A stretch of DNA of 64,000 nucleotides, taken from contig CAJXUQ010000006.1 in NCBI GenBank assembly GCA_913061145.1, forward strand, positions 62,001 to 126,000. Reading direction: 5' to 3'. Origin of the DNA: an uncultured Haliea sp. GTDB lineage: Bacteria; Pseudomonadota; Gammaproteobacteria; Pseudomonadales; Halieaceae. This document shows positions 1 through 64,000 of the stretch, one piece after another (position 1 is the first letter of the stretch; each line of letters opens with the position of its first letter). The translations under genes were made by a program, and so were the position numbers. The notes below the pieces were generated by a model. That model was not told where the DNA came from, made no database searches, and saw only the letters and a list, made by a program, of their open reading frames with translations.

Positions 1-1525
1 CGGCAACTCACTGCAGGGGTTTCTCGAACGCTCCACCCGCACGCGGCTGCGCGCGGCACTCGCGGGCTTCGGCATTACCGCGCTGGTGCAGTCCTCCAGC
101 GCAGTGATCGTCGCCACGCTGGGGTTCACCAACGCCGGCATGCTGCGCCTCAAGCAGGCCGCCTGGGTAGTCTTCGGCAGCAACGTGGGCACCACCATGA
201 CAGCGTGGATCGTGGCCCTGATCGGCCTGCGTATCAAGGTGGAGGTGGTTGCGCTGCCGCTGATTGGCGTGGGCATGCTGCTCAAGCTGTTTGGCGATAA
301 CCGGCGAGCGGCGCATATCGGCATCGCGCTGGCGGGCTTCGGACTGCTGTTTCTCGGCCTGGGCATGCTGCGCGATGCCTTTATCGATGTGGCCGACTGG
401 ATTCCGATCGAACGCCTCGGCGCTTCGGGTGTGCTGGGCATCGTCCTCGGGGTCGTATTCGGCGCCCTGCTGACGGCGCTGATCCAGTCATCCTCCGCGG
501 CGCTGGCCATTGTGCTGACGGCATCTGTCACCGGCGTGCTTACGCCCTTGCTGGGCGCCTCGCTGGTGATCGGCGCCAATATCGGCACCACGGCAACCAG
601 CCTGCTGGCCAGCATCGGCGCTACGGCAAACGCCCGCCGGCTGGCACTGGTGCATGTGACCGAGAAAATGTTCACGGGGGTGATTGCGCTGATCCTGCTC
701 GGCCCCCTGTGGTGGATATCCGAACAGCTTTCCGGCGGCGCCGACGGGCGCACCAATATCAGTACCGGGCTGGCCCTGTTCCATACCCTGTTCAACCTGC
801 TGGGGCTGGCGCTAATGTGGCTGCTGGCAGACCGGCTGCTGCGCCTCGTGGAGCGCTGGGTGAAGCAACCCGAACTGAGCTCCGAGCGCTTGCGCTACCT
901 CGACGACACGGTACTCGCATTACCCGCGATGGGCGTGAATGCCATGCACTCCGAAATCAAGCGCGTGTTCAAGCAGCTGCTTTCGCGGGGGCGCATTATC
1001 ATCGACCCGGACCGGGAGCCGGCGCCGGAGGAAACCATCCACACCGGGGTACTGCTCGCGGCCATCGCCGACTACGGCAATCGCATCGGCGCCCAGCACC
1101 TTAACAACGGGCTCTCCGAGCAGTTTCTCAACCTGAACTGGGCGCGCGAGGAATGCATGCAGTTGCGTGATCTCTTTCTGGAACTTGCGGAATTCCCCCA
1201 GACCGATATCAACGCCGCCCTGACGCCGGCCCTGCAGGAGGCGCTACTCGGACTCATGCGCAGCGGCGAGCTGAAACAGTTGACCCTGGAGGAGCGGCGG
1301 GCACAGCTGCAAACCGTCAAACGCCTGCGGCGGCAGCGCCGGGCGGAGCTGCTGGAGCAGATTGGCAACGGGCTGCTGCCCGCCCCGGAGGCGACCCGCC
1401 GCCTGCATGTGGTGGCCCTGTTCGAGGACGCCGCCAAACACATCCTGCATATTGCCGAGGTGATTTACCCGCAGCTCGCCGCGGACGCCGGGGAGAGCGC
1501 CGACACCCCCATCGCAGGGACCTGA
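1..1525 (+). CDS. Na+/phosphate cotransporter family protein with PhoU-like tail (5' partial)
   Basis: The frame is open from the window edge, so the N-terminus is missing; 507 residues are visible. This is the NptA/YjbB type of Na+/Pi cotransporter, which moves phosphate across the inner membrane. Two copies of the family hallmark QSSSA lie near visible residues 30 and 162. Each is followed by a G(S/A)N(V/I)GTT block (about 60 and 190), the duplicated transport core. After the membrane part (about residue 280) comes a charged helical region of about 200 residues that resembles a PhoU domain. Whether it imports or exports phosphate cannot be told from sequence. The next gene starts about 135 bp downstream on the same strand. 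Confidence 0.9.
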   Translation, partial: GNSLQGFLERSTRTRLRAALAGFGITALVQSSSAVIVATLGFTNAGMLRLKQAAWVVFGSNVGTTMTAWIVALIGLRIKVEVVALPLIGVGMLLKLFGDNRRAAHIGIALAGFGLLFLGLGMLRDAFIDVADWIPIERLGASGVLGIVLGVVFGALLTALIQSSSAALAIVLTASVTGVLTPLLGASLVIGANIGTTATSLLASIGATANARRLALVHVTEKMFTGVIALILLGPLWWISEQLSGGADGRTNISTGLALFHTLFNLLGLALMWLLADRLLRLVERWVKQPELSSERLRYLDDTVLALPAMGVNAMHSEIKRVFKQLLSRGRIIIDPDREPAPEETIHTGVLLAAIADYGNRIGAQHLNNGLSEQFLNLNWAREECMQLRDLFLELAEFPQTDINAALTPALQEALLGLMRSGELKQLTLEERRAQLQTVKRLRRQRRAELLEQIGNGLLPAPEATRRLHVVALFEDAAKHILHIAEVIYPQLAADAGESADTPIAGT

Positions 1526-1659
1526 ATCACGGCGCGCAGCAGGTTCAAGTATTTACGCCACCTCGCAGGGCCTGCCGGGAAGCATGGCCACGACCGGGTT
1601 TTTGCGGCCCAATAGGTCACCATTGCCCATGACAACCCATCGACAGAGTGCCCCGAACG

Positions 1660-3819
1660 ATGCGCTTCCTCGCCATATCCTGCCTCACCGCCTGCCTGCT
1701 GGCGGGTATCGCCCATGCCGCTCCCGTCAGCGAACAGCGCCTGCTCGCCGCCGGCAGCGATGTGGACAACTGGCTGAGCTATGGCCGCGACTACAGCGAA
1801 CAGCGCTATACACCTCTGGACCAGATCAACGCCGGGAACGTCTCCGGGCTGGGCATGGCCTGGTATTTCGAAACCGACACGCACCTCGGCCTGCAGTCCA
1901 CCCCGCTGGCAATTGACGGCGTGCTGTACTTCAGCGGCGCCTGGAACACGGTGTACGCCGTCGATGGTGCCACCGGCCAGATGCTCTGGACCTTCGATCC
2001 AGAGGTGCCGCGCAGCAAAAGCATCACTGCCTGCTGTGGCGTGCTGAACCGTGGGCTAGCCGCCTGGGAAGATCTGCTGTACATCGGCACGCTCGACGGG
2101 CGCCTGATTGCCATTGAACGCGCCACCGGCACCCTGCGCTGGTCGGCCCAGACCACCGACCCCAACCAGGCCTACTCCATTACCGGCGCGCCGCGTGTCG
2201 CCCGGGGCAAGGTGTTTATCGGCAACGGCGGCTCCGAATTCGGCACGCGGGGATTCGTCAGCGCCTACGATGCCGCCAGCGGCGAACTGGCCTGGCGCTT
2301 CTACACGGTACCCGGCAACCCGGCTGACGGCTTCGAGAATGACGCCATGGCGCGCGCCGCCGCCACCTGGAGCGGCGAGTGGTGGCGCTACGGCGGCGGC
2401 GGCACAGTGTGGGACAGTATCGTCTACGACCCGGAGTTCAACCAACTCTACCTGGGGGTGGGCAACGGCGCGCCGCACAACCGGCGCATTCGCAGCCCTG
2501 GGGGCGGCGACAATCTCTACCTCGCCTCCATCGTGGCGCTGAACCCGGACACCGGCGAGTACCTGTGGCACTACCAGCAGGTGCCGGGCGACACCTGGGA
2601 CTACACCGCCAGCCAGCAAATGACCCTGGCGGAAATCCCCTGGCAGGGCGAGCAGCGCAAGGTCATCCTGCATGCGCCGAAGGCGGGCTTCGTCTACATC
2701 GTCGACCGTGCAACGGGCAAACTGCTGTCTGCAGAACCCTACACGACCGTCACCTGGGCCAGCGGCTACGACCTGGATACCGGTCGCCCACAGGAAAATC
2801 CGGGGCAGGACTATGACGGTGAGCCGGCCATGGTGTTCCCCTCGGCCATGGGCGGACATAACTGGCACCCCATGGCCTACAGCCCGGATACCGGACTGCT
2901 GTACATCCCGGAGCTGGACATGGGCATGGAGTTCAACGAGATTGATGCCGTTGACTACCAGCACCTGCGCCGGCACTACAACACCGGCTATGAATTGAGC
3001 GGCAAAGCCTACTCACAGGCCTTTACCCAAGCGATGCTCAGCCACTTGCCCAAGGCCCATCTACTGGCCTGGGATCCGGTACGCCAGCAAGCGGCCTGGA
3101 AACTCCCCCACCCCTACACGCACAACGGCGGCGTGCTGGCCACCGGCGGCAACCTGGTGTTCCAGGGTACCTCGGACGGCCGCTTTATCGCCGTGCGCGC
3201 AGACAATGGCGAATTGCTCTGGTCCTTCCCCACGGAAACCAGCGTGATGGCAGGTCCCATCAGCTACCGCGTCAATGGCGAGCAATACATCGCCGTCACG
3301 GCAGGTCGCGGCGGTGCATTGATGATGAACATGGGCAGGAGTTACCCGACCGGCAACCCCAACAACCGTCTGCTGGCATTCAGGCTGGGTGCCTCGGGCT
3401 CGCTGCCCGCGACCCCGGTCGCGGAGCGTCCCCTGCCTCCGCCCATGCCGGAGGCCAGCGACGAGCAGATCGCCGAGGGTCGGAACCTGTTCAACCGCTT
3501 CTGCGCGCGCTGCCACGGCGCCGATGTGGTGGGGGATGGTTCCATTCCAGACCTGCGCTACCTGGCGCCGGTCTGGCATGAGAACTTCGCCAGCGTAGTC
3601 CTGGATGGCCTGATGGAGCAGGCCGGAATGCCGCGCTTCGACGATGTGCTCGACAACGCACAGGTCGATAACATCCACGCCTACGTCATCGCACGGGCCC
3701 ATGAGGATCACGCCCTGCGCACCGATCAGGGTTGGCTGGCACGCGCACGCAGTTACCTGATCGACAGCGCGGCACAGCTGGCAGCCTGGCTGGTCAGGCG
3801 GGACGCAGCGGCAGACTGA
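1660..3819 (+). CDS. PQQ-dependent quinohemoprotein alcohol dehydrogenase, periplasmic
   Basis: Oxidises primary alcohols in the periplasm with pyrroloquinoline quinone and passes electrons to its own heme c. I chose the ATG at 1660 because it opens a clean signal peptide (MRFLAISCLTACLLAGIAHA); an in-frame GTG at 1648 only adds four residues. The adjacent cysteines Cys125-Cys126 (ACCGVLNRG) match the disulfide ring over PQQ. Tryptophan-rich propeller repeats follow (for example GDTWDY). A C-terminal cytochrome c domain carries CARCH at residues 615-619 and a GMPRF Met-ligand region. At 719 residues it fits type II quinohemoprotein dehydrogenases. No PQQ synthesis gene is in the window. The true substrate is unknown. 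Confidence 0.92.
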   Translation: MRFLAISCLTACLLAGIAHAAPVSEQRLLAAGSDVDNWLSYGRDYSEQRYTPLDQINAGNVSGLGMAWYFETDTHLGLQSTPLAIDGVLYFSGAWNTVYAVDGATGQMLWTFDPEVPRSKSITACCGVLNRGLAAWEDLLYIGTLDGRLIAIERATGTLRWSAQTTDPNQAYSITGAPRVARGKVFIGNGGSEFGTRGFVSAYDAASGELAWRFYTVPGNPADGFENDAMARAAATWSGEWWRYGGGGTVWDSIVYDPEFNQLYLGVGNGAPHNRRIRSPGGGDNLYLASIVALNPDTGEYLWHYQQVPGDTWDYTASQQMTLAEIPWQGEQRKVILHAPKAGFVYIVDRATGKLLSAEPYTTVTWASGYDLDTGRPQENPGQDYDGEPAMVFPSAMGGHNWHPMAYSPDTGLLYIPELDMGMEFNEIDAVDYQHLRRHYNTGYELSGKAYSQAFTQAMLSHLPKAHLLAWDPVRQQAAWKLPHPYTHNGGVLATGGNLVFQGTSDGRFIAVRADNGELLWSFPTETSVMAGPISYRVNGEQYIAVTAGRGGALMMNMGRSYPTGNPNNRLLAFRLGASGSLPATPVAERPLPPPMPEASDEQIAEGRNLFNRFCARCHGADVVGDGSIPDLRYLAPVWHENFASVVLDGLMEQAGMPRFDDVLDNAQVDNIHAYVIARAHEDHALRTDQGWLARARSYLIDSAAQLAAWLVRRDAAAD

Positions 3820-3864
3820 CCACCTCGCGCAAAGAGACCTGGTTCACACCCAGCGGGTTACACG

Positions 3865-3893
3865 TTGTTACAGCTGCGCCACTGTCGTATCCT
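3865..3893 (+). promoter_or_regulatory. Candidate sigma-70 promoter for the diguanylate cyclase gene
   Basis: TTGTTA (3865-3870), 17-bp spacer, TATCCT (3888-3893); four of six matches in each box. It would start RNA near 3900, which leaves room for a start codon at 3923. No other convincing promoter was seen in the gap. Confidence 0.4.
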
Positions 3894-3908
3894 CGCACGC
3901 TCGGCGAG

Positions 3909-3926
3909 ATGGTGGCTCCATCCTGA
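3909..3926 (+). other. Possible five-codon leader ORF overlapping a CTG start
   Basis: ATG-GTG-GCT-CCA-TCC-TGA reads MVAPS. Its TGA (3924-3926) overlaps a CTG at 3923 in the reading frame of the downstream gene, giving a CTGA junction like the ATGA and GTGA couplings elsewhere in the window. It may be chance. It matters because the large gene lacks an ATG, GTG or TTG in a sensible place. Confidence 0.25.
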
Positions 3927-6901
3927 AATCTTCACGTAGCACAATCCGGTTCCCCTTCGGTTGGCCGGCCCTGGCGGGGCCGTTGCTACTTGCCTGCCTG
4001 TGGGCGCTACCAGGCTTCGCGCTGAACCCCGATCGCCTGCCCAGTCAATACCTCTTCGACCGCTTCGGGCGCGATGAGGGACTGCCCTCGGACACCGTGT
4101 GGGTAGCCCGGTCCGACGGCGAGGGCTTCCTCTGGCTGGGCACCAAAAACGGTCTGGCACGCTTCGACGGCGTCAGGTTCACGCTGTTCAACAAGCTCAA
4201 TCAACCCGCTTTCCGCTCCAACGATGTTCGCGACATCGAAATTCTCGCCGACGGCAGCCTCTGGCTGGCGACCTACGGCGGCGGCGCACTGCATTATGCA
4301 GACGGCACATTCACGGCCTACACCACCGACGAGGGCCTCGCCGACAATATTGTGCACGACATCCTGCCGGCCGCTGACGGCACACTCTGGTTTGCCACCA
4401 GTCAGGGGCTCTCGCGCCTGCGCGGAAACGAAATGCGCAGCTGGACGCAACACGACGGCCTGGTGGACAACCGCACGTTCCGTCTGCTGGAGGAGCCCGG
4501 GGGCGCCATCTGGGTGAGCACGCTGACCAACGGCCTGAGCCGTTTCGACGGCACGGTATTCACCAATTTCACCGAAGGCAGCGGCCTCGACTCTACCCAG
4601 GTTCACTTGCTCCACCAGGATCCAAAACTGGGCCTGATTGCCGCCACCGCGGCGGGCTCTACCTACCGCCTGACCACATCCGGCCCCGTGCCCCACGAAA
4701 ACACGGCGCTGCAAACCGGGATGATCCTCCACTCGGCGCTGCGCGATGTGCACGGCAATCTCTGGCTGGGTACTTATGGGGACGGCCTCTGGCGTGTGAG
4801 GAAAAACGGTACGCTGGAAGCCTTTCCGCTGGCCACACAGCAACCGGGTTATGTCTTCGAGCTGTCAGAGGACGCCGAGGGCAATATCTGGGCGGCGACC
4901 CAGCACGGCGTACATCGCCTGCGCGACAGCGACTTCCTCCAATTCGGCCCCGCTGAAGGCCTGGCCGCCGCCACCTTTGTGGTGACACAGAGCCCGGTGG
5001 ACGGCAGCATCTGGGCAGGCACCGAGGGTAGCGGACTATTTCGACTCGGCGCCGATCACAGCGTAACGCAGTACACCAGCGCCCAGGGACTCTCCAACGA
5101 CAACGTGTCCTCACTGCTGGCCGACTCCGACGGCTCGCTCTGGGTGGGCACCTTCGGCGGCGGGTTGAATCATCTGCAACGCGATGGCTCGATAACGTAC
5201 TACGGCAAGGAGGACGGGCTGCCCAATGTGCATGTGATGGGCATGCAACGCGATGCCAGCGGCCGGCTCTGGGTGGTCACCGATGGCGGCCTGGTCTGGC
5301 TGGACCCCGACAGCGGGCGCTTCATTGAACGTCCCGATCTGCCTGCCACCCTGCTGCGGGAGATTCGCGCCGATTCACGCGGCCGCCTCTGGCTTACCAG
5401 TAATAGCGGCCTGCTCCAGATCACCGACAACAGCTATCAACTCTGGTCAGAGGCCGATGGCCTGGGCAGCAATCTGGTCAGCACCACCTACACCGACGCC
5501 AACGGTGTCGTCTGGATCGGCAGCCGGGAATCCGGTCTTGCCCGGCTCGATGGCGACCAGCTGTTCCAGTTCACACTGGAGCATGGAATGCCGCAGTTGT
5601 CGGTACTGGCCATACTCGAGGACGATGCCGGCTGCTTGTGGATGAGCGGGGCAGATGGGCTGGTTGCCGTCGAGCGCGCCGCGCTGGATGCGGTGGCTCG
5701 GGGTGAGTCTCGCCGGGTGCGCGCCCGTCTCTACGACGAGACCGACGGCCTGCGCTCGGCCCAGTTCCTGGGCGGTTTCCAGCCGGCCGGCTGGAAGGCC
5801 GAGGACGGGCGACTGTGGTTTCCCTCCAACCTTGGACTGGTCGCTGTGGTGCCCAGGGACTTCAGCACACTGGCCGCTCCCGCGCCGCCGCAGATCGAGG
5901 AAATTCGCGTCAACGGTGAACCGGTACCCATCGCCGACCCGCTATTGCTGCCAGCCGAAGCGGCCACGTTGGAAGTGGACTACACGGTGCCGCGGCTGGG
6001 CGCTCCACATACCCTGCGCTTCGAGTACCTGCTGGAAGGCTTTGATCGCGACTGGCACAGGGTGGGCGGACGTCGCACCGCCTACTTTACCGGCCTGCCA
6101 CCCGGATCAATGACGCTGCGGGTAGCCGCGTCCAACCACGATGCAGCACAGGACGCCTCCCCGCGAGGCGCGGAAACGCGCCTGGCGATCTATCGCGCAC
6201 CCTACTGGTACCAGACATGGTGGTTCCTGATGCTGGGCACCATTCTGGCCCTGCTGCTCATCCACCGGCTATACCGCCGGGCCATTCGCCGCGCAGTGGT
6301 GCGTGAGCGGCAACTGGAGATGCTGGTCAACCGGCGCACCCGTGAGCTGCAGATCGCCTTGTCCAAGGTGCAGGAAATCTCACGCATCGACAGCCTCACC
6401 GGCCTCGCCAACCGGCGCTTCCTCGATGAGAACCTCGACAGCACCTGGGCCCAGTGTGCGGCACAGCACGCGCCGGTCAGCATCATCATGCTGGATATCG
6501 ACTGCTTCAAACAGTACAACGATGCCGCTGGCCATATTGCCGGCGACGAGTGCCTGCGCAAGGTCGCCGAGGCGCTGCAGTCTGACGTATTACGCGACGA
6601 GGATCTCGTCGCCCGCTATGGCGGCGAGGAATTTCTCGCCCTGCTGCCGGGCGCCGATTCCGCCGCCGTCACGCAGGTGGCACAGCGCATTCGCTCACTG
6701 GTCCGGGAACTGAAGATTCCCCACCCCAACAGCCCGGTTGCTGAATACCTGACGGTGAGCGTCGGCGGCGCTACCGCCTGGCCCGCCGAAAAAGGCACCC
6801 CGGACGAGCTGATCCAGCGCGCTGACCAGGCCCTCTATGCGGCCAAAGCCGCGGGACGCGACCGTGTGCGCATCGAGGAAAGCAACGGTCAGATCCGGTA
6901 G
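3923..6901 (+). CDS. Beta-propeller sensor diguanylate cyclase (GGDEF)
   Basis: Membrane sensor that makes cyclic di-GMP. Order: signal sequence; about 600 residues of two-component-regulator propeller repeats (recurring LWxGT and GLSNDNV-like units) in the periplasm; a Y_Y_Y domain near 660-740; one transmembrane helix near 762-785; a short coiled coil; and a GGDEF domain near 815-985. The active site is GGEEF at 900-904, and an intact inhibitory RxxD (RDED, 891-894) sits five residues before it. The start is odd. The first conventional codon, TTG at 3983, would cut off the charged start of the signal peptide. The frame upstream reads KSSRSTIRF then a hydrophobic core, so CTG 3923 is favoured. 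The 3' end overlaps the convergent ppnN gene by 13 bp. Confidence 0.85.
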   Translation: MKSSRSTIRFPFGWPALAGPLLLACLWALPGFALNPDRLPSQYLFDRFGRDEGLPSDTVWVARSDGEGFLWLGTKNGLARFDGVRFTLFNKLNQPAFRSNDVRDIEILADGSLWLATYGGGALHYADGTFTAYTTDEGLADNIVHDILPAADGTLWFATSQGLSRLRGNEMRSWTQHDGLVDNRTFRLLEEPGGAIWVSTLTNGLSRFDGTVFTNFTEGSGLDSTQVHLLHQDPKLGLIAATAAGSTYRLTTSGPVPHENTALQTGMILHSALRDVHGNLWLGTYGDGLWRVRKNGTLEAFPLATQQPGYVFELSEDAEGNIWAATQHGVHRLRDSDFLQFGPAEGLAAATFVVTQSPVDGSIWAGTEGSGLFRLGADHSVTQYTSAQGLSNDNVSSLLADSDGSLWVGTFGGGLNHLQRDGSITYYGKEDGLPNVHVMGMQRDASGRLWVVTDGGLVWLDPDSGRFIERPDLPATLLREIRADSRGRLWLTSNSGLLQITDNSYQLWSEADGLGSNLVSTTYTDANGVVWIGSRESGLARLDGDQLFQFTLEHGMPQLSVLAILEDDAGCLWMSGADGLVAVERAALDAVARGESRRVRARLYDETDGLRSAQFLGGFQPAGWKAEDGRLWFPSNLGLVAVVPRDFSTLAAPAPPQIEEIRVNGEPVPIADPLLLPAEAATLEVDYTVPRLGAPHTLRFEYLLEGFDRDWHRVGGRRTAYFTGLPPGSMTLRVAASNHDAAQDASPRGAETRLAIYRAPYWYQTWWFLMLGTILALLLIHRLYRRAIRRAVVRERQLEMLVNRRTRELQIALSKVQEISRIDSLTGLANRRFLDENLDSTWAQCAAQHAPVSIIMLDIDCFKQYNDAAGHIAGDECLRKVAEALQSDVLRDEDLVARYGGEEFLALLPGADSAAVTQVAQRIRSLVRELKIPHPNSPVAEYLTVSVGGATAWPAEKGTPDELIQRADQALYAAKAAGRDRVRIEESNGQIR

Positions 6902-8241
6902 CAGGGTCGGTAGTCGAACTCGCCCTCACCGAGTTTCATGCGCTTCTCCCTGACCAGCAGGCGCAGCAGCCGATCCATGGCCTGCATCAAGCCCGCTTCG
7001 CCGTTCAACTGGTACGGACCGTGCAGGGCCACCTGCTCGATACCAAAGGCCTTTACATTACCGGCGACCAGGCCGGAAAACGCGCAGCGCAGCTGGCTGG
7101 CCAGTTCATGCGGCGGCAGGGTACTGCGCAGATCCAGTGCCGCCATGTGTTCGTGCGTAGGCACAAAGGGGCGCTGCAGATCCGGCGCAATCACCAGTTC
7201 CCAATTGAAATAATAGGCCTGTTGCAGTTTGCGCCGGCGGACATGCTGGGCCTGCACCGCCGCGCGCACGGCGGCACCGACCTCGTCGGGAGCGCCCAGG
7301 ATGATCTGGTAGTAGTCGCGCACCCGCTCACCCAGGCAGGCGACGAGGAAACGCTCCAACTCGCTGAAATACTCGGCACAGTGGCGGGGTCCCGCAAAGA
7401 CCAGTGGCAGGCTCTGTGCGTTGTCCGGATGCATGAGAATGGACAGCAGGTAGAGCACTTCCTCCACCGTACCGACGCCACCCGGGAACACCACAATCGC
7501 GTGTGCCAGACGAACAAAAGCCTCCAGCCGCTTTTCGATGTCGGGCATGATGACCAGTTCATTGACGATGGCATTGGGCGACTCGGAAGCGATGATGCCC
7601 GGCTCACTGATGCCGATGTAGCGCCCCGACTTGATCTGCTGCTTGGCGTGGCCCACGGCGGCCCCTTTCATCGGGCCCTTCATGGCGCCGATGCCGCAGC
7701 CTGTGACGATGTCCAGGCCGCGCAATCCCAAGGCATACCCAACAGCCTTGGCGTAGTCATACTCCTCGCGGGGAATGGCATGGCCGCCCCAACAGACCAC
7801 CAGTCGCGGCTGCTCATTCGGGCGCACAACGTCGGCATTGCGCAGAATACGGAACACCTCATCGGTGGGGTCGGCAGCACCCGCCAGAGGCCCCGCATCG
7901 CGGGAAATGGCGGTGTAGACAATATCCCGCAGCGCCGCGAACAGGTGCTCCCGCAAGCCACGAATCATGCGCCCGTCGACAAAGGCCTGGGCAGGCGCGT
8001 TGAACAGCTCGAGGCGCAGGCCGCGAGGCTGGGGGACAAACTGCAGGTCAAAATCCGAGAAGTCGGCGTAGATCTGTGCCGCATCGTCCTTGTCGCTGTC
8101 AGTATTGAGAATGGCCAGCGCGCAGCGCCGGTACAACTCGAACAGTTCTCCCCGAGTGGTTGTGAAGGCCTCGATTTCCGCCTGCGAAAGCAGGTTCAGC
8201 GAGTGAATCGGGTTGACAATCGTGTGCGCGCGTTTGCTCAC
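6889..8241 (-). CDS. ppnN: Nucleotide 5'-monophosphate nucleosidase, LOG family
   Basis: Cleaves purine and pyrimidine nucleoside monophosphates to base and ribose 5-phosphate in the cytoplasm (E. coli PpnN/YgdH). At 450 residues it matches the E. coli protein (about 454). The LOG signatures are present: GCGIGAMKGPMKGA and PGGVGTVEE, the phosphate and ribose binding loop. The longest frame reaches 8334 but would overlap the upstream DUF6482 gene and adds an unrelated leader. The GTG at 8241 starts SKRAHTIVNPIHSLNLL, as in the family, and has GGAAGG upstream. It begins one base after the DUF6482 stop, so the two genes are co-transcribed. Confidence 0.93.
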   Translation of the reverse strand: MSKRAHTIVNPIHSLNLLSQAEIEAFTTTRGELFELYRRCALAILNTDSDKDDAAQIYADFSDFDLQFVPQPRGLRLELFNAPAQAFVDGRMIRGLREHLFAALRDIVYTAISRDAGPLAGAADPTDEVFRILRNADVVRPNEQPRLVVCWGGHAIPREEYDYAKAVGYALGLRGLDIVTGCGIGAMKGPMKGAAVGHAKQQIKSGRYIGISEPGIIASESPNAIVNELVIMPDIEKRLEAFVRLAHAIVVFPGGVGTVEEVLYLLSILMHPDNAQSLPLVFAGPRHCAEYFSELERFLVACLGERVRDYYQIILGAPDEVGAAVRAAVQAQHVRRRKLQQAYYFNWELVIAPDLQRPFVPTHEHMAALDLRSTLPPHELASQLRCAFSGLVAGNVKAFGIEQVALHGPYQLNGEAGLMQAMDRLLRLLVREKRMKLGEGEFDYRPCYRI

Positions 8242-8242
8242 C

Positions 8243-8563
8243 TCATTGACCTTCCGGGAAATCACCCCAGTCCCGGGCGAGTGGCACTTCCAGGCTATTG
8301 TCCCCGGCGCGCAGCGGCTGCCCCACCATCTCATCGTAGGCGCTCTGGTGGCGCAGAAACAGCGCCGGCAGGGGCACGCCGGCGAGGCGCTGCTTCATTT
8401 CCGTCACATTGCGCGTGCGCAACGGCTTGCCGTCGGCTTCGGTGACCAGCAGCGGCTCTGCGCCGAAATCGGCGTAGGCGAGGTAGATACTGAAGTCCAG
8501 CGAATGAATGACAACGCGGGTCAGGCCCACACTGTGTTGCAACTGTTGCAGCGTGATTTTCAC
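8243..8563 (-). CDS. DUF6482 family small protein
   Basis: A 106-residue soluble protein of the DUF6482 type, common next to metabolic genes in gammaproteobacteria and of unknown role. The GTG start at 8563 is chosen because GGAAGGGAAAT lies just upstream and the product then begins VKITLQQLQHSVG. A longer frame to 8620 gives an unlikely leader. The protein has mixed strands and helices, no signal peptide and no obvious catalytic motif. Its stop is one base from the ppnN start, so a link with nucleotide salvage is possible but unproven. Confidence 0.75.
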   Translation of the reverse strand: MKITLQQLQHSVGLTRVVIHSLDFSIYLAYADFGAEPLLVTEADGKPLRTRNVTEMKQRLAGVPLPALFLRHQSAYDEMVGQPLRAGDNSLEVPLARDWGDFPEGQ

Positions 8564-8629
8564 GGTATTTCCCTTCCTGCCGAAGTGCGGCGACGTTGCT
8601 ACGTTAACCCGATTGTGCATAAACTTGAA

Positions 8630-8648
8630 CTGACCCGCCGAGGGTCAG
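8630..8648. repeat. Inverted repeat in the divergent DUF6482/TonB-receptor gap
   Basis: CTGACCC, 5-base loop, GGGTCAG: a perfect 7-bp stem about 40 bp before the receptor start. No T-run follows on either strand, so a protein-binding site is likelier than a terminator. No matching regulator gene is adjacent. Confidence 0.4.
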
Positions 8649-8687
8649 CAGAACACAACAATAACAAAGCATAACGCAGGAGCTGGA

Positions 8688-11363
8688 ATGATCGTTTCCG
8701 CACGCCCCTCGGGGCACCCCCTCTGGCGTGTGGCGCTGATCGCCAGCGCGCTGCCCTTTTCCACTGCGGTGCAGGCACAGCTCGAAGAGGTGATCGTCAC
8801 CGCCCAGAAACGCGCAGAGTCTGTGCAGGATGTCCCCATTGCCATCACCGCCTTCGATGAAAACGCGCTGCGCAGCAAGCAGATCAACGGCTTCGCCGAC
8901 ATGCGTTTCACCGCCCCCAACGTCACCTTCAACAAGGGCAACTTCACCGGCAACAACTTCCAGATTCGCGGCGTGGGCACCAACCTCGTCGCGGCCTCGG
9001 CGGACGCCGGCGTGGGGGTACACGTCAATGAAGTGCCGCTGATTTCGCCACGGCTGTTCGAAACCGAGTACTACGATATCGAACAGGTCGCCGTATTGCG
9101 CGGGCCGCAGGGTACGCTGTATGGACGCAACTCCACGGGCGGCGCCGCGAACATGGTGACCCGGCCAGCCGGTCTCGATGGCCGGGAAGGCAACCTGGAG
9201 GTGCAATACGGCAACTATGACCACAAGAAGCTCAGCGGCGCGGTGAATATTCCCCTGGCTGACAGCCTGGCCCTGCGCTTCGCCGGGCTGTGGCTGGACC
9301 GGGAGGGCTACACCGACAACGTATTCAATGGCAGCGATGTCGATGGCCGGGACCAGGTGTCATTGCGCGCATCCCTGCGCTGGCTGCCGACAGACACCAC
9401 CCAGGTCGACCTGATGCTGTCCTGGTTCGACGAGGACAGCACCCGCACACGCAGCCAGAAGACGCTCTGTCACAATGACCCCAGCGGGGTTATGGGCTGC
9501 CTGCCGGATCGCCTGGACTTCGATGTCCCCAACCCCTCGTCACAGCTCTCGAACATTCTGGCATCCAACGCGCTTCTGGGGCCGCTGGGGGCGTTCACGC
9601 TGGGCTCCAATATACGCGGTGAGGTGCCACGGGACCTGCGCAAAGTCGCCAGTGAACGGGCACCCGTGTACAAGGCAGATGAAACGCTGCTCACGCTGAA
9701 TATCGCACAGGAACTGGGTGACTACACCGTGAGCTTTGTCGGCGGCTATCAGGACACCACGGTCCTGTCGCAAATGGATTACCAGTGGACGGTGGCAGGC
9801 GCTTTCCCCATCCCGGCGCTGCTGCCTGTAGTCGCGCCCACGGCGGCGGCCACGCTCTACGCCGATGGCCTCTGGCCCATCTCTTCGCCCTCGCGCAACG
9901 CCACCGGCAGCGTGGGGGGCCATGTCGATTCCTTCAGCCCCGGCCTGGAAGCCTACGACCAATCCAACCAGTCCTCCGAGCAGGTGTCCGCAGAGCTGCG
10001 CCTGCAGTCAGACCTCGACGGGCCGCTGAATTTCCTCATCGGCGGCTTCTGGATGGACGTCGACCTCGATAACCAGTACTGGGTCTTCTCCTCCGGCTTC
10101 GACTATTTTGCCAGCGTCTTTCCGGCAGCCGCACTCGGCCTCGACGGGCTGGGCTGGGTCGGGCCACAGTTCAACAACGAAACCGGCGAGTATGGCATCC
10201 GCTCACAGGCGCTGTTCGGCGAAATCTACTACGCACTGACCGACACGCTGAAACTGACACTGGGTGCGCGCTATACACAGGACAAAAAAACCATTGAGGA
10301 TCGACAGATCCTGTTCAACAACGACCCGGTGACCGGCGCGCCGGTGCTGCAGCCACTGGGAGCAGACCTCCCCATCCCCACCGCGACACGCCGCGAGAGC
10401 AATGACTGGAAGGAAGCCACGGGGCGTATTGTGCTCGACTGGTCGGTCACCGCCGACACACTGGCCTACGTCTCACTGTCCCGCGGCTACAAGGGTGGCG
10501 GCTTCAATCCTCCCTTTGACCCGGTGCAGTTCCCCAGCCAGGAACCGAACTTCGAACCGGAGTTTGTCGACGCGCTGGAAGTCGGCACCAAGAACACGCT
10601 GCTGGATAACACCCTGCAGGCAAACTTCAGTGCCTTCCTCTACGACTACACCGACATGCAGGTCTCCAAGATCGTCAACCGCACCTCCTTTAACGAGAAC
10701 ACGGATGCACAGATCTGGGGGGGTGAGGCAGAGTTCGTGTTTGCACCCAGCGCCAGCTGGGTGCTGAACGCCAACCTCGCCTACCTCAACACCGAGGTAA
10801 AGGACTTCGAAAGCTTCGATACCCGCGACCCCACCGCGGGGCGCAGCGATGTCACCCTGCTCAAAGACCTGACCAACGCCTCCAACTGTGTCGCGCTGCT
10901 GCCGCCGGACGTATACGCCGCGCAGTTTGGCTCACCGTTCACCCGCTGCAGTGCGCTGGCGGCGGCCGGTGTGCCGATTACCGATGGCATAGCGCAGAAC
11001 CTTGATGGAAACCACCTGCAGAACGCCCCGGAGTGGTCACTGAGTGTTGGCGCGCAGTACAACCTGGCCTTTGCCGACAGCAGCGCACTGGCATTGCGCG
11101 TCGACTACTACTGGCAGGACGCCATGTATGCACGGCTGTTCAACCGCCCCATCGACCGCATTGACGCCTGGGACGTCTGGAACGCACAGGCCACCTACAC
11201 GGCAGCCGACGGCCGGTGGTATGCCAGGGCCTACATCAAGAACATCACCGATGACGATCACCTGGTGGCTATGTACGTCACCGACCCGTCCTCCGGCCTC
11301 TTCACCAATGCGTTTTCCATCGAGCCGCGAACCTTTGGCCTGGCACTGGGTTACAACTTCTAG
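8688..11363 (+). CDS. TonB-dependent outer-membrane receptor
   Basis: Outer-membrane barrel that takes up a scarce ligand using TonB energy. The ATG at 8688 has GCAGGAG upstream. The signal peptide ends near VQA, and the mature protein begins with LEEVIVTAQKR, a TonB-box-like segment usual in marine and sphingomonad receptors. The plug domain (about residues 45-160) contains VLRGPQGTLYGRNSTGG. The barrel follows and ends in Phe (LALGYNF), as expected for Bam-dependent assembly. At 891 residues it is normal for the family. Ligand is not predictable: no siderophore, heme or B12 gene is next to it. Confidence 0.93.
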   Translation: MIVSARPSGHPLWRVALIASALPFSTAVQAQLEEVIVTAQKRAESVQDVPIAITAFDENALRSKQINGFADMRFTAPNVTFNKGNFTGNNFQIRGVGTNLVAASADAGVGVHVNEVPLISPRLFETEYYDIEQVAVLRGPQGTLYGRNSTGGAANMVTRPAGLDGREGNLEVQYGNYDHKKLSGAVNIPLADSLALRFAGLWLDREGYTDNVFNGSDVDGRDQVSLRASLRWLPTDTTQVDLMLSWFDEDSTRTRSQKTLCHNDPSGVMGCLPDRLDFDVPNPSSQLSNILASNALLGPLGAFTLGSNIRGEVPRDLRKVASERAPVYKADETLLTLNIAQELGDYTVSFVGGYQDTTVLSQMDYQWTVAGAFPIPALLPVVAPTAAATLYADGLWPISSPSRNATGSVGGHVDSFSPGLEAYDQSNQSSEQVSAELRLQSDLDGPLNFLIGGFWMDVDLDNQYWVFSSGFDYFASVFPAAALGLDGLGWVGPQFNNETGEYGIRSQALFGEIYYALTDTLKLTLGARYTQDKKTIEDRQILFNNDPVTGAPVLQPLGADLPIPTATRRESNDWKEATGRIVLDWSVTADTLAYVSLSRGYKGGGFNPPFDPVQFPSQEPNFEPEFVDALEVGTKNTLLDNTLQANFSAFLYDYTDMQVSKIVNRTSFNENTDAQIWGGEAEFVFAPSASWVLNANLAYLNTEVKDFESFDTRDPTAGRSDVTLLKDLTNASNCVALLPPDVYAAQFGSPFTRCSALAAAGVPITDGIAQNLDGNHLQNAPEWSLSVGAQYNLAFADSSALALRVDYYWQDAMYARLFNRPIDRIDAWDVWNAQATYTAADGRWYARAYIKNITDDDHLVAMYVTDPSSGLFTNAFSIEPRTFGLALGYNF

Positions 11364-11438
11364 CCGCGGCAGGTACGGGCAGCCGGCGGGGGAATTCTGC
11401 TACCATCGTGACAACGGATTTTCACGGTCGCTGCCCCC

Positions 11439-13283
11439 ATGCCCAGACTACTGATCTATCTTATCGCTGTTCCGGTCGTTCTCGTGCTGGCGGCAGCTGC
11501 GCTGCTGCCGGTGTTTCTGGATGAGGCGCGGCTGATACGGCTCGCCACCGAAACCCTGGAGCAGCGCAGCGGCGCCAGGCTGGAGGTCCGGGGCGACGCG
11601 GGCCTCTCCCTGCTGCCACGACTGTCGCTGCAGCTGGAGGATACGGTGCTGCGCTTGCCAGAGGAGCAACAGCCTGAAATCAGCGTGCAGCAGCTGTCGG
11701 TGGAGGTGTTCCTGTGGCCACTGCTGTCGCGGGAGGTGGCGATCAAGGGCATCAGCCTCACGGGGCTCAAGGTCATCGTGCCCGCCTCGGAGTCCGCGCC
11801 CGCCAGCTCGACCCTGGCCCTCAGCGATGCCGAGCTGGAAGCATTCTACGCGCAGCGTCGGCAAGCCCTGCGCGCGGCTGCTGAAGCCGGTGCCGGCGCG
11901 GCGCTGGGTCTGCCGCTGGCCCTGAACATTGCCAATCTGTCGCTCGATAATGCGCGCGTGCAGCTGCTGCAAGCCGATGGCGCGGCACCGCAGGAGATCA
12001 CAATTTCATCCATGACTGCCAGCGACATCAACCTCGAGGGCCGCCCCGCGGCGCTCAGCCTCGCCCTGCAGCTCGCCGGCGAGCGCCCTGTCGACGTCAC
12101 GCTCACCGCAGGCTTTACACTCAGCGCCGACCAGAGCGCAGCCGACGTCGAGGAGCTGACCATCACGCTCGCCGGCGCCACGCCGGAACCCGTGGTGCTG
12201 CAGACCAGCGGCACCATCACCCTGAATACCCAGCGCGCCGAACTCGCGCTGGAGCTGACCAGCGGTGAGATTCAGGGCACGGGTACGCTGGTCTACAGCA
12301 GCTTCGAGAGTCCGCAGATCGACGCCCAGCTGCGTCTCAACCTGCTGGACCCGGCACTACTGCTGCTCGCCGGGCCGGAGGCTGCGACCACAACGCCAGA
12401 CAGCGCGGGAAGCGGTGTCGATGCATTGCCGCTGGACGCCATCCGTCTGGCGGACACCCGGGCCGACCTGCGTGTCGAGCGCGCCATACTGGGGCCACAC
12501 GCCATCGACAACCTGCGCCTGCGCCTGCGGGCAGCCGAGGGCGTGCTCAAGATTGACACCATCACCGGCACACTGCACGGCGGCGCATTGAACGCCACCG
12601 CCACCCTGGACGCCCACCGGGCAACCGCCGTGTTGTCCTCCCGCGGTGAACTGACTGGGCTGGACACCGTGCAGCTGCTCGCAGCGTTGGAGTCAGAGCC
12701 ACTGCTCTCCGGCCTCGCGGACGCAGGCTGGGACCTGCAAAGCCGCGGCAATACCAGCACTGCGCTGGTTCAGAACCTCGAGGGGCCGCTCAACCTGACC
12801 ACGCGCAATGTGGTGCTGGAGCAGTTCGGGGTCGAGCGGATGCTGTGTGAAGTGGTCGCCCAGGTCAATCAGGCAACACTGGCGACCGAGCTGCCGCAAC
12901 AGAGCACCTTCCAGGACCTGAGTGCCCGGGTGACGCTGGGCGAGGGCAAGGCGCGGCTGGACCCCCTGCAGGCCGATCTCGCACACATGGCACTGCGCGG
13001 CACGGGGAACCTGCAGCTCGACAGCTACGCGTTCAACGCCGAGTTCCGCGCGCGCCTCTCACCGACACTGGGCGAGCTTGATCCTGCCTGCCGGGTGAAC
13101 GAACGCCTCACGGCCATCAGCTGGCCGGTGTTGTGTAGCGGCTCACTGGATGACAGCCCCGCCAGCTGGTGCCGCGTCGACAGCAAGGAGATCCTCGCGT
13201 CACTGACCCGCAACGAGCTGGAGCGCAAAGCCAAGGAAGAAGGCGGGCGCTTCCTGCAGCGCCTGTTCAAGGGCAAGGACTGA
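11439..13283 (+). CDS. AsmA family inner-membrane protein
   Basis: AsmA-type proteins are anchored in the inner membrane, reach across the periplasm and are linked to phospholipid transport or outer-membrane assembly. Here one N-terminal helix (residues 3-25, LIYLIAVPVVLVLAAAALLP) is followed by a long beta-rich repeat region. The N-terminal AsmA motif (leucine-rich repeats around LSLLPRLSLQLEDTVLRLP) and the C-terminal AsmA_2-like part (LDTVQLLAAL, VVLEQFGVERML) are recognisable. At 614 residues it is close to E. coli AsmA (617). The start lacks a strong ribosome site. It ends two bases from the convergent deacylase gene. Confidence 0.88.
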   Translation: MPRLLIYLIAVPVVLVLAAAALLPVFLDEARLIRLATETLEQRSGARLEVRGDAGLSLLPRLSLQLEDTVLRLPEEQQPEISVQQLSVEVFLWPLLSREVAIKGISLTGLKVIVPASESAPASSTLALSDAELEAFYAQRRQALRAAAEAGAGAALGLPLALNIANLSLDNARVQLLQADGAAPQEITISSMTASDINLEGRPAALSLALQLAGERPVDVTLTAGFTLSADQSAADVEELTITLAGATPEPVVLQTSGTITLNTQRAELALELTSGEIQGTGTLVYSSFESPQIDAQLRLNLLDPALLLLAGPEAATTTPDSAGSGVDALPLDAIRLADTRADLRVERAILGPHAIDNLRLRLRAAEGVLKIDTITGTLHGGALNATATLDAHRATAVLSSRGELTGLDTVQLLAALESEPLLSGLADAGWDLQSRGNTSTALVQNLEGPLNLTTRNVVLEQFGVERMLCEVVAQVNQATLATELPQQSTFQDLSARVTLGEGKARLDPLQADLAHMALRGTGNLQLDSYAFNAEFRARLSPTLGELDPACRVNERLTAISWPVLCSGSLDDSPASWCRVDSKEILASLTRNELERKAKEEGGRFLQRLFKGKD

Positions 13284-13285
13284 TT

Positions 13286-15154
13286 TCACGCAGCGCGCAG
13301 TGCCCGTCCCAGGCGGCGGCTGCCCAGCACCTCGGTGAAGTCGCCGTCCTGCCACACAGGCTCGCCGTGAATCAGCACCCGCGTCACCACGCCATCTGAG
13401 CGGTTCACCATCTGCTTGTGATCAAACAGCTCGCGGTGGATAAAAGCGCGGTGATCGTTGCTGTCCCAGCCCTGCAGCGCCGCCGGGTCCAGCATGGTGA
13501 TATCGGCCTGCGCACCGATCTCGAGGCTGCCGACGTCCAGGCCGAAAAATGCCGCGGGCTCGCGGGTCAGGCGCCGCACCATGGCGGCCACGGTACCGAG
13601 CCCCTCCGCCTGGGCCAGCTTCAGCGACATCAGGTTGCCGTCAAAGAATGCCATATTGGTCAGGTGGGCACCGGAATCGTTGAAGCCGGGCAGGGCACTG
13701 GGATGCAGCAGATAACCCAGCGTGGCACGGTTATCCTTGTTGCCGACATCCACCCACCAGCGGAACGACTTGTCGTATTCACGCAGCAGATGCAGCATGA
13801 AATCGACCTCATCCTCTGTGGGTGAGGGGAATTTGGCGAAGGCCTCCCGCTCTGCCTCGGACCGGGCCTCCGCAGCCTGGCCGCGCTGCACGCGCCGCAA
13901 ACGGTCGAACACCTGCTGCATGCTTTCGCCGTCCCAGTCCGCGACCGGCGCACCGTCGAAGATCATGCGCTCCAGGTCGCGAATCACCAGCTTGTCGGGG
14001 AGCCCCAGCTTCGCCTTCAGGCGCGCCAGATTGCGTCCCTTGCGGCCGTGCTCCCAATCGCGGCGGAACTCCTCCACGAAGGCCGGATCGTCCAGCAGCG
14101 CGCGGCGACCGGCGACGTCGTCATACTCCTTCGCAATCAGTTTGCAGGTGGAAGGCAGTTCCTCGAATACCGGGCTGACGATACCGTCCGACCAGAGACG
14201 GAAATTGGTGCCCAACGCCTGAAAATGGATGCGCCCCTTCAGCAATGAACTGTTGATCAGCCTGGAGAGGCCCAGAAAGGCATTGGACGCCTTGGGCGCC
14301 AGCACGAACTCCATCACCGACAACGCAGACGTTTTCAGTGGCTTGCCGAACAGGCGCCCACTGCTGAACAGAAAATACAGCAGGCCCTTCACCCGGTTCT
14401 CGATCAATGGAGTGGTCTGCCATACCCTGCCGCGCCGCCGCACAACACCCAGCAGGCGCTTGAGCTCGCTGTAACCCGCGAATTGCGTGGGAATGCGCTG
14501 GTCCGTGTGGGGTTCGTTGGCCAGGTAATGGAACGGCAGACCATCGGTGCTCAAGCCCAGATAGCCCTGCTCCATGGCTGTGTCCAGCAGGTTTTCCATG
14601 CGGCTCAGCTCGGCCGCCGTGGGTTTGCGACTGATGCTGTCCTGCAGCCCCATCACTTCGACACGCAGCATGGAATGGGGCACAAAAGCACCAATGTTCG
14701 GGCCCAGTGCGAGATTGTCAAAGTGATCCATGTAGTCCCCGGTGTTGTCCCAGGTGATCGCCTCGACGCACTTGCTGAGGACTTTCTTCGGGATGTTCTC
14801 CACGCGGGTAAAACAGTCGACAATCGGGTTCTGGTCCCCCTCCACCTGCTGACCGAAGCAGGTACCCAGGCTGCAGTTGCCTACCAGCACCGTGGTGGTG
14901 CCGTGGCGAACCACCTCAGGCAGCCGCGGGTCCAGATCCACCTCCAGATCGAGGTGCGTGTGGATATCGAGCAGGCCGGGCATCAACCACTGACCGCTGC
15001 CGTCGATGACGCGGCCGGCCTCAGCCCGTGGCAGACCGGCCCCGCGCGCCGCTATCCTGCCGCCGCGAATGGCGATATCCAGTACCTGCGGCGCGTCGCC
15101 GCTACCGTCAAACACCAGTGCGTCAGTGATCAGTGTGTCCCAGGTTGTGCTCAT
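13286..15154 (-). CDS. N-acyl-D-amino-acid deacylase family amidohydrolase
   Basis: Metal-dependent amidohydrolase of the D-aminoacylase/dihydroorotase superfamily. The metal-binding DIHTHLDLEVDLD is near residue 70 and GNCSLGTC follows; late GFNDSGAHLTNMAFFDG fits the C-terminal metal Asp region. At 622 residues it is longer than classic D-aminoacylases (about 480-500). The extra length is a middle insertion around GLLYFLFSSGRLFG, seen in a poorly characterised subgroup often labelled D-aminoacylase. The ATG has GGAGA upstream. It is transcribed away from the marR gene, so that regulator may control it. Substrate is unknown. Confidence 0.85.
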   Translation of the reverse strand: MSTTWDTLITDALVFDGSGDAPQVLDIAIRGGRIAARGAGLPRAEAGRVIDGSGQWLMPGLLDIHTHLDLEVDLDPRLPEVVRHGTTTVLVGNCSLGTCFGQQVEGDQNPIVDCFTRVENIPKKVLSKCVEAITWDNTGDYMDHFDNLALGPNIGAFVPHSMLRVEVMGLQDSISRKPTAAELSRMENLLDTAMEQGYLGLSTDGLPFHYLANEPHTDQRIPTQFAGYSELKRLLGVVRRRGRVWQTTPLIENRVKGLLYFLFSSGRLFGKPLKTSALSVMEFVLAPKASNAFLGLSRLINSSLLKGRIHFQALGTNFRLWSDGIVSPVFEELPSTCKLIAKEYDDVAGRRALLDDPAFVEEFRRDWEHGRKGRNLARLKAKLGLPDKLVIRDLERMIFDGAPVADWDGESMQQVFDRLRRVQRGQAAEARSEAEREAFAKFPSPTEDEVDFMLHLLREYDKSFRWWVDVGNKDNRATLGYLLHPSALPGFNDSGAHLTNMAFFDGNLMSLKLAQAEGLGTVAAMVRRLTREPAAFFGLDVGSLEIGAQADITMLDPAALQGWDSNDHRAFIHRELFDHKQMVNRSDGVVTRVLIHGEPVWQDGDFTEVLGSRRLGRALRAA

Positions 15155-15278
15155 GCTGTTCGTTCTCCATGGCTGTGTGCTGGTGTTATTGAGTCAGGCG
15201 TCAATCTGCCATCCGCCGGCGGTGCAGTAAAGCGCTTCCGCACTGCGGTGGCAGGACCGCATCGGGCAGAATCGCGAC

Positions 15279-15306
15279 TTGCCAAATTAATAAGCCGGCT
15301 TATAAT
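15279..15306 (+). promoter_or_regulatory. Promoter with embedded palindromic operator (marR-emrAB)
   Basis: TTGCCA (15279-15284), 16-bp spacer, perfect TATAAT (15301-15306). A perfect 14-bp palindrome, ATAAGCCGGCTTAT (15290-15303), fills the spacer and enters the -10 box. A repressor bound there would block RNA polymerase, the usual MarR autoregulation layout. Confidence 0.7.
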
Positions 15307-15336
15307 AAACAAACCTATTAACGGCGGGAGCCTGAC

Positions 15337-15780
15337 GTGAGCCGCGCGCGCAACGACGCCACCGACCAGCTCAGCTTTGAGCTGCACACCACGGCGCGCC
15401 TGCTGCGGCGCAATTACGACCGCCGCGCCCGCGCCCACGGCCTGACCCGCGCCAAGTGGCAGGTGTTGTGGTCGCTGTCGCGGGAACAGGGGGTAAAACA
15501 GGCCGAGCTCGCCGAGCGACTGGATGTTGCCCCCATCAGTCTTACGCGTCAGCTGGATGTGCTTGAGCAGGAGGGCCTGCTGGAGCGCCGCCGCGACGAG
15601 CAGGATAGACGCTGCTTTCGCATCTACCTGACCGATGCCGCGCAGCCGGCACTGACCACACTGCGCGAGCTGGCGGAAATGACCCGCGGTGAGGCGCTGG
15701 CGGGGCTCAGCTATGAAGAGATCGTGCAGTTGAAATCACTGCTGGAGCGCATTCGCCTGAACCTGGGCAGAGAGGAGTAG
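15337..15780 (+). CDS. MarR family transcriptional regulator
   Basis: A 147-residue winged-helix regulator. It has N-terminal dimerisation helix, a helix-turn-helix around KQAELAERLDVAPISLTRQLDVLEQ (about residues 62-87), and the wing motif LLERRRDEQDRRCFRIYLT with the conserved DxRxxxxxLT pattern. The GTG start at 15337 has GGCGGGAG upstream. It lies 30 bp after a promoter with a palindrome and 7 bp before the efflux genes, matching the emrR-emrA-emrB arrangement. It likely represses its own operon until a small phenolic or lipophilic compound binds. Confidence 0.9.
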   Translation: MSRARNDATDQLSFELHTTARLLRRNYDRRARAHGLTRAKWQVLWSLSREQGVKQAELAERLDVAPISLTRQLDVLEQEGLLERRRDEQDRRCFRIYLTDAAQPALTTLRELAEMTRGEALAGLSYEEIVQLKSLLERIRLNLGREE

Positions 15781-15787
15781 AGCCACT

Positions 15788-16855
15788 GTGTCACCGCTAT
15801 TGCAAAGACGTCTGCTGATGGGTGCAGGGCTGGTCGCCGGCGGGTTGGCGGTTGCCTGGTTCCTGCTCGGTGGGCAGGGCAGCATCAGCACCGAGAACGC
15901 CTACGTCAAGGCCAACAAGCTGGCGCTGTCCAGTGAGGTGAATGCCATCGTCAAAGCGGTGCTGGTACAGCCCAATCAGCCGGTCGAGGCGGGACAGCTG
16001 CTGGTGCAGCTGGAGGACCAACCGTTCCAGCTTGCGGTGGCGGAAGCCGAGGCACACCTCGCGCAGGTGAAAAACCAGATCATGGTGCGACGCGCCGACT
16101 ACGCCGAAGTCGAGGCCGAACTGCGCCAGGCCGAGGAAGATGCGGCGTTTTACCAACGTCAGCTGGCGCGCAACCAGCGCATGGGACCGTCGGCGATTTC
16201 CGAAGCCGACCTCGACGAGTCACGGCAAAAGCTGGCGCGCTCACAGGCCCAGATCGCCATCAACCGGCAGAAGCTGGCAGGCCTGCGTGCCGCACTGGGC
16301 GGCAACCCCGACACCCCCCTTGAGGCCCAGGCCGACATACAGGTCGCACAGGCGCAGTTGGACCGCGCGCGCTATCAGCTGTCCCGCACCCGCATCACCG
16401 CACCCACCGCGGGCACCGTCGCCAACGAGGTGCCCCAACTGGGCGAAATGACCATGGCGGGCTTTGCCGTGGTCACCCTGATGGCGACCGACGACATCTG
16501 GATTGAAGCCAATCTCAAGGAAACGCAACTGACCCACGTGCGTCCCGGCCAGACCGCCGAGGTGACCATCGACGCCTACCCCGGGCAGGTATTGCGAGCG
16601 CGGGTCGACACCCTGAGCCCGGCCAGTGGATCAGAATTCGCGATGATTCCGGCGCAGAACGCCAGCGGCAACTGGGTCAAGGTCGTGCAGCGGATTCCCG
16701 TGCGCCTGCGACTGGAAACCAGGCCGGAGGACGCCGTACTGCGCGCCGGCATGAGCGCCGAGGTGCGTATTGCGACGGAGAGCCCCACACCGCTGGCCAG
16801 TGCAGGTGTGAGTGCCGCTCCCGGCGCCAACCAGGTGGCTGCCAGCCCCCTGTGA
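15788..16855 (+). CDS. EmrA/HlyD-type periplasmic adaptor of an efflux pump
   Basis: Membrane fusion protein that links an inner-membrane transporter to the outer membrane. It has one N-terminal transmembrane helix (about 9-28), a lipoyl half-domain starting AYVKANKLALSSEVNAIV, a long alpha-hairpin (about 85-185), a second lipoyl half with TRITAPTAGTVANEVPQLGE, and a beta-barrel (WIEANLKETQLTHVRPGQ). At 355 residues it is near EmrA size (390). GTG start; its stop TGA overlaps the GTG of the transporter gene (GTGA), so the two are translationally coupled. Confidence 0.9.
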   Translation: MSPLLQRRLLMGAGLVAGGLAVAWFLLGGQGSISTENAYVKANKLALSSEVNAIVKAVLVQPNQPVEAGQLLVQLEDQPFQLAVAEAEAHLAQVKNQIMVRRADYAEVEAELRQAEEDAAFYQRQLARNQRMGPSAISEADLDESRQKLARSQAQIAINRQKLAGLRAALGGNPDTPLEAQADIQVAQAQLDRARYQLSRTRITAPTAGTVANEVPQLGEMTMAGFAVVTLMATDDIWIEANLKETQLTHVRPGQTAEVTIDAYPGQVLRARVDTLSPASGSEFAMIPAQNASGNWVKVVQRIPVRLRLETRPEDAVLRAGMSAEVRIATESPTPLASAGVSAAPGANQVAASPL

Positions 16856-18360
16856 GTCCGCGCACCGCAGCACCCTGGCTGGTGGCCGCCAGCGTCATGC
16901 CGGCCACCATTATCCAGGTGGTGGATACCACGATCGCCAATGTGGCACTGCCGCACATGCAGGGCAGCCTTGGCGCAAGCAGCGATCAGGTCATCTGGAT
17001 CCTGACCTCGTACATTGTGACCGCGGCAATCATGACCCTTCCGGTGGGCTACATGGCCCAGCGCTTCGGCCGCCGCTCGGTGCTGCTCTGGTCGGTTGCC
17101 GGCTTCACACTCACGTCCATGCTCTGTGGCCAGGCCACCAGCCTGAATGAAATGGTCATCTGGCGCATTGCCCAGGGCGCCTTTGGAGCGTCCCTGGCAC
17201 CGCTGTCGCAGTCCATCCTGCTGGACACCTTCCCCAAGGAAAAACACGCCTCTGCCATGAGCATCTGGGGCATGGGCATCATGATAGGTCCGATCCTGGG
17301 CCCCACCCTGGGGGGCTGGCTCACCGACAGCTACTCCTGGCGCTACGTGTTCTACATCAACGTGCCGCTGGGCGTCGCGTCGCTGATCGGCATTTACTGC
17401 TTCGTGCCCAAAACCCCGACCGTAGAGAAGCGCTTCGACCTGCTCGGCTTCGGCCTGCTGGCAGTGGCCGTGGGTGCGCTGCAATTGCTGCTGGACCGCG
17501 GCGAGCACGTGCTCTGGTTTGAGTCGCTGGAAATACAGCTTTACGCGGTGATGATCGGCCTTGGGCTGTATCTGTTCACGGTGCACACCCTCACCAGCGA
17601 CCAGCGTTTTGTGTCGCCGGCGCTGTTCCGGGACCGCAATTACGTGACCGGTGTGCTGTTCATTTTCCTGGTGGGGATTGTACTGCTGGCCACCATGGCC
17701 CTGCTGCCGCCCTTTCTGCAGATCTGGAAGGGTTACCCGGCGGTCACCACCGGGCTGGTGCTGATGCCTCGCGGCGTGGGGACGATGCTCGGCATGATGG
17801 TAGTGGCGCGGCTGATGCGCCACTTCGACCCGCGCATACTGATCATCCTCGGCATGTGTACGGCCAGCGCGACGCTGGCGGAGATGGCGCGCTTCACCCT
17901 GGAAGTGGGGCAAACCACCCTGGCCATGACCGGCTTCGTGCAGGGACTCGGACTCGGGCTGGTGTTCATTCCCACCACCACCCTGGCCTATGCGACCCTT
18001 GCCCCGCAGCTGCGCGATGAGGGCGCGGCCCTGTTCAGCCTGTCACGCAACCTGGGCAGCAGTATCGGTGTCTCCCTGATCATGGCATTATTGAGCCGGA
18101 ATATGTGGATCAACCAGCAGGAACTGGCCGCACGCCTGACGCTGGAAGCGGGCCTGCCACAGGGTCTCCGCGACCCGTCCGCACTGACGGCGTTACCCGG
18201 TGAGCTGATCGCCACCGTCAGCCGGCAGGCTGCCGAGATCGCCTATGTGAATGACTTCCATCTGCTCATGTGGGTCAATCTGGCAGCCATCCCGATGGTA
18301 CTTCTGCTGCGCGTTCCGAAAGACCTGCATGAGGCCAGCGCTCCGGCCACGGAGGCCTGA
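16852..18360 (+). CDS. DHA2 (EmrB/QacA) family MFS drug exporter
   Basis: Proton-driven exporter, 502 residues, with about 14 predicted membrane helices as in EmrB. The N-terminus has the helix-1 motif QVVDTTIANVALPHMQGSLG, a motif-A-like loop GYMAQRFGRRSVLLW, and motif C GMGIMIGPILGPTLGGWL near residue 140, which is diagnostic of antiporters. Start GTG overlaps the adaptor stop by 4 bp. With the upstream MarR and EmrA-like genes it forms a complete inner-membrane pump module; the outer-membrane channel (TolC) must come from elsewhere. Confidence 0.92.
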   Translation: MSPRTAAPWLVAASVMPATIIQVVDTTIANVALPHMQGSLGASSDQVIWILTSYIVTAAIMTLPVGYMAQRFGRRSVLLWSVAGFTLTSMLCGQATSLNEMVIWRIAQGAFGASLAPLSQSILLDTFPKEKHASAMSIWGMGIMIGPILGPTLGGWLTDSYSWRYVFYINVPLGVASLIGIYCFVPKTPTVEKRFDLLGFGLLAVAVGALQLLLDRGEHVLWFESLEIQLYAVMIGLGLYLFTVHTLTSDQRFVSPALFRDRNYVTGVLFIFLVGIVLLATMALLPPFLQIWKGYPAVTTGLVLMPRGVGTMLGMMVVARLMRHFDPRILIILGMCTASATLAEMARFTLEVGQTTLAMTGFVQGLGLGLVFIPTTTLAYATLAPQLRDEGAALFSLSRNLGSSIGVSLIMALLSRNMWINQQELAARLTLEAGLPQGLRDPSALTALPGELIATVSRQAAEIAYVNDFHLLMWVNLAAIPMVLLLRVPKDLHEASAPATEA

Positions 18361-18380
18361 GCCCGGAGAGACGACCCCTG

Positions 18381-19871
18381 ATGAACCGCACCGGCACCAC
18401 CCCCGCCCTTGAGCATACCTTTGCCGACCTGCCCGAGCGCTTTTACCAGGCCCTTGCTCCCACGCCAGTGGCGGCACCGCAGGCAATCCGCGTCAACGAC
18501 GATCTCGCCCGACGCCTGGGCCTGGATCCCGACTGGCTGAACTCGGCTGCAGGCACTGAATGGCTGGCCGGGAACACCGTCGCAACCGCGTCACGCCCCC
18601 TGGCAGCGGCCTACGCAGGTCATCAGTTCGGCGGTTTCAATCCGCAGCTGGGCGATGGACGCGCCATACTGCTGGGCGAATTGCGGGATGCACAGGGCAG
18701 GCTTTTTGACCTGCAGCTGAAAGGTGCCGGCCCTACCCGCTGGTCGCGCGGCGGGGACGGGCGCTCGCCGCTGGGTCCGGTCCTGCGCGAGTATCTGGTC
18801 AGTGAGGCCATGGCCGCTCTGGGCGTGCCCACTTCCCGGGCGCTGGCCGCGGTCAGCAGCGGCGAGACCGTCATGCGCGACCGCCCGCTGCCCGGGGCCA
18901 TTCTGGCGCGGGTTGCCAGCAGCCACCTGCGCATTGGCAGCGTGGAGTATTTTTCGGCGCGCAAGGACACGGAAGCCCTGCAGCTGCTGGTCGACTACGC
19001 GCTGCAGCGCCATTTCCCGGCACGGGCCGACACGGACAATCCCGCGCTGGCCCTGCTCAACGCGGTGCTACAGGCACAGGCACAACTGGTCTCCCAGTGG
19101 CAACTGCTGGGCTTTATTCACGGAGTCATGAACACCGACAACATGCTGCTCTGTGGGGAAACCATCGACTACGGACCCTGCGCGTTCATGGACGCCTTTA
19201 ACCCGGATACTGTCTTCAGCTCCATTGACCACGCGGGTCGCTACGCCTACCGCAACCAGCCCGGCATCGCGCACTGGAACCTGGCCTCTCTGGCACAGGC
19301 TCTGGTGCCTGTGCTGCACCGTGATCCGGAACAGGCGGTGGCACTGGCACAGGCCGCGGTCGATACGTTCAGCGACCACTTTCTTGCAGCGCACACCGAA
19401 GGCCTGAACGCGAAACTGGGGCTCACCGGGCAACAGGCGGATGACGCACAGCTCATCGAACAGCTCTACGCGCTGATGGCCGAGGAAGCCACCGACTTCA
19501 CCCTCACCTTCCGCCGTCTGGCCGACCTGGCCCACCCGGAGCCCGGCAACCCGCAGGATATTGGCGACCTGTACACCCTGCCCCCGGCTTTCGATGCATG
19601 GCTGGCGCAGTGGCAGTCACGGCTGGCGCGCGAACCGGGCGACCCGCGAGCGCGGCAGGCGGCCATGTACCGGGCCAACCCGGTATTCATCCCGCGCAAC
19701 CACCTGGTGGAAGCGGCACTGACTGCGGCCACGGATCACGGGGATTACGCACCCTTTCACACCCTGGTCGAGCGCCTCGCACGGCCGGGGCAATGGAACC
19801 CCGTGGACAGACACCTGGCCATGCCGCCCGAGGCCGGCCAGCGCGTGCACCAGACCTTCTGCGGCACCTGA
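18381..19871 (+). CDS. selO: Protein adenylyltransferase SelO (YdiU)
   Basis: Pseudokinase-fold enzyme that transfers AMP from ATP onto Ser, Thr or Tyr of target proteins, linked to oxidative stress. The 496 residues fit the family (E. coli 478). Visible signatures: LQLKGAGPTRWSRGGDGR, LREYLVSEAMAALGVPT, HGVMNTDNMLLCGETIDYGP (catalytic and metal-binding Asp/Asn) and the YRNQPGIAHWNL block. The C-terminus is FCGT-like with Cys494 third from the end, where the eukaryotic selenoprotein carries selenocysteine. The ATG has GGAGAG upstream and follows the exporter gene by 20 bp, so it is probably the last gene of that operon. Confidence 0.95.
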   Translation: MNRTGTTPALEHTFADLPERFYQALAPTPVAAPQAIRVNDDLARRLGLDPDWLNSAAGTEWLAGNTVATASRPLAAAYAGHQFGGFNPQLGDGRAILLGELRDAQGRLFDLQLKGAGPTRWSRGGDGRSPLGPVLREYLVSEAMAALGVPTSRALAAVSSGETVMRDRPLPGAILARVASSHLRIGSVEYFSARKDTEALQLLVDYALQRHFPARADTDNPALALLNAVLQAQAQLVSQWQLLGFIHGVMNTDNMLLCGETIDYGPCAFMDAFNPDTVFSSIDHAGRYAYRNQPGIAHWNLASLAQALVPVLHRDPEQAVALAQAAVDTFSDHFLAAHTEGLNAKLGLTGQQADDAQLIEQLYALMAEEATDFTLTFRRLADLAHPEPGNPQDIGDLYTLPPAFDAWLAQWQSRLAREPGDPRARQAAMYRANPVFIPRNHLVEAALTAATDHGDYAPFHTLVERLARPGQWNPVDRHLAMPPEAGQRVHQTFCGT

Positions 19872-19915
19872 GCGCCCTGCGGCCGCCGGCGGCCAAGGCG
19901 CGGGGGCACCGCGTT

Positions 19916-19944
19916 TCGACTCCGCTGGGGCAAGGCAGTATAAT
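19916..19944 (+). promoter_or_regulatory. Candidate sigma-70 promoter for the PyrD-PyrK fusion operon
   Basis: TCGACT (19916-19921), 17-bp spacer, perfect TATAAT (19939-19944), about 36 bp before the TTG start. A GC-rich 14-bp palindrome (19881-19894) lies just upstream, beyond the selO stop. Confidence 0.5.
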
Positions 19945-19979
19945 GCCGGCTTCGCCCAGCCCACGCCTCGAGTGACGCC

Positions 19980-21590
19980 TTGAACACGCAATTTTTCGGC
20001 AAGACCCTTTCCGGTCCCTTCACGATCCCGTCCGGCATCGTGACCACCGCGACCTCGATCATCCAGTATGTGTTCGATCATATGCCGGAAGTCGGCGTGG
20101 TCACGACCAAGAGTATCGGCCTGGCACCGCGGCTCGGGAACCGGGAGCCGGTGCTGAGCCAGTACGCACCGGGCTGTTTCGTGAACGCCGTGGGGCTGAC
20201 CAACCCCGGCGCCCACGAGTCGGTGGCGCTGCTGGGGCAGCTGCGCGTGCCGGAGGATCGCTTTCTGCTCACCTCCATCTTTGGCGGCAGCCTGGAGGAA
20301 TTCGTCGAAGTCGCGAAGTTACTCGCGCCGGTTTCCGACGGCCTGGAGCTGAACCTGTCCTGCCCCCACGCCAAGGGCTACGGTATGGCCATGGGGCAGG
20401 ATCCGGAGATGGTGCGCGCCATCACCGCGGCGGTAAAGGCCGTGGTCGATATCCCCGTCATTCCGAAGCTGACTCCCAATACCCCGAATATCGCCGAGAT
20501 TGCCCGGGCCGCTGCCGAGGGCGGGGCTGACGCACTCTGTGCCATCAACACCCTGGGGCCGGGCTACACGTCTTCACACGGCCACCCGGTGTTGAGCAAC
20601 GGCGCCGGTGGCATGTCGGGCAAGGGGGTGCTGCCCATTGCCCTGAAATGTGTGCGCGAGGTGATCGCCGCGACCGGACTGCCCGTCATCGGCTGTGGGG
20701 GTGCGAGCAGCGCGGAGGACGTGCGCGCCTTTTTCGACGCCGGCGCCAGCGTGGTGGGCGTGGGTTCTGCGCTGGTGGGCATGACCACCGGCGACATGCA
20801 GGCGTACTTCAGCACCCTGCAGCGCGACCTGGACCACAACAGCGACCGGGCCGAAAGCCTGGTGCGCTATGACATCGACATGCAGTTCCGCCCGGTCTCG
20901 CTGGTCAGCAATGAGCGGGTGTGTGACGACATTGCCATTCTCACCTTCGACCGCAAGATCAACGTGCAGGCGGGGGAGTTCATTTTCCTGTGGATTCCGG
21001 GCCTGGGCGAGAAGCCGTTCTCGGCACTGACCGATGACCCCTTCTCTCTGGTGGTCATCGACCTGGGCGAGTTTACCCACGCGCTGATGGACCTGCCTGT
21101 GGGCACCGAAGCCTACGTGCGCGGGCCGCACGGCGTGCCGGTGGAGCCTCCGGATGACGCGCGCATCATGGCAGTGGCAGGCGGGACAGGGCTGGCTGCC
21201 GTCTACCAGATTGCCCGGGATTTCGGCAACGCCGAGATATTTGTCGGGGCGCGCAGCGACGACAGGCTGTACTTCCTCGATGAATGCGCGCAGATTGCAG
21301 AGCTGCACGTGGCCACCGACGACGGCAGCGCCGGCTACCACGGCCGCGTCACCGAGTTACTGCGCGAGCGACTGAGTGGCATGCCCGCGGAAGACAGGGA
21401 TGCGCTGGTGTTTTACAACTGCGGCCCTGAGCCCATGGTGCACGCCGCTGAGGCGGTACAGCGCGAGTTCTGCCAACCCGGGCAGATTTTCAGTGCCATC
21501 GACTACCTCACCAAGTGCGGGGTAGGCATCTGCGGAGCCTGCGCCGCGCCGGACGGCCGCCGCGGCTGTGTCGACGGCCCATTTCTATAG
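19980..21590 (+). CDS. Dihydroorotate dehydrogenase (class 1B-like) fused to PyrK-like reductase
   Basis: One 536-residue chain joins two proteins that are normally separate. Residues 1 to about 290 are a PyrD-type FMN barrel: NLSCPHAKGYGMAMGQDP with Cys128 at the class 1 catalytic position, then CAINTLGPG, GGMSGKGVLPIALK and GCGGASSAEDV. Residues about 295-536 are a ferredoxin-reductase-like PyrK module: FAD region (EKPFSALTDDPFSL), NAD-binding VAGGTGLAAVY, and a C-terminal [2Fe-2S] cluster pattern CGVGICGAC plus a later Cys. The natural reading is NAD-linked dihydroorotate oxidation. The start is TTG. The crotonase gene begins 9 bp downstream, so a catabolic role for this flavoprotein cannot be excluded. 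Confidence 0.85.
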   Translation: MNTQFFGKTLSGPFTIPSGIVTTATSIIQYVFDHMPEVGVVTTKSIGLAPRLGNREPVLSQYAPGCFVNAVGLTNPGAHESVALLGQLRVPEDRFLLTSIFGGSLEEFVEVAKLLAPVSDGLELNLSCPHAKGYGMAMGQDPEMVRAITAAVKAVVDIPVIPKLTPNTPNIAEIARAAAEGGADALCAINTLGPGYTSSHGHPVLSNGAGGMSGKGVLPIALKCVREVIAATGLPVIGCGGASSAEDVRAFFDAGASVVGVGSALVGMTTGDMQAYFSTLQRDLDHNSDRAESLVRYDIDMQFRPVSLVSNERVCDDIAILTFDRKINVQAGEFIFLWIPGLGEKPFSALTDDPFSLVVIDLGEFTHALMDLPVGTEAYVRGPHGVPVEPPDDARIMAVAGGTGLAAVYQIARDFGNAEIFVGARSDDRLYFLDECAQIAELHVATDDGSAGYHGRVTELLRERLSGMPAEDRDALVFYNCGPEPMVHAAEAVQREFCQPGQIFSAIDYLTKCGVGICGACAAPDGRRGCVDGPFL

Positions 21591-21599
21591 GAGCGAATT

Positions 21600-22475
21600 G
21601 TGTATCAGTACCAGACACTCACCACCCAGGTTGAGGATCGGGTTTGCACCCTCACCCTGAACCGTCCCGAGCAGTTGAACGCGTTCACCGTGGAGATGGC
21701 CAACGAGCTTATCGATTTTTTCACGCGCGCCAGCGACGATGACGACATCGGCGCCATTGTCGTGACCGGCGCCGGCCGCGCCTTTTGCGCCGGCATGGAC
21801 CTGTCACCCGACGGCAACACCTTTGGCCTGAATGAAACGCTGACACCCACACTGGCAGACCTGCGCGAGCGCCCTGACGATCCAGAGATCGTCGACGGTG
21901 TGCGCGACACCGGCGGCCGGGTCACACTGGCGATTTTCGAATGCAAGAAGCCGGTGATCGGCGCCATCAACGGCGCTGCGGTAGGCATTGGCGCCACCAT
22001 GACCCTGGCGATGGATATCCGCCTGGCCTCCGACCGTGCGCGCATCGGCTTTGTCTTCGGCAAGCTCGGCATTGTGCCAGAAGCCTGCTCAAGCTGGTTC
22101 CTGCCGCGTATCGTCGGTATTCAGCAAGCGCTGGAATGGGTCTACACCGCAGACATCTTCGATGCGCAGGAAGCCATGAGCGGCCGCCTGGTGAAGGCGG
22201 TCTATACGCCCGATGAGTTGCTGCCGGCGGCGCGCGCCCTGGCGCAGCGCATCATCACCAACCGCTCGCCGGTGGCCATCGCACTGGCCAGGCAAATGCT
22301 GTACCGGAATGCGGCAGCGGAACACCCGCGTGTGGCGCATGAAGTAGACTCCATCGCCATGTTCTATACCAGCCTGGAGGACGGCAAGGAGGGGGTCGCC
22401 AGTTTCCGGGAGAAACGCGACCCCAACTTCAGCGGCAAAGCGTCCGCCATGCCCGCCTTCTACCCCTGGTGGTAA
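21600..22475 (+). CDS. Enoyl-CoA hydratase/isomerase family protein (crotonase)
   Basis: 291-residue crotonase-fold enzyme acting on a CoA thioester. It shows LNRPEQLNAFTVEMANELI at the N-terminus, the first oxyanion-hole segment GRAFCAGMDLS, and the second GAINGAAVGIGATMTLAMD. The acid/base pair of classic hydratases is not obvious: the second position has FGKLGIVPEACSSWFLP, with Glu in the VPE position. Isomerase or hydrolase activity is therefore possible. GTG start with AGGAGCG upstream, 9 bp after the PyrD-PyrK fusion; its end overlaps the start of the sigma-54 activator gene. Substrate is not predictable. Confidence 0.88.
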   Translation: MYQYQTLTTQVEDRVCTLTLNRPEQLNAFTVEMANELIDFFTRASDDDDIGAIVVTGAGRAFCAGMDLSPDGNTFGLNETLTPTLADLRERPDDPEIVDGVRDTGGRVTLAIFECKKPVIGAINGAAVGIGATMTLAMDIRLASDRARIGFVFGKLGIVPEACSSWFLPRIVGIQQALEWVYTADIFDAQEAMSGRLVKAVYTPDELLPAARALAQRIITNRSPVAIALARQMLYRNAAAEHPRVAHEVDSIAMFYTSLEDGKEGVASFREKRDPNFSGKASAMPAFYPWW

Positions 22476-23824
22476 CGCAGGGCACTGCTGCGCCCCTGGG
22501 CCTGATCGTTGACGCCGATCAGGAGACCGTTGATGCACTCTCCGAGCTGCTTGCCGCAAAGGGGTTCAGCACCCTGCACTGCGGCACGCTTGCCGAGGCC
22601 AGCGAGACCCTCGAGGCACATGCTGACGCTCTTGCGGTGGCCTTCATCGCCCTGGACCTGCCTGACGGAGAAGGCCTCGAATTGCTGGGCAAGAACAGCC
22701 TGCTTCGGGACCATACCGATGTCGCCCTGATACATCATGACGATGATCCCGCACGCACGCAGCGCGGTATCCGGGAGCAGGCGAGCTACTTCTTTCGCAA
22801 GCCACTGGACGCCGTATTCATCGGCGAACTGCTTGAGGATATCGGTCGGGAATGCGCGCAGGAGGCGAGCGGGGACGCCGTTGATGACAGCGTGGCCATC
22901 GACCAGTTCGGCATGATGCGCGGCAACTCACCGGCGATGCGCAAACTGTACCGCGTAGTGAGGAAGGTGGCACCTTCCAGTGCAACGGTACTCGTGGTGG
23001 GTGAAAGCGGCACCGGCAAGGAACTCGCTGCCCAGACCCTGCACCAGATGTCCGGTTCGGAGGGTCCCTTCGTCGCCATGAACTGTGGGGCTATCGCCAG
23101 CGAACTGGCGGAAAGCGAGCTCTTCGGCCACGAAAAAGGCAGCTTCAGTGGTGCGGAGCGGCGCCATGCCGGCTACTTTGAAAGGGCAGAGGGCGGCACG
23201 CTGCTACTCGACGAGGTGGGGGAGATGCCGCTTGACCTGCAGGTCAAGCTGCTTCGCGTACTGGAAACGGGCAAGTTTCGTCGCGTCGGCGGCACCGAGG
23301 ACCTGTCGATGAACGTGCGCTTTGTTGCAGCAACCAACCGGGATCCGGAGGCGGCGATTCAAGAGGGCTTGCTGCGTGAAGACCTCTATTTCCGTATTGC
23401 GCAGTTCTGTCTGCGCATGCCGCCGCTGCGCGAACGTGACCGGGATATCGCAGGTCTGGCGCACGCGTTCCTGAACGAACTCAACACGGAACACGGCACA
23501 GCGAAGCGTTTCTCACCGGATGCCATCGCCGCCATTGAAGACTACGCCTGGCCGGGTAACGTGCGCGAGCTGAAAAGCGCCGTAGAGCGGGCTTTTATCC
23601 TCGCCGAAGACACGCTAGAGCCGCAGCACCTGCCCGAGGGCCAGATTGAGCAGGCCGGTGAATTCCTGCGCATATCCGTGGGAGAATCACTGCAGCAGAC
23701 CGAGAAGCAGCAGATCCTCGCGACCATCGAGGCCTGCAAAGGCAACAAGAAGGCGGCTGCTGAAACGCTCGGCATCGCCTTGAAAACGCTGTACAACAAA
23801 CTCAAGGAATACGAGAAGGGTTAG
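22469..23824 (+). CDS. NtrC-family sigma-54-dependent response regulator
   Basis: 451 residues in the order receiver, AAA+ ATPase and Fis-type helix-turn-helix. The receiver keeps the phospho-accepting Asp63 (ALDLPDGEG) and Lys111 (FFRKPLD). The AAA+ domain has Walker A GESGTGKE near 178, Walker [11 protein letters not shown] and the arginine region [20 protein letters not shown]. The sigma-54 contact loop reads GSFSGA (224-229) instead of GAFTGA. The DNA-binding helices lie at 405-447 ([20 protein letters not shown]). GTG start overlaps the crotonase stop by 7 bp. No partner histidine kinase is in the window. A sigma-54 promoter sits 0.5 kb downstream at 24349. Confidence 0.92.
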
Positions 23825-23848
23825 GGCACGCGGGCCGGCCCGGGCCCG

Positions 23849-24097
23849 TCACTCCCGGTTCTCGCGCAACAGTTGCTCTCCCCGAGCCGTCAACACGAAG
23901 CCCTGCCTGTGCTTCACCCGGAACATGGCTGCCCAGGGCATGAGTATCGTGCCCCGTTGCGGCAGCGTGATTCGCGCGAAGCGCACAATGCCCGCGGCGG
24001 GGTCGATCTGCAGCTCCGAGATCACCCCGACTTCAGAGCCACGGGCATCATACACTCCAGCGCCCAGCAGGTTTGCGGTTGGCGTCGCCTGGTCCAT
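23849..24097 (-). CDS. PRC-barrel domain protein
   Basis: 82 residues that form essentially one PRC-barrel: LLGAGVYDARGSEVGVISELQIDPAAG then FARITLPQRGTILMPWAAM. PRC-barrels occur in ribosome maturation factor RimM and in small stress-linked proteins; this free-standing form resembles the latter. No signal peptide or membrane helix. ATG start with GAGGGTG upstream. It is divergent from the DUF1328 gene and convergent with the sigma-54 activator. Such small PRC-barrel genes often sit near DUF1328 genes in proteobacteria; a shared envelope or osmotic stress role is inference. Confidence 0.75.
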   Translation of the reverse strand: MDQATPTANLLGAGVYDARGSEVGVISELQIDPAAGIVRFARITLPQRGTILMPWAAMFRVKHRQGFVLTARGEQLLRENRE

Positions 24098-24209
24098 GCT
24101 TTCACCCTCTTGCTACGTCATCCGTTGGGGGATGCATAATCCACACCAATATGGATTCCGCGCGCAAAACCGCGTCATCACCACCGCAGGGAGAATCGCC
24201 CGCCTCAGC

Positions 24210-24237
24210 TGCACCACTGTTTTTGTAAAAAGGTGCA
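24210..24237. promoter_or_regulatory. Nested inverted repeat, candidate enhancer site
   Basis: TGCACC (24210-24215) and GGTGCA (24232-24237) flank a second palindrome, TTTTTGTAAAAA (24220-24231). It lies about 110-140 bp upstream of the -24/-12 promoter, the usual distance for an enhancer bound by a sigma-54 activator dimer. Confidence 0.5.
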
Positions 24238-24348
24238 GGACCCCCGGTCATTTTTGCAAGTACAGGGCGTCACCTGAGACGCAGCGCATCAACTCACTCC
24301 TCGCCAGACCCAAGGTATACAGGGCTTTCAAGCGATCTGAGCGGCTTT

Positions 24349-24362
24349 GGCACGGTTCTCGC
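24349..24362 (+). promoter_or_regulatory. Sigma-54 (-24/-12) promoter
   Basis: GG (24349-24350), exactly ten bases, GC (24361-24362). The full box reads TTGGCACGGTTCTCGCA, matching the consensus TGGCACG-N4-TTGCA at all but one position. RNA would start near 24374, about 60 bp before the DUF1328 ATG. Confidence 0.7.
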
Positions 24363-24433
24363 AACACCCCTCTTACAGCCGCTCAGCGTGTCTGCAAAAC
24401 TGGGCACCTGAAGGCGCAACAAGGAGAATTATC

Positions 24434-24601
24434 ATGCTGTACTGGGCACTTATCTTTCTTGTGGTTGGTCTCGTCGCTGGCTTGCTTGGCGCCTCTGGCA
24501 TTGCCGCCATCGCGAGCCAGATTGCATGGATACTGTTCGTCATCGGTATCGTGCTGCTGGTCATCCACCTGGTGACTGGTCGCAAGCCGCCGGCGCCATA
24601 A
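24434..24601 (+). CDS. DUF1328 (YtjA-like) small membrane protein
   Basis: A 55-residue inner-membrane peptide with two hydrophobic helices, beginning MLYWALIFLVVGLVAGLLG and ending with a short basic tail. DUF1328 proteins (E. coli YtjA) are small, widespread and of unknown function, often stress-induced. The longer in-frame start at 24347 is rejected because AAGGAG lies ten bases before the ATG at 24434. A sigma-54 promoter lies upstream and a terminator just downstream, so it can be a one-gene transcript controlled by an enhancer-binding protein. Confidence 0.85.
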   Translation: MLYWALIFLVVGLVAGLLGASGIAAIASQIAWILFVIGIVLLVIHLVTGRKPPAP

Positions 24602-24611
24602 CAGCTGCCAA

Positions 24612-24637
24612 TCGGGGTCGCAAGGCCCCGACTTTTC
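24612..24637 (+). terminator. Rho-independent terminator after DUF1328
   Basis: Eight-pair stem TCGGGGTC / GGCCCCGA (one T-G wobble) closed by a GCAA tetraloop (24612-24631), followed by CTTTTC. It lies 11 bp after the DUF1328 stop and 45 bp before the next gene. Confidence 0.75.
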
Positions 24638-24681
24638 ATCGAACGCCGAGAAAACCCACGACCCACATTGGAGGTTCCACC

Positions 24682-24948
24682 ATGACACTACTCGACTCAG
24701 CCACCGAAACGATTGAGAAACGTATGGAGCAGCTGAATCACAAGATCGAAGCAGAGCAGGCCGAGGCGGAACGTAAAATGGCCGAAGCCGAAAGCGAAAA
24801 AGCGCGGGCGGACATGCAAACCGAGCTCAAGGAGCGCACCCGAAAGCTGCAGGAGCAGATCGATGACGCGGGACAGAAACTCGCCGACGCGAAATCTGCC
24901 AGCGAATCGCGCTTGCGGGAGATCGTGGACAGTTTTAGGGGGAAGTAA
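24682..24948 (+). CDS. Small coiled-coil protein, function unknown
   Basis: 88 residues, almost entirely charged alpha-helix with heptad spacing: it runs from TIEKRMEQLNHKIEAEQAEA to LADAKSASESRLREIV, rich in Glu, Lys, Ala and Gln. No signal peptide, membrane helix or cysteine. ATG with GGAGG upstream. I do not recognise a family. It is separated from DUF1328 by a terminator, so it depends on readthrough or an unseen promoter. It could be a cytoplasmic scaffold that works with the membrane peptide; that is speculation from position only. Confidence 0.7.
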   Translation: MTLLDSATETIEKRMEQLNHKIEAEQAEAERKMAEAESEKARADMQTELKERTRKLQEQIDDAGQKLADAKSASESRLREIVDSFRGK

Positions 24949-24951
24949 GGG

Positions 24952-25028
<77 letters not shown>

Positions 25029-25043
25029 GTCGTGAGGGCCGCG

Positions 25044-25072
25044 ATTATAAAGCTGCCGCGAGGATTCCTCAA
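25044..25072 (-). promoter_or_regulatory. Sigma-70 promoter of tRNA-Val
   Basis: On the minus strand: TTGAGG (25067-25072), 17-bp spacer, perfect TATAAT (25044-25049), 15 bp before the tRNA 5' end. The GC-rich stretch between -10 and tRNA (GCGGCCC) resembles a stringent-control discriminator. Confidence 0.7.
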
Positions 25073-25211
25073 CCAGTTTCGCGGGCAAGGTTTTTGCCGC
25101 GACCGGGGCTTTCACTCCGCCAAGGGTGAACCGGGAAACGCGACTGTGGCGCCGCAAAACCGAATGCGTATACACTCCACTATCCAGTCATTCGAATAAC
25201 AGGACACTGGT

Positions 25212-25667
25212 ATGTTTGATAACGAGCACCCGGCGCGGCGAGCAGCCCTGCTTTCGCGCGAGTACGTTCACAGCAAGAACAAGGCCGGATGGCTGGGCCT
25301 CTACGCTGAGGACGCGATCATCGAGGACCCTATCGGGGTCTCGCACATTGACCCGGCCGGCAAGGGGCACCGTGGGCCCGCGGCACGAGAAGCCTTCTGG
25401 GACAACTTCATCGCGCCGGTGGACATCCGCATCGAGATTCTTGAATCCTTTGCCGCGGGCAACGAGGTTGCCAACCTGGTCACGCTGACCATCACTATCG
25501 ACGGCGGCGAAGGCAAAACCTTGCAGCAGAAGGTGCACGGTGTGTTCACCTATCACGTCGATGACGCCGGCAAGCTGCTGTCGCTGCGTGGTTACTGGGA
25601 GACCGATGACCCGCGCAATGCCCTGATGCAGGTCGCTGCGGATGGCACGTTGACCCCGCTTGCCTGA
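25212..25667 (+). CDS. Nuclear transport factor 2-like (SnoaL/ketosteroid-isomerase fold) protein
   Basis: 151 residues in the NTF2-like cone fold. The pattern NKAGWLGLYAEDAIIEDPIG near the N-terminus and HGVFTYHVDDAGKLLSLRGYWE near the end are typical of the ketosteroid-isomerase branch. Asp residues in EDPIG could serve as general base, as in steroid delta-isomerases, but this fold covers many unrelated activities. ATG at 25212 is preceded by ACAGGACAC. It stands alone between the tRNA and the lipid operon. A link to steroid catabolism is possible given the KshA-like gene at 34273. Confidence 0.8.
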   Translation: MFDNEHPARRAALLSREYVHSKNKAGWLGLYAEDAIIEDPIGVSHIDPAGKGHRGPAAREAFWDNFIAPVDIRIEILESFAAGNEVANLVTLTITIDGGEGKTLQQKVHGVFTYHVDDAGKLLSLRGYWETDDPRNALMQVAADGTLTPLA

Positions 25668-25744
25668 ACGCTTCCCTCTCACAAGCGGGATGATATGCTT
25701 GAAGGCATAACAGGCGACTACACACTGGCGCGGCGGGGATCGGC

Positions 25745-27439
25745 ATGGCAAGTGTTCAACAACTTCTCAGGGATATAGCGGCCGCGCCGGATGGTCCAGC
25801 CATTGCCGCCATATTCGATTTCGACGGCACGATTATCTCCGGCTACTCCGCAACCTCGTTCATCCGCGAACAGTTGCGGCGCGGCGACCTGCAAACCCGG
25901 GAGCTGCTGGAACTGGCCCAGGCCATGACCAGCTTCGGGCTGGGCAACCTCGGCTTTTCCGCCATGATGACCGTGACAACCCAGTTCCTGCGCGGCATCA
26001 CCGAAGCCAGCTATGAAGATCTCGGGGAAACGCTGTACAACGACCAGCTCGCGCGTCGCATCTACCCGGAATCACGCGCCCTGATCAATGCCCACCTGGC
26101 CAAGGGGCACACCGTCGCCGTGATTTCCTCGGCCACGCCATACCAGGTTGTGCCGGCCGCGCGCGACCTGGGCATTGAGCACGTCATGTGCACCGAACTG
26201 GAAGTCGAGGACGGGCTGTTCACCGGGCAGGTAATCCGGCCCACCTGCTTCGGCCAGGGCAAGGTAGATGCGGCAGAACGCCTCGCAGGCGAGCAGGGCG
26301 CCGACCTCGACCAGAGTTTCTTTTACAGTGACAGCCACGACGACCTCCTGCTACTGGAACGTGTGGGCCTGCCGAGGGTCCTGAACCCGAACACGCGTCT
26401 GCTGGGCATCGCCCGGGACCGGCACTGGCCCGTCGCGCGCTTCTCCAGCCGCGGCCGCCCCTCGCTGTCGCTCTACCTGCGTTCAGCGGCGGCAACCGTG
26501 AGCCTGGTGCCCACCTTTCTCGCCGGCCTGCCGGTCTATGCACTGACCCGATCGAAACGCCAGTCGCTGAATTTCTCCCTGTCACTGTTCGCGGACACCG
26601 CGAGCGCACTGATTGGATTGGACCTCAACGTCAAAGGCAAGCAGCACCTGTGGTCGCACCGACCGGCGGTGTTCATCTTCAACCACCAGAGCAAGGCGGA
26701 TGTGGTGGTGATCGCCAGCCTGCTGCGGGCCGACATGGCGGGGGTGGGTAAAAAGGAAATTCGCGATATGCCGGTGATCGGCCGGGTACTGGAAACCGCC
26801 GGTGTGGTGATGATTGATCGCGCCAACTCGGCGAGCGCCATCGAAGCGATGACACCGCTGGTTGAGGCGATGCGGGACGAAGGTAAATCGGTGGTGCTGG
26901 CACCGGAGGGCACGCGCAGCGTGTCACCGCGTCTCGGCCCTTTCAAAAAAGGTGCTTTCCACCTCGCCATGCAGGCCGGAGTGCCCATCATCCCCATCGT
27001 CATCCGCAATGCCGGCGACGTCGCCCCGAAAGGCGAGTTCGTGTTCCGACCCGCCACGGTGGACGTTGAAGTGCTGGAGCCCATCGATACGTCCAGTTGG
27101 CAGGTGAGTGATCTCAACGAGCACATCCGCGAGGTGCGCAACCGTATGCTGGCCGTCCTGGGACAGCCACTGGAGCCTGCCGAAAAACCCGCCAGCGGCA
27201 ATGCAAAGCGCCCAAACCCCGCCAAAGCAAAAACCAAAACCAAAACTGGCACGAAGCCTCCCGCAAAGAAGAAAGTCACCACAGCGAAGAAAACCGCGGC
27301 GCGGAAAAAGACGGCAGCCACGCGGAAGAAGGCCCTCGCCAGACCGGCGCCAAAGACGGCAGCTGCGCGCAAGCGACCGCTTAAACCCAGGCCCAAGGCA
27401 AGGCCCAAAAGCCGGGCCGATACGGTGCGCGATCAGTGA
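25745..27439 (+). CDS. HAD-IB hydrolase fused to 1-acylglycerol-3-phosphate acyltransferase, with basic H1-like tail
   Basis: 564 residues in three parts. Residues 15-230: HAD-IB phosphatase with D25FDGT29 and SDSHDDLLLL. Residues 270-470: PlsC-type acyltransferase with H314QSKAD319 (HX4D), MIDRAN, APEGTRS and IPIVIRNA; it would add the second acyl chain to lysophosphatidic acid at the membrane. Residues 475-564: a tail of Lys, Ala, Pro, Thr and Arg (for example KKKVTTAKKTAARKKTAATR), like histone H1, AlgP or the DNA-binding tail of phasin PhaF. The first two parts match M. tuberculosis Rv2483c (PlsC), which also neighbours a PlsB. Stop overlaps the next start (GTGA). Confidence 0.88.
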   Translation: MASVQQLLRDIAAAPDGPAIAAIFDFDGTIISGYSATSFIREQLRRGDLQTRELLELAQAMTSFGLGNLGFSAMMTVTTQFLRGITEASYEDLGETLYNDQLARRIYPESRALINAHLAKGHTVAVISSATPYQVVPAARDLGIEHVMCTELEVEDGLFTGQVIRPTCFGQGKVDAAERLAGEQGADLDQSFFYSDSHDDLLLLERVGLPRVLNPNTRLLGIARDRHWPVARFSSRGRPSLSLYLRSAAATVSLVPTFLAGLPVYALTRSKRQSLNFSLSLFADTASALIGLDLNVKGKQHLWSHRPAVFIFNHQSKADVVVIASLLRADMAGVGKKEIRDMPVIGRVLETAGVVMIDRANSASAIEAMTPLVEAMRDEGKSVVLAPEGTRSVSPRLGPFKKGAFHLAMQAGVPIIPIVIRNAGDVAPKGEFVFRPATVDVEVLEPIDTSSWQVSDLNEHIREVRNRMLAVLGQPLEPAEKPASGNAKRPNPAKAKTKTKTGTKPPAKKKVTTAKKTAARKKTAATRKKALARPAPKTAAARKRPLKPRPKARPKSRADTVRDQ

Positions 27440-29781
27440 CCCTGGAGGGCAAGTTCGACCAGTGCCCATGGCCTCCCGGCAGCGGACCGGTACTGTTTCT
27501 GCTGGACACCAGCAACCGCTTTGAAGAAGCGTTGCTGCAGCGCTGGCTTGACCAGCATACCGAGACGGGCGCCGGCCGCGACTGCGAGGCACTCACCATC
27601 GACCTGGGTGACGACCGCCGGGGCATCGATACGCGCGAGCTGCGCGAACGCCTGTCGCTGCCGGACGAAGCCATCATTGCGCCCTTGCGGGTGGCCTGGA
27701 CACCACCACTTGCCGCCATCAATTCAGGCCCCCAGCTACGCGACCTGATTCTGGGCGATCCGCGACGCCCAAGCCCCCGGCGCGCCCGACGCATAGCGGA
27801 AAAGGAGCCCGAGCGCATGCATCTGGTGTGCGGCGAGCCCGACTCGCTGGGCAACCTGCGACAGCGCTACAACACCAAGTATGCCCAGGAAAGCGCGGCC
27901 GACAGTACGGCGTTTGGCACCTTTGTCGCACGGCAGGCCGCGGTGGTTCTGGATATCGCCGAGCGCCGCTTGCAGGGCGGCCGCTACAAGGTGCCGCGCT
28001 ACGTAGCGGAAAGCCTGCGCGCCAACCGCAGCTACAACGAAGCCCTGGAAAAGCTGGCGAAAGAACAGGGTACGACCCGCGAGGCGCTGCTGAAACAGGC
28101 AGCGGCCTACATGGAGGAAATGATTTCCATCCCCAGCACCTTCTGGCTGGATGTCTGGGCGCGTTTCTGCAGCTTCTGCCTGCGGCTGGGCTATGAGCGG
28201 GAAATCGTCTGCGACCCGCAAGCCATTGAGGCCATGCGACAGACCGTGCGCGACCACCCCTCCCTGCTGCTCTGGACGCATAAAACCTACCTCGACGGCA
28301 TGGTGGTGCCCAAGGTTCTCTACGACAACGACTTCCCCATGCCGCACATGTTCGGCGGTGCCAATATCGCCTTCGCCGGGATGGGCTTTCTTATCCGTCG
28401 CTCGGGCGGCATCTTCATCAAGCGCAGCTTTGGCGACAACGCCCTGTACAAGCTCACGCTGCGTCATTACATCGGCTACCTGATGGAGAAGCGCTTTCCG
28501 ATGAACTGGTCCTTCGAGGGCACGCGCTCCCGCCTGGGCAAGCTCATGCCACCGCGCTACGGCCTGCTCAAATATGCACTGGAAGCCTGCCAAGCCACCG
28601 ATGCGCGCGATATTCACATTATTCCCATCTCCATCAGCTATGACCTGATCCGCGATGTGGAGGAATACGCCACCGAGCAAACCGGCCGCGGCAAGGGGGC
28701 CGAGTCGCTGCGCTGGTTCATCGGCTATGTGCGCAGCCTGGCTCGGCCCATGGGCAAGATCTATATGGACATCGGCACCCCGGTGGTACTGCCATCGGCA
28801 CCAGACCCGGATGACAGCCTCGCCCTGTCGAAAATCGCCTTTGAAGTGGCGGTCGAGGCCAATCGCGTCACACCCATTACCTTCCCCTCGCTGGTGACCA
28901 TGAGCCTGCTGGGTGCAGCACCCAAGGCGCTGACCGAAGCGGAGGTGGTGGAAGACCTGCGGGCGCTGCTGGACTGGGCGGAGGCGCGCTCCCTGCGCAT
29001 ATCCGCGGATTTCGACCGCGGGTACGCGGAGCAGATGGACGGCCTGCTCGGCATCATGATCAACGAGGGGATTGTCTCCCGTTACGACGAGGGCCCCGAG
29101 GATGTCTACGCCATCGCGCTGGAACAACACCCTGTCGCGAGCTACTACCGAAACACCGTGATTCACTTCTTCGTCAACAAGGCGATTATTGAACTGGCGC
29201 TGGTAAAGTCCACAGAAGGCAAGGATGCGGACGCCCTCGCAACTTTCTGGGCGGAAGTGGATGAACTGCGGGACCTGTTCAAATTCGAGTTCTTCTACTC
29301 GCCTACGGCGGAATTCCACCAGGAGATCCGCGACGAGCTTGCCCGCTACCATCCCGACTGGGAATCACTGCCTGCCAACACGCCCGGCGGCTTTACGCAA
29401 CTGCTGCTGGGCATGACGCCGGTGGTGGCTCACGTCACGCTGCTGACCTATGTCGAGGCCTACTCTGTGGTCTCCGACCTGGCGGCGCGTATGGGCGACG
29501 CGCCGCTGGACAGCCAGCAGTGTGTCACCGACGCCCTCACCCTGGGCCAGCAACTCTATCTGCAGCGCCGCATCAGCAGTGCTTCGTCAATAGGCAAGCT
29601 GTTGTTCCGCAACGGCTACCAGATGCTCGAGCACCGCAAACTCACCGGCGGCGACGACCCCGAGCTGGGGCCACGCAGGCAGGCACTGGCGAGACAGCTG
29701 CGTGCCTTGAAACGGCGCCTGGAGGTCATCCGCGCGCTGGGCCTGACGGGGCGCGACCGAAGCAAGGAATCCCTGCAATGA
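27436..29781 (+). CDS. Glycerol-3-phosphate 1-O-acyltransferase, PlsB-like
   Basis: Adds the first acyl chain to sn-glycerol 3-phosphate. At 781 residues it is close to E. coli PlsB (807). Acyltransferase block I is WTHKTYLDG, with His282 and Asp287 in HX4D; block II is GGIFIKRSF; block III is NWSFEGTRSR; block IV is IIPISISYD. The N-terminal 250 residues and C-terminal 300 residues are mostly helical, as in the family. GTG start overlaps the PlsC stop by 4 bp, and its stop overlaps the gpsA start (ATGA). The protein seems nearer the actinobacterial and wax/triacylglycerol-associated PlsB branch than E. coli PlsB; a tree is needed to settle this. Confidence 0.9.
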   Translation: MTLEGKFDQCPWPPGSGPVLFLLDTSNRFEEALLQRWLDQHTETGAGRDCEALTIDLGDDRRGIDTRELRERLSLPDEAIIAPLRVAWTPPLAAINSGPQLRDLILGDPRRPSPRRARRIAEKEPERMHLVCGEPDSLGNLRQRYNTKYAQESAADSTAFGTFVARQAAVVLDIAERRLQGGRYKVPRYVAESLRANRSYNEALEKLAKEQGTTREALLKQAAAYMEEMISIPSTFWLDVWARFCSFCLRLGYEREIVCDPQAIEAMRQTVRDHPSLLLWTHKTYLDGMVVPKVLYDNDFPMPHMFGGANIAFAGMGFLIRRSGGIFIKRSFGDNALYKLTLRHYIGYLMEKRFPMNWSFEGTRSRLGKLMPPRYGLLKYALEACQATDARDIHIIPISISYDLIRDVEEYATEQTGRGKGAESLRWFIGYVRSLARPMGKIYMDIGTPVVLPSAPDPDDSLALSKIAFEVAVEANRVTPITFPSLVTMSLLGAAPKALTEAEVVEDLRALLDWAEARSLRISADFDRGYAEQMDGLLGIMINEGIVSRYDEGPEDVYAIALEQHPVASYYRNTVIHFFVNKAIIELALVKSTEGKDADALATFWAEVDELRDLFKFEFFYSPTAEFHQEIRDELARYHPDWESLPANTPGGFTQLLLGMTPVVAHVTLLTYVEAYSVVSDLAARMGDAPLDSQQCVTDALTLGQQLYLQRRISSASSIGKLLFRNGYQMLEHRKLTGGDDPELGPRRQALARQLRALKRRLEVIRALGLTGRDRSKESLQ

Positions 29782-30782
29782 ACAACCTGAAAGTCGGCCT
29801 GCTGGGCGGCGGCTCCTGGGGCACCACCGTGGCGGCGCTGGTGGCGCGCAATGCGCCCGCCATACTCTGGGCGCGCAACCCGGAAACGGTCAGGGAAATC
29901 AACGAGGAGCATAGCAACGCCACCTACCTGCCCGGTGCGAGGCTGCCCGAGAAACTGCAGGCGACCGCGGATATCGGCGAGGCGGTCGCCGGTGCGGATG
30001 TGATCGTGATGGGTATTCCATCGCAGAATTTTCGCAGCGTGCTGCAGGAAGTGCGCAGGCATATCCGACCCTGGGTACCGGTAATCAGCCTGACCAAGGG
30101 CCTGGAACTGGACACCCGCATGCGCATGACCGAGATCATCGCGGAAGTGCTGCCCGGCCACCCCGTGGGTGTGCTTACCGGGCCCAACCTGGCGCGGGAA
30201 ATCATGGCCGGGCAGGCGGCGGCCAGCGTCATCGCCATGGAAGATGCGATTATCGTGCGCGAGCTGCAGTGCCTGTTTTCCAGCGGTCTGTTCCGTGTCT
30301 ACACCAACACGGATGTGGTGGGCTGCGAATTGGGCGGCGTGCTGAAGAACATCATCGCCATCGCCGTCGGCATGGGCGACGGGCTGGGCGCGGGGGACAA
30401 CACCCGTGCCGCGCTGATTACCCGGGGCCTCGCCGAGATCACGCGCCTGGGCTGCGCCATGGGCGGCAAGGCGGAGACGTTTTCCGGCCTTGCGGGCATG
30501 GGCGACATGATTGCCACCTGCACCAGCGCGCAGAGCCGCAACCGCCACGTCGGCATGGAGCTGGGCCGCGGCAAGACGCTGGAAACCATCGCGGCGGACA
30601 TGTTTATGGTCGCTGAGGGCGCGAAGAGCGCCCCGGCCGTGATGGCGCTGGCGCAACAGTATGGCGTCGAAATGCCCATCGCCAGTGACGTGTACAAGGT
30701 GCTGAGCGGCGAGACATCGGCGCAGCGTATCTTCCGCGGCCTGCTGCGGGTGACCGCAGGTGCAGAATCCGAGCCGGGCTGA
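29778..30782 (+). CDS. gpsA: NAD(P)-dependent glycerol-3-phosphate dehydrogenase
   Basis: Reduces dihydroxyacetone phosphate to sn-glycerol 3-phosphate, the first step of phospholipid synthesis, in the cytoplasm. The ATG at 29778 starts MNNLKVGLLGGGSWGTT with the GxGxxG cofactor loop; a longer frame from 29520 lies inside plsB and is discarded. 334 residues, normal for GpsA (E. coli 339). The family signatures SLTKGLE, GPNLAREI, GVLKNIIAIAVGMGDG (catalytic Lys) and FSGLAGMGDMIATCTS are intact. It overlaps plsB by 4 bp, so the three genes supply and acylate G3P in one transcript. Confidence 0.96.
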   Translation: MNNLKVGLLGGGSWGTTVAALVARNAPAILWARNPETVREINEEHSNATYLPGARLPEKLQATADIGEAVAGADVIVMGIPSQNFRSVLQEVRRHIRPWVPVISLTKGLELDTRMRMTEIIAEVLPGHPVGVLTGPNLAREIMAGQAAASVIAMEDAIIVRELQCLFSSGLFRVYTNTDVVGCELGGVLKNIIAIAVGMGDGLGAGDNTRAALITRGLAEITRLGCAMGGKAETFSGLAGMGDMIATCTSAQSRNRHVGMELGRGKTLETIAADMFMVAEGAKSAPAVMALAQQYGVEMPIASDVYKVLSGETSAQRIFRGLLRVTAGAESEPG

Positions 30783-30861
30783 AGGGCTTTTCACGACCGC
30801 CCCTTTTTCCGGGCCCGGCTCTGGTGCAGAATGGCGCCAACGCAACATGACGGAAGCCCCC

Positions 30862-31695
30862 ATGAAGAACCTGCCACTGGCCCTTGTCCTGCTCGCGCTC
30901 AGCGCACTGACCACCCAGGCGGCACATGCCGGCAAGTTCACGCATCTCAGCGGCAACCCCGACCTGCGCTCTGCCTCTGCGCTGGTTCTCGACGCGTCCG
31001 GCGAGGTCATCTACGGCAAGGATACCGACACCGTGCGGCCCATCGCCTCCATCACCAAGCTGATGACCGCCATGGTGACGCTGGATGCACAGCTGGATCT
31101 CGACCAGGCCATTACCATCACCAAGGACGATCGCGATGTGGTGCGCCAGACCGGCTCGCGTCTGGACTACGGCGCAACCCTGAGCCGCAGGGACATGCTT
31201 TTGCTGGCGCTGATGTCATCGGAAAACCGGGCTGCCAGTGCCCTGGGCAGAACCTATCCCGGCGGCCTGGATGCCTTTGTGCAGGCGATGAACGACAAGG
31301 CGCAGCAGCTGGGCATGCGCAATAGCCGCTTCGCCGACCCCGCCGGGCTGCACGGCGAGAACCTGTCCACTGCACGCGACCTCGCCATCATGGTGCGCGC
31401 CGCTGGCGAATACCCCCTGATCGCCGAGGCCAGCACCACACCCGGTATGGCCGTCTACCCCTTTGCCCGGCGCGGCCCCCTGAATTACAACAACACCAAT
31501 CGCCTGCTGAAGAACCAGAACTGGCAGATCGGGCTCAGCAAGACGGGCTACCTCAACGAAGCCGGCCGCTGTCTTGTCATGCAGGCGACCATTGAGGGGG
31601 AGCCGGTGTCCATCGTGCTGTTGAACTCTTTTGGCAAGCTCACCCCCTTCGGCGATTCCAACCGGCTGCGCCGCTGGCTGCTCGCCGGTCGCTAG
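30862..31695 (+). CDS. pbpG: D-alanyl-D-alanine endopeptidase (PBP7 type)
   Basis: Low-molecular-weight penicillin-binding protein that cuts peptidoglycan cross-links in the periplasm. I chose the ATG at 30862 (GGAAG upstream), which gives a standard signal peptide ending AAHA; an upstream ATG at 30847 adds five residues. The serine peptidase triad of motifs is complete: S63ITK66, S120EN122 and K227TG. 277 residues, slightly short of E. coli PbpG (about 310). The stop codon TAG is the first triplet of the left terminal repeat of a MITE-like element, so insertion may have reset the C-terminus. Confidence 0.92.
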   Translation: MKNLPLALVLLALSALTTQAAHAGKFTHLSGNPDLRSASALVLDASGEVIYGKDTDTVRPIASITKLMTAMVTLDAQLDLDQAITITKDDRDVVRQTGSRLDYGATLSRRDMLLLALMSSENRAASALGRTYPGGLDAFVQAMNDKAQQLGMRNSRFADPAGLHGENLSTARDLAIMVRAAGEYPLIAEASTTPGMAVYPFARRGPLNYNNTNRLLKNQNWQIGLSKTGYLNEAGRCLVMQATIEGEPVSIVLLNSFGKLTPFGDSNRLRRWLLAGR

Positions 31696-31858
31696 CAGCC
31701 TGTCGGACTTAGGGCATCGTCGCGAGGCGTGTGGGAATCGAGGACAGAATGTCGATCGTTTGAGGCGAATAGTGGTGACTATTTAACGAAAACGAGCGGG
31801 ATTCTGGACCGATTCCCATCAGCCGCAGCAGATGAGCCTGGGTCCGACAGGCTGCTAG
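31692..31858. mobile_element. MITE-like element, 167 bp with 17-bp perfect terminal inverted repeats
   Basis: CTAGCAGCCTGTCGGAC (31692-31708) is the exact reverse complement of 31842-31858. Inside lie further nested inverted repeats: TGGGAATCG with CGATTCCCA, and AATAGT-GGTG-ACTATT at the centre, so the whole element can fold into one long hairpin. No coding frame. The ends look like transposase-recognised termini, suggesting a non-autonomous element. It contributes the pbpG stop codon. No second copy was found in the window. Confidence 0.65.
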
Positions 31859-31930
31859 GGCCGGCGAACTTGACCCGGCAAGTCCGGGCTTGAAATACTG
31901 ACGCGACGTTTGCCGCCAGCGAGGTTTGCC

Positions 31931-32863
31931 ATGCTCAGTCGCCGTCAACTCCTGCTTGCCAGTGCCCTGCTCGCCGCGACACGGGGCGGCACCCTCCACG
32001 CCGCCGCGCCTGCGCCACGCGGCACAGCCCTGCGGCGCCCCATCCCCGCCTCCGGGGAAATGCTGCCTGTGATCGGCATGGGCACCTCCCGCACCTTCGA
32101 TGTCGACGCCGGAGCCGATGCGGCGCAACCCCTCATGGCGGTGCTGGAGACGTTTTTTGCCAACGGTGGCCAGGTTATCGACTCGTCCCCCATGTATGGC
32201 AAGGCGGAAACCCGCGTGGGCGACCTGCTACGCTCGATGCCGGAACGTCCCCCCCTGTTTGCCGCAACGAAGGTGTGGACCGATGGTCGCGAGGCGGGTA
32301 TTGCCCAGATGGAAGAATCCGCCAGGCGCATGGCCGTGGAGCGGTTCGACCTGATTGCCGTACACAATCTGGTGGACTGGCGCACCCAGCTGGACACCCT
32401 CAAGGGTTGGAAAGAGGAAGGCAAGGTCCGCTATATCGGGATCACCACCTCGCACGGTCGCGATCACGCCGAATTTCTGCAGGTCATGCGCGAGGAACCA
32501 CTGGATTTCGTGCAATTCAGCTACAACATTGCCGACCGACGGGCGGAGGAAGCGCTGCTGCCCACCGCCGCAGACCGCGGCATTGCCACCATGATCAACC
32601 GCCCCTACCAGCGCGGCGACCTGTTTGCGGCAACCCGCGGTGCCCCGCTGCCCGCGGTAGCAACAGAGCTGGGCTGCAGCAGCTGGGGCCAGTTTTTCCT
32701 TAAATTCATTCTCGGCCATCCCGCGGTGACCTGCGTGATACCGGCCACCTCCAGCCCCAGACACATGCAGGACAACATGCAGGCGGGCTTCGGCGCCCTG
32801 CCCGATGCAGCGCAGCGAGAGGAAATGCTGCGGGTCTTTGCCGCGCTGCGAGCCAGCAGTTGA
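31931..32863 (+). CDS. Aldo/keto reductase with Tat-like signal
   Basis: 310 residues from the ATG at 31931 (GAGG upstream); the frame to 31910 is longer but starts inside a non-coding leader. The N-terminus MLSRRQLLLASALLAA is a twin-arginine-type signal, so the enzyme is probably exported folded with its cofactor. The aldo/keto reductase tetrad is visible: Asp and Tyr in VIDSSPMYGKAE, Lys in ATKVWTDG, His in AVHNLVDW. This branch (predicted oxidoreductases near GSXXXR-type loops) is uncharacterised. Its stop overlaps the TTG of the next gene (TTGA), indicating coupling to the transporter. Confidence 0.88.
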   Translation: MLSRRQLLLASALLAATRGGTLHAAAPAPRGTALRRPIPASGEMLPVIGMGTSRTFDVDAGADAAQPLMAVLETFFANGGQVIDSSPMYGKAETRVGDLLRSMPERPPLFAATKVWTDGREAGIAQMEESARRMAVERFDLIAVHNLVDWRTQLDTLKGWKEEGKVRYIGITTSHGRDHAEFLQVMREEPLDFVQFSYNIADRRAEEALLPTAADRGIATMINRPYQRGDLFAATRGAPLPAVATELGCSSWGQFFLKFILGHPAVTCVIPATSSPRHMQDNMQAGFGALPDAAQREEMLRVFAALRASS

Positions 32864-34170
32864 CCCCCACACGCCGCCCGCTGCAACGCCTGCTGTCACT
32901 GGCCTGTGAGGTAGAAACCAGAGAAGTCACTGCCACCCTCGCGTCCTTTGTCCTGATACTGACGCTGATGGGGGCATACTACCTGCTACGCCCGGTCCGC
33001 GACGCAATGGCCAGCGACTGGAGCGACGCGGAAGTCAGCTGGCTGTGGACCTTCACCTTTGTTTTCAGTACAGCGGCGGTCTCGTTGTATGGCGCCGCTG
33101 TTGCGCGTATCCGCCTGCAGTACCTGGTACCCGGTGTCTACGGCTGCTTTGCCCTGAGTTTCGTACTCTTCTACCTCGCAGCCAGCGGTGACACGCGCAA
33201 CACCCTGATCGACAAAGCGTTTTACGTCTGGGTCAGCGTGTTCAGCCTGTTTCATGTGTCCGTGTTCTGGAGCTTCATGTCCGACTGCTTCTCTCGCGGA
33301 CAGTCCAAGCGGCTGTTCGGCTTCATTGGCGCCGGCGCGAGTATCGGTGCCCTCGGGGGGCCGGCCCTGGTCACCGTGCTGGCGGGTACAGGCGGCGTAG
33401 AACCCTTGCTGCTGATCGCGGCCCTTATGCTGGTACTCACGCTACCCGTTATCGCGCTGCTGCAACGGCAACAGCTCAAGGGCCTCGCGCAGGATTTTGT
33501 CAGCAGCGGCCGCGATGAACTCGCGACCATCGGCGGCAACCCCTTTGCCGGCTTTGCTGCATTTCGCGACAACCGCTACCTGTGGGGCATCGCCCTGTTT
33601 CTGTTTCTCTACACCGCCATCAGCTCGTTTGTCTATTTTGAGCTGAAAAACCTGCTCGCGGACTACGACGAGGGCAGACGCGCACAGATCTGGGCTGCCA
33701 TGGACCTTGCGGTAAACACCCTCACGGTGCTGATCGCGGCCTTTGCCACCGGCCGCATGGCGAATCATCTGGGCCTGCCTTTCACCCTTGCCAGCGTGCC
33801 CGTCGCCATCTGCGGCGGGATGCTGCTGCTCGCAGCTGCCCCCGCGGTTGCCGTGGTCGTGGTCGTGCAGGTGCTCCGGCGTGCAGGTAACTATGCCATT
33901 TCGCGCCCGGCCCGGGAGATGCTGTTCACCGCAGTGGACCGCGAAACCCGCTTCAAGGCGAAACCGGTGATCGATATTGTGGTCTACCGGGGAGGCGACA
34001 TGCTCAACGCCTGGGCGTTTACCGCCCTCACCCAGGGGCTGGGCCTTGGCATGGCGGCGATTGCGCTGATCGGCGCAGGCATCGCCGCCTGTTGGGGCCT
34101 GACCGGCATTTACCTTGGACGCAGCTTTGAGCGTCAGTACAGCCCACGGTCCGGCGCACCAAATAGTTGA
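32860..34170 (+). CDS. NTP/NDP exchange transporter-like MFS protein
   Basis: 436-residue inner-membrane carrier with about 12 predicted helices. It resembles the proteobacterial relatives of ATP/ADP translocases: GAYYLLRPVRDAMASDW in helix 1, FWSFMSDCFSRGQSKRLFGFIGAGASIGALGGP, and RPAREMLFTAVDRETRFKAKPVIDIVVYRGGD near the end, which is highly typical of that group. True nucleotide exchangers occur in obligate intracellular bacteria; in free-living species the substrate is unknown and may not be a nucleotide. TTG start, coupled by 4 bp to the aldo/keto reductase gene. Confidence 0.75.
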   Translation: MTPTRRPLQRLLSLACEVETREVTATLASFVLILTLMGAYYLLRPVRDAMASDWSDAEVSWLWTFTFVFSTAAVSLYGAAVARIRLQYLVPGVYGCFALSFVLFYLAASGDTRNTLIDKAFYVWVSVFSLFHVSVFWSFMSDCFSRGQSKRLFGFIGAGASIGALGGPALVTVLAGTGGVEPLLLIAALMLVLTLPVIALLQRQQLKGLAQDFVSSGRDELATIGGNPFAGFAAFRDNRYLWGIALFLFLYTAISSFVYFELKNLLADYDEGRRAQIWAAMDLAVNTLTVLIAAFATGRMANHLGLPFTLASVPVAICGGMLLLAAAPAVAVVVVVQVLRRAGNYAISRPAREMLFTAVDRETRFKAKPVIDIVVYRGGDMLNAWAFTALTQGLGLGMAAIALIGAGIAACWGLTGIYLGRSFERQYSPRSGAPNS

Positions 34171-34272
34171 GCCAACCCGCACCGCGTGCACTCAGCGGGG
34201 CGGCTGCCCCTAGCCCCGGTGCCCGCGAGGGCTATACTGCCTGACACCAAGCGATTCTCGGAGGTCACCACC

Positions 34273-35361
34273 ATGGCCACAGCGGCTGACTACAATCTCG
34301 GACCCAACACATTCCCCCGCGGCTGGTTTATTGTCGCGGAGAGCAAGGAGCTGGATGCGGGGCCCATGGCCGTGCGTTTCTTCGGCCAGGATCTCGCGCT
34401 GTACCGTGGCGAAAGCGGCAAGCCCGTGCTGCTGGACGCCTACTGCGCGCACATGGGCACCCACCTGACCGCCAGCACCAGTGCCATGATCGTGAAGAAC
34501 GGCGAGCAGATTGAAGGCGACTCCATTCGCTGCCCCTACCACGGCTGGCGCTACAGCTGCGATGGCGATGTAGACGACATCCCCTACTCCGACGGCCCTT
34601 ACCCCAAATCGGCGTCGATACGCTCCTACCCCGTGGTAGACAGCATGGGCTGCGTAATGGCCTGGTACGATCCGGACGGACGCGCACCCGACTACGACGC
34701 GCCCCTGCTCAAGCAGTGGGATGACCCGCAGTGGGTGCAGTGGGAACTGGATCACCTGGGCGAACTGGACATTCACCCGCAGGAAATCATCGACAATATG
34801 GCCGACTGCCGCCACCTGGGCCCCACCCACGGCGCACCCTGCGAGTACTTCGAGAACGAGCTCCGGGACCAGGTGTACATCCAGCGCCAGGGTGGTCCGA
34901 TGCAGCTCTACAACACCTACCTGTATACCACCACCTGGTACACCGGGCCGGGTGTGCTGCTGTCCAAGCAGGTGTTCGGTGACGCCGTCATGTTCGAGCT
35001 GATCGCCAACACACCCGTGGACGATGGCAGGGTCAAGGCCTGGCACGCGGTGCTCTACCGCGGCTCCGAATCACCCGCCAGCGATGCCGACAAGGCCGCA
35101 GCCAAGCAGTTCCAGGCCAACGCCCTGGAAGCCTTCGCCGCCGACTTCAATGTGTGGAAGTTCAAGCGCCCCGCGCTGAAAATCATGCAGATGAAAACGG
35201 ATGGCCCATTCAAGACCGGGCGCAAGTGGTACTCCCAGTTTTTCGCCACGCCGGAGCAGGCGGCGGAGATTCGCAAGGACGTGAACGGCACGCACTACAC
35301 GCAGGGCCTGATCACACCGAAGGAAGCCGGCCACTCGATCGACGACGGCCTGCCCTTCTAG
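34273..35361 (+). CDS. Rieske non-heme iron oxygenase, alpha subunit, KshA-like
   Basis: 362-residue terminal oxygenase. The Rieske [2Fe-2S] site is C58AH60 (CAHMGTHLT) and C87PYH90 (CPYHGWRY). The mononuclear iron site is D178CRHLGPTH186, in the D-x2-H-x4-H pattern. The overall layout (short N-terminus, NMADCRHLGPTHG) fits the 3-ketosteroid 9-alpha-hydroxylase (KshA) and related Rieske groups that act on steroids. The ATG at 34273 has GGAGG upstream; the longer frame from 34186 is rejected. No reductase partner is adjacent, so electrons must come from elsewhere. Substrate call is tentative. Confidence 0.87.
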   Translation: MATAADYNLGPNTFPRGWFIVAESKELDAGPMAVRFFGQDLALYRGESGKPVLLDAYCAHMGTHLTASTSAMIVKNGEQIEGDSIRCPYHGWRYSCDGDVDDIPYSDGPYPKSASIRSYPVVDSMGCVMAWYDPDGRAPDYDAPLLKQWDDPQWVQWELDHLGELDIHPQEIIDNMADCRHLGPTHGAPCEYFENELRDQVYIQRQGGPMQLYNTYLYTTTWYTGPGVLLSKQVFGDAVMFELIANTPVDDGRVKAWHAVLYRGSESPASDADKAAAKQFQANALEAFAADFNVWKFKRPALKIMQMKTDGPFKTGRKWYSQFFATPEQAAEIRKDVNGTHYTQGLITPKEAGHSIDDGLPF

Positions 35362-35454
35362 GCCTTCCGCAACGCGGAACCGGCACTCCCCCGGCGGGTC
35401 AAAACCCTCGCGGAAATCGGCTACACTGGCCGCCACACTGCGAGGGACCCGCCC

Positions 35455-36282
35455 ATGAAACGACTGCTCATCCCGGCCGCCGCGGCCTGCCTGCTGACCG
35501 CCTGTGCCACCAGCCCCACGGGGCGCTCCCAGTTCATGCTGATTTCCCCCGAGTCAGCCATCGTGGAGTCGCGCACGGCCTATCTGAGCACGGTCTCCGA
35601 CCTCGACAAGCAGAACAAGCTGTCCAGCGACAAGGCGCTGGCCAAGCGCGTTGCCGAAATTACCGGCAGGCTGGTCACCGTGGCGATGCAGGAATACCCA
35701 CGTTCCGCAGACTGGGAGTGGAGCGTCGCGGTCATTGACGACCCGAAAACCGTCAACGCCTGGTGCATGGCGGGTGGCCGCATGGCGGTTTACACCGGCC
35801 TGTTTGAACAGCTCAAGCTGACCGATGCGGAATTCGCCCAGATCATGGGCCATGAAATCTCCCATGCACTGGCCAACCACACCGCCGAGCGCATGTCCCG
35901 AGCCATGGCGACCACGCTGGGCGTCGTCGCCGTCGGCGCCATGTCCGACCGGCCGGCAGTCGCGATGGGCGGGGCTGCCGTGGCTGCCAAGCTGGCGCTG
36001 GAGCTGCCCAACAATCGCACCGCGGAGCTTGAGGCCGACCATCTGGGCATGGAAATCGCCGTGCGCGCCGGTTACGACCCGGATGCAGCGGTCACCCTGT
36101 GGGAGAAAATGGGGTCAGTGGGCGGCGGCGAACGGCCACCGGAGTTCCTCAGCACACACCCTGCCCCGGGCAACCGACAGGCCGCACTGGCCGCCATGGC
36201 GAACGAGGCGCGCCAGTTGAACCCGAGTGGCAGCAAGGCCAGGGTGCAGCCGATCCAGGTCCTTACCGCCGACGCCCAGTAA
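35455..36282 (+). CDS. M48 family metallopeptidase, lipoprotein (LoiP-like)
   Basis: 275-residue zinc peptidase of the outer-membrane or periplasmic space. The lipobox is LLTAC near residue 17 of MKRLLIPAAAACLLTACATS, so Cys is probably lipidated. The zinc site is H133EISH137 with the third ligand in ELEADHLGM. It matches E. coli LoiP/YcaL-type peptidases that cut misfolded outer-membrane proteins. GAGGGA lies before the ATG. It ends 5 bp from the convergent hydrolase gene. Preceding gene is 93 bp upstream on the same strand. Confidence 0.92.
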   Translation: MKRLLIPAAAACLLTACATSPTGRSQFMLISPESAIVESRTAYLSTVSDLDKQNKLSSDKALAKRVAEITGRLVTVAMQEYPRSADWEWSVAVIDDPKTVNAWCMAGGRMAVYTGLFEQLKLTDAEFAQIMGHEISHALANHTAERMSRAMATTLGVVAVGAMSDRPAVAMGGAAVAAKLALELPNNRTAELEADHLGMEIAVRAGYDPDAAVTLWEKMGSVGGGERPPEFLSTHPAPGNRQAALAAMANEARQLNPSGSKARVQPIQVLTADAQ

Positions 36283-36287
36283 GCGCT

Positions 36288-37436
36288 TCAGTCAGCAGCG
36301 CGCACATAGGTCGCTTCCATCAGCTCATCGGCAAGCACTTCGCTCAGGTAACGTTCGGCGGCCGCACGCGTTGCGTCCGAGCGCGAGAACTGCCGATCAA
36401 AGAAGCTGCCCACCACGACCCGGGTGAGCATCTGCTGGCGCAGCGGGTTCATCGCCTCCGGCAGAGGGTCCATGGTGCACAGCGCGGATTCCGCACCGTA
36501 ATTGATGCCCATCTCGGGTGGCCCTATCAGGTCAAACCACGGTTCTTCTTCCGCCCCCGCCATGGAGCGTTGCACGATCCAGCAGCCTACCGCGTCCGGG
36601 TTGGAAAGCCAGCGCATGGCGGCCGCGGGGTCGGCAAAACCGGCATGGGAAGCACCGCGCAGCGTGACCAGCTCGCCACCGGGCACCTGCTCCGGCACCG
36701 GCCTGGCGTTGTCCTCCCAGGGCACAATGGCGTCGATATCACCCGCCAGCATCAGAAACGGCAGCGGGTGATGGCGATAGAACACATCGGTAAATACGAA
36801 GGTGGGTCCGGCAATCGACAAAGCCGCTGAAATACGGGAGTCGCGCATCTCCGGGTGGAAGGCCACCAGTGTCGAGGTCAGGCCACCCAGCGAAAGCCCG
36901 AGCGCGCCAATCCTCTCGGGGTCAACCTGCTGGTACAGGGCACTGCCCGGCGTCTCGGATGCCGCCAGCAGCTCGTCGATCAGGAAGCTGACATCGGCGG
37001 GCTGGTTTACCACATCCTGCACGCGCGGACCGCCGGGGGCGCGCAGGTTGGTCAGCGGATAGGTAGGCGCAATAACGATGTAGCCGTGGCTCGCCAGGTA
37101 CGCCGCCAGCGACTCTGCCTCCTGACGCGAGGAGGAGAATCCGTGGCTGTAGACCAGCAGGGGATAAGGCGCCGACTCCCTGTTCTCGGGATACCACAGC
37201 GTGGTTTCCAGCCGACGGTCGGCGGCGCCCGGATAGTCGCCATTGGCATCCGTGCGGCGCGAGGTGTCCACGTAGTCACGCTCCACCTTGACCACAGGCA
37301 GTGGGCCGGGCTGCAGCCGTGCAGCGCTTTCGGTGCCCGGCACGAAGGGCTCGGGCTGCTTGCCCGTGGCCAGTAGCCACAGCCCCCCGCCGACCAGCAG
37401 CGAGACTATCAGCAGAAATTTCAGCAAGGTTTTCAT
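36288..37436 (-). CDS. Membrane-anchored alpha/beta hydrolase (PAF-acetylhydrolase-like)
   Basis: 382 residues. It begins with an uncleaved anchor (LLKFLLIVSLLVGGGLWLLATG). The nucleophile elbow is GALGLSLGGLTS near residue 200; LVYSHGFSSSRQEAESLAAYL carries the oxyanion region; PTYPLTNL follows. Catalytic Asp lies in LAGDIDAIVPWE and His in GASHAGFADP. The layout matches dienelactone-hydrolase or PAF-acetylhydrolase-like enzymes; substrate is unknown. It follows gcdH by 42 bp on the same strand, so the two are probably co-transcribed, but no mechanistic link is evident. Confidence 0.82.
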   Translation of the reverse strand: MKTLLKFLLIVSLLVGGGLWLLATGKQPEPFVPGTESAARLQPGPLPVVKVERDYVDTSRRTDANGDYPGAADRRLETTLWYPENRESAPYPLLVYSHGFSSSRQEAESLAAYLASHGYIVIAPTYPLTNLRAPGGPRVQDVVNQPADVSFLIDELLAASETPGSALYQQVDPERIGALGLSLGGLTSTLVAFHPEMRDSRISAALSIAGPTFVFTDVFYRHHPLPFLMLAGDIDAIVPWEDNARPVPEQVPGGELVTLRGASHAGFADPAAAMRWLSNPDAVGCWIVQRSMAGAEEEPWFDLIGPPEMGINYGAESALCTMDPLPEAMNPLRQQMLTRVVVGSFFDRQFSRSDATRAAAERYLSEVLADELMEATYVRAAD

Positions 37437-37478
37437 CGGATCATCGGTACCTGTTGTCTGGCGAGAATGGAGCCGCTT

Positions 37479-38663
37479 TCAGAAAGCGGGGATGTCGGTC
37501 TGGCTGCGCCCGAGAATCAGCGCATGCACATCGTGCGTGCCCTCGTAGGTGTTTACGACTTCCAGGTTCACCATGTGGCGCATCACTGGATACTCGTCGG
37601 AGATGCCGTTGCCGCCGAGCATATCCCGCGCCTGGCGGGCGATGTGCAGGGCCTTGCCGCAGGAGTTCCGCTTGATCAGGGAGATGAGCTCCGGGGCAAT
37701 CTGCCCCGCATCCAGCAGCTGGCCCGCACGGTAGCAGCCCTGCAGGCCAAGGCTGATCTCGGTCTGCATATCCGCCAGCTTGAGTTGCACCAGCTGCGTG
37801 GCGGCCAGCGGTCGACCAAACTGGGACCGCTCCAGAGTGTACTGCCGCGCGGTAAACCAGCAGGTCTCCGCCGCGCCGAGGGCGCCCCAGGCGATGCCGT
37901 AGCGGGCGTTGTTCAGGCAGCCAAAAGGCCCTTTCAGCCCTTCTACGCCGGGCAGCAGCTGTGCCTCGCTCACGAATACGTCCTGCAGCACGATCTGGCC
38001 GGTGACCGATGCCCGCAGTGCGAGCTTGCCCGCAATCGCCGGCGTACTCAGCCCCTCCATGCCGCGCTCGAGGATAAAACCGCGGATCTTGCCATCGTCG
38101 GTCTTGGCCCAGACCACAAACACATCCGCCACCGGGCTGTTGGTGATCCACATTTTCGCGCCATTGAGCAGGTAGCCGCCTTGCACACTGCGCGCCCGGG
38201 TGACCATGCTGCCCGGATCGGAGCCGTGGTCGGGCTCGGTCAGGCCGAAGCAGCCAATCCACTCGCCGCTCGCCAGCTTCGGCAGGTACGTCTCGCGCTG
38301 GGCCTCGGTGCCGTAGGCATGGATAGGGTACATGACCAAGGAAGACTGCACGCTCATCATGGAGCGGTAGCCCGAATCCACGCGCTCGACCTCCCGCGCA
38401 ATCAGGCCGTAACTGATGTAGTCGACACCCGGGCAGCCGTAGCCGTCGATGGTGCTGCCCAGCAGGCCGAGCTCACCCATTTCACGGAAAATGGCCAGGT
38501 CGGTGTCTTCCTGCCGGAATGCCTGCCGCACGCGCGGCAACAGGCGCTCCTGGGCGTACTGCCGGGCGCTGTCGCGCACCATGCGTTGCTCGTCAGAGAG
38601 CTGCTGCTCCAGCAGGAACGGATCTTCCCAGTTGAGTCGCTGCCAGCGCTTTGCCTGTGCCAT
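37479..38663 (-). CDS. gcdH: Glutaryl-CoA dehydrogenase
   Basis: FAD enzyme that oxidises and decarboxylates glutaryl-CoA to crotonyl-CoA in lysine and tryptophan breakdown. The ATG at 38663 has AAGGGGTG upstream; a longer frame to 38714 is rejected. 394 residues, the usual length. The C-terminal catalytic-Glu segment [20 protein letters not shown] is very close to known GcdH proteins, and [15 protein letters not shown] plus [16 protein letters not shown] are the FAD and substrate segments. [16 protein letters not shown] fits too. A nearby LysR regulator or CoA transferase, commonly adjacent, is not present. Confidence 0.95.
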
Positions 38664-38811
38664 GGGACACCCCTTAAGCTGCTTGTGGGCGCCTACGATA
38701 GCAGCCCCGGGCACATCGACAAAGTGGCGCCTGCGCCGGCCGGAACCGGTTTCTCTGCAAGCGGCATGACGGAAGGGGATTCAGGTAGATTGGAAGGAGG
38801 GATGGATCAAT

Positions 38812-38841
38812 GTGCAGGCGCGCCGCCCGGCGCGCCTGCAC
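38812..38841. repeat. Strong GC-rich hairpin after the carbonic anhydrase gene
   Basis: GTGCAGGCGCGCCG (38812-38825) and its perfect complement (38828-38841), two-base loop as drawn. It lies 12 bp past the carbonic anhydrase stop on its strand. No T-run follows, so it is not a classical terminator; it may stabilise the 3' end or assist Rho-dependent termination. Confidence 0.55.
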
Positions 38842-38853
38842 TGTCAGGCCTGC

Positions 38854-39564
38854 TCAGTCGAGGAAATCGACCTCGCCGGTGGCCACATCATACATGGCGC
38901 CGACCACGGTCAGCTTGCCCTGGTCAACCAGCCCTTTCAGGACCGGGCTGTCGCGGAGGATTTTCTCCACCGTCAGGGACACGTTTTTCTCAGCCACCTG
39001 ATTGACCCACTCGGTATTGCTGGAGTCACGCGGGCCACTGGCCGTTGGCACCGCTTCCACCGCCTCGTGGATGTGTGCGAGGTTGCTGGTCAGGTTGCCC
39101 ATTTCCACGCCGTCACAGGCGCCCTTCACCGCGCCACATGCCGTGTGGCCCAACACCACGATCGCCTTGGAGCCGGCAACGGCCGCCGCGAACTCCATGC
39201 TGCCCAGCAGTTCCGGCGTTACCACATTGCCGGCAATGCGCGGGCTGAAAATATCACCCAGACCCTGGTCAAACACCAGCTCCGGCGGTACGCGGGAGTC
39301 TATACAACCGAGCACAATGGAGTGTGGATACTGGCCGGCAGCCGTTGCATCCACTTGGCCGGGAAGGTCACGCTTGAGCATGTCGCCGGAGACGAAGCGC
39401 TCGTTGCCCGCTCGCAGCATGGCCACGGCGTCCGCCGGGGTCAGCGCCGCCTGGGTGACCGCGGTTTGCGTGACCGGCGCCTCCAGGGCGTAGGTAACAG
39501 GAGCAAACGCGCCAACGGCGGCAGCCATTGCCAGCGCCTGGGAAAATGTCTTCAGTGCTTTCAT
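38854..39564 (-). CDS. Beta-class carbonic anhydrase, exported
   Basis: Interconverts CO2 and bicarbonate. 236 residues, beginning with a signal peptide (about 1-26, MAAAVGAFAPVTYA), so the enzyme acts in the periplasm, unlike most bacterial beta-class enzymes. The zinc ligands and Asp-Arg dyad are in CIDSRVPPE, and His and Cys in LGHTACGAVKGACDG. The ATG has GGAAGGAGTG upstream. It stands alone between gcdH and the glutamine-synthetase-like gene, with a strong hairpin right after the stop. The leader segment between signal and catalytic domain (about 27-60) is Ala/Thr-rich. Confidence 0.93.
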   Translation of the reverse strand: MKALKTFSQALAMAAAVGAFAPVTYALEAPVTQTAVTQAALTPADAVAMLRAGNERFVSGDMLKRDLPGQVDATAAGQYPHSIVLGCIDSRVPPELVFDQGLGDIFSPRIAGNVVTPELLGSMEFAAAVAGSKAIVVLGHTACGAVKGACDGVEMGNLTSNLAHIHEAVEAVPTASGPRDSSNTEWVNQVAEKNVSLTVEKILRDSPVLKGLVDQGKLTVVGAMYDVATGEVDFLD

Positions 39565-39676
39565 GGATCACTCCTTCCTGCAAAATTCGGTTGGCGTAGC
39601 GTAACGATTGCGCCACCTTCGATCTATTCGAATTTTAAGCGATTTTGGTTCACTTTTATCTGATGATGATCGCGCT

Positions 39677-41026
39677 CTACAGGGAGGTGTCATACTCAAG
39701 GGGGGTGACGTGGCGGTCAAATTCCTGCATTTCCTGCTCTTTCATAAGGGTGAACACGCGCTGGAACTCGGGGCCGAAGTACTCCGCAATAAACCCTGAA
39801 CTGCGAAAACGCTCCACCGCGTCCGGCCAGTGCCGAGGCAGCGTCCGCGGTACCTGGTCATACGCATTGCCTGCCACGGGCGGCGGTGGCTGCAGCGCGT
39901 GCTCCAGCCCATGCAGCATACCGGCGAGTATCGCAGCGACGACCAGATGGGGGTGCGCATCTGCACCGGCAAGGCGATGCTCAATGCGCGTGGCAGCGGG
40001 CTGATCCGCTGGCACCCGCACAGACACCGTGCGGTTCTCATAACCCCAGCAGGGCGCCTCGGGCGCATGGGTCCCGCGGCGGAAGCGACGATAGGAGTTC
40101 AGGTGCGGCGCGAACAACAGCATGCAGTCCTCCATGCTGGCCAGGCAGCCCGCTATCGCCTGCCGCAACAGAGGGGTGCCGGCAACCGTACCATCGTCGA
40201 ACACATTGTTGCCCGCCGTATCCAGCACACTGCAATGTACATGCATGCCGTTGCCGGCAAGATCGCCGAAGGGTTTCGCCATGAAGGTTGCGCGCAGGTC
40301 ATGGCTGCGGGCCACACCGCGGATGAGGCGCTGCAGCATCACCGCCTGATCACAGGCACGCAGGGCGTCTGCACAGTGCAGCAGGTTGATTTCGTACTGT
40401 GAGGGCGCCCCCTCCTTGATCAGTGTATCCACCGGCAGTTGCTGCACCTTGCAGGCATCCCGTATGGCGTGCATCAGCGGCGCCATGTCCGCCATGGTGT
40501 CCAGGCCATAGGTCTGGCCCGCGTGCAGCTGGCCGCCCACCCGATCCGACTGCGTATGCCGCGGCCGCCCGAGGCTGTCGCACTCGGGACCCAGCAGGTA
40601 AAACTCCATTTCAGTCGCCAACACCGGCGTCAACCCTCGCTGCGCGAAACGCTGCAGGATATTGCGCAGAATGAACCGGGCATCCAGGGCACCCGGGCTG
40701 CCATCGGCCTCGCGCATGGACATCAGCACCTGGCCCGTGGGCCGTGCCATCCAGGGCACGCGTGCCAGCGTGCTGACATCCGCCTCGCAGAAGCCGTCGC
40801 CATCACCGCCCACAGCAATCCAGGCCTCGATATCACGCCCCCAGGCATCGAAGGCCACGGAGCTGGCAGGCAGTTTCAATTCACCGGCGACAACCTTGTG
40901 GATCTTGTCCCGGTTTATCCACTTGCCGCGCATGCCACCGCCGAGATCCGGCAGCATGACTTCAAACACTTCAATGTCCGGATTGCCCTGCAGAAAGTCC
41001 TGCAGGTACTGCTGCGAATTGTCCAT
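39677..41026 (-). CDS. Glutamine synthetase family protein (gamma-glutamylpolyamine synthetase-like)
   Basis: 449 residues from the ATG at 41026 (AGGAAG upstream); a longer frame to 41140 lies in the promoter gap. Glutamine synthetase fold: VFEVMLPDLGGGMRGKW at the N-terminus, EMEFYLL metal site, EGAPSQYEINLLH, and FMAKPFGDLAGNGMHVHCS. It lacks an adenylylation Tyr loop. Divergence from the putrescine aminotransferase gene suggests PuuA/SpuI-type ligation of glutamate to a polyamine, the first step of the gamma-glutamyl route. Substrate among putrescine, spermidine or another amine cannot be told. Confidence 0.88.
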   Translation of the reverse strand: MDNSQQYLQDFLQGNPDIEVFEVMLPDLGGGMRGKWINRDKIHKVVAGELKLPASSVAFDAWGRDIEAWIAVGGDGDGFCEADVSTLARVPWMARPTGQVLMSMREADGSPGALDARFILRNILQRFAQRGLTPVLATEMEFYLLGPECDSLGRPRHTQSDRVGGQLHAGQTYGLDTMADMAPLMHAIRDACKVQQLPVDTLIKEGAPSQYEINLLHCADALRACDQAVMLQRLIRGVARSHDLRATFMAKPFGDLAGNGMHVHCSVLDTAGNNVFDDGTVAGTPLLRQAIAGCLASMEDCMLLFAPHLNSYRRFRRGTHAPEAPCWGYENRTVSVRVPADQPAATRIEHRLAGADAHPHLVVAAILAGMLHGLEHALQPPPPVAGNAYDQVPRTLPRHWPDAVERFRSSGFIAEYFGPEFQRVFTLMKEQEMQEFDRHVTPLEYDTSL

Positions 41027-41062
41027 CGGTTTGGTCTTCCTGTGTACTACACCCCGGGCCGC

Positions 41063-41084
41063 CACCGGCCTGGCCCGGCCGGTG
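41063..41084. repeat. Inverted repeat in the divergent polyamine-gene gap
   Basis: CACCGGCC, six-base loop TGGCCC, GGCCGGTG: eight perfect pairs, about 40 bp before the synthetase start on the minus strand. It could be an operator or a leader hairpin; its GC content makes chance pairing fairly likely. Confidence 0.3.
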
Positions 41085-41218
41085 TCCCCGGCAAAAACAC
41101 CGGGAGGGGGTAGTGGATTCGCGGTGGCCCTGTGCCACACTGGGCCTACTCTACATTAAACTACGCTCCACGCCTGCGCGGCCATACCGGGCCCGGGCAG
41201 AGACACAGGACAGCTGGC

Positions 41219-42580
41219 ATGCACAACGACGCTCTCAATCTGAAAGACCTCGACCGTTCGCACCACTTCCACCCGTTTACCGATCTGCGTGACTACGCGG
41301 CAAGCGGTGGACGCATCGTCAACCGCGCCGAGCACATCTACATTTATGACACCGACGGCAACAAGCTGCTGGATGGCATGTCCGGCCTCTGGTGCTGCAA
41401 CCTGGGCTACAGCCAGCACCAGATTGTGGAGGCCATCTACCGGCAGCTGCAGGAGCTGCCCTTCTACAACAACTTTTTCCGCTGCTCCAACCAGCCCGCG
41501 GTTGAACTGGCCAGAGCCCTGGTCGAGATCACACCGGAGCGCTTCAACCACGTCTTTTTCACCAACTCCGGCTCGGAGGCCAACGACACCAACATCCGCC
41601 TGGTGCACCGCTACTACGACCTGCTCGGCAAACCGAACAAAAAACACTTCATCAGCCGCAAGAACGCCTACCACGGCTCCACCATCGCCGCCGGCTCCCT
41701 GGGCGGGATGAACGCCATGCACCAGCAGGTCTGGGGCCTGAACTACGTCCATCACATCAACCAGCCGCACTGGTTCACCGAGGGCGGCGACCTGTCGCCG
41801 GACGAGTTCGGCATCAAGGTGGCGCGCGAGCTGGAAGCGAAAATCGACGAACTCGGTGAAGAGAATGTCGCAGCCTTCATTGCCGAACCGGTGCAGGGCG
41901 CCGGGGGCGTGATTGTGCCGCCTGATACCTACTGGCCCGAAATCCAGCGCATCTGCGACGAGCGCGACATTCTGCTGATCGCCGACGAAGTGATCTGTGG
42001 CTTTGGCCGCACCGGGCAATGGTTCGGCAGCGACACCTACGGCATTCGACCGCATCTGATGACCTTCGCCAAGGCCATCACCAATGGCTATATCCCGCTG
42101 GGCGGCGTCATGATCAGCGACCAGATTGCCGATGTGCTGCTGGCGCATGGTGGCGAATTCACCCATGGGCTTACCTACTCCGGCCACCCGGCATCCTGCG
42201 CCGCGGGCATTGCCACCCTGCGTACACTGCGTGAAACCAACATCATCCAGACGGCAGCGGAACAGATCGCCCCGCACTTCCAGAGCCAGCTACAGACCCT
42301 GCAGAGTCATCCCATCGTCGGCCAGGTGCGAGGCCGGGGCATGTTCGCCGCTGTGGAACTGGTGCGCGACAAACACTCCCGGGAACGCCTGGCACCCGAC
42401 AGCCAAGCTGCCGTGTACTGCCGCGACCGGGCCAACAGCAACGGCCTCATGGTGCGCCAGACAGGCGACGCCATGATCATGGCGCCGCCACTGGTCAGTC
42501 AGCGGGCGGAGATCGACACGCTGGTGGAAAAGCTGCTGCAGGCACTGGACGAAACCGCAGCGCACTACGGCGTGAAGTAG
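41219..42580 (+). CDS. spuC: Putrescine--pyruvate aminotransferase-like, class III
   Basis: PLP enzyme that moves an amino group from putrescine or a related diamine to pyruvate. From the ATG at 41219 (AGGA upstream) the product has 453 residues, as P. aeruginosa SpuC (456). Family blocks: MSGLWCCNLGYSQ, FTNSGSEANDTNIRL, KNAYHGST, FIAEPVQGAGG, IADEVICGFGRTG, and TFAKAITNGYIPLGGV with the PLP-binding Lys. The long frame from 41132 is rejected. It is divergent from the glutamate-polyamine ligase-like gene, a common pairing in polyamine catabolism. Confidence 0.88.
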   Translation: MHNDALNLKDLDRSHHFHPFTDLRDYAASGGRIVNRAEHIYIYDTDGNKLLDGMSGLWCCNLGYSQHQIVEAIYRQLQELPFYNNFFRCSNQPAVELARALVEITPERFNHVFFTNSGSEANDTNIRLVHRYYDLLGKPNKKHFISRKNAYHGSTIAAGSLGGMNAMHQQVWGLNYVHHINQPHWFTEGGDLSPDEFGIKVARELEAKIDELGEENVAAFIAEPVQGAGGVIVPPDTYWPEIQRICDERDILLIADEVICGFGRTGQWFGSDTYGIRPHLMTFAKAITNGYIPLGGVMISDQIADVLLAHGGEFTHGLTYSGHPASCAAGIATLRTLRETNIIQTAAEQIAPHFQSQLQTLQSHPIVGQVRGRGMFAAVELVRDKHSRERLAPDSQAAVYCRDRANSNGLMVRQTGDAMIMAPPLVSQRAEIDTLVEKLLQALDETAAHYGVK

Positions 42581-42747
42581 GCGCAGGCCCTAAGGGCACC
42601 GCCTGTCGCGCGGGCGGGACCCAGACGAACCGGTCCCGGGCGGCAGATGTCCGCGGCAGGCCTAACTATTCAGCCTGCCCCGTGGTGACCCCCGCCGGCA
42701 CGCCGCTTAGACTGCGGCGTAACGACAATAAACCCGGGGAGGGCAAC

Positions 42748-43332
42748 ATGAGCACAGAACGCCAGAAACTGAACAAGACCACCATGGGCATCAAGGAAGG
42801 GCTCCCACTGGAAGCCACAGGCACCGATATCGAGGGCCTGCGCCGGAATATTCAACAGCTCATGGATCTGGAAGCCATCAAGCAGCTCAAGCACGCCTAC
42901 TTCCGCTGCATCGACACCGCGAACCTGGAAGAACTGGCACCGCTGTTCCACAAAGATGTTGAGGTGCACTTCAAGGGCGGCACCTACGAGTGGAAGGTGA
43001 ACGGCCGCGATGATTACCTGGCCAACATCGGCGGCGCCTTCAATGCGGGCACCATCGGACACCACAACGGCCACCAGCCTGAAATCCAGATTCTCAGCGC
43101 CAGCGAAGCGACCGGCATCTGGTATCTTGCAGACCACATGTGGCAGCTGGAATACAAGTCGTTGACCACCGGCACCGCACTGTATTGGGATCGCTACGTC
43201 AAGGAGGACGGCCGCTGGCTGATCCGCGAGACCCGCTACGAGCGTCTCTACGAAATCAACGAACCGCTGGCTGCCGCTCCCAGCCTGAGTTCCCACTACC
43301 TGGGCGTGCACGGCAGCAAGCCGAGCCACTGA
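42748..43332 (+). CDS. SnoaL-like / NTF2-fold protein
   Basis: 194 residues. After an N-terminal helix (about 30-65) the NTF2-like pattern appears: LKHAYFRCIDTANLEELAPLF, then HHNGHQPEIQI and IWYLADHMWQLEY, then WDRYVKEDGRWLIRETRYERLYE. The spaced His residues could be catalytic. This SnoaL_4-type arrangement occurs in dehydratases and small hydroxylase subunits. ATG at 42748 has GGGGAGGG upstream; the frame from 42682 is longer but less likely. Followed by the DUF2878 gene after 64 bp; substrate is unknown. Confidence 0.78.
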   Translation: MSTERQKLNKTTMGIKEGLPLEATGTDIEGLRRNIQQLMDLEAIKQLKHAYFRCIDTANLEELAPLFHKDVEVHFKGGTYEWKVNGRDDYLANIGGAFNAGTIGHHNGHQPEIQILSASEATGIWYLADHMWQLEYKSLTTGTALYWDRYVKEDGRWLIRETRYERLYEINEPLAAAPSLSSHYLGVHGSKPSH

Positions 43333-43396
43333 CAGCAGGCTGATCCGGCGGCCGGGGAGCAGCGTAACAAGGCACCCATCACGTGGGACCACCCGC

Positions 43397-43948
43397 ATGA
43401 GTAACCCCGTCGCCGACAGTCCGACAGCACCGTTACCCTTCGCCCGCCAGCTCACCGAGAAGGCGTGGTTCAATGCCCTGTGGTTTCAGACCACCTGGTT
43501 TTGTGCGGTGCTCGGCCAGGATACCCTGCTGGCCGTCACCCTGGGGTTGATCGGACTGCATTTTGCCCTGGTGCCACTGCGAGGCCGCGAGCTCCGCCAG
43601 CTCTTTCTGCTGGGCGGCATTGGCATGGCGGTGGATGCCAGCCTCAGCGCACTGGGTGTGTTCCGCTTCACTGACGGTGTCCTCCTGCCCCTCTGGCTTT
43701 GTGGGCTGTGGCTGGCATTCGCCACTACGCTGGGTCGCAGCCTCGTGTTCTTCGCCAGCCGTCCATGGCTGACAGCCGCGGCCGGCGCACTCGTGCTTCC
43801 GTTCAATTACTATGCGGGCAGCCAGCTCGGGGCCGTGGAATTCGGCTGGCCGCTGTGGCAGAGCCTGCTCATGATGAGCGCCATCTGGTCGCTTACCCTG
43901 CCCGCGCTATACTACCTGCAGCAACGTCTCTTTCAGGCCAAGGAGTAA
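43397..43948 (+). CDS. DUF2878 family membrane protein
   Basis: 183-residue inner-membrane protein with about five hydrophobic segments, starting FNALWFQTTWFCAVLG after a polar leader, with LPLWLCGLWLAFATTLGRSL in the middle. The family is uncharacterised and is often found with chalcone-isomerase-like genes in marine gammaproteobacteria, as here: the next gene follows after 7 bp. The pair probably acts together at the cell envelope. No catalytic residues are evident. Confidence 0.85.
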   Translation: MSNPVADSPTAPLPFARQLTEKAWFNALWFQTTWFCAVLGQDTLLAVTLGLIGLHFALVPLRGRELRQLFLLGGIGMAVDASLSALGVFRFTDGVLLPLWLCGLWLAFATTLGRSLVFFASRPWLTAAAGALVLPFNYYAGSQLGAVEFGWPLWQSLLMMSAIWSLTLPALYYLQQRLFQAKE

Positions 43949-43955
43949 CAGACCC

Positions 43956-44477
43956 ATGAAACGCCTGTGCACGAGCCTTCTCTTCAGCCTTGCCTGCGCC
44001 CTCGCTCTACCGGCTGCGGTGTCTGCCAGCGACACTCCGCAACCCGGCAATCTGCAGCTGGTGGGCGAAGCGCGCCTCAACGTCATGTTCTGGTCGGTCT
44101 ACGACTCCAGGCTGTACACCGCCAATGGCCGCTACGAGCCCGACCAGCGGCCATTGCGCCTGGAGATCCAGTATCTGCGTGACTTCGAGGCCAGGGCCCT
44201 GGTACAGCGTACCGGCGAAGAGTGGGATCACCTGCAACTGTCACATGAGCGCCGCGAGCAGTGGCTGCAACAGCTCGCCACACTGTGGCCGGATGTGGGC
44301 AAGAACGATGTGATAGCGCTGGAAATCGATGTCGATAACCGCAGCACGTTCTTTTTCAACAACGAAAAACTGGGCGTCATTGACGATGCTGACTTCGGGG
44401 AGCACTTCGTTGCCATCTGGCTCTCGCCCGATACCAGTCGCCCGGCCCTGCGCGAGGCCCTGATCGGCAGCCTTTAG
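43956..44477 (+). CDS. Chalcone isomerase-like periplasmic protein
   Basis: 173 residues with a signal peptide ending AVSA, so exported. The rest matches the chalcone_isomerase-like (chalcone_3) fold: LVGEARLNVMFWSVYDSRLYT, EIQYLRDFEARALVQRTGEEWDHL and FFFNNEKLGVIDDADFGEHFVAIWL. Bacterial members are thought to bind fatty acids or another hydrophobic ligand rather than isomerise flavonoids. It is transcribed with DUF2878. Its stop codon overlaps that of the convergent waaA gene (TAG/TAA overlap, 4 bp). Confidence 0.85.
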   Translation: MKRLCTSLLFSLACALALPAAVSASDTPQPGNLQLVGEARLNVMFWSVYDSRLYTANGRYEPDQRPLRLEIQYLRDFEARALVQRTGEEWDHLQLSHERREQWLQQLATLWPDVGKNDVIALEIDVDNRSTFFFNNEKLGVIDDADFGEHFVAIWLSPDTSRPALREALIGSL

Positions 44478-45763
44478 GGTGGGCTCGCACCCAGTACCGG
44501 CAGGCGTTGTGCCAGCCCCTGCAACACAGCCTCCAGCGGCCCACGGTTGGCTTCAATGAGGGCCAGGGCACAAGCGCCCGTCCGCCGCCGCAGGTCGCTG
44601 TCGGCCAGCAGGGCCTGCACGGCGCTGGCCAGGCTGTTGGCGCCTGTCACTGGCACCAGGCCACCGGCCTCATCCAGCGCGGCGTAGATCGCTTCGAAGT
44701 TGAATACGTGGGGGCCTGCCAGCACCGGAAGGCCCCAGGCCGCCGGTTCAAGCGGGTTGTGCCCACCGCGCTGAATCAGCGACCCTGCCACAAAGGCAAT
44801 ATCCGCCGCGCCATAAAGCAGCAGCAACTCACCCATCGTGTCACCCAGATACACCTGGGTGCCGGGCGCCAGCGCGTCATCTCCGCCTGCGGAGCGCCGG
44901 ACCAGCGCAAAGCCACCGGCCTGTATCCGCTGGGCAACAGCCTCGAAACGTTCCGGGTGACGCGGCACCAGCATGAGCAGGGCCTCGGGCCAGCGCTCCA
45001 GTACCCGCCGGTGCGCGGCGAGAATCTGCTCGTCCTCCCCGTCGTGGGTACTGGCCGCTATCCACACCGGACGGGATTCGCCCAGCTGACGACGCAAGCG
45101 CTCCGCCGACGCGCGCGATACACTGTCGACCACCACATCGAACTTGATACTGCCGGTCACCGACACCCGCTCGCCGGAAGCGCCGATTTCCCGAAAACGC
45201 CGCGCATCGTCCACACCCTGCGCGGCAATCCAGGCAAGCTGCGCTACCATGGGGTGGACCAGTCCGGCGATACGCCGGTAACCGCGGGCCGAGCGCTCCG
45301 ACAGTCTGGCATTCACCAGCGCCACGGGAATTCCGCGCTCCTCTGTCAGGGCCACCATGTTCGGCCACAGCTCGGTTTCCATGATGATCAGGGCGGCTGG
45401 GCGCGCCCTGTCCAGGAAGCGTGACACCGCGCCCGGCGTGTCATACGGGGAAAACGCATACCGTATGCGGTCACCGAACAGGGCGCGGGCCCGCGCCGAG
45501 CCGGTGGCTGTCATGGCGGTCATGAGGATGCGGCAACCGGGGTGGCGCCGCAGCAGGGCATCCACCAGGGGCGCGGCGGCGATGGTCTCGCCCACGGACA
45601 CCGCGTGTACCCAGATGACGGGGCCGGAGGACGGGGCCACCCAACCGAGACGCTCACGCCAGTTGCCGCGCAGGGTGGCATTACCCCGGCTTGCCCACCA
45701 CAGCTGCAGCAACACGAGGGGCAGTGCAAGGCGAAACACAAAAGAGTACAGCGCGCGCAGCAT
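44474..45763 (-). CDS. waaA: 3-deoxy-D-manno-octulosonic acid transferase
   Basis: Adds Kdo from CMP-Kdo to lipid IVA at the inner membrane (GT30 family). The ATG at 45763 opens the usual N-terminal anchor (LYSFVFRLALPLVLLQLWW); a frame reaching 45949 overlaps the divergent gene and is rejected. 429 residues, like E. coli WaaA (425). Matches include IWVHAVSVGETIAA, ILMTAMTATGSARA, LIIMETELWPN and the C-terminal GHNPLEPAAWGLPVLAGP. A Kdo kinase gene lies 8 kb away, so this may transfer a single Kdo. Confidence 0.95.
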   Translation of the reverse strand: MLRALYSFVFRLALPLVLLQLWWASRGNATLRGNWRERLGWVAPSSGPVIWVHAVSVGETIAAAPLVDALLRRHPGCRILMTAMTATGSARARALFGDRIRYAFSPYDTPGAVSRFLDRARPAALIIMETELWPNMVALTEERGIPVALVNARLSERSARGYRRIAGLVHPMVAQLAWIAAQGVDDARRFREIGASGERVSVTGSIKFDVVVDSVSRASAERLRRQLGESRPVWIAASTHDGEDEQILAAHRRVLERWPEALLMLVPRHPERFEAVAQRIQAGGFALVRRSAGGDDALAPGTQVYLGDTMGELLLLYGAADIAFVAGSLIQRGGHNPLEPAAWGLPVLAGPHVFNFEAIYAALDEAGGLVPVTGANSLASAVQALLADSDLRRRTGACALALIEANRGPLEAVLQGLAQRLPVLGASPP

Positions 45764-45877
45764 GGCGATTCCGGAACACAGGACAGCCCGCATTCTACCC
45801 AATGCCCGCGCCCGCTGCCGCAGAACTATTCCCGCCTGACCCTGCAGGGCTGTTAAACTTCGGGCTCCGTTCGATGA

Positions 45878-46846
45878 ATGAGAGTGTGCCACCCGGTGAG
45901 CACCCCACGGCAACGCATCCGCGACACGCGCTACGGCAGTTACCTGCACCCCCGCTGGTGGCCGACCTGGTTGTTGATCGGGCTGATGTGGCTGCTGTCA
46001 CGGCTGCCGCTGCGGGCGCAGTGGTGGCTCGGCAAAGGCGTGGGAGAACTGGCCTACCGGGCCCTCCCGCGCCGCAGGCACATCGCCGAAGTCAACATTC
46101 GCCTGTGCTTTCCGGAACTGAGTGCGGAAGAGCAGGCGAGCCTGGTACGGCGTGCCTTTCATTCCAATGGCATCGGCATTCTGGAGATCGGCCTCGCCTG
46201 GTTTCGTGACCCGGCCGCGTTCCTGCCGCAGACACGGGTGCACGGCCTGGAGCACGTTGAACGGGCGCTGGCTCAGGGCAAAGGCATTCTGGCACTCGGT
46301 GGGCATTACAGTTCGCTGGATCTGTGCGGCACCCTGGTGACCGAATTTGTCGAAGCAGACGTCATGCAGCGCGACCACAACAATGCCCTGCTCAATGCCG
46401 TGATGACCCGCGCCCGTGAGCGCCGCTACGGGGTGGCGCTATCGGCCAAGGACCTGCGTGGCCTGTTGCGGCAGCTGCGGGCAAACCGCACGATATGGTA
46501 CGCAACCGACCAGGATTATGGCCGCAAGGGCATCGTGTTCGCACCTTTCTTTGGCGTCGAAACCGCTTCCATTACGGCGACCTCTCGCATTGCGGAGCGC
46601 AGCGGCTGCGCGGTCATGCCCTTCAGCCACTTTCGCCGCAGCGACGGTGTGCCGGGCTACGACATCTACTTCCACCCACCGCTGGAGCACTTTCCCTCCG
46701 GTGACGACGAGGCCGATGCAAGGCTGGTCAACGCCACCATCGAACACGAGGTGCGCCGCCATCCGGAGCAGTACCTGTGGATGCACAGACGCTTCAAGAC
46801 CCGCCCCAGCCCCCGGGATGCCGACCCCTACCGCAGGGAGCGTTAG
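45878..46846 (+). CDS. lpxL: Lipid A late acyltransferase, LpxL/HtrB type
   Basis: Adds a secondary acyl chain to Kdo-lipid A in the inner membrane. 322 residues from the ATG at 45878; an in-frame GTG at 45896 would remove six residues and starts just before STPRQRI. An N-terminal helix (WWPTWLLIGLMWLLSRLP) anchors it. The HX4D motif is GGHYSSLDLC; the family signature VNIRLCFPELSAEEQ and YATDQDYGRKG are present. Tandem with a second acyltransferase gene on the same strand, divergent from waaA. The RBS is weak, so the start is uncertain. Confidence 0.88.
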   Translation: MRVCHPVSTPRQRIRDTRYGSYLHPRWWPTWLLIGLMWLLSRLPLRAQWWLGKGVGELAYRALPRRRHIAEVNIRLCFPELSAEEQASLVRRAFHSNGIGILEIGLAWFRDPAAFLPQTRVHGLEHVERALAQGKGILALGGHYSSLDLCGTLVTEFVEADVMQRDHNNALLNAVMTRARERRYGVALSAKDLRGLLRQLRANRTIWYATDQDYGRKGIVFAPFFGVETASITATSRIAERSGCAVMPFSHFRRSDGVPGYDIYFHPPLEHFPSGDDEADARLVNATIEHEVRRHPEQYLWMHRRFKTRPSPRDADPYRRER

Positions 46847-46906
46847 CGTGACGCGCTCGACGGTGATAGCGTTGCAACCTGTTGGCACTGTTTGAGCATA
46901 CGCTTT

Positions 46907-47806
46907 ATGGCATTGACCCGCGCAACCCTGCTGATCGCACTGATTCGTCTGCTCGCCCGGCTGAGCCTGGCCAGCGCGCAGCGGCTCGGTGCCCTGCTGG
47001 GCGGCCTCGTAAGCCGCTTGCCCAACCGTTCCAGCCGGGTGACGCAGATCAATCTTGCCATCGCCTACCCCGAGCTCGGCGAGCGCGAGCGCAAGGCCCT
47101 GGCGCGGCAGAGCCTCGAGCATACTGGCCGGGTGGCGCTGGAAATTCCGCTGATCTGGGAGTGGCCGGTGGAGCGCTGCCTGGAACTGGTGCAGGAGATC
47201 GAAGGGGAGGAACTGCTCACCGAGGCGAGGGCCGGCGGCAAGGGCCTGCTGCTGCTTGCCCCACATCTCGGGAACTGGGAGCTCTGTGGGCTGTACTTTT
47301 CTTCCCGCTACCGGATGGCTGCACTCTACAGTCCGCCGTCGCTACCCGGCTTCGAAGACTACATGACCGCGTGCCGGGGCCGCTTCGGCGGAGAGTATGT
47401 TCCTGGAGATCGCCGCGGACTCGCGCGACTGATCGGGCTGCTGCGCGAAGGCGAGGTTTCGGGCATCCTGCCCGACCAGAGCCCCCGTTCCGCCGGTAGC
47501 GCCTATGCCCCGTTTTTCGGCATGGAGGTGCGCACCATGACACTGGTGAGCAAACTGCTGCAAAAATCCGGCGCGGTGCCCCTGATGACCTGGTGCCAGC
47601 GCCTGCCGAACAGCCGTGGCTTTCGCCTGATCGTGCGGCGTTGTGAGGAGGGCATGGCAGACCCGGATCCCGTGGTGGCAACGAGCGCACTCAATCGCTC
47701 GGTGGAAGCCTGTGTGCGCGAGGCGCCCGAACAGTACCAGTGGGAATACAAACGCTTTCGTCATCGCCCGCCCGGCCAGCCGGACCCCTACCGCAAGGCG
47801 CCCTGA
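46907..47806 (+). CDS. Second lipid A-type lysophospholipid acyltransferase (LpxM/LpxL2-like)
   Basis: 299 residues from the ATG at 46907; a TTG at 46892 adds five. HX4D/E motif is APHLGNWELCG, with Glu in place of Asp, as common in LpxM and related enzymes. The family signature QINLAIAYPELGERER and LPDQSPRSAGSAYAPFFG follow. 61 bp after the LpxL-type gene, so the pair likely supplies the two secondary chains of hexa-acyl lipid A. It may alternatively be an ornithine-lipid or general lysophospholipid enzyme. Confidence 0.83.
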   Translation: MALTRATLLIALIRLLARLSLASAQRLGALLGGLVSRLPNRSSRVTQINLAIAYPELGERERKALARQSLEHTGRVALEIPLIWEWPVERCLELVQEIEGEELLTEARAGGKGLLLLAPHLGNWELCGLYFSSRYRMAALYSPPSLPGFEDYMTACRGRFGGEYVPGDRRGLARLIGLLREGEVSGILPDQSPRSAGSAYAPFFGMEVRTMTLVSKLLQKSGAVPLMTWCQRLPNSRGFRLIVRRCEEGMADPDPVVATSALNRSVEACVREAPEQYQWEYKRFRHRPPGQPDPYRKAP

Positions 47807-47850
47807 CGCCGTGTGCTAAACTGGCCAACCCCACCCGACACGACGCCCGC

Positions 47851-48927
47851 ATGCGCCACTACCTGTTCTTCGTCAACCAGCCCTACGCCTACTCCATCCT
47901 GCGTCCACTGCAGGCCGAAATCCGTCGCCGCGGCGATGAGGCGGCCTGGTTTGTTGCGGGCTGCAGCACTGCGCCGTTGCAGGCTGACGAACACCTGCTG
48001 CGAACACTGGAAGAAGCGCGCGCCTATCCCGCGGTGGCTACCTTTGTACCCGGCGACTGGGTGCCGCACTTTCTCCCCGGCATCAAGGTGGAGGTGTTCC
48101 ATGGTCTGGCGCGCAACAAGCGCGGGCACGCCACGGAGGACGCCAGCGACCATTACACCATTCGCGGCTGGTTCGACCTCTATTGCACGCATGCCAGCAA
48201 CGACACACAGAAATTCTCGGCGCTGGCGGCAGAGCATGGGCACTTCCGCGTTGCCCGCACCGGCTGGCCAAAACTGGATCCACTGTTCGCCTCGGGCACG
48301 CCTGCCGGGCAGCGCCTGCGTGCCAGCGACGAGCCTCCGGTAGTGTTCTACGCCTCCACCTTCAGCCGGGCCATCACCTCGGCACCTGCGCTGGAGGGTG
48401 TGATCGCCCGGTTGGCAGACTCCGGCAAGTGGCGCTTCATTGTGACCCTGCACCCGAAAATGGACCCGGAGATCGTCCAGCGCTATCGGGAGATGAGCGG
48501 ACCCAACCTGCGCTTCGTAGAGAGCAACGCGGATCTGCTGCCGATTCTCCCCGAGGCTGATGTGATGCTCTGCGACACCTCCTCCATCATGTTCGAGTTC
48601 ATGTTCCTCGACCGGCCGGTGGTGACCTACCGCAGCCGCATGGCCGGACCCTGGTTGCTGGATGTACAGGAGGTGGATGCCGTGGAGCCCGCGCTGGCGC
48701 AGGCGCTGGAGCGGCCACCCGCGCTGCTGGAGGCGGCCCGGGCACTGTGTACAGAACTGCACGCGTTTACCGATGGACATGCCAGCGCCAGGGTACTGGA
48801 TGCGGTTGATGAGGCGCTCGCTGCCGGACCACCGCCCAAATCCAAACCACTGAACCTGTGGCGCAAGCTGAAGATGCGCCGCCGACTGCGCAAGGCGCTC
48901 GCCGCTACGGCTCAGTCAGTGCCGTAA
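47851..48927 (+). CDS. CDP-glycerol glycerophosphotransferase family protein
   Basis: 358-residue GT-B-like protein similar to TagB/TagF enzymes, which join glycerol phosphate from CDP-glycerol to a lipid-linked or sugar acceptor. Visible parts: GIKVEVFHGLARNK (the conserved FHG block), YCTHASNDTQKF, TGWPKLDPLF, and ILPEADVMLCDTSSIMFEFMFLDRPVV (the conserved DTSS region). The ATG at 47851 is chosen over an earlier frame starting in the upstream gene. Sits after two lipid A acyltransferases and overlaps the convergent WaaL-GT2 gene by 16 bp. Acceptor and donor are not known. Confidence 0.78.
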   Translation: MRHYLFFVNQPYAYSILRPLQAEIRRRGDEAAWFVAGCSTAPLQADEHLLRTLEEARAYPAVATFVPGDWVPHFLPGIKVEVFHGLARNKRGHATEDASDHYTIRGWFDLYCTHASNDTQKFSALAAEHGHFRVARTGWPKLDPLFASGTPAGQRLRASDEPPVVFYASTFSRAITSAPALEGVIARLADSGKWRFIVTLHPKMDPEIVQRYREMSGPNLRFVESNADLLPILPEADVMLCDTSSIMFEFMFLDRPVVTYRSRMAGPWLLDVQEVDAVEPALAQALERPPALLEAARALCTELHAFTDGHASARVLDAVDEALAAGPPPKSKPLNLWRKLKMRRRLRKALAATAQSVP

Positions 48928-50927
48928 CGGGGGCGATTCCGGGTCCACAGGCCGGCGTATTTGTTGAAACTTACCTGGGCGTATAGGACGGCTGACAGAA
49001 AGCCCACCTGCCCGTCGAGAAAGCCCAGCCTCAACAGATACACGTGCACGAACGTCAACAGGCCGCGGGCCGTGGGGTAGACCAGCGAGCGCACCCGTTT
49101 ACCCTGCCGGTGCTTTTCCTGCGCGCCCAGCCAGGCGTACTGGGCGCCCTTCTGCAGCGCATGACCGAAGTCACGGTGGGTGAAGTGCACCAGCCGCCCG
49201 CGCAAGGTGCGCACGCGGCGGTCCGCCGGCAACAGGATTTTTTCGTGCACCAGGGCATCGGAAAAACGCACCCCGTCGCGCCGGAAAAGGCGTAGTGGTG
49301 CACGACCGCTACGCCCAAAATCCAGCCGGGTGCCATAGATGGTCACCGCCCAGGGCAGACAGTAGGCATCCGCAGACGGCGCCGCCAGCACGTGGTTGAT
49401 CTCCGCCGCCAGCCCGGGACTCACCCGCTCGTCCGCATCAATCGATAGCACCCAGTCGCCGCTGGCACGCGCCAGCGCCCGCTGTTTCTGGATGCCAAAA
49501 CCGGGCCAGTCCGTCTCGACCACGTGAGGGGTAAATTCGCGTGCGATAGCCACCGTCCGGTCGGCGCTACCACTGTCGACCACGATGATCTCATCGGCTA
49601 TTGCGGCCACGGAGGCAAGGCAGGCGCCGATATGCTCCTCTTCGTTCTTGGTGATCACAATTACCGACAGGCTTACAGCGCGCTGGCGCGTGCAGGCGCG
49701 CCGCAACTCGGTCACCAGTACCGCGCCACAGACCGCCAGCGCGAGCAGGTAAAAGGTGATGAACACGCTGCGCGAGAACACGGCTTCGGTGAGCCCGAAG
49801 ACGGCGTACCCCGCGGGCAGCAGCACGCCAATTGAGGCGATAAAGGCCACCGCCGGCTCCGGCGCGCGCAGATGACGGGCAAAGACCCGCAGTGGAATCA
49901 GCAGCAGCAACAGCCAGCTCAGGCCGCCGAGCAGCCCACGGGTCGCCAGGCTTTGCAACAGGTCGTTGTGGGCATGGCTGGTACAGCAATTGAGCACAAA
50001 TTGCGGCTGGTCCAGCGCGCCCGCCGCGGCCGCCGCCCGCACCGCATCGTGATAGGCATTCAGCCCCCCACCAAACCAGGGCTGGGCGACAAACTCAGCC
50101 CAGGCAATCTGCCATATGGCCAGACGAGAGGCGGTCTGCACGTCGAAATCGCCCGCCTGCAGACTGATCACGGTTTCCAGAAAACGTGCGTTGCCAACCA
50201 CGGTCAGCGTCAGAAACACCAGGCCGGCCAGCACCGCCAGGACACGCTGAGGTGGGCGCATCTGTGGCAACAGCACAGCCAGCAACACGGGCAGCGCCAG
50301 CACATTGCTCCGGGTCTGGGTAAGCAGTGCAGCCGCCAGCGCGAGACCCGCCAGCACCAGTGCCAGGCTCGCATAACCCCTGTGCTGCAAGCGCTGCCAG
50401 TACAACGCGGCTGACAGCAACACCGCCGCTGCCAGCAGCGAGAGATTGCCAAGGGTAATGGGGTTGAGCCAGAGCCCTGCGCGCATGGATTCCCCCGGCG
50501 AAGGGGGTGCCGCGAAAAGCAGGCTGGCCACGGTGTGCACCGCAGCACCCAGTGCCATCAGCGCAAAGCCGGCAAATACACCACGGGCACTCAGGCCCGA
50601 CCAGCTGAGGGACAGCACCAGGGGCCAGAAGAGCAGCAGACGAGCGGGGCCGTCCAGCTCCTTGAGACCACGATAATCAAAACCACTTGCCGCCCAGTAG
50701 AGCAGGAAAATCCCCACCGGGAACCAGCAGGCAAAATGCAGGAGACGGAGTTCGCGCGGCTGTTCCCACCCGCCGGCGTGAAGTTCCCGGCGCAACGCAG
50801 GCAGCGCAGCGGCCAGCGCAAGCAGGATGACGGCGGCGGACAACAGGCTGGAATAAAGCAGAGACCCGGCAAAACCGGCGACCGCCAGGCCTGCCAGCAC
50901 CTGTTGGCCTCGTGCCGATGAAATCAT
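48912..50927 (-). CDS. O-antigen ligase (WaaL-like) fused to GT2 glycosyltransferase (WaaE-like)
   Basis: One frame of 671 residues. Residues 1-410 form about 11 membrane helices with the ligase landmarks TQTRSNVLALP and the periplasmic-loop His in SHAHNDLLQSLATRGLLGG. Residues from about 417 begin SLSVIVITKNEEEHIGACLA and continue as a 250-residue cytosolic GT2 domain of the WaaE/KdtX type with SIDADERVSP (DxD). The fused chain would add an inner-core sugar and ligate O-antigen, or couple both. No stop or start codon lies at the join (GTA there). The ATG at 50927 is preferred to 51290, whose leader is unrelated. Confidence 0.87.
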   Translation of the reverse strand: MISSARGQQVLAGLAVAGFAGSLLYSSLLSAAVILLALAAALPALRRELHAGGWEQPRELRLLHFACWFPVGIFLLYWAASGFDYRGLKELDGPARLLLFWPLVLSLSWSGLSARGVFAGFALMALGAAVHTVASLLFAAPPSPGESMRAGLWLNPITLGNLSLLAAAVLLSAALYWQRLQHRGYASLALVLAGLALAAALLTQTRSNVLALPVLLAVLLPQMRPPQRVLAVLAGLVFLTLTVVGNARFLETVISLQAGDFDVQTASRLAIWQIAWAEFVAQPWFGGGLNAYHDAVRAAAAAGALDQPQFVLNCCTSHAHNDLLQSLATRGLLGGLSWLLLLLIPLRVFARHLRAPEPAVAFIASIGVLLPAGYAVFGLTEAVFSRSVFITFYLLALAVCGAVLVTELRRACTRQRAVSLSVIVITKNEEEHIGACLASVAAIADEIIVVDSGSADRTVAIAREFTPHVVETDWPGFGIQKQRALARASGDWVLSIDADERVSPGLAAEINHVLAAPSADAYCLPWAVTIYGTRLDFGRSGRAPLRLFRRDGVRFSDALVHEKILLPADRRVRTLRGRLVHFTHRDFGHALQKGAQYAWLGAQEKHRQGKRVRSLVYPTARGLLTFVHVYLLRLGFLDGQVGFLSAVLYAQVSFNKYAGLWTRNRPRYGTD

Positions 50928-51053
50928 TGTGTATACTCTCGTCGATCTGCGTAGCCACTGTGGCGAACGCCGACCCACCGGGGCCGCCAGCCGCGCCGCT
51001 ACTATAGCGCAGGTGTTCCCGCGGATTCCAACGCCGAGACAGGACCCGGCCCG

Positions 51054-52145
51054 ATGAAAGCGCTTTGTATCACAGACTGTGCAGACCGCCCGGAAACGGA
51101 GCTGTTCATTCGGCTCGCCCATCGCATGGAACGCTTTGCGATCATGAGCAATCCGGCCGGCCGCTATCACAGCCTGCTGGTGGACGCAGGGCTCGAGGTG
51201 ATTCCCCTGAAAATCCGCGGCCGCTTCGATCGCGAGGCAACAGCCCTGATCCGGGATACCGTGTACGCCGGCGACTACGACATTGTGCATGCGTTCAATT
51301 CACGCGCTGTGACCTGTATGTTGCGCGCCGCAGGCGGGCACCGCGCCCGCCTGCTCGCCTACCGGGGCGTCACGACCGGTGTCGGCTATGGCAAGCCGGA
51401 AGCCTGGCTGACCTTCCTCAATCCGCGCCTGGACGGGATCCTGTGCGTCGCCGATGCCATCCGGGATGCGCTGCTGGCCGTGCGCCTGCTCTGGTTGCAC
51501 CTGCCGCCCGAAAAGCTGAAAACGATCCACAAGGGTCATGAACTTGACTGGTATGACGTGGAGCCGGCGGCGCTGACGGAGTTTGGCGTGCCTGAGGATG
51601 CCATAACCCTGTGCTGCATCAGCCGCAACAGCGCCAAAAAAGGCGCATTGACCCTGCTTGATGCCTTTGACGCACTACCCACCGAGTTGAACAGCCATCT
51701 GCTGCTGATCGGCTCTGTGGACAGCAATGCCAGAGTGCGCGAGCGCGCCGCCCGCTGCCGGCACCCCGAGCGCGTGCACTTTACCGGCTACCGGACTGAT
51801 GTCACACAGATACTCAGCGCCGCCGATCTGCTGGTGTCAGCCTCGGAAAGCGGCGAAGGCCTGCCGCGGGTTGTCATCGAAGCGATGGCGGTGAACACCC
51901 CCGTTGTCGCCACTGACGCCGGCGGCACTCGGGAGCTCGTGCTGCACGGTGAAACCGGCCTGCTGGTACCGCAGCGCAGCCCCGCAGCACTGAGCGCGGC
52001 AATCCGTGACGCCCTGCAGGATACTGCGGCTGCGGCACAGCGCGCGAAGAATGCGCGGCGCCGCATCGCAGAGGCATTCAATGCCGAGCAGACCGCGGTA
52101 AACACCTACGCCTGGTATCAGGAGCGGCTGGCCTCTGCCCCGTAA
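51054..52145 (+). CDS. GT4 family glycosyltransferase
   Basis: 363-residue GT-B retaining glycosyltransferase. The C-terminal nucleotide-sugar site shows ISRNSAKKGALTLLDAF, VHFTGYRTDVTQILSAADLLVSASESG, and the EX7E motif EGLPRVVIE, then ATDAGGTRELVLHGETGLLVP. Position in the LPS locus implies a core sugar transfer; sugar is unknown. The ATG is 127 bp from the divergent WaaL-GT2 gene. Its last 28 bp overlap the 3' end of the convergent epimerase gene, an unusually long overlap. Confidence 0.87.
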   Translation: MKALCITDCADRPETELFIRLAHRMERFAIMSNPAGRYHSLLVDAGLEVIPLKIRGRFDREATALIRDTVYAGDYDIVHAFNSRAVTCMLRAAGGHRARLLAYRGVTTGVGYGKPEAWLTFLNPRLDGILCVADAIRDALLAVRLLWLHLPPEKLKTIHKGHELDWYDVEPAALTEFGVPEDAITLCCISRNSAKKGALTLLDAFDALPTELNSHLLLIGSVDSNARVRERAARCRHPERVHFTGYRTDVTQILSAADLLVSASESGEGLPRVVIEAMAVNTPVVATDAGGTRELVLHGETGLLVPQRSPAALSAAIRDALQDTAAAAQRAKNARRRIAEAFNAEQTAVNTYAWYQERLASAP

Positions 52146-53140
52146 TAGTCTTTATACCAGTCAACAAAACGCGTCACGCCCTCGGCAACTCCTGTGCGCG
52201 GCGCATAGCCTGTCAGTTCGCGCAACGCGCTGACATCGGCATAGGTTTCGGCAACGTCACCGGGTTGCATGGGCAGCATGATCTTCTCCGCCCTGCGCCC
52301 CAGGCGCTGTTCCAGCAATTCGATGAACTCCAGCAAATGCACCGGGCGCTCACAACCGATGTTGAAAATACGATACGGGGCGCTGGAGGTGGCAGGATCG
52401 GCAGCCAGGGCATCCCAATCGGGGTTGGGCGCCGGAGGCCTGGCCAGCACGCCCAGAATCCCGTCGACGATGTCCTCGATAAAGGTGAAGTCGCGCCGGT
52501 GTTGTCCGTGGTTGAAGACCTCCAGCGGCTCCCCGGCCAGAATCTTGCGGCAGAAAATCATCGGCGCCATGTCTGGACGACCCCAGGGGCCATAGACCGT
52601 GAAGAAGCGCAGCCCCGTCGTGGGTAACTGGTAGAGATGGCTGTAGGAGTGCGCCATCAACTCATTGGCCTTTTTCGTGGCGGCGTACAGCGACACCGGG
52701 TGGTCCACGCTGTGGCTGACACTGAAGGGCTGACGCGCATTGCTGCCGTAAACGGAGCTGCTACTGGCGTAGACCAGGTGCTCCACCGGAAAATGCCGGC
52801 AACATTCGAGCATATTGCCGAACGCCACCAGGTTGGAGGTCAGGTAGGCCTCGGGGTGCGTCAGTGAGTAGCGCACACCCGCCTGCGCGGCCAGGTGAAT
52901 GACAGCGTCCGGACGGAAATGGCTGAACCAGTCCCGCAGCCGGGCCGCATCAGACAGGCAGAACACGGCCTCGCTGAAACCCGGTTGAGCCCGCAGGCGC
53001 GCGAGACGCGCCTGCTTCAGCGTGACGTCGTAATAGTCATTGAGGTTGTCGATGCCGGCCACCTCGTGTCCCTGCGCCAGCAACTGCAACGCCGTTTCGC
53101 ACCCGATAAAGCCGGCTGCGCCGGTGACCAATACCTTCAT
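52118..53140 (-). CDS. UDP-glucuronate 4-epimerase-like NAD-dependent epimerase
   Basis: Converts UDP-glucuronate to UDP-galacturonate in the family; 340 residues, close to the usual 335-340. NAD loop GAAGFIG at the N-terminus, catalytic YAATKKANE (YxxxK) near residue 150, and LVYASSSSVYG with the catalytic Ser. The segment FTVYGPWGRPDMAPMIF and NIGCERPVHLLEF are typical of this group. ATG at 53140 has AGGAGAGG upstream and overlaps the kdkA stop (ATGA, 4 bp), so it is translated after kdkA. Suggests galacturonate in the core. Confidence 0.9.
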   Translation of the reverse strand: MKVLVTGAAGFIGCETALQLLAQGHEVAGIDNLNDYYDVTLKQARLARLRAQPGFSEAVFCLSDAARLRDWFSHFRPDAVIHLAAQAGVRYSLTHPEAYLTSNLVAFGNMLECCRHFPVEHLVYASSSSVYGSNARQPFSVSHSVDHPVSLYAATKKANELMAHSYSHLYQLPTTGLRFFTVYGPWGRPDMAPMIFCRKILAGEPLEVFNHGQHRRDFTFIEDIVDGILGVLARPPAPNPDWDALAADPATSSAPYRIFNIGCERPVHLLEFIELLEQRLGRRAEKIMLPMQPGDVAETYADVSALRELTGYAPRTGVAEGVTRFVDWYKDYYGAEASRS

Positions 53141-53868
53141 TGCCTCTCCTGATCTGGCTTCATGGCAGCATAGCCCTGCATTAACGCTGACCACAGTGCA
53201 CGCCGCTGCGCTGCCGGGAGCGCATGGCAACGCTTCGCAACCGAACGCTGCAAGCGATCGAGATTGGCCTGCTGCCAGCGTTGCGCGGGGTGACGCAGCC
53301 TGCAGCGGTCAAAATCGATCAACCAGATGCCCTCAGGGGCATGCAGCACGTTGTCGCAGTTCAAGTCCACGTGGTCCAGGCCCGCTGCATGAAACCTGGC
53401 CAAAAGCGCACCGAGCCGCTGCCACAGCTCCGGGTCCCCCACTGCAGGGGACACCGGCAACGGCACCGCCCCGGGTATGCGGCGCAACAGGATGGCCGCG
53501 CGACAGGTGAACAGACCGTCGCGCTCTGCCAGCGCAGCGATAGGTTCCGGCACAGGCAGGTGCATGTCACGCAAGCGCTGCAGCAGGCGGAACTCGCGCA
53601 GCGAACGGCAGCGATTGAAGCCCGTAAACAGGTAACTGCGGTGCGTGATCCGCGCCATCATACCGCCGCGCAGATACTGCCGGAGCACCAGTTCGCCGGC
53701 GTCAGCCTGTACAAAAAACGCCCCGCCGCGACCACCGACCGCCACCGGGCGCGCGCGCTCACCCCAGAACTGCGGCTCCAGCCACGCGGCCTGCACACCG
53801 TCTACGGCCGGGTTGCACAGCAACAGGGAGCGATGCCCGGGAACAATGTGCTCTGTCACGCCGCTCAC
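53137..53868 (-). CDS. kdkA: 3-deoxy-D-manno-octulosonic acid kinase
   Basis: Phosphorylates the Kdo residue of lipid A-Kdo at O-4. 243 residues, close to Haemophilus KdkA (241). The kinase-like catalytic segment is LDHVDLNCDNVLHAPEGIWLIDFDRCRLR, giving HxDLxxxN and the IDFD metal site. Earlier GGRGGAFFV and RQYLRGGMMARI form the nucleotide loop. It is co-transcribed with the epimerase, overlapping it by 4 bp. KdkA is found where WaaA adds one Kdo only, so the inner core here is predicted to start with a single Kdo phosphate. Confidence 0.92.
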   Translation of the reverse strand: MSGVTEHIVPGHRSLLLCNPAVDGVQAAWLEPQFWGERARPVAVGGRGGAFFVQADAGELVLRQYLRGGMMARITHRSYLFTGFNRCRSLREFRLLQRLRDMHLPVPEPIAALAERDGLFTCRAAILLRRIPGAVPLPVSPAVGDPELWQRLGALLARFHAAGLDHVDLNCDNVLHAPEGIWLIDFDRCRLRHPAQRWQQANLDRLQRSVAKRCHALPAAQRRALWSALMQGYAAMKPDQERQ

Positions 53869-53997
53869 GGCACGTCAACGTCCTCAGTGCGAGCCGTCAC
53901 CGGCGGCAGCGGTAAAGACCCCGGCGGGAGACTCGGATAGAATGCATGCAGTGTAGCAATGATGATGCATCAAGCTCTACCGCCGCTGGAACCCGCG

Positions 53998-55074
53998 ATG
54001 TCACAAACGCCACTTCAATCGATTTGCTTGCTGCGCCTGTCAGCCCTGGGCGATGTGACCCATGTGATACCTGTCGTCTTGAGCCTGCAGGAGCAGCTTC
54101 CGGGGGTGGGTATCACCTGGATTATCGGCAAGCTCGAAGCGCGCCTGGTGGGTGACCTGCCGGGGGTGACGTTCATCGTCTTCGACAAGCGCGCCGGCTG
54201 GCGCGGCTACCGCGACCTGTACAGGACGCTGCGCGGCCAGCGCTTTGATGCCCTGCTGCACATGCAGGTGGCCGCCCGCGCCAACCTTGTTTCCCTGCTG
54301 GTGCGGGCACGCCTGCGGGTCGGGTACGACCGTGCGCGCAGCAAGGACGGGCACGGCCTGTGCATCAACCGGCGCATCGCGCCGGCGCCCAGGCAACATG
54401 TACGCGATTGCCTGGCCAGTTTTCTGCAACCGCTGGGATTACAACCCGCAGCGCCGCGCTGGCACATCCCGCTGGACGAGAAGGACCATGCCTTCGCGCG
54501 GCGCCACCTGGCTGCCGACCGGCGCACCCTGGTGATCAGCCCCTGCTCCAGCCATGCCCTGCGCAACTGGCCCGTAAGCCATTACGCTGCGCTCGCCGAT
54601 TACGCCGCGGGGACTCACGGCATGCAGGTCATTCTCGTGGGCAGCCCGGCGGCCCATGAGCAGGAAACCTGCGCGGCCATAGCCGCCGCCATGCAGCAAC
54701 CCGTCGAGAATATCTGCGGCCAGGACACGCTGAAACAGCTCGCCGCACTGCTGGCCGGTGCCGACCTGCTGGTAGCGCCGGACACAGGGCCAGCGCATAT
54801 CGCCAGCAGCGTAGGCACCGATGTGCTGGGACTGTTTGCCGCCAGTAACCCACAGCGTTCCGGCCCCTACAACTCGCTGCACTGGTGCGTGGACCGCTAC
54901 CCCGATGCACTGCGCCGCTTCCGCCAGCAGAGCGTTGATGAAGCCCGCTGGGGCGCAAAGGTGGAGGTGCCGGGAGCCATGGAGCTGGTGACGGTTGCGG
55001 ATGCCACCGGGAAGCTGGACCAGTGGCTGGCGGCGCAGAAACCGGCGACCGCAGAGTCAGGCAGGCCCCGCTAG
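53998..55074 (+). CDS. GT9 heptosyltransferase-like (WaaC/WaaF family)
   Basis: 358 residues from the ATG at 53998; the frame continues to 53959 but begins in a run of Met codons with no ribosome site. GT9 landmarks: ICLLRLSALGDVTHVIPV at the N-terminus, GYDRARSKDGHGLCINRR, SPCSSHALRNWP, and VAPDTGPAHIASSVGTDVLGLFAASNP. Transfers a heptose or similar sugar from ADP-heptose to Kdo. Sits beside kdkA but on the other strand; its stop overlaps DUF6165 by 4 bp. It is more like heptosyltransferase I than II, but this needs a tree. Confidence 0.87.
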   Translation: MSQTPLQSICLLRLSALGDVTHVIPVVLSLQEQLPGVGITWIIGKLEARLVGDLPGVTFIVFDKRAGWRGYRDLYRTLRGQRFDALLHMQVAARANLVSLLVRARLRVGYDRARSKDGHGLCINRRIAPAPRQHVRDCLASFLQPLGLQPAAPRWHIPLDEKDHAFARRHLAADRRTLVISPCSSHALRNWPVSHYAALADYAAGTHGMQVILVGSPAAHEQETCAAIAAAMQQPVENICGQDTLKQLAALLAGADLLVAPDTGPAHIASSVGTDVLGLFAASNPQRSGPYNSLHWCVDRYPDALRRFRQQSVDEARWGAKVEVPGAMELVTVADATGKLDQWLAAQKPATAESGRPR

Positions 55075-55469
55075 GCCGTGTAGTCCTGATACGACTTTTC
55101 TTCAACAAAGCGCGAGCCCAGCGCCAGGTTGATGGACTTTTTCAGGGCGGCCCGTTTGTCGTTGGTGAAGTACACCGAGCGCGCCAGCTCGATGAACGTG
55201 GCGCCGAAATCCTGGGCGCGTTCACAATCCCGGATGTCATCCTCGATTACCCAGAGCGCTTCATTGACCGCCTTGAGCTGCGCCCGCAACTCGGCAATCG
55301 CCGACTCATCCGGCACAGCAGCCGCCCATATGCCGTTCAGGGCGTCCAGTTCCGTTTTCACATTGGCGTTCTTGTCGGGGTCACTGATGCGCTCTGACTT
55401 GATTTCCAGAATGGTGATCTTGTCCAGCACCTCGCCAAAAGAAACGGGAACAGTAATAACATCGGTCAT
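55071..55469 (-). CDS. DUF6165 family protein
   Basis: 132 residues, soluble, mainly helical, charged. Begins TDVITVPVSFGEVLDKITILEIKSERI. The family has no known activity but occurs repeatedly in LPS-core loci near kdkA and heptosyltransferase genes. The ATG at 55469 is chosen over a longer frame to 55520. It ends inside the stop of the convergent heptosyltransferase gene. A role in core assembly or its control is inferred from location only. Confidence 0.8.
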   Translation of the reverse strand: MTDVITVPVSFGEVLDKITILEIKSERISDPDKNANVKTELDALNGIWAAAVPDESAIAELRAQLKAVNEALWVIEDDIRDCERAQDFGATFIELARSVYFTNDKRAALKKSINLALGSRFVEEKSYQDYTA

Positions 55470-55567
55470 ATGAACACTCGCTTGCGGGGAAAAAGGCACG
55501 TGGCCCGGGTCAACGTGCATGGCGCTATTCTATGCCAAGCGCGCCGTCCTGCCGACCCCGAAGGACC

Positions 55568-56422
55568 TCAAAACGCTGAGTTCGACACCAGGCTCCGCAG
55601 CCGTACATCCACGGTGACCTGCAGTGAGGTCAGCGCGAGGGCCGCTGCCCGTCCCGCCGGCGGTGCACGGTGCATGTGGGGCGTCATCGCCAGTAAATCG
55701 GCGATCGCCGCGCTGTCATGCAGCAGTACCTGAAAGCGCACCGACTCCTCCGCCAGCAACTGAAAACCCGCGTGCGTGCGGGGCGCTGCCGCGGGTTTTT
55801 GTTTCAGTGCGGGGTAGATGACCTCACGCAGCTCCTGCAAATGCGCCGGACCCGCCTCCGCAAGCAGCAACTCACCGGCCGGCTTCAACACACGAGCGAA
55901 CTCGGCAAAGACAGGAAAGCCAAACAGGCACAACAGCCTGTCCACGCTGCTCCCGGCGACGGGCAGGCGGGCGTTGCTCGCCACCATCCAGGCTGAGCGC
56001 CGATCCTGCCGCGCCGCTTCCTGCACGGCCCATTTGGAAATATCCACGCCGCCCAGCCTGAGTGGCTGGCTGGCACCGGCAACCCTTGCCAGTTCGCGCA
56101 GGTAGTAGCCCTCGCCGCAACCGGCATCAATACAACACAGCGGGTCGACCCGTGGTATTGATCCCAGCACAGTGCGCGCGACCGCAGCCGCCAACGGGTC
56201 ATAGTGGCCCGCGTTGAGGAAACGCGCACGGGCGGCAACCATCTCCCGACTGTCGCCCGGGTCCCGGGAGCGCTTGTTCTGTACCGCGAGGAGATTGACG
56301 TATCCGCGCCTGGCAATGTCAAAGCTGTGACCACTGGGGCAACACCAACTGCCATCGCTGACCGCAAGCGGCTGACTGTCCAGGGGGCATATCAGCTCGG
56401 TGAAGGGTGTGATCAACGCCAA
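55568..56422 (-). CDS. rlmA: 23S rRNA (guanine-N1)-methyltransferase RlmA
   Basis: Methylates G745 of 23S rRNA with S-adenosylmethionine. An N-terminal zinc finger (ICPLD, CCPSGHSFD) is followed by RRGYVNLLAVQNKRSRDPGDS, nearly identical to E. coli RlmA, then the SAM site DAGCGEGYYLREL and FCLFGFPVF-like region. The TTG at 56422 is preferred: the longer frame to 56482 runs into DUF805. That gives 284 residues (E. coli 269). It follows the DUF805 stop by 7 bp, so the two are co-transcribed. Another TTG at 56416 is possible. Confidence 0.93.
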   Translation of the reverse strand: MALITPFTELICPLDSQPLAVSDGSWCCPSGHSFDIARRGYVNLLAVQNKRSRDPGDSREMVAARARFLNAGHYDPLAAAVARTVLGSIPRVDPLCCIDAGCGEGYYLRELARVAGASQPLRLGGVDISKWAVQEAARQDRRSAWMVASNARLPVAGSSVDRLLCLFGFPVFAEFARVLKPAGELLLAEAGPAHLQELREVIYPALKQKPAAAPRTHAGFQLLAEESVRFQVLLHDSAAIADLLAMTPHMHRAPPAGRAAALALTSLQVTVDVRLRSLVSNSAF

Positions 56423-56429
56423 GCGGTGC

Positions 56430-56813
56430 TCACACAGGCACGCCGGACTCCAGCTTGGGGTTTGGCCCATACTGGTTGTCACCGGGCTCGCTGTCGAAGA
56501 CCATGAAGATCAGCAACACGAGCCCACCGATGACCGGGATAAAGGCCAGCAGCAACCACCAGCCTGTGCGCCCGGTATCGTGCAGGCGACGTACCGCGAC
56601 GGCGATCGCGGGTATCAGCACCGCCAACCAGTAAATACCGCCGAGAAGCCCCACCCCCATCTCATCGTTGAAGGTGCCGGTGATCGTGTCGACGATGCCC
56701 AGGGCAATACTCGCCAGAATGTTGAACAGCACGAAAAACCAGTATTCCTTGCGACGCGCCCGCCCGTTGAACATCGCATACTTGTTTTTCAATACGTCGA
56801 GATACCAATTCAT
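56430..56813 (-). CDS. DUF805 family inner-membrane protein
   Basis: 127 residues with four hydrophobic segments. The family hallmark is the start MNWYLDVLKNKYAMFNGRARRKEYWFF and RRLHDTGRTGWWLLLAFIP (HDTGRSGWW-type). Function is unknown; E. coli YhaH/YhaI belong here. ATG has GGAAGGGGAA upstream. It lies between glpD and rlmA on the same strand, and its stop is 7 bp before rlmA, so rlmA probably depends on it for transcription. Confidence 0.93.
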   Translation of the reverse strand: MNWYLDVLKNKYAMFNGRARRKEYWFFVLFNILASIALGIVDTITGTFNDEMGVGLLGGIYWLAVLIPAIAVAVRRLHDTGRTGWWLLLAFIPVIGGLVLLIFMVFDSEPGDNQYGPNPKLESGVPV

Positions 56814-56875
56814 CCCATTCCCCTTCCTGTTATCCAGATTCCTGTCCTGCGACCCAGTGTCCGCCCCCAGTCAGT

Positions 56876-58483
56876 TTAGACCAGATTCTCCGCGAGGTAT
56901 TCCGCGAGACGCTGCTCTGCCTCGTCGCCGAAGAGGATTTCCGCTGCACGGCGCAACCCGGGCGCTTCGGCAATCTCCTCCCGACGCAACACCAGCTCGA
57001 TCTTGGAACGTCGGCGCATGAAATCCTCCAGTTTCACCACCATCTCGCGCTGCGCCGTCATCTCCATTTCGCAGCGCGTGTATTCGGCACGGCCAATCAA
57101 CAGGCGGGCGCAGCTGCGGTCGGCGCGGATGCGTTCCAGCAGGTGAAAGGCCGCCTGCCCGTAGCGACGCCAGAAGCGCTCGCTCAAGGGCTCCGAGGAG
57201 GTGGGTGCGGTCAACTCATCCAGCTGCATCAGCCGCGCCTGACGCAAATACTCTTCGTGCACGCCGGGCGGTGGCTCGCCATACCAGGCTGCCCGCGGCT
57301 CTGGCACATCGATACCCAGCCTGGACAGCGCCGCGACCACCTCGTCGCCCACATTCAGGCAGTCCGTAAGCTTGCCGCCGAGAATACTGACGTGTTGCCG
57401 TTCGCGATCCACTTCCAGCACATGTTTGCGGGAAAGCTGTACCCAGTCGGCCCCGTCGCCGTCACCCCCGACCGCCAGCGGCCGCACACCACAGCGTTCG
57501 GCAATGATGCTTTCGCGGGTCAGCGGCGGGTCCATATCCAGCAGCGCATTGACATTCGAAAGCACGAAATCACGGTCTTCGTCGGTCACCCCGACCTCCG
57601 GCGACTCCACCCGCGTGTCCGTGGTCCCCACGCAGGTCCGCGACCCCATGGGAATCAGGAAAAACAGCCGGCCGTCGCTGGCAAAGAAGGTGAGCACGCG
57701 CTTGTTGTCGGTGACCCGATCGACAATCAGGTGGATACCCTTGGAGAACACATGGTGGTGCCTGGTCCGCACGCCGGCGGCCTGGTTCAGTCCGTCCAGC
57801 CACGGCCCTGCCGCATTGACCAGCGCACGGGCGGCGATGGTAAAGGTCTCGCCACTGACCGCATCGCGTGCCTGCACCAACCAGCGCCCGCCTTCACGGC
57901 GCAGGGACGTGGCGGCCACGTAATTGGCCGCGACACAGCCATAGTCCAACGCTTTGCGCACAAAGCCGAAGACAAAGCGGGCATCGTTGTCGTAGAGATA
58001 GCAGTCGGAGTACTCCAAGCCACCCGCTGCCCGCCGCGTGTCGATCACCGGCTCTGCAGCCTCAAGTTTGCGAGCGCTTACATATTTCGGTGGCCGGGTT
58101 TTGAAGCGCCCCATCACCCAGTACAGCACACTCCCAAGAAAGATGATGAACGGTGGCCAGCGAAAGCCCTTCTGGATGGTGGTGAAGAAGCGGATTTCCT
58201 TCACGGTGGAGGGGTAGGCGCGCATGAGTTCGTTGCGCGAGCGGCACAGCTTGTTCACCAGCAGGAATTCGTAGCTCTCCAGGTACTTGATGCCACCCCA
58301 GGCGAGATTGGAAGACTGGGAGCTGACGCCGCTGGCGAAGTCCTCAGCCTCGATCAGGGCCACGTTGACACCGCGCCCGGCCAGCGCAGCGGCCGACACG
58401 GCGCCGTTGATGCCGCCGCCGATGACCAGCACATCAAACTCCTGCCCCGCCAGTTTGGCGAGATTTGTCTGGCGCAGCGACAT
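56876..58483 (-). CDS. glpD: Aerobic glycerol-3-phosphate dehydrogenase
   Basis: Membrane-bound FAD enzyme that oxidises glycerol 3-phosphate to DHAP and feeds electrons to quinone. 535 residues from the ATG at 58483 (GAGGTAAC upstream), slightly longer than E. coli GlpD (501). FAD loop VLVIGGGINGAVSAAALAGRG, signature SSQSSNLAWGGIKYLESYEF, and FLIPMGSRTCVGTTDT are present. The C-terminal domain is about 130 residues. It is the catabolic counterpart of gpsA at 29778. No glycerol facilitator or kinase is adjacent. Confidence 0.92.
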   Translation of the reverse strand: MSLRQTNLAKLAGQEFDVLVIGGGINGAVSAAALAGRGVNVALIEAEDFASGVSSQSSNLAWGGIKYLESYEFLLVNKLCRSRNELMRAYPSTVKEIRFFTTIQKGFRWPPFIIFLGSVLYWVMGRFKTRPPKYVSARKLEAAEPVIDTRRAAGGLEYSDCYLYDNDARFVFGFVRKALDYGCVAANYVAATSLRREGGRWLVQARDAVSGETFTIAARALVNAAGPWLDGLNQAAGVRTRHHHVFSKGIHLIVDRVTDNKRVLTFFASDGRLFFLIPMGSRTCVGTTDTRVESPEVGVTDEDRDFVLSNVNALLDMDPPLTRESIIAERCGVRPLAVGGDGDGADWVQLSRKHVLEVDRERQHVSILGGKLTDCLNVGDEVVAALSRLGIDVPEPRAAWYGEPPPGVHEEYLRQARLMQLDELTAPTSSEPLSERFWRRYGQAAFHLLERIRADRSCARLLIGRAEYTRCEMEMTAQREMVVKLEDFMRRRSKIELVLRREEIAEAPGLRRAAEILFGDEAEQRLAEYLAENLV

Positions 58484-58718
58484 GGTTACCTCATGACCTG
58501 ACAGAACCCTCGGTGATGGCAACGCACACCTTTTCCTGGTGTGGAAAGGCGCGTGCCACAGCCAGCATACGCCAGCTGTACGCTACAGACCAAACATCCA
58601 CACCACCGCGATTAGACAGAGGCGCAAGGCCCAGACATACTCTGCTGCCAACAACGTCCGGAGGCGTCGCCCTGGCGCAACGCAGGACGTGGAACCGGAC
58701 GAGCAAGGACAGGCAGGT

Positions 58719-59753
58719 ATGACGGCAAAAGACTGGCAACGCATTGAGCTCAGCGCATTCGGGGGCCCGGAAAACCTGCACCTGGTCACCGAGCACACGC
58801 TTCCCGAGCCCGGGCCGGGACAGATTCGGGTCAGGGTGCTGGCAGCTGGCACCGGGTTCACCGACACCATCGTGCGCCAGGGTCAGTACGTCGACGTGAA
58901 GGACAAGCCGCCCTTTACTCCCGGTTACGACTGGGTGGGCGTCGTCGACGCACTCGGCAGCGGTGTCAGCGGTCTGCAGGTGGGTGACACCGTCGCGGAC
59001 ATGCCGGCGATCGGTGGCTATACGCAATACCTGTGCGTGGACGCAAGCAGCGTGGTGCCTTGCCCCGCCGGCCTCGACCCGTTCAAGGCCGTATGCATGA
59101 TGCTGTCCTACACCACCGCCTGGCAGATGCTGACGCGCGAATGCGACCTGAAACCGGGCGATCCCATCCTGGTACACGCAGCCGGTGGCGCCGTGGGAAC
59201 GGCGCTGCTGGAGCTGGCCCGCGAGCTGAAGCTCACGGTCTACGGTACCGCATCCAGCAGCAAGCACGACCTGGTGCGGAGCTTCGGCGCCACGCCCATC
59301 GACTACCGCAACACGGACTTTGTCACTGAAATCCTCCACCTCACCCAGGGCAAGGGCGTACAGGCCGTGTTTGATACCATCGGCGGCAAGTCCTGGGCGC
59401 GCTCTTACCGCTGCGTGGCCAGGGGTGGCCGCCTGGTGGGCTTTGGCGCGCTGCAGGTAACCACCGGCGAGGAGAGCGTGCCCAGCCTGCTGTGGGGGTT
59501 CGCCAAACTGCTTGGCCTGTGGCGCCTGCGTCCGGACGGGCGCAAGAGCAGTTTCTACAACATCCTCAGCCGACGGCGCAAACTGCCGGAGGAGTTCCGC
59601 AACGATGTGGCCACCCTGATGAAGTGGCTGGGGGAAGGACGCCTGCACCCCGCTGTAGCAGAAGTACGGCCACTGCGCGACGCGGCCGAGGTGCACCGGC
59701 TGATCGGCGCTGGCGCAGTGCCCGGCAAGATCGTGCTGGACTGCCAGGCCTGA
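58719..59753 (+). CDS. MDR-family NADPH:quinone reductase-like oxidoreductase
   Basis: 344 residues in the zeta-crystallin branch of medium-chain dehydrogenases. It has GTGFTDTIVRQGQYVD and FTPGYDWVGVVDALGSGVSGLQVGD at the N-terminus, and the Rossmann cofactor loop HAAGGAVGTALLELAREL. No zinc-binding Cys cluster was seen. The ATG at 58719 has CAGGCAGG upstream and replaces a longer frame from 58539. It heads a run of three same-strand genes (reductase, esterase, acyl-CoA ligase), suggesting a small catabolic set with unknown substrate. Confidence 0.88.
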   Translation: MTAKDWQRIELSAFGGPENLHLVTEHTLPEPGPGQIRVRVLAAGTGFTDTIVRQGQYVDVKDKPPFTPGYDWVGVVDALGSGVSGLQVGDTVADMPAIGGYTQYLCVDASSVVPCPAGLDPFKAVCMMLSYTTAWQMLTRECDLKPGDPILVHAAGGAVGTALLELARELKLTVYGTASSSKHDLVRSFGATPIDYRNTDFVTEILHLTQGKGVQAVFDTIGGKSWARSYRCVARGGRLVGFGALQVTTGEESVPSLLWGFAKLLGLWRLRPDGRKSSFYNILSRRRKLPEEFRNDVATLMKWLGEGRLHPAVAEVRPLRDAAEVHRLIGAGAVPGKIVLDCQA

Positions 59754-59799
59754 GCCTGCATCCACAACAGAACCATCATAAAACAGGGAGTTAGCCACC

Positions 59800-60759
59800 A
59801 TGAAATACAACATCGACCCCGAACTGCGCCCGATCCTCGATCTGCTGCCGCCTTTCGATCTCGCAGACCCCGCCACCATGCGCGCCACCATGGATGCTAT
59901 GGTCGGCCCGGCCAATGCAGCGCTGGATACCAGCGGCACCGCCATCAGCGATCACGCGGCTCCCGGTCTGGCTGGCGCACCGGAGGTCCCTGTGCGGGTC
60001 TATCGGCCGGAGAGCGCCACCGCTGCACTGCCGGGGCTGCTCTATCTGCACGGCGGCGGTTTTGTGTTCGGCAATCTGGAGAGCGAACACGCGACCTGCC
60101 TCGCTATCAGCCGGCAGTTGGGCATTGTCGTGGTGTCCGTTGACTATCGGCTCTCGCCGGAGACCGCCTTCCCGGGCCCGCTGGACGACTGTTATGCCGC
60201 CCTGCTGTGGACGCAGGCCAACGCAGCGACGCTGGGCATCGATCTGCGGCGGCTCGGCGTCATGGGGCAGAGTGCCGGGGGTTGCCTGGCGGCCGCGTGC
60301 GCGCTGCGCGCCCGCGATGAGAACGGGCCGGCCCTGTGCTACCAGTTTCTTTCCATTCCGGTGCTCGACGACCGCCTCGATACGCCGAGCATGCAGGCCT
60401 TCACCGACACCCCTATCTGGCACCTGGCCAACGCCGAACAAAGCTGGGACTACTACCTGGGCAGCGCGCTGCAGCGCGGCACGGCGGAGGTCCCCGCGCT
60501 GGCCGCCCCGGCGCGCGCAGCGAACCTCCAGGGGCTGCCGCCCGCCTGCGTCACTGCCATGGAGTTCGACCCGCTGCGGGATGAGGCGCTGATCTATGCC
60601 CAGCGCCTGCTGGCGGCCGGCGTCTCCACCGAGATTCACTGCTACCCGGGGACCTTCCACGGCTCCAGCATGGTGGTGGATGCTGCGCTCAGTAAACGCG
60701 GTGTGGCAGACATGCTGACCGCCCTGGGCCGCGGTCTCTGCGTCGAGTCATCACAGTAG
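59800..60759 (+). CDS. Hormone-sensitive-lipase family alpha/beta hydrolase
   Basis: Ester hydrolase, 319 residues. The oxyanion motif is YLHGGGFVFGNLESEH; the nucleophile elbow GQSAGG (near residue 157); catalytic Asp in MEFDPLRDEA; His in YPGTFHGSS. This class IV (HSL) set is complete. It lies 46 bp after the MDR gene and 21 bp before the ligase gene. A plausible sequence is ester cleavage followed by CoA activation of the acid by the next enzyme. Confidence 0.93.
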   Translation: MKYNIDPELRPILDLLPPFDLADPATMRATMDAMVGPANAALDTSGTAISDHAAPGLAGAPEVPVRVYRPESATAALPGLLYLHGGGFVFGNLESEHATCLAISRQLGIVVVSVDYRLSPETAFPGPLDDCYAALLWTQANAATLGIDLRRLGVMGQSAGGCLAAACALRARDENGPALCYQFLSIPVLDDRLDTPSMQAFTDTPIWHLANAEQSWDYYLGSALQRGTAEVPALAAPARAANLQGLPPACVTAMEFDPLRDEALIYAQRLLAAGVSTEIHCYPGTFHGSSMVVDAALSKRGVADMLTALGRGLCVESSQ

Positions 60760-60780
60760 CTGCCCGGGGGCATCCACAGC

Positions 60781-62361
60781 ATGGATACGAGCAGGCTCTA
60801 CCAGCCGCCCCTGATGCCGCAGCTGCTGATCGAGGGGCTGAACCGCCACCACGACCAGCCCTGCCTGTTTCTTGGCGACAAGGTGGCGACCTACCGCGAG
60901 GTGCGCGAGCGCACCAGCCAACTGGTGCAGGCGCTGCAGTCGGTTGGCCTTGGCAAGGGCAGCCGCATTGCGGTCATCTCGGGCAACCGCCCGGAAGTGC
61001 TGGCCAATATCGCAGCCATGCAGCTCAACGGCTGTATCGGCACGCCCCTGCATCCGCTGGGGTCACTTGATGATCACGCCTACATACTTGAAGCGGCGGA
61101 AATCGATGCGCTGGTTTTCGATCCGGCCACCTTCGACGAGCACGCGGCCCGACTGCAGGCGCGGGTCCCCGGTGTCAAGCACCTGCTGGCCTTCGGCCCG
61201 AGCACCCACGGCAGGGACTACCTGGCACTGGCTGACGGCTTCACGCCGCAACCTCTGGTCGCCCCCGACATCAACCCGGAGGATATTGCCTCCATCAACT
61301 TCACCGGCGGCACCACCGGGCGACCCAAGGGGGTGATGAGCAGCTACCGCGTGACCAGCTACATGACACAGGTACAGCTGGCCGAGTGGGAATTCCCCGA
61401 TGATCTGCGCATGCTGATCGCCACACCGCTCTCCCATGCTGCCGCGGCTTTTTTCATACCCGTTCTGCAGAAGGGTGGCGCGTTCTACGTGATGCAGGGT
61501 TTCAGCCCGGACGCGTTTTTCGACATGGTGCAGGCACACCGCATCACGGCGACCATGCTGGTACCGGTGATGCTGTATTTCCTGCTTGACTCACCACGCG
61601 CGCAGAGCGCCGACATGTCCAGTATGCAAACCATTTTCTATGGCGCATCGCCGATGAGCCCCGCGCGTTTGCAGCAGGCTATCGCGCTGTGGGGGCAGGT
61701 GTTCTACCAGTTTTTTGGCCAGTCAGAGGCGCCCATGGTGGTGGCCAACATGCGGCGCAAGGAGCACGACCTGGGCCGGCCCCAGCGGCTGGGCGCCTGT
61801 GGGCGACCCTCCCCCTGGGTGCCGCTGGCGCTGCTGGACGCTGACGGCAAACCGGTTGCAGCGGGTGAGGCTGGCGAGATCTGCGTGCGCGGCCCGCTGG
61901 TCATGAGTGGTTACAAGGACATGCCGGAGGCCACTGCCGAGGCTTTCGCCGGCGGCTGGCTGCACACCGGCGATATCGGGCGCCTGGACGACGAGGGCTT
62001 TCTGTACATTGTCGATCGCACCAAGGACATGATCGTCACCGGGGGCTTCAACGTCTACCCGCGGGAGGTGGAGGACGTGCTGAGCCGGCACCCGGCCGTG
62101 CAGCAGGTAGCCGTGATCGGCGTGCCTGACGCCCAGTGGGGTGAGGCGGTAAAGGCAGTGGTGGTGGTCAAATCCGGTATCGCTGCCGATGCTGCACTTG
62201 CCGCGGACCTGAAGCAGACGGTGAAAGACGCCAAGGGTTCGGTGCAGGCACCGAAGAGCGTGGACTACGTCGATGCCATTCCCCTCACGCCGGTGGGCAA
62301 ACCGGACAAAAAGGCCCTGCGCGCCCGCTATTGGAGCAAGGAGGCCCGTGGCGTCAGCTGA
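60781..62361 (+). CDS. AMP-dependent acyl-CoA synthetase
   Basis: Activates a carboxylic acid to its CoA thioester with ATP. 526 residues. The phosphate loop is INFTGGTTGRPKGVMSS, followed by IFYGASPMSPARL, GWLHTGDIGRLDDEG, VDRTKDMIVTGGFNVYPREVE, and the C-terminal catalytic Lys in TPVGKPDKKALR. Chain length or ring preference cannot be told. Start ATG at 60781 is 21 bp after the esterase gene and probably on the same transcript. The DMT exporter gene is convergent, ending 23 bp away. Confidence 0.92.
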   Translation: MDTSRLYQPPLMPQLLIEGLNRHHDQPCLFLGDKVATYREVRERTSQLVQALQSVGLGKGSRIAVISGNRPEVLANIAAMQLNGCIGTPLHPLGSLDDHAYILEAAEIDALVFDPATFDEHAARLQARVPGVKHLLAFGPSTHGRDYLALADGFTPQPLVAPDINPEDIASINFTGGTTGRPKGVMSSYRVTSYMTQVQLAEWEFPDDLRMLIATPLSHAAAAFFIPVLQKGGAFYVMQGFSPDAFFDMVQAHRITATMLVPVMLYFLLDSPRAQSADMSSMQTIFYGASPMSPARLQQAIALWGQVFYQFFGQSEAPMVVANMRRKEHDLGRPQRLGACGRPSPWVPLALLDADGKPVAAGEAGEICVRGPLVMSGYKDMPEATAEAFAGGWLHTGDIGRLDDEGFLYIVDRTKDMIVTGGFNVYPREVEDVLSRHPAVQQVAVIGVPDAQWGEAVKAVVVVKSGIAADAALAADLKQTVKDAKGSVQAPKSVDYVDAIPLTPVGKPDKKALRARYWSKEARGVS

Positions 62362-62384
62362 GCCCGTGCCCGCAGCAGCGGTGA

Positions 62385-63269
62385 TCAGGCAAGTCCTCGC
62401 CATCTGCGGCGACTGACAACACCGGTGGCAATGCCCGTGCCCAGCAGGGTGATGGTCATGCCGGCCAGCACCTGCAGGGTAATGGGCTCCTGCAATAGCA
62501 GGAAACCCCAGACCAGGGCACTCACCGGCACCAGCATGGTCACCGTCGACGCCGCCGTTGCACCGGCACTCGAGAGCAGTGCAAAGAACAGCAACAGCGC
62601 GGCCGCGGTACTCACCGCGCCCAGACCAATGGCTGCACCCCAGGCCGTGGCACTGACCGGTTCCGCGGGCCAGAGCAACACGCCCGGCAACAGCAGAATC
62701 AGGGCACTGGCGGCACAGCTACCCGCCGCCAGCACCCGCGTCGGCAGATGCCCAAGCCGGGTGCGCGAGTAGTTGCCCGCAAAGCCATAACAGAGCGTCG
62801 CGGCGAGCGCCGAGAGAATAAACCAGCCGTCGCCGCCGGCACTGAAGTCCAGGCGACCGGCCGAGAGCACGGCGACCCCGGCAAAGGCCAGGGCCAGCCC
62901 CAGCACCTGCCGGCGCAGAATGGGCGTGGCGAACAAGGCCGCCCCCATCAGCGCCGTGCAAATCGGCGTCGCAGCATTGATCAGGGAGGTCACGCCCGCC
63001 TCCAGACGCAGGGTGGCCACTGCCAGGAAGGTGTAGGGCAGCGCCGCATTGGTCAGCCCCAGCAGGAACAGGGGACCCGCGTGGCTGCGGAGCAGTTGCA
63101 GGTAATCGCGTCGCCAGAGCAGCGGCAACAGCAGCAGGGCGCCCAGCAGCATGCGCACAAGGATCAGGGGCAGAGCGCCGAATTCAGGTGCCGCCACACG
63201 CAGGAAGATGAACGAAAACCCCCACAGTGACGAAAGCAGCAGCAGGCGCAGCGTATCAGTGGGTGACAT
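62385..63269 (-). CDS. EamA/DMT family transporter (RhaT/RarD-like)
   Basis: 294-residue inner-membrane exporter with ten predicted helices and two EamA repeats. Starts TDTLRLLLLSSLWGFSFIFLRV, with ALPYTFLAVATLRLEAGVTSLINAATPI in the first repeat and the second at about 155-285 (GAVSTAAALLLFFALLSSAGA). ATG at 63269 with GCGGAT upstream; the frame to 63590 is rejected as it overlaps the divergent gene. Substrate is unknown; family members export amino acids or metabolites. Confidence 0.88.
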   Translation of the reverse strand: MSPTDTLRLLLLSSLWGFSFIFLRVAAPEFGALPLILVRMLLGALLLLPLLWRRDYLQLLRSHAGPLFLLGLTNAALPYTFLAVATLRLEAGVTSLINAATPICTALMGAALFATPILRRQVLGLALAFAGVAVLSAGRLDFSAGGDGWFILSALAATLCYGFAGNYSRTRLGHLPTRVLAAGSCAASALILLLPGVLLWPAEPVSATAWGAAIGLGAVSTAAALLLFFALLSSAGATAASTVTMLVPVSALVWGFLLLQEPITLQVLAGMTITLLGTGIATGVVSRRRWRGLA

Positions 63270-63449
63270 CGCAGATCCGCCGAAAAAAGCCGGCAGAATA
63301 CGGCAGCCCGGTGCGGATGGAAAGCACTCCGCGACGGCAGCGCAGCGGCTCTCACCTCGCGCGAGCCCGCGCGCGACCCGCTGCATGCTGGACTTTCCCG
63401 CCAGCAACGTCGAACATACCGGACCTGCCACTCTAGCCTGGAAACCCGG

Positions 63450-64000
63450 ATGCTTGTCGCCAACCCTGAAAACTACGCCGGCCTCACCTACCCCTGGACC
63501 CGTGCCGTCAATCCGGAATCGGGGGTGCCGCAGCAGGTTGCCGAGGGCGTGTACTGGGTGCGTTTCCCCATGCCCATGGGGCTGGATCACATCAACATCT
63601 GGCTGCTGGAGGACGGCGATGGCTGGGTGGTTGTCGACACCTGCCTCGATCTGCCGCGTTCACGAGAGATCTGGGAGAGCCTGTTCACCGGCTTCCTCAG
63701 CGGCAAACGCATCACCCGCGTCATCTGTACCCACATGCACCCGGATCATGTCGGCCTCGCGGGCTGGCTGACCGAGCGTTTTGACTGCCAATTGCTGATG
63801 ACCCGGGAAGAGTTTCTGATGTGCCGCTCCCTGGTCAGCGACACTGGCAGACCGGCACCGGAAGTGGCGATTCGCTATTTCAAGGCAGCGGGGTATACAG
63901 ATGAGCAGATCGACAACTACCGCCGGGCTTTCGGTGGATTCGGCCGCGCGGTCTACCGCCTGCCGGACAGCTTCCATCGGCTCAAGGACCGCGAGACGCT
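63450..64000 (+). CDS. Metallo-beta-lactamase fold hydrolase (3' partial)
   Basis: Runs out of the window after about 183 residues; the end is missing. The zinc-binding motif THMHPDHVGLAGW (HxHxDH) is near residue 95, and an early NIWLLEDGDGWVVVDTCLD is the usual Asp-turn of the MBL fold. Starts at ATG 63450 with a weak GGA ahead. Divergent from the DMT gene. Candidates are glyoxalase II-like or alkylsulfatase-like thioesterase enzymes; the missing half is needed to decide. Confidence 0.85.
   Translation, partial: MLVANPENYAGLTYPWTRAVNPESGVPQQVAEGVYWVRFPMPMGLDHINIWLLEDGDGWVVVDTCLDLPRSREIWESLFTGFLSGKRITRVICTHMHPDHVGLAGWLTERFDCQLLMTREEFLMCRSLVSDTGRPAPEVAIRYFKAAGYTDEQIDNYRRAFGGFGRAVYRLPDSFHRLKDRET

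Follow-up and report, generated by a model that had tools for sequence, protein, structure and literature searches.

An uncultured Haliea sp. carries a gene that joins, in one polypeptide, a WaaL-type O-antigen ligase half and a WaaE-type GT2 half (Table 1). It lies in the window, which is the whole 64,000-nucleotide stretch of DNA analysed here and to which all coordinates refer. The fusion of the two halves is real and common to relatives. Our computations establish the fusion itself, its conservation, the domain families, the modelled topology, the catalytic residues and the core-locus context. The protein is probably a two-sided LPS enzyme, combining a cytosolic core GT2 with periplasmic WaaL ligation, that came from the fusion of a tandem gene pair.

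Table 1. Fused gene, its parts and its neighbours in the window
Feature	Position	Strand	Basis
Fused gene, 671 aa, WaaL-type O-antigen ligase half then WaaE-type GT2 half	48912..50927	-	open frame, Pfam, orthologues
Ligase half, residues 1-411, 12 membrane helices (read off the model)	49695..50927	-	AlphaFold2 model, Foldseek
Wzy_C domain, residues 193-339	49911..50351	-	Pfam PF04932, 69.5 bits vs cut-off 31.7
Predicted periplasmic loop, residues 246-321, with R248, R268, H318 and H320	49965..50192	-	model
Linker, residues 412-417	49677..49694	-	alignment A1 and linker list
GT2 half, residues 418-671, WaaE/KdtX type, DSGS and DADE motifs	48915..49676	-	Pfam PF00535
waaA (Kdo transferase), core-locus neighbour	44474..45949	-	NCBIfam PRK05749.1-4, 534.5 bits vs cut-off 438
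Two lipid A acyltransferase genes	45878-46846 and 46892-47806	+	Pfam PF03279 in both
CDP-glycerol glycerophosphotransferase-like gene, convergent	47740..48927	+	Pfam PF04464, 55.3 bits
GT4 glycosyltransferase, divergent neighbour	51054..52145	+	Pfam PF00534
Kdo kinase (kdkA type)	53137..53868	-	NCBIfam PRK01723, 238.1 bits vs cut-off 142
GT9 heptosyltransferase-family gene	53959..55074	+	Pfam PF01075

One open frame and a conserved join

The coding part runs from 50927 to 48915 on the minus strand, with the stop reaching to 48912, and its translation has no internal stop over the 671 residues. An earlier note on this DNA gave the interval correctly but left out the strand. It described a WaaL-like part joined without a stop to a WaaE-like GT2 domain, which the open frame and the Pfam matches bear out. 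Upstream of the ATG at 50927 the frame remains open as far as an ATG at 51290. The ATG at 50927 recurs with near-identical preceding bases at four other loci (L008, L010, L011 and L012).

The join, placed at about 49,670 in the note, matches the linker at 49694-49677. Linker residues R414 and R416 are invariant across the 21 fused proteins of alignment A1, and the Wzy_C and GT2 domain matches are spaced by 12–15 residues in the intact Haliea, Marinobacter and Halospina rows. The identical in-frame join is present in separately assembled genomes, at 34–100% identity. When ten genes were viewed by eye, neither a conserved ATG nor a conserved Shine-Dalgarno sequence was seen at the join. GTG and TTG codons are present there, and internal initiation at the join is formally possible.

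Fused genes among relatives

At the family level, the fusion is found in at least 9 of 140 genomes, made up of 7 of the 8 listed in the window's genus (g1) and both of those in g19. The remaining 130 family genomes have no full-length match among the matches listed. In one g1 genome (G019), contig ends interrupt the fused gene, but they do so in roughly its first 65 residues and not at the join.

A named genome collection was searched with our own profiles, and both halves share one frame at 32 of the best 80 of 133 loci. These fused loci come from Haliea and other Halieaceae, Marinobacter, a MAG labelled Halomonas, Halospina denitrificans and a Wenzhouxiangella MAG. Counted among them are two Marinobacter loci (L063 and L064) that have no recognisable Wzy_C domain left.

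The order and class genomes were searched with a profile made from the 21 fused proteins (A1). Scoring covered no more than about three candidates in each genome, so the counts are lower bounds. Full-length fusions occur in at least 5 of 390 order genomes (G000 and four of the group f20 g47) and in at least 5 of 369 class genomes (G000, G721, G706, G566 and G690). G702 looks like a sixth fused class genome, with its gene cut by contig ends. By their sequences, g1 and g47 are presumably Haliea and Marinobacter. The spread is patchy, since at least 4 of the 15 g47 genomes have the fusion among the matches listed and the other 11, at the same few candidates per genome, have none among them.

Hence the same two-domain order, which the note had proposed to look for in relatives, is found in Haliea, Marinobacter, Halospina and Wenzhouxiangella. 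Its concern that the orthologues might all be split genes is not borne out, though split neighbours are common. The flanks in the g1 genome G021 resemble those of the window, but the fused gene and its nearest neighbours are replaced by another cassette, which holds a GT4, a different GT2 and a Wzy_C gene standing alone. Thus, the portion of the core locus that contains the fused gene is exchangeable.

The ligase half and its modelled topology

The Wzy_C match has an E-value of 3.5e-19 (Pfam), and no NCBIfam model reaches its cut-off on the fused protein. The AlphaFold2 model, built on alignment A1, has a mean pLDDT of 79.1 and a pTM of 0.71. It places 12 membrane helices within residues 5-411, assigned on the model by hand and not by a membrane-helix predictor, and then a mixed alpha/beta GT2 domain whose second half is modelled poorly (pLDDT below 50 at 519-545 and 556-586). 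The largest loop, residues 246-321, is partly helical and lies between helices 9 and 10. The motif SHAHNDLL spans residues 317-324.

The best PDB match by Foldseek is the WaaL structure 7tpg (E 3.5e-9, TM-score 0.70 by target length). The A1 profile finds it at 8e-28, as the best relative by sequence profile too. R206, R268 and H320 align, with positions counted along the alignment, to R191, R265 and H313 of 7tpg, which we take to be essential in that WaaL. According to the available text of PMC3643930, R215, R288 and H338 are important in E. coli WaaL, and these are presumably the same positions as the aligned Arg/Arg/His. The Wzy_C match over its cut-off, the 12-helix fold with the loop between helices 9 and 10 and the Arg/Arg/His residues mark this half as WaaL-type, in a classification where Pfam and fold matches do not tell WaaL from related undecaprenyl-glycan transferases. 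The same source states, in its available text, that WaaL is not separable from PglL by simple sequence comparison (PMC3643930).

The two activities belong to opposite faces of the inner membrane, which the note raised as a tension. It dissolves in the model: with the loop between helices 9 and 10 of the 12 placed in the periplasm, the C-terminal GT2 end would be cytosolic. On this helix count, we reject the idea that the fusion is topologically impossible. The positive-inside bias is weak, with 7 K/R in 43 residues of presumed cytosolic loops vs 7 in 116 residues of presumed periplasmic loops.

The GT2 half and the core locus

Pfam places Glycos_transf_2 at residues 421-544 (77.5 bits, E 1.5e-21). 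A Klebsiella GT2 protein has 44.4% identity to the GT2 half (over 36% of the query) but is a separate protein. Its gene lies between waaA and coaD, which is presumably the place of waaE. In the available text of PMC5372535, waaE encodes a heptose (HepI) β-1,4-glucosyltransferase. The waaE-related GT2 domain and the core locus with waaA both mark the half as WaaE/KdtX type.

An epimerase gene is also among the locus neighbours. The CDP-glycerol glycerophosphotransferase-like gene shares its last 16 bases with the end of the fused gene. On the GT9 gene, no NCBIfam heptosyltransferase model is over its cut-off. We compared 33 loci, chosen by hand, for 11 neighbours of the window. Near the fused gene are 7–11 of them in all four Haliea loci and 7–8 in all nine Marinobacter loci. 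The distant fused loci (Halospina, Wenzhouxiangella and four others), compared over stretches of differing length, have none to two.

The window's genome is 97.8% complete and has two Wzy_C matches, the fused gene and one other. The other is an exosortase-A-type ligase (TIGR03097, 355.7 bits), and a second LPS-type ligase candidate was not found in this Wzy_C search. Hence, the fused gene is the best LPS ligase candidate in the genome. Four flippase-family gene matches and a glycan gene cluster on another contig (C33) make a supply of lipid-linked glycan plausible. The single Wzz-like match is marginal (26.4 vs cut-off 25.5 bits), which leaves the presence of an ordinary long O-antigen uncertain.

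A proposed two-sided enzyme and its alternatives

We propose that the fused protein is a two-sided inner-membrane enzyme of LPS assembly. On the cytosolic face, the WaaE/KdtX-type GT2 domain would add a hexose, probably glucose and probably onto inner-core heptose, to the lipid A-core. The core is flipped across the inner membrane by MsbA. After the flipping, the periplasmic WaaL site of R206, R268 and H320 would move an undecaprenyl-diphosphate-linked glycan onto the core. The fusion would tie both enzymes together and anchor the GT2 at the membrane. The two activities of the fused protein are inferences, as are its sugar and acceptor and a possible kinetic coupling.

That core completion is coupled to ligation through the fusion is plausible. 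The coupling is not obligatory, as two natural variants show by keeping the GT2 without the ligase residues. These are the fused proteins of M. mangrovi (L063) and M. halodurans (L064), which have about 545 residues in a frame that is still open. Their alignment rows have gaps at R206, R248, H318 and H320 and another residue at the R268 position. The GT2 half keeps every residue inspected. In a model of L064 (mean pLDDT 71.2), ten long helices precede the GT2 domain vs 12 in the window protein, by hand count. The helix loss is even, so the GT2 end of L064 would remain cytosolic.

Selection on the two halves was compared in seven pairs, one of them without a dS value. In four Haliea-group pairs, dN/dS is 0.12–0.25 for the membrane half and 0.03–0.08 for the GT2 half; between M. 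pelagius and M. profundi the values are 0.11 and 0.02. Synonymous change thus dominates on either side of the join. The one pair of L063 and L064 has a dN/dS of 0.05 in the GT2 half and 0.36 in the membrane remnant, so the GT2 part is under the stronger constraint. Stand-alone Wzy_C genes lie about 6 kb from the fused gene of L064 (446 residues, 75.1 bits) and about 10 kb from that of L063 (468 residues). For L063, the contigs of the two genes have the same length, 181,237, and are taken as one. Since both variants have lost the ligase residues, kept a constrained GT2 and have a separate ligase-family gene, the two halves are, on their sequences, separable. The ligase half can apparently lose its chemistry yet persist as a membrane part.

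The same two variants, lacking the catalytic loop and, by the hand count on the L064 model, two helices, speak for the alternative that the fused protein is mainly a membrane-anchored core GT2, with the ligase half as a scaffold or with ligation dispensable via another Wzy_C protein. We regard this as unlikely. In its favour, the GT2 half is the more alike one in all seven pairs. Room for another ligase is also left by a search of 18 genomes, none of which had fewer than two Wzy_C matches (E up to 0.001, with some of the matches below the Pfam cut-off). However, among the 20 fused rows inspected, the window's copy included, 18 keep R206 and R268 and 17 keep H320, which is Leu in L140 and a gap in L063 and L064. 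Moreover, the window's genome offers no second LPS-type ligase candidate in the Wzy_C search. In six of the 29 intact fused loci within L035-L065 (L041, L053, L056, L057, L059 and L062), the stretch compared contains a further Wzy_C gene separate from the fusion. Thus, a neighbouring ligase-family gene alone does not imply a dead fusion, and those species may have a ligase besides the fused one.

Somewhat less likely still is that the membrane half transfers a glycan other than O-antigen, as in protein O-glycosylation or with a capsule-like polymer, or polymerises as Wzy. The Wzy_C family includes PglL (available text of PMC3643930), the fused protein has weak TIGR03097 and TfpM matches, both far below cut-off, and the O-antigen assembly genes are identified only in part. 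Against these stand the LPS core locus, the core-type GT2 partner and WaaL 7tpg as the best structural relative, all of which favour the two-sided LPS enzyme.

Origin of the fusion

In relatives with split halves, the ligase gene is often directly before the waaE-type gene. Among the best 80 of 133 loci, 48 are unfused, and 13 of these have a ligase frame, matching weakly, that ends within 10 bases of the start of the GT2 match. Pfam verified Wzy_C in all three of those 13 that were tested (L077, L087 and L099). Nine split junctions were inspected. Four of them (L127, L143, L144 and L156) have the pair in one frame with a stop between, and the other five have different frames, some overlapping. 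As the halves are often adjacent genes, fusion of a tandem pair is a simple origin, and the fused gene likely arose from such a waaL-waaE operon pair.

The four one-frame pairs could also suggest a sequencing, assembly or annotation artefact in which a lost stop joined two genes, but its probability is negligible and the frameshift error that the note had feared near 49,670 is excluded, because separately assembled genomes repeat the same fused frame and join, their linker is conserved and their divergence is dominated by synonymous change.

The number of fusion events was considered on trees from which we left out near-duplicate loci as well as rows that fell short of a score or length limit. 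The fused GT2 rows all fall in one supported clade, 41 of 41 in a quick 152-row tree and 19 of 19 in a tree of 48 rows hand-chosen from the 152, with unfused rows inside it too. Fusions from Haliea, Marinobacter and Halospina group in a single clade by either half (support 100/100). The fused label needs two changes on the 48-row tree, and 0% of 200 bootstrap trees need one. It needs three changes on the 152-row tree, where long branches meet, and five on a 51-row tree of the ligase half, which is without many Marinobacter loci and without L063 and L064. Two 'solo' rows of G702 (L142 in the GT2 tree and L173 in the ligase tree) are probably one contig-cut fused gene. The trees are compatible with a single old fusion followed by losses and also with repeated fusion.

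Relation to known enzymes

The closest known system is WadA of Brucella, in which residues 1-266 at the N-terminus form a GT domain and residues 267-703 at the C-terminus a 12-helix ligase. In the available text of PMC9938171, a loop deletion makes the LPS rough, the ligase domain is able to complement by itself, and WadA is described by the authors as the first bifunctional O-antigen ligase. The CAZy authors, in the available text of PMC10920833, assign it to GT25 and GT121 and report it from five genera, Brucella and Mesorhizobium among them. A whole-word count of 'GT2' in the main text of that paper gave zero. Like WadA, the window protein has a core glycosyltransferase and a 12-helix O-antigen ligase in one chain, and for both an action on the two inner-membrane faces is proposed (for WadA, PMC9938171 and PMC10920833).

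The two differ in order and family. WadA has its GT25 first and the ligase second, whereas the window protein has the ligase first and, by Pfam, a GT2 second, so it lacks the N-terminal GT25 followed by a ligase that defines WadA. The fusion of the window type is found in gammaproteobacteria. The function of WadA is tested, whereas the window protein is known here from sequence and model. By analogy, it may work like WadA without being a WadA.

WaaL 7tpg shares with the window protein the fold, the helix number by hand count and the aligned Arg/Arg/His, but has no fused domain and only 20% identity in the fold alignment. The species of 7tpg and 7tpj is, we take it, Cupriavidus metallidurans. 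Among the open-licence papers that our literature searches listed, we recognised none on a WaaL-GT2 fusion. Relative to WadA, what is new here is the reversed order and the other GT family; a fusion of a ligase with a core GT is itself known from WadA.

The fusion is real, conserved and biologically sensible. A gammaproteobacterial counterpart would make the joining of ligase and core GT a repeated solution and not the oddity of one lineage. Possibly, and we put this forward tentatively, it represents a second class of two-sided LPS enzymes, of separate evolutionary origin, in which the ligase fold also mounts the core GT2 at the membrane and which, in two Marinobacter species, has become a pseudo-ligase with only its scaffold role kept by selection. 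If so, it would provide a natural separation-of-function set for asking why LPS enzymes fuse across the membrane. With split, fused and ligase-dead forms all present among relatives, the purpose of the fusion can be tested directly.

Variation in the ligase half

The catalytic histidine predicted in the ligase half, H320, is replaced by leucine in one fused relative, the locus L140 of genome G690, when the fused rows are aligned. This leucine may reflect either a misalignment or an impaired ligase.

Short, ligase-dead versions of the fused gene are carried by two Marinobacter species (table below), and in both species a stand-alone Wzy_C gene lies on the same contig as the short gene.

Short fused genes in Marinobacter
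Feature	Locus and coordinates	Species
Short fused gene, ligase-dead	L063:7932-9566	Marinobacter mangrovi
Short fused gene, ligase-dead	L064:7992-9623	M. halodurans

Other joined domains and the core locus

The GT2 clade that holds the fused halves also includes a GT2 domain joined to a GT4 domain, not to a ligase, in a 643-residue protein (L146:379-2307, minus strand, genome G654). A further Wzy_C protein, of 662 residues, has a tail with a weak TPR match in the Halospina genome G880 (L172:529-2514, minus strand). In G000, one of the genomes with the full-length fusion, a single 620-residue frame (L164:7425-9287, minus strand, within G000:C1:145001-165000) combines a MurF-like ligase, which scores below the cut-off of its model (TIGR01143, 174.9 bits), and a peptidyl-tRNA hydrolase domain, which exceeds that of its own model (TIGR00447, 131.3 bits).

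In the window, the fused gene and a convergent CDP-glycerol-transferase-like gene overlap at their ends by 16 bases (48912-48927). In G021, a genome of the same genus, the place of the fused gene is taken by a different core cassette that includes a stand-alone Wzy_C gene (L191, 10270-14332).

Intact fusions with a second Wzy_C gene

In the fetched stretches L041, L053, L056, L057, L059 and L062, the intact fusion is accompanied by another Wzy_C gene, which stands alone and encodes 424-469 residues; its product may be a polymerase or a second ligase.
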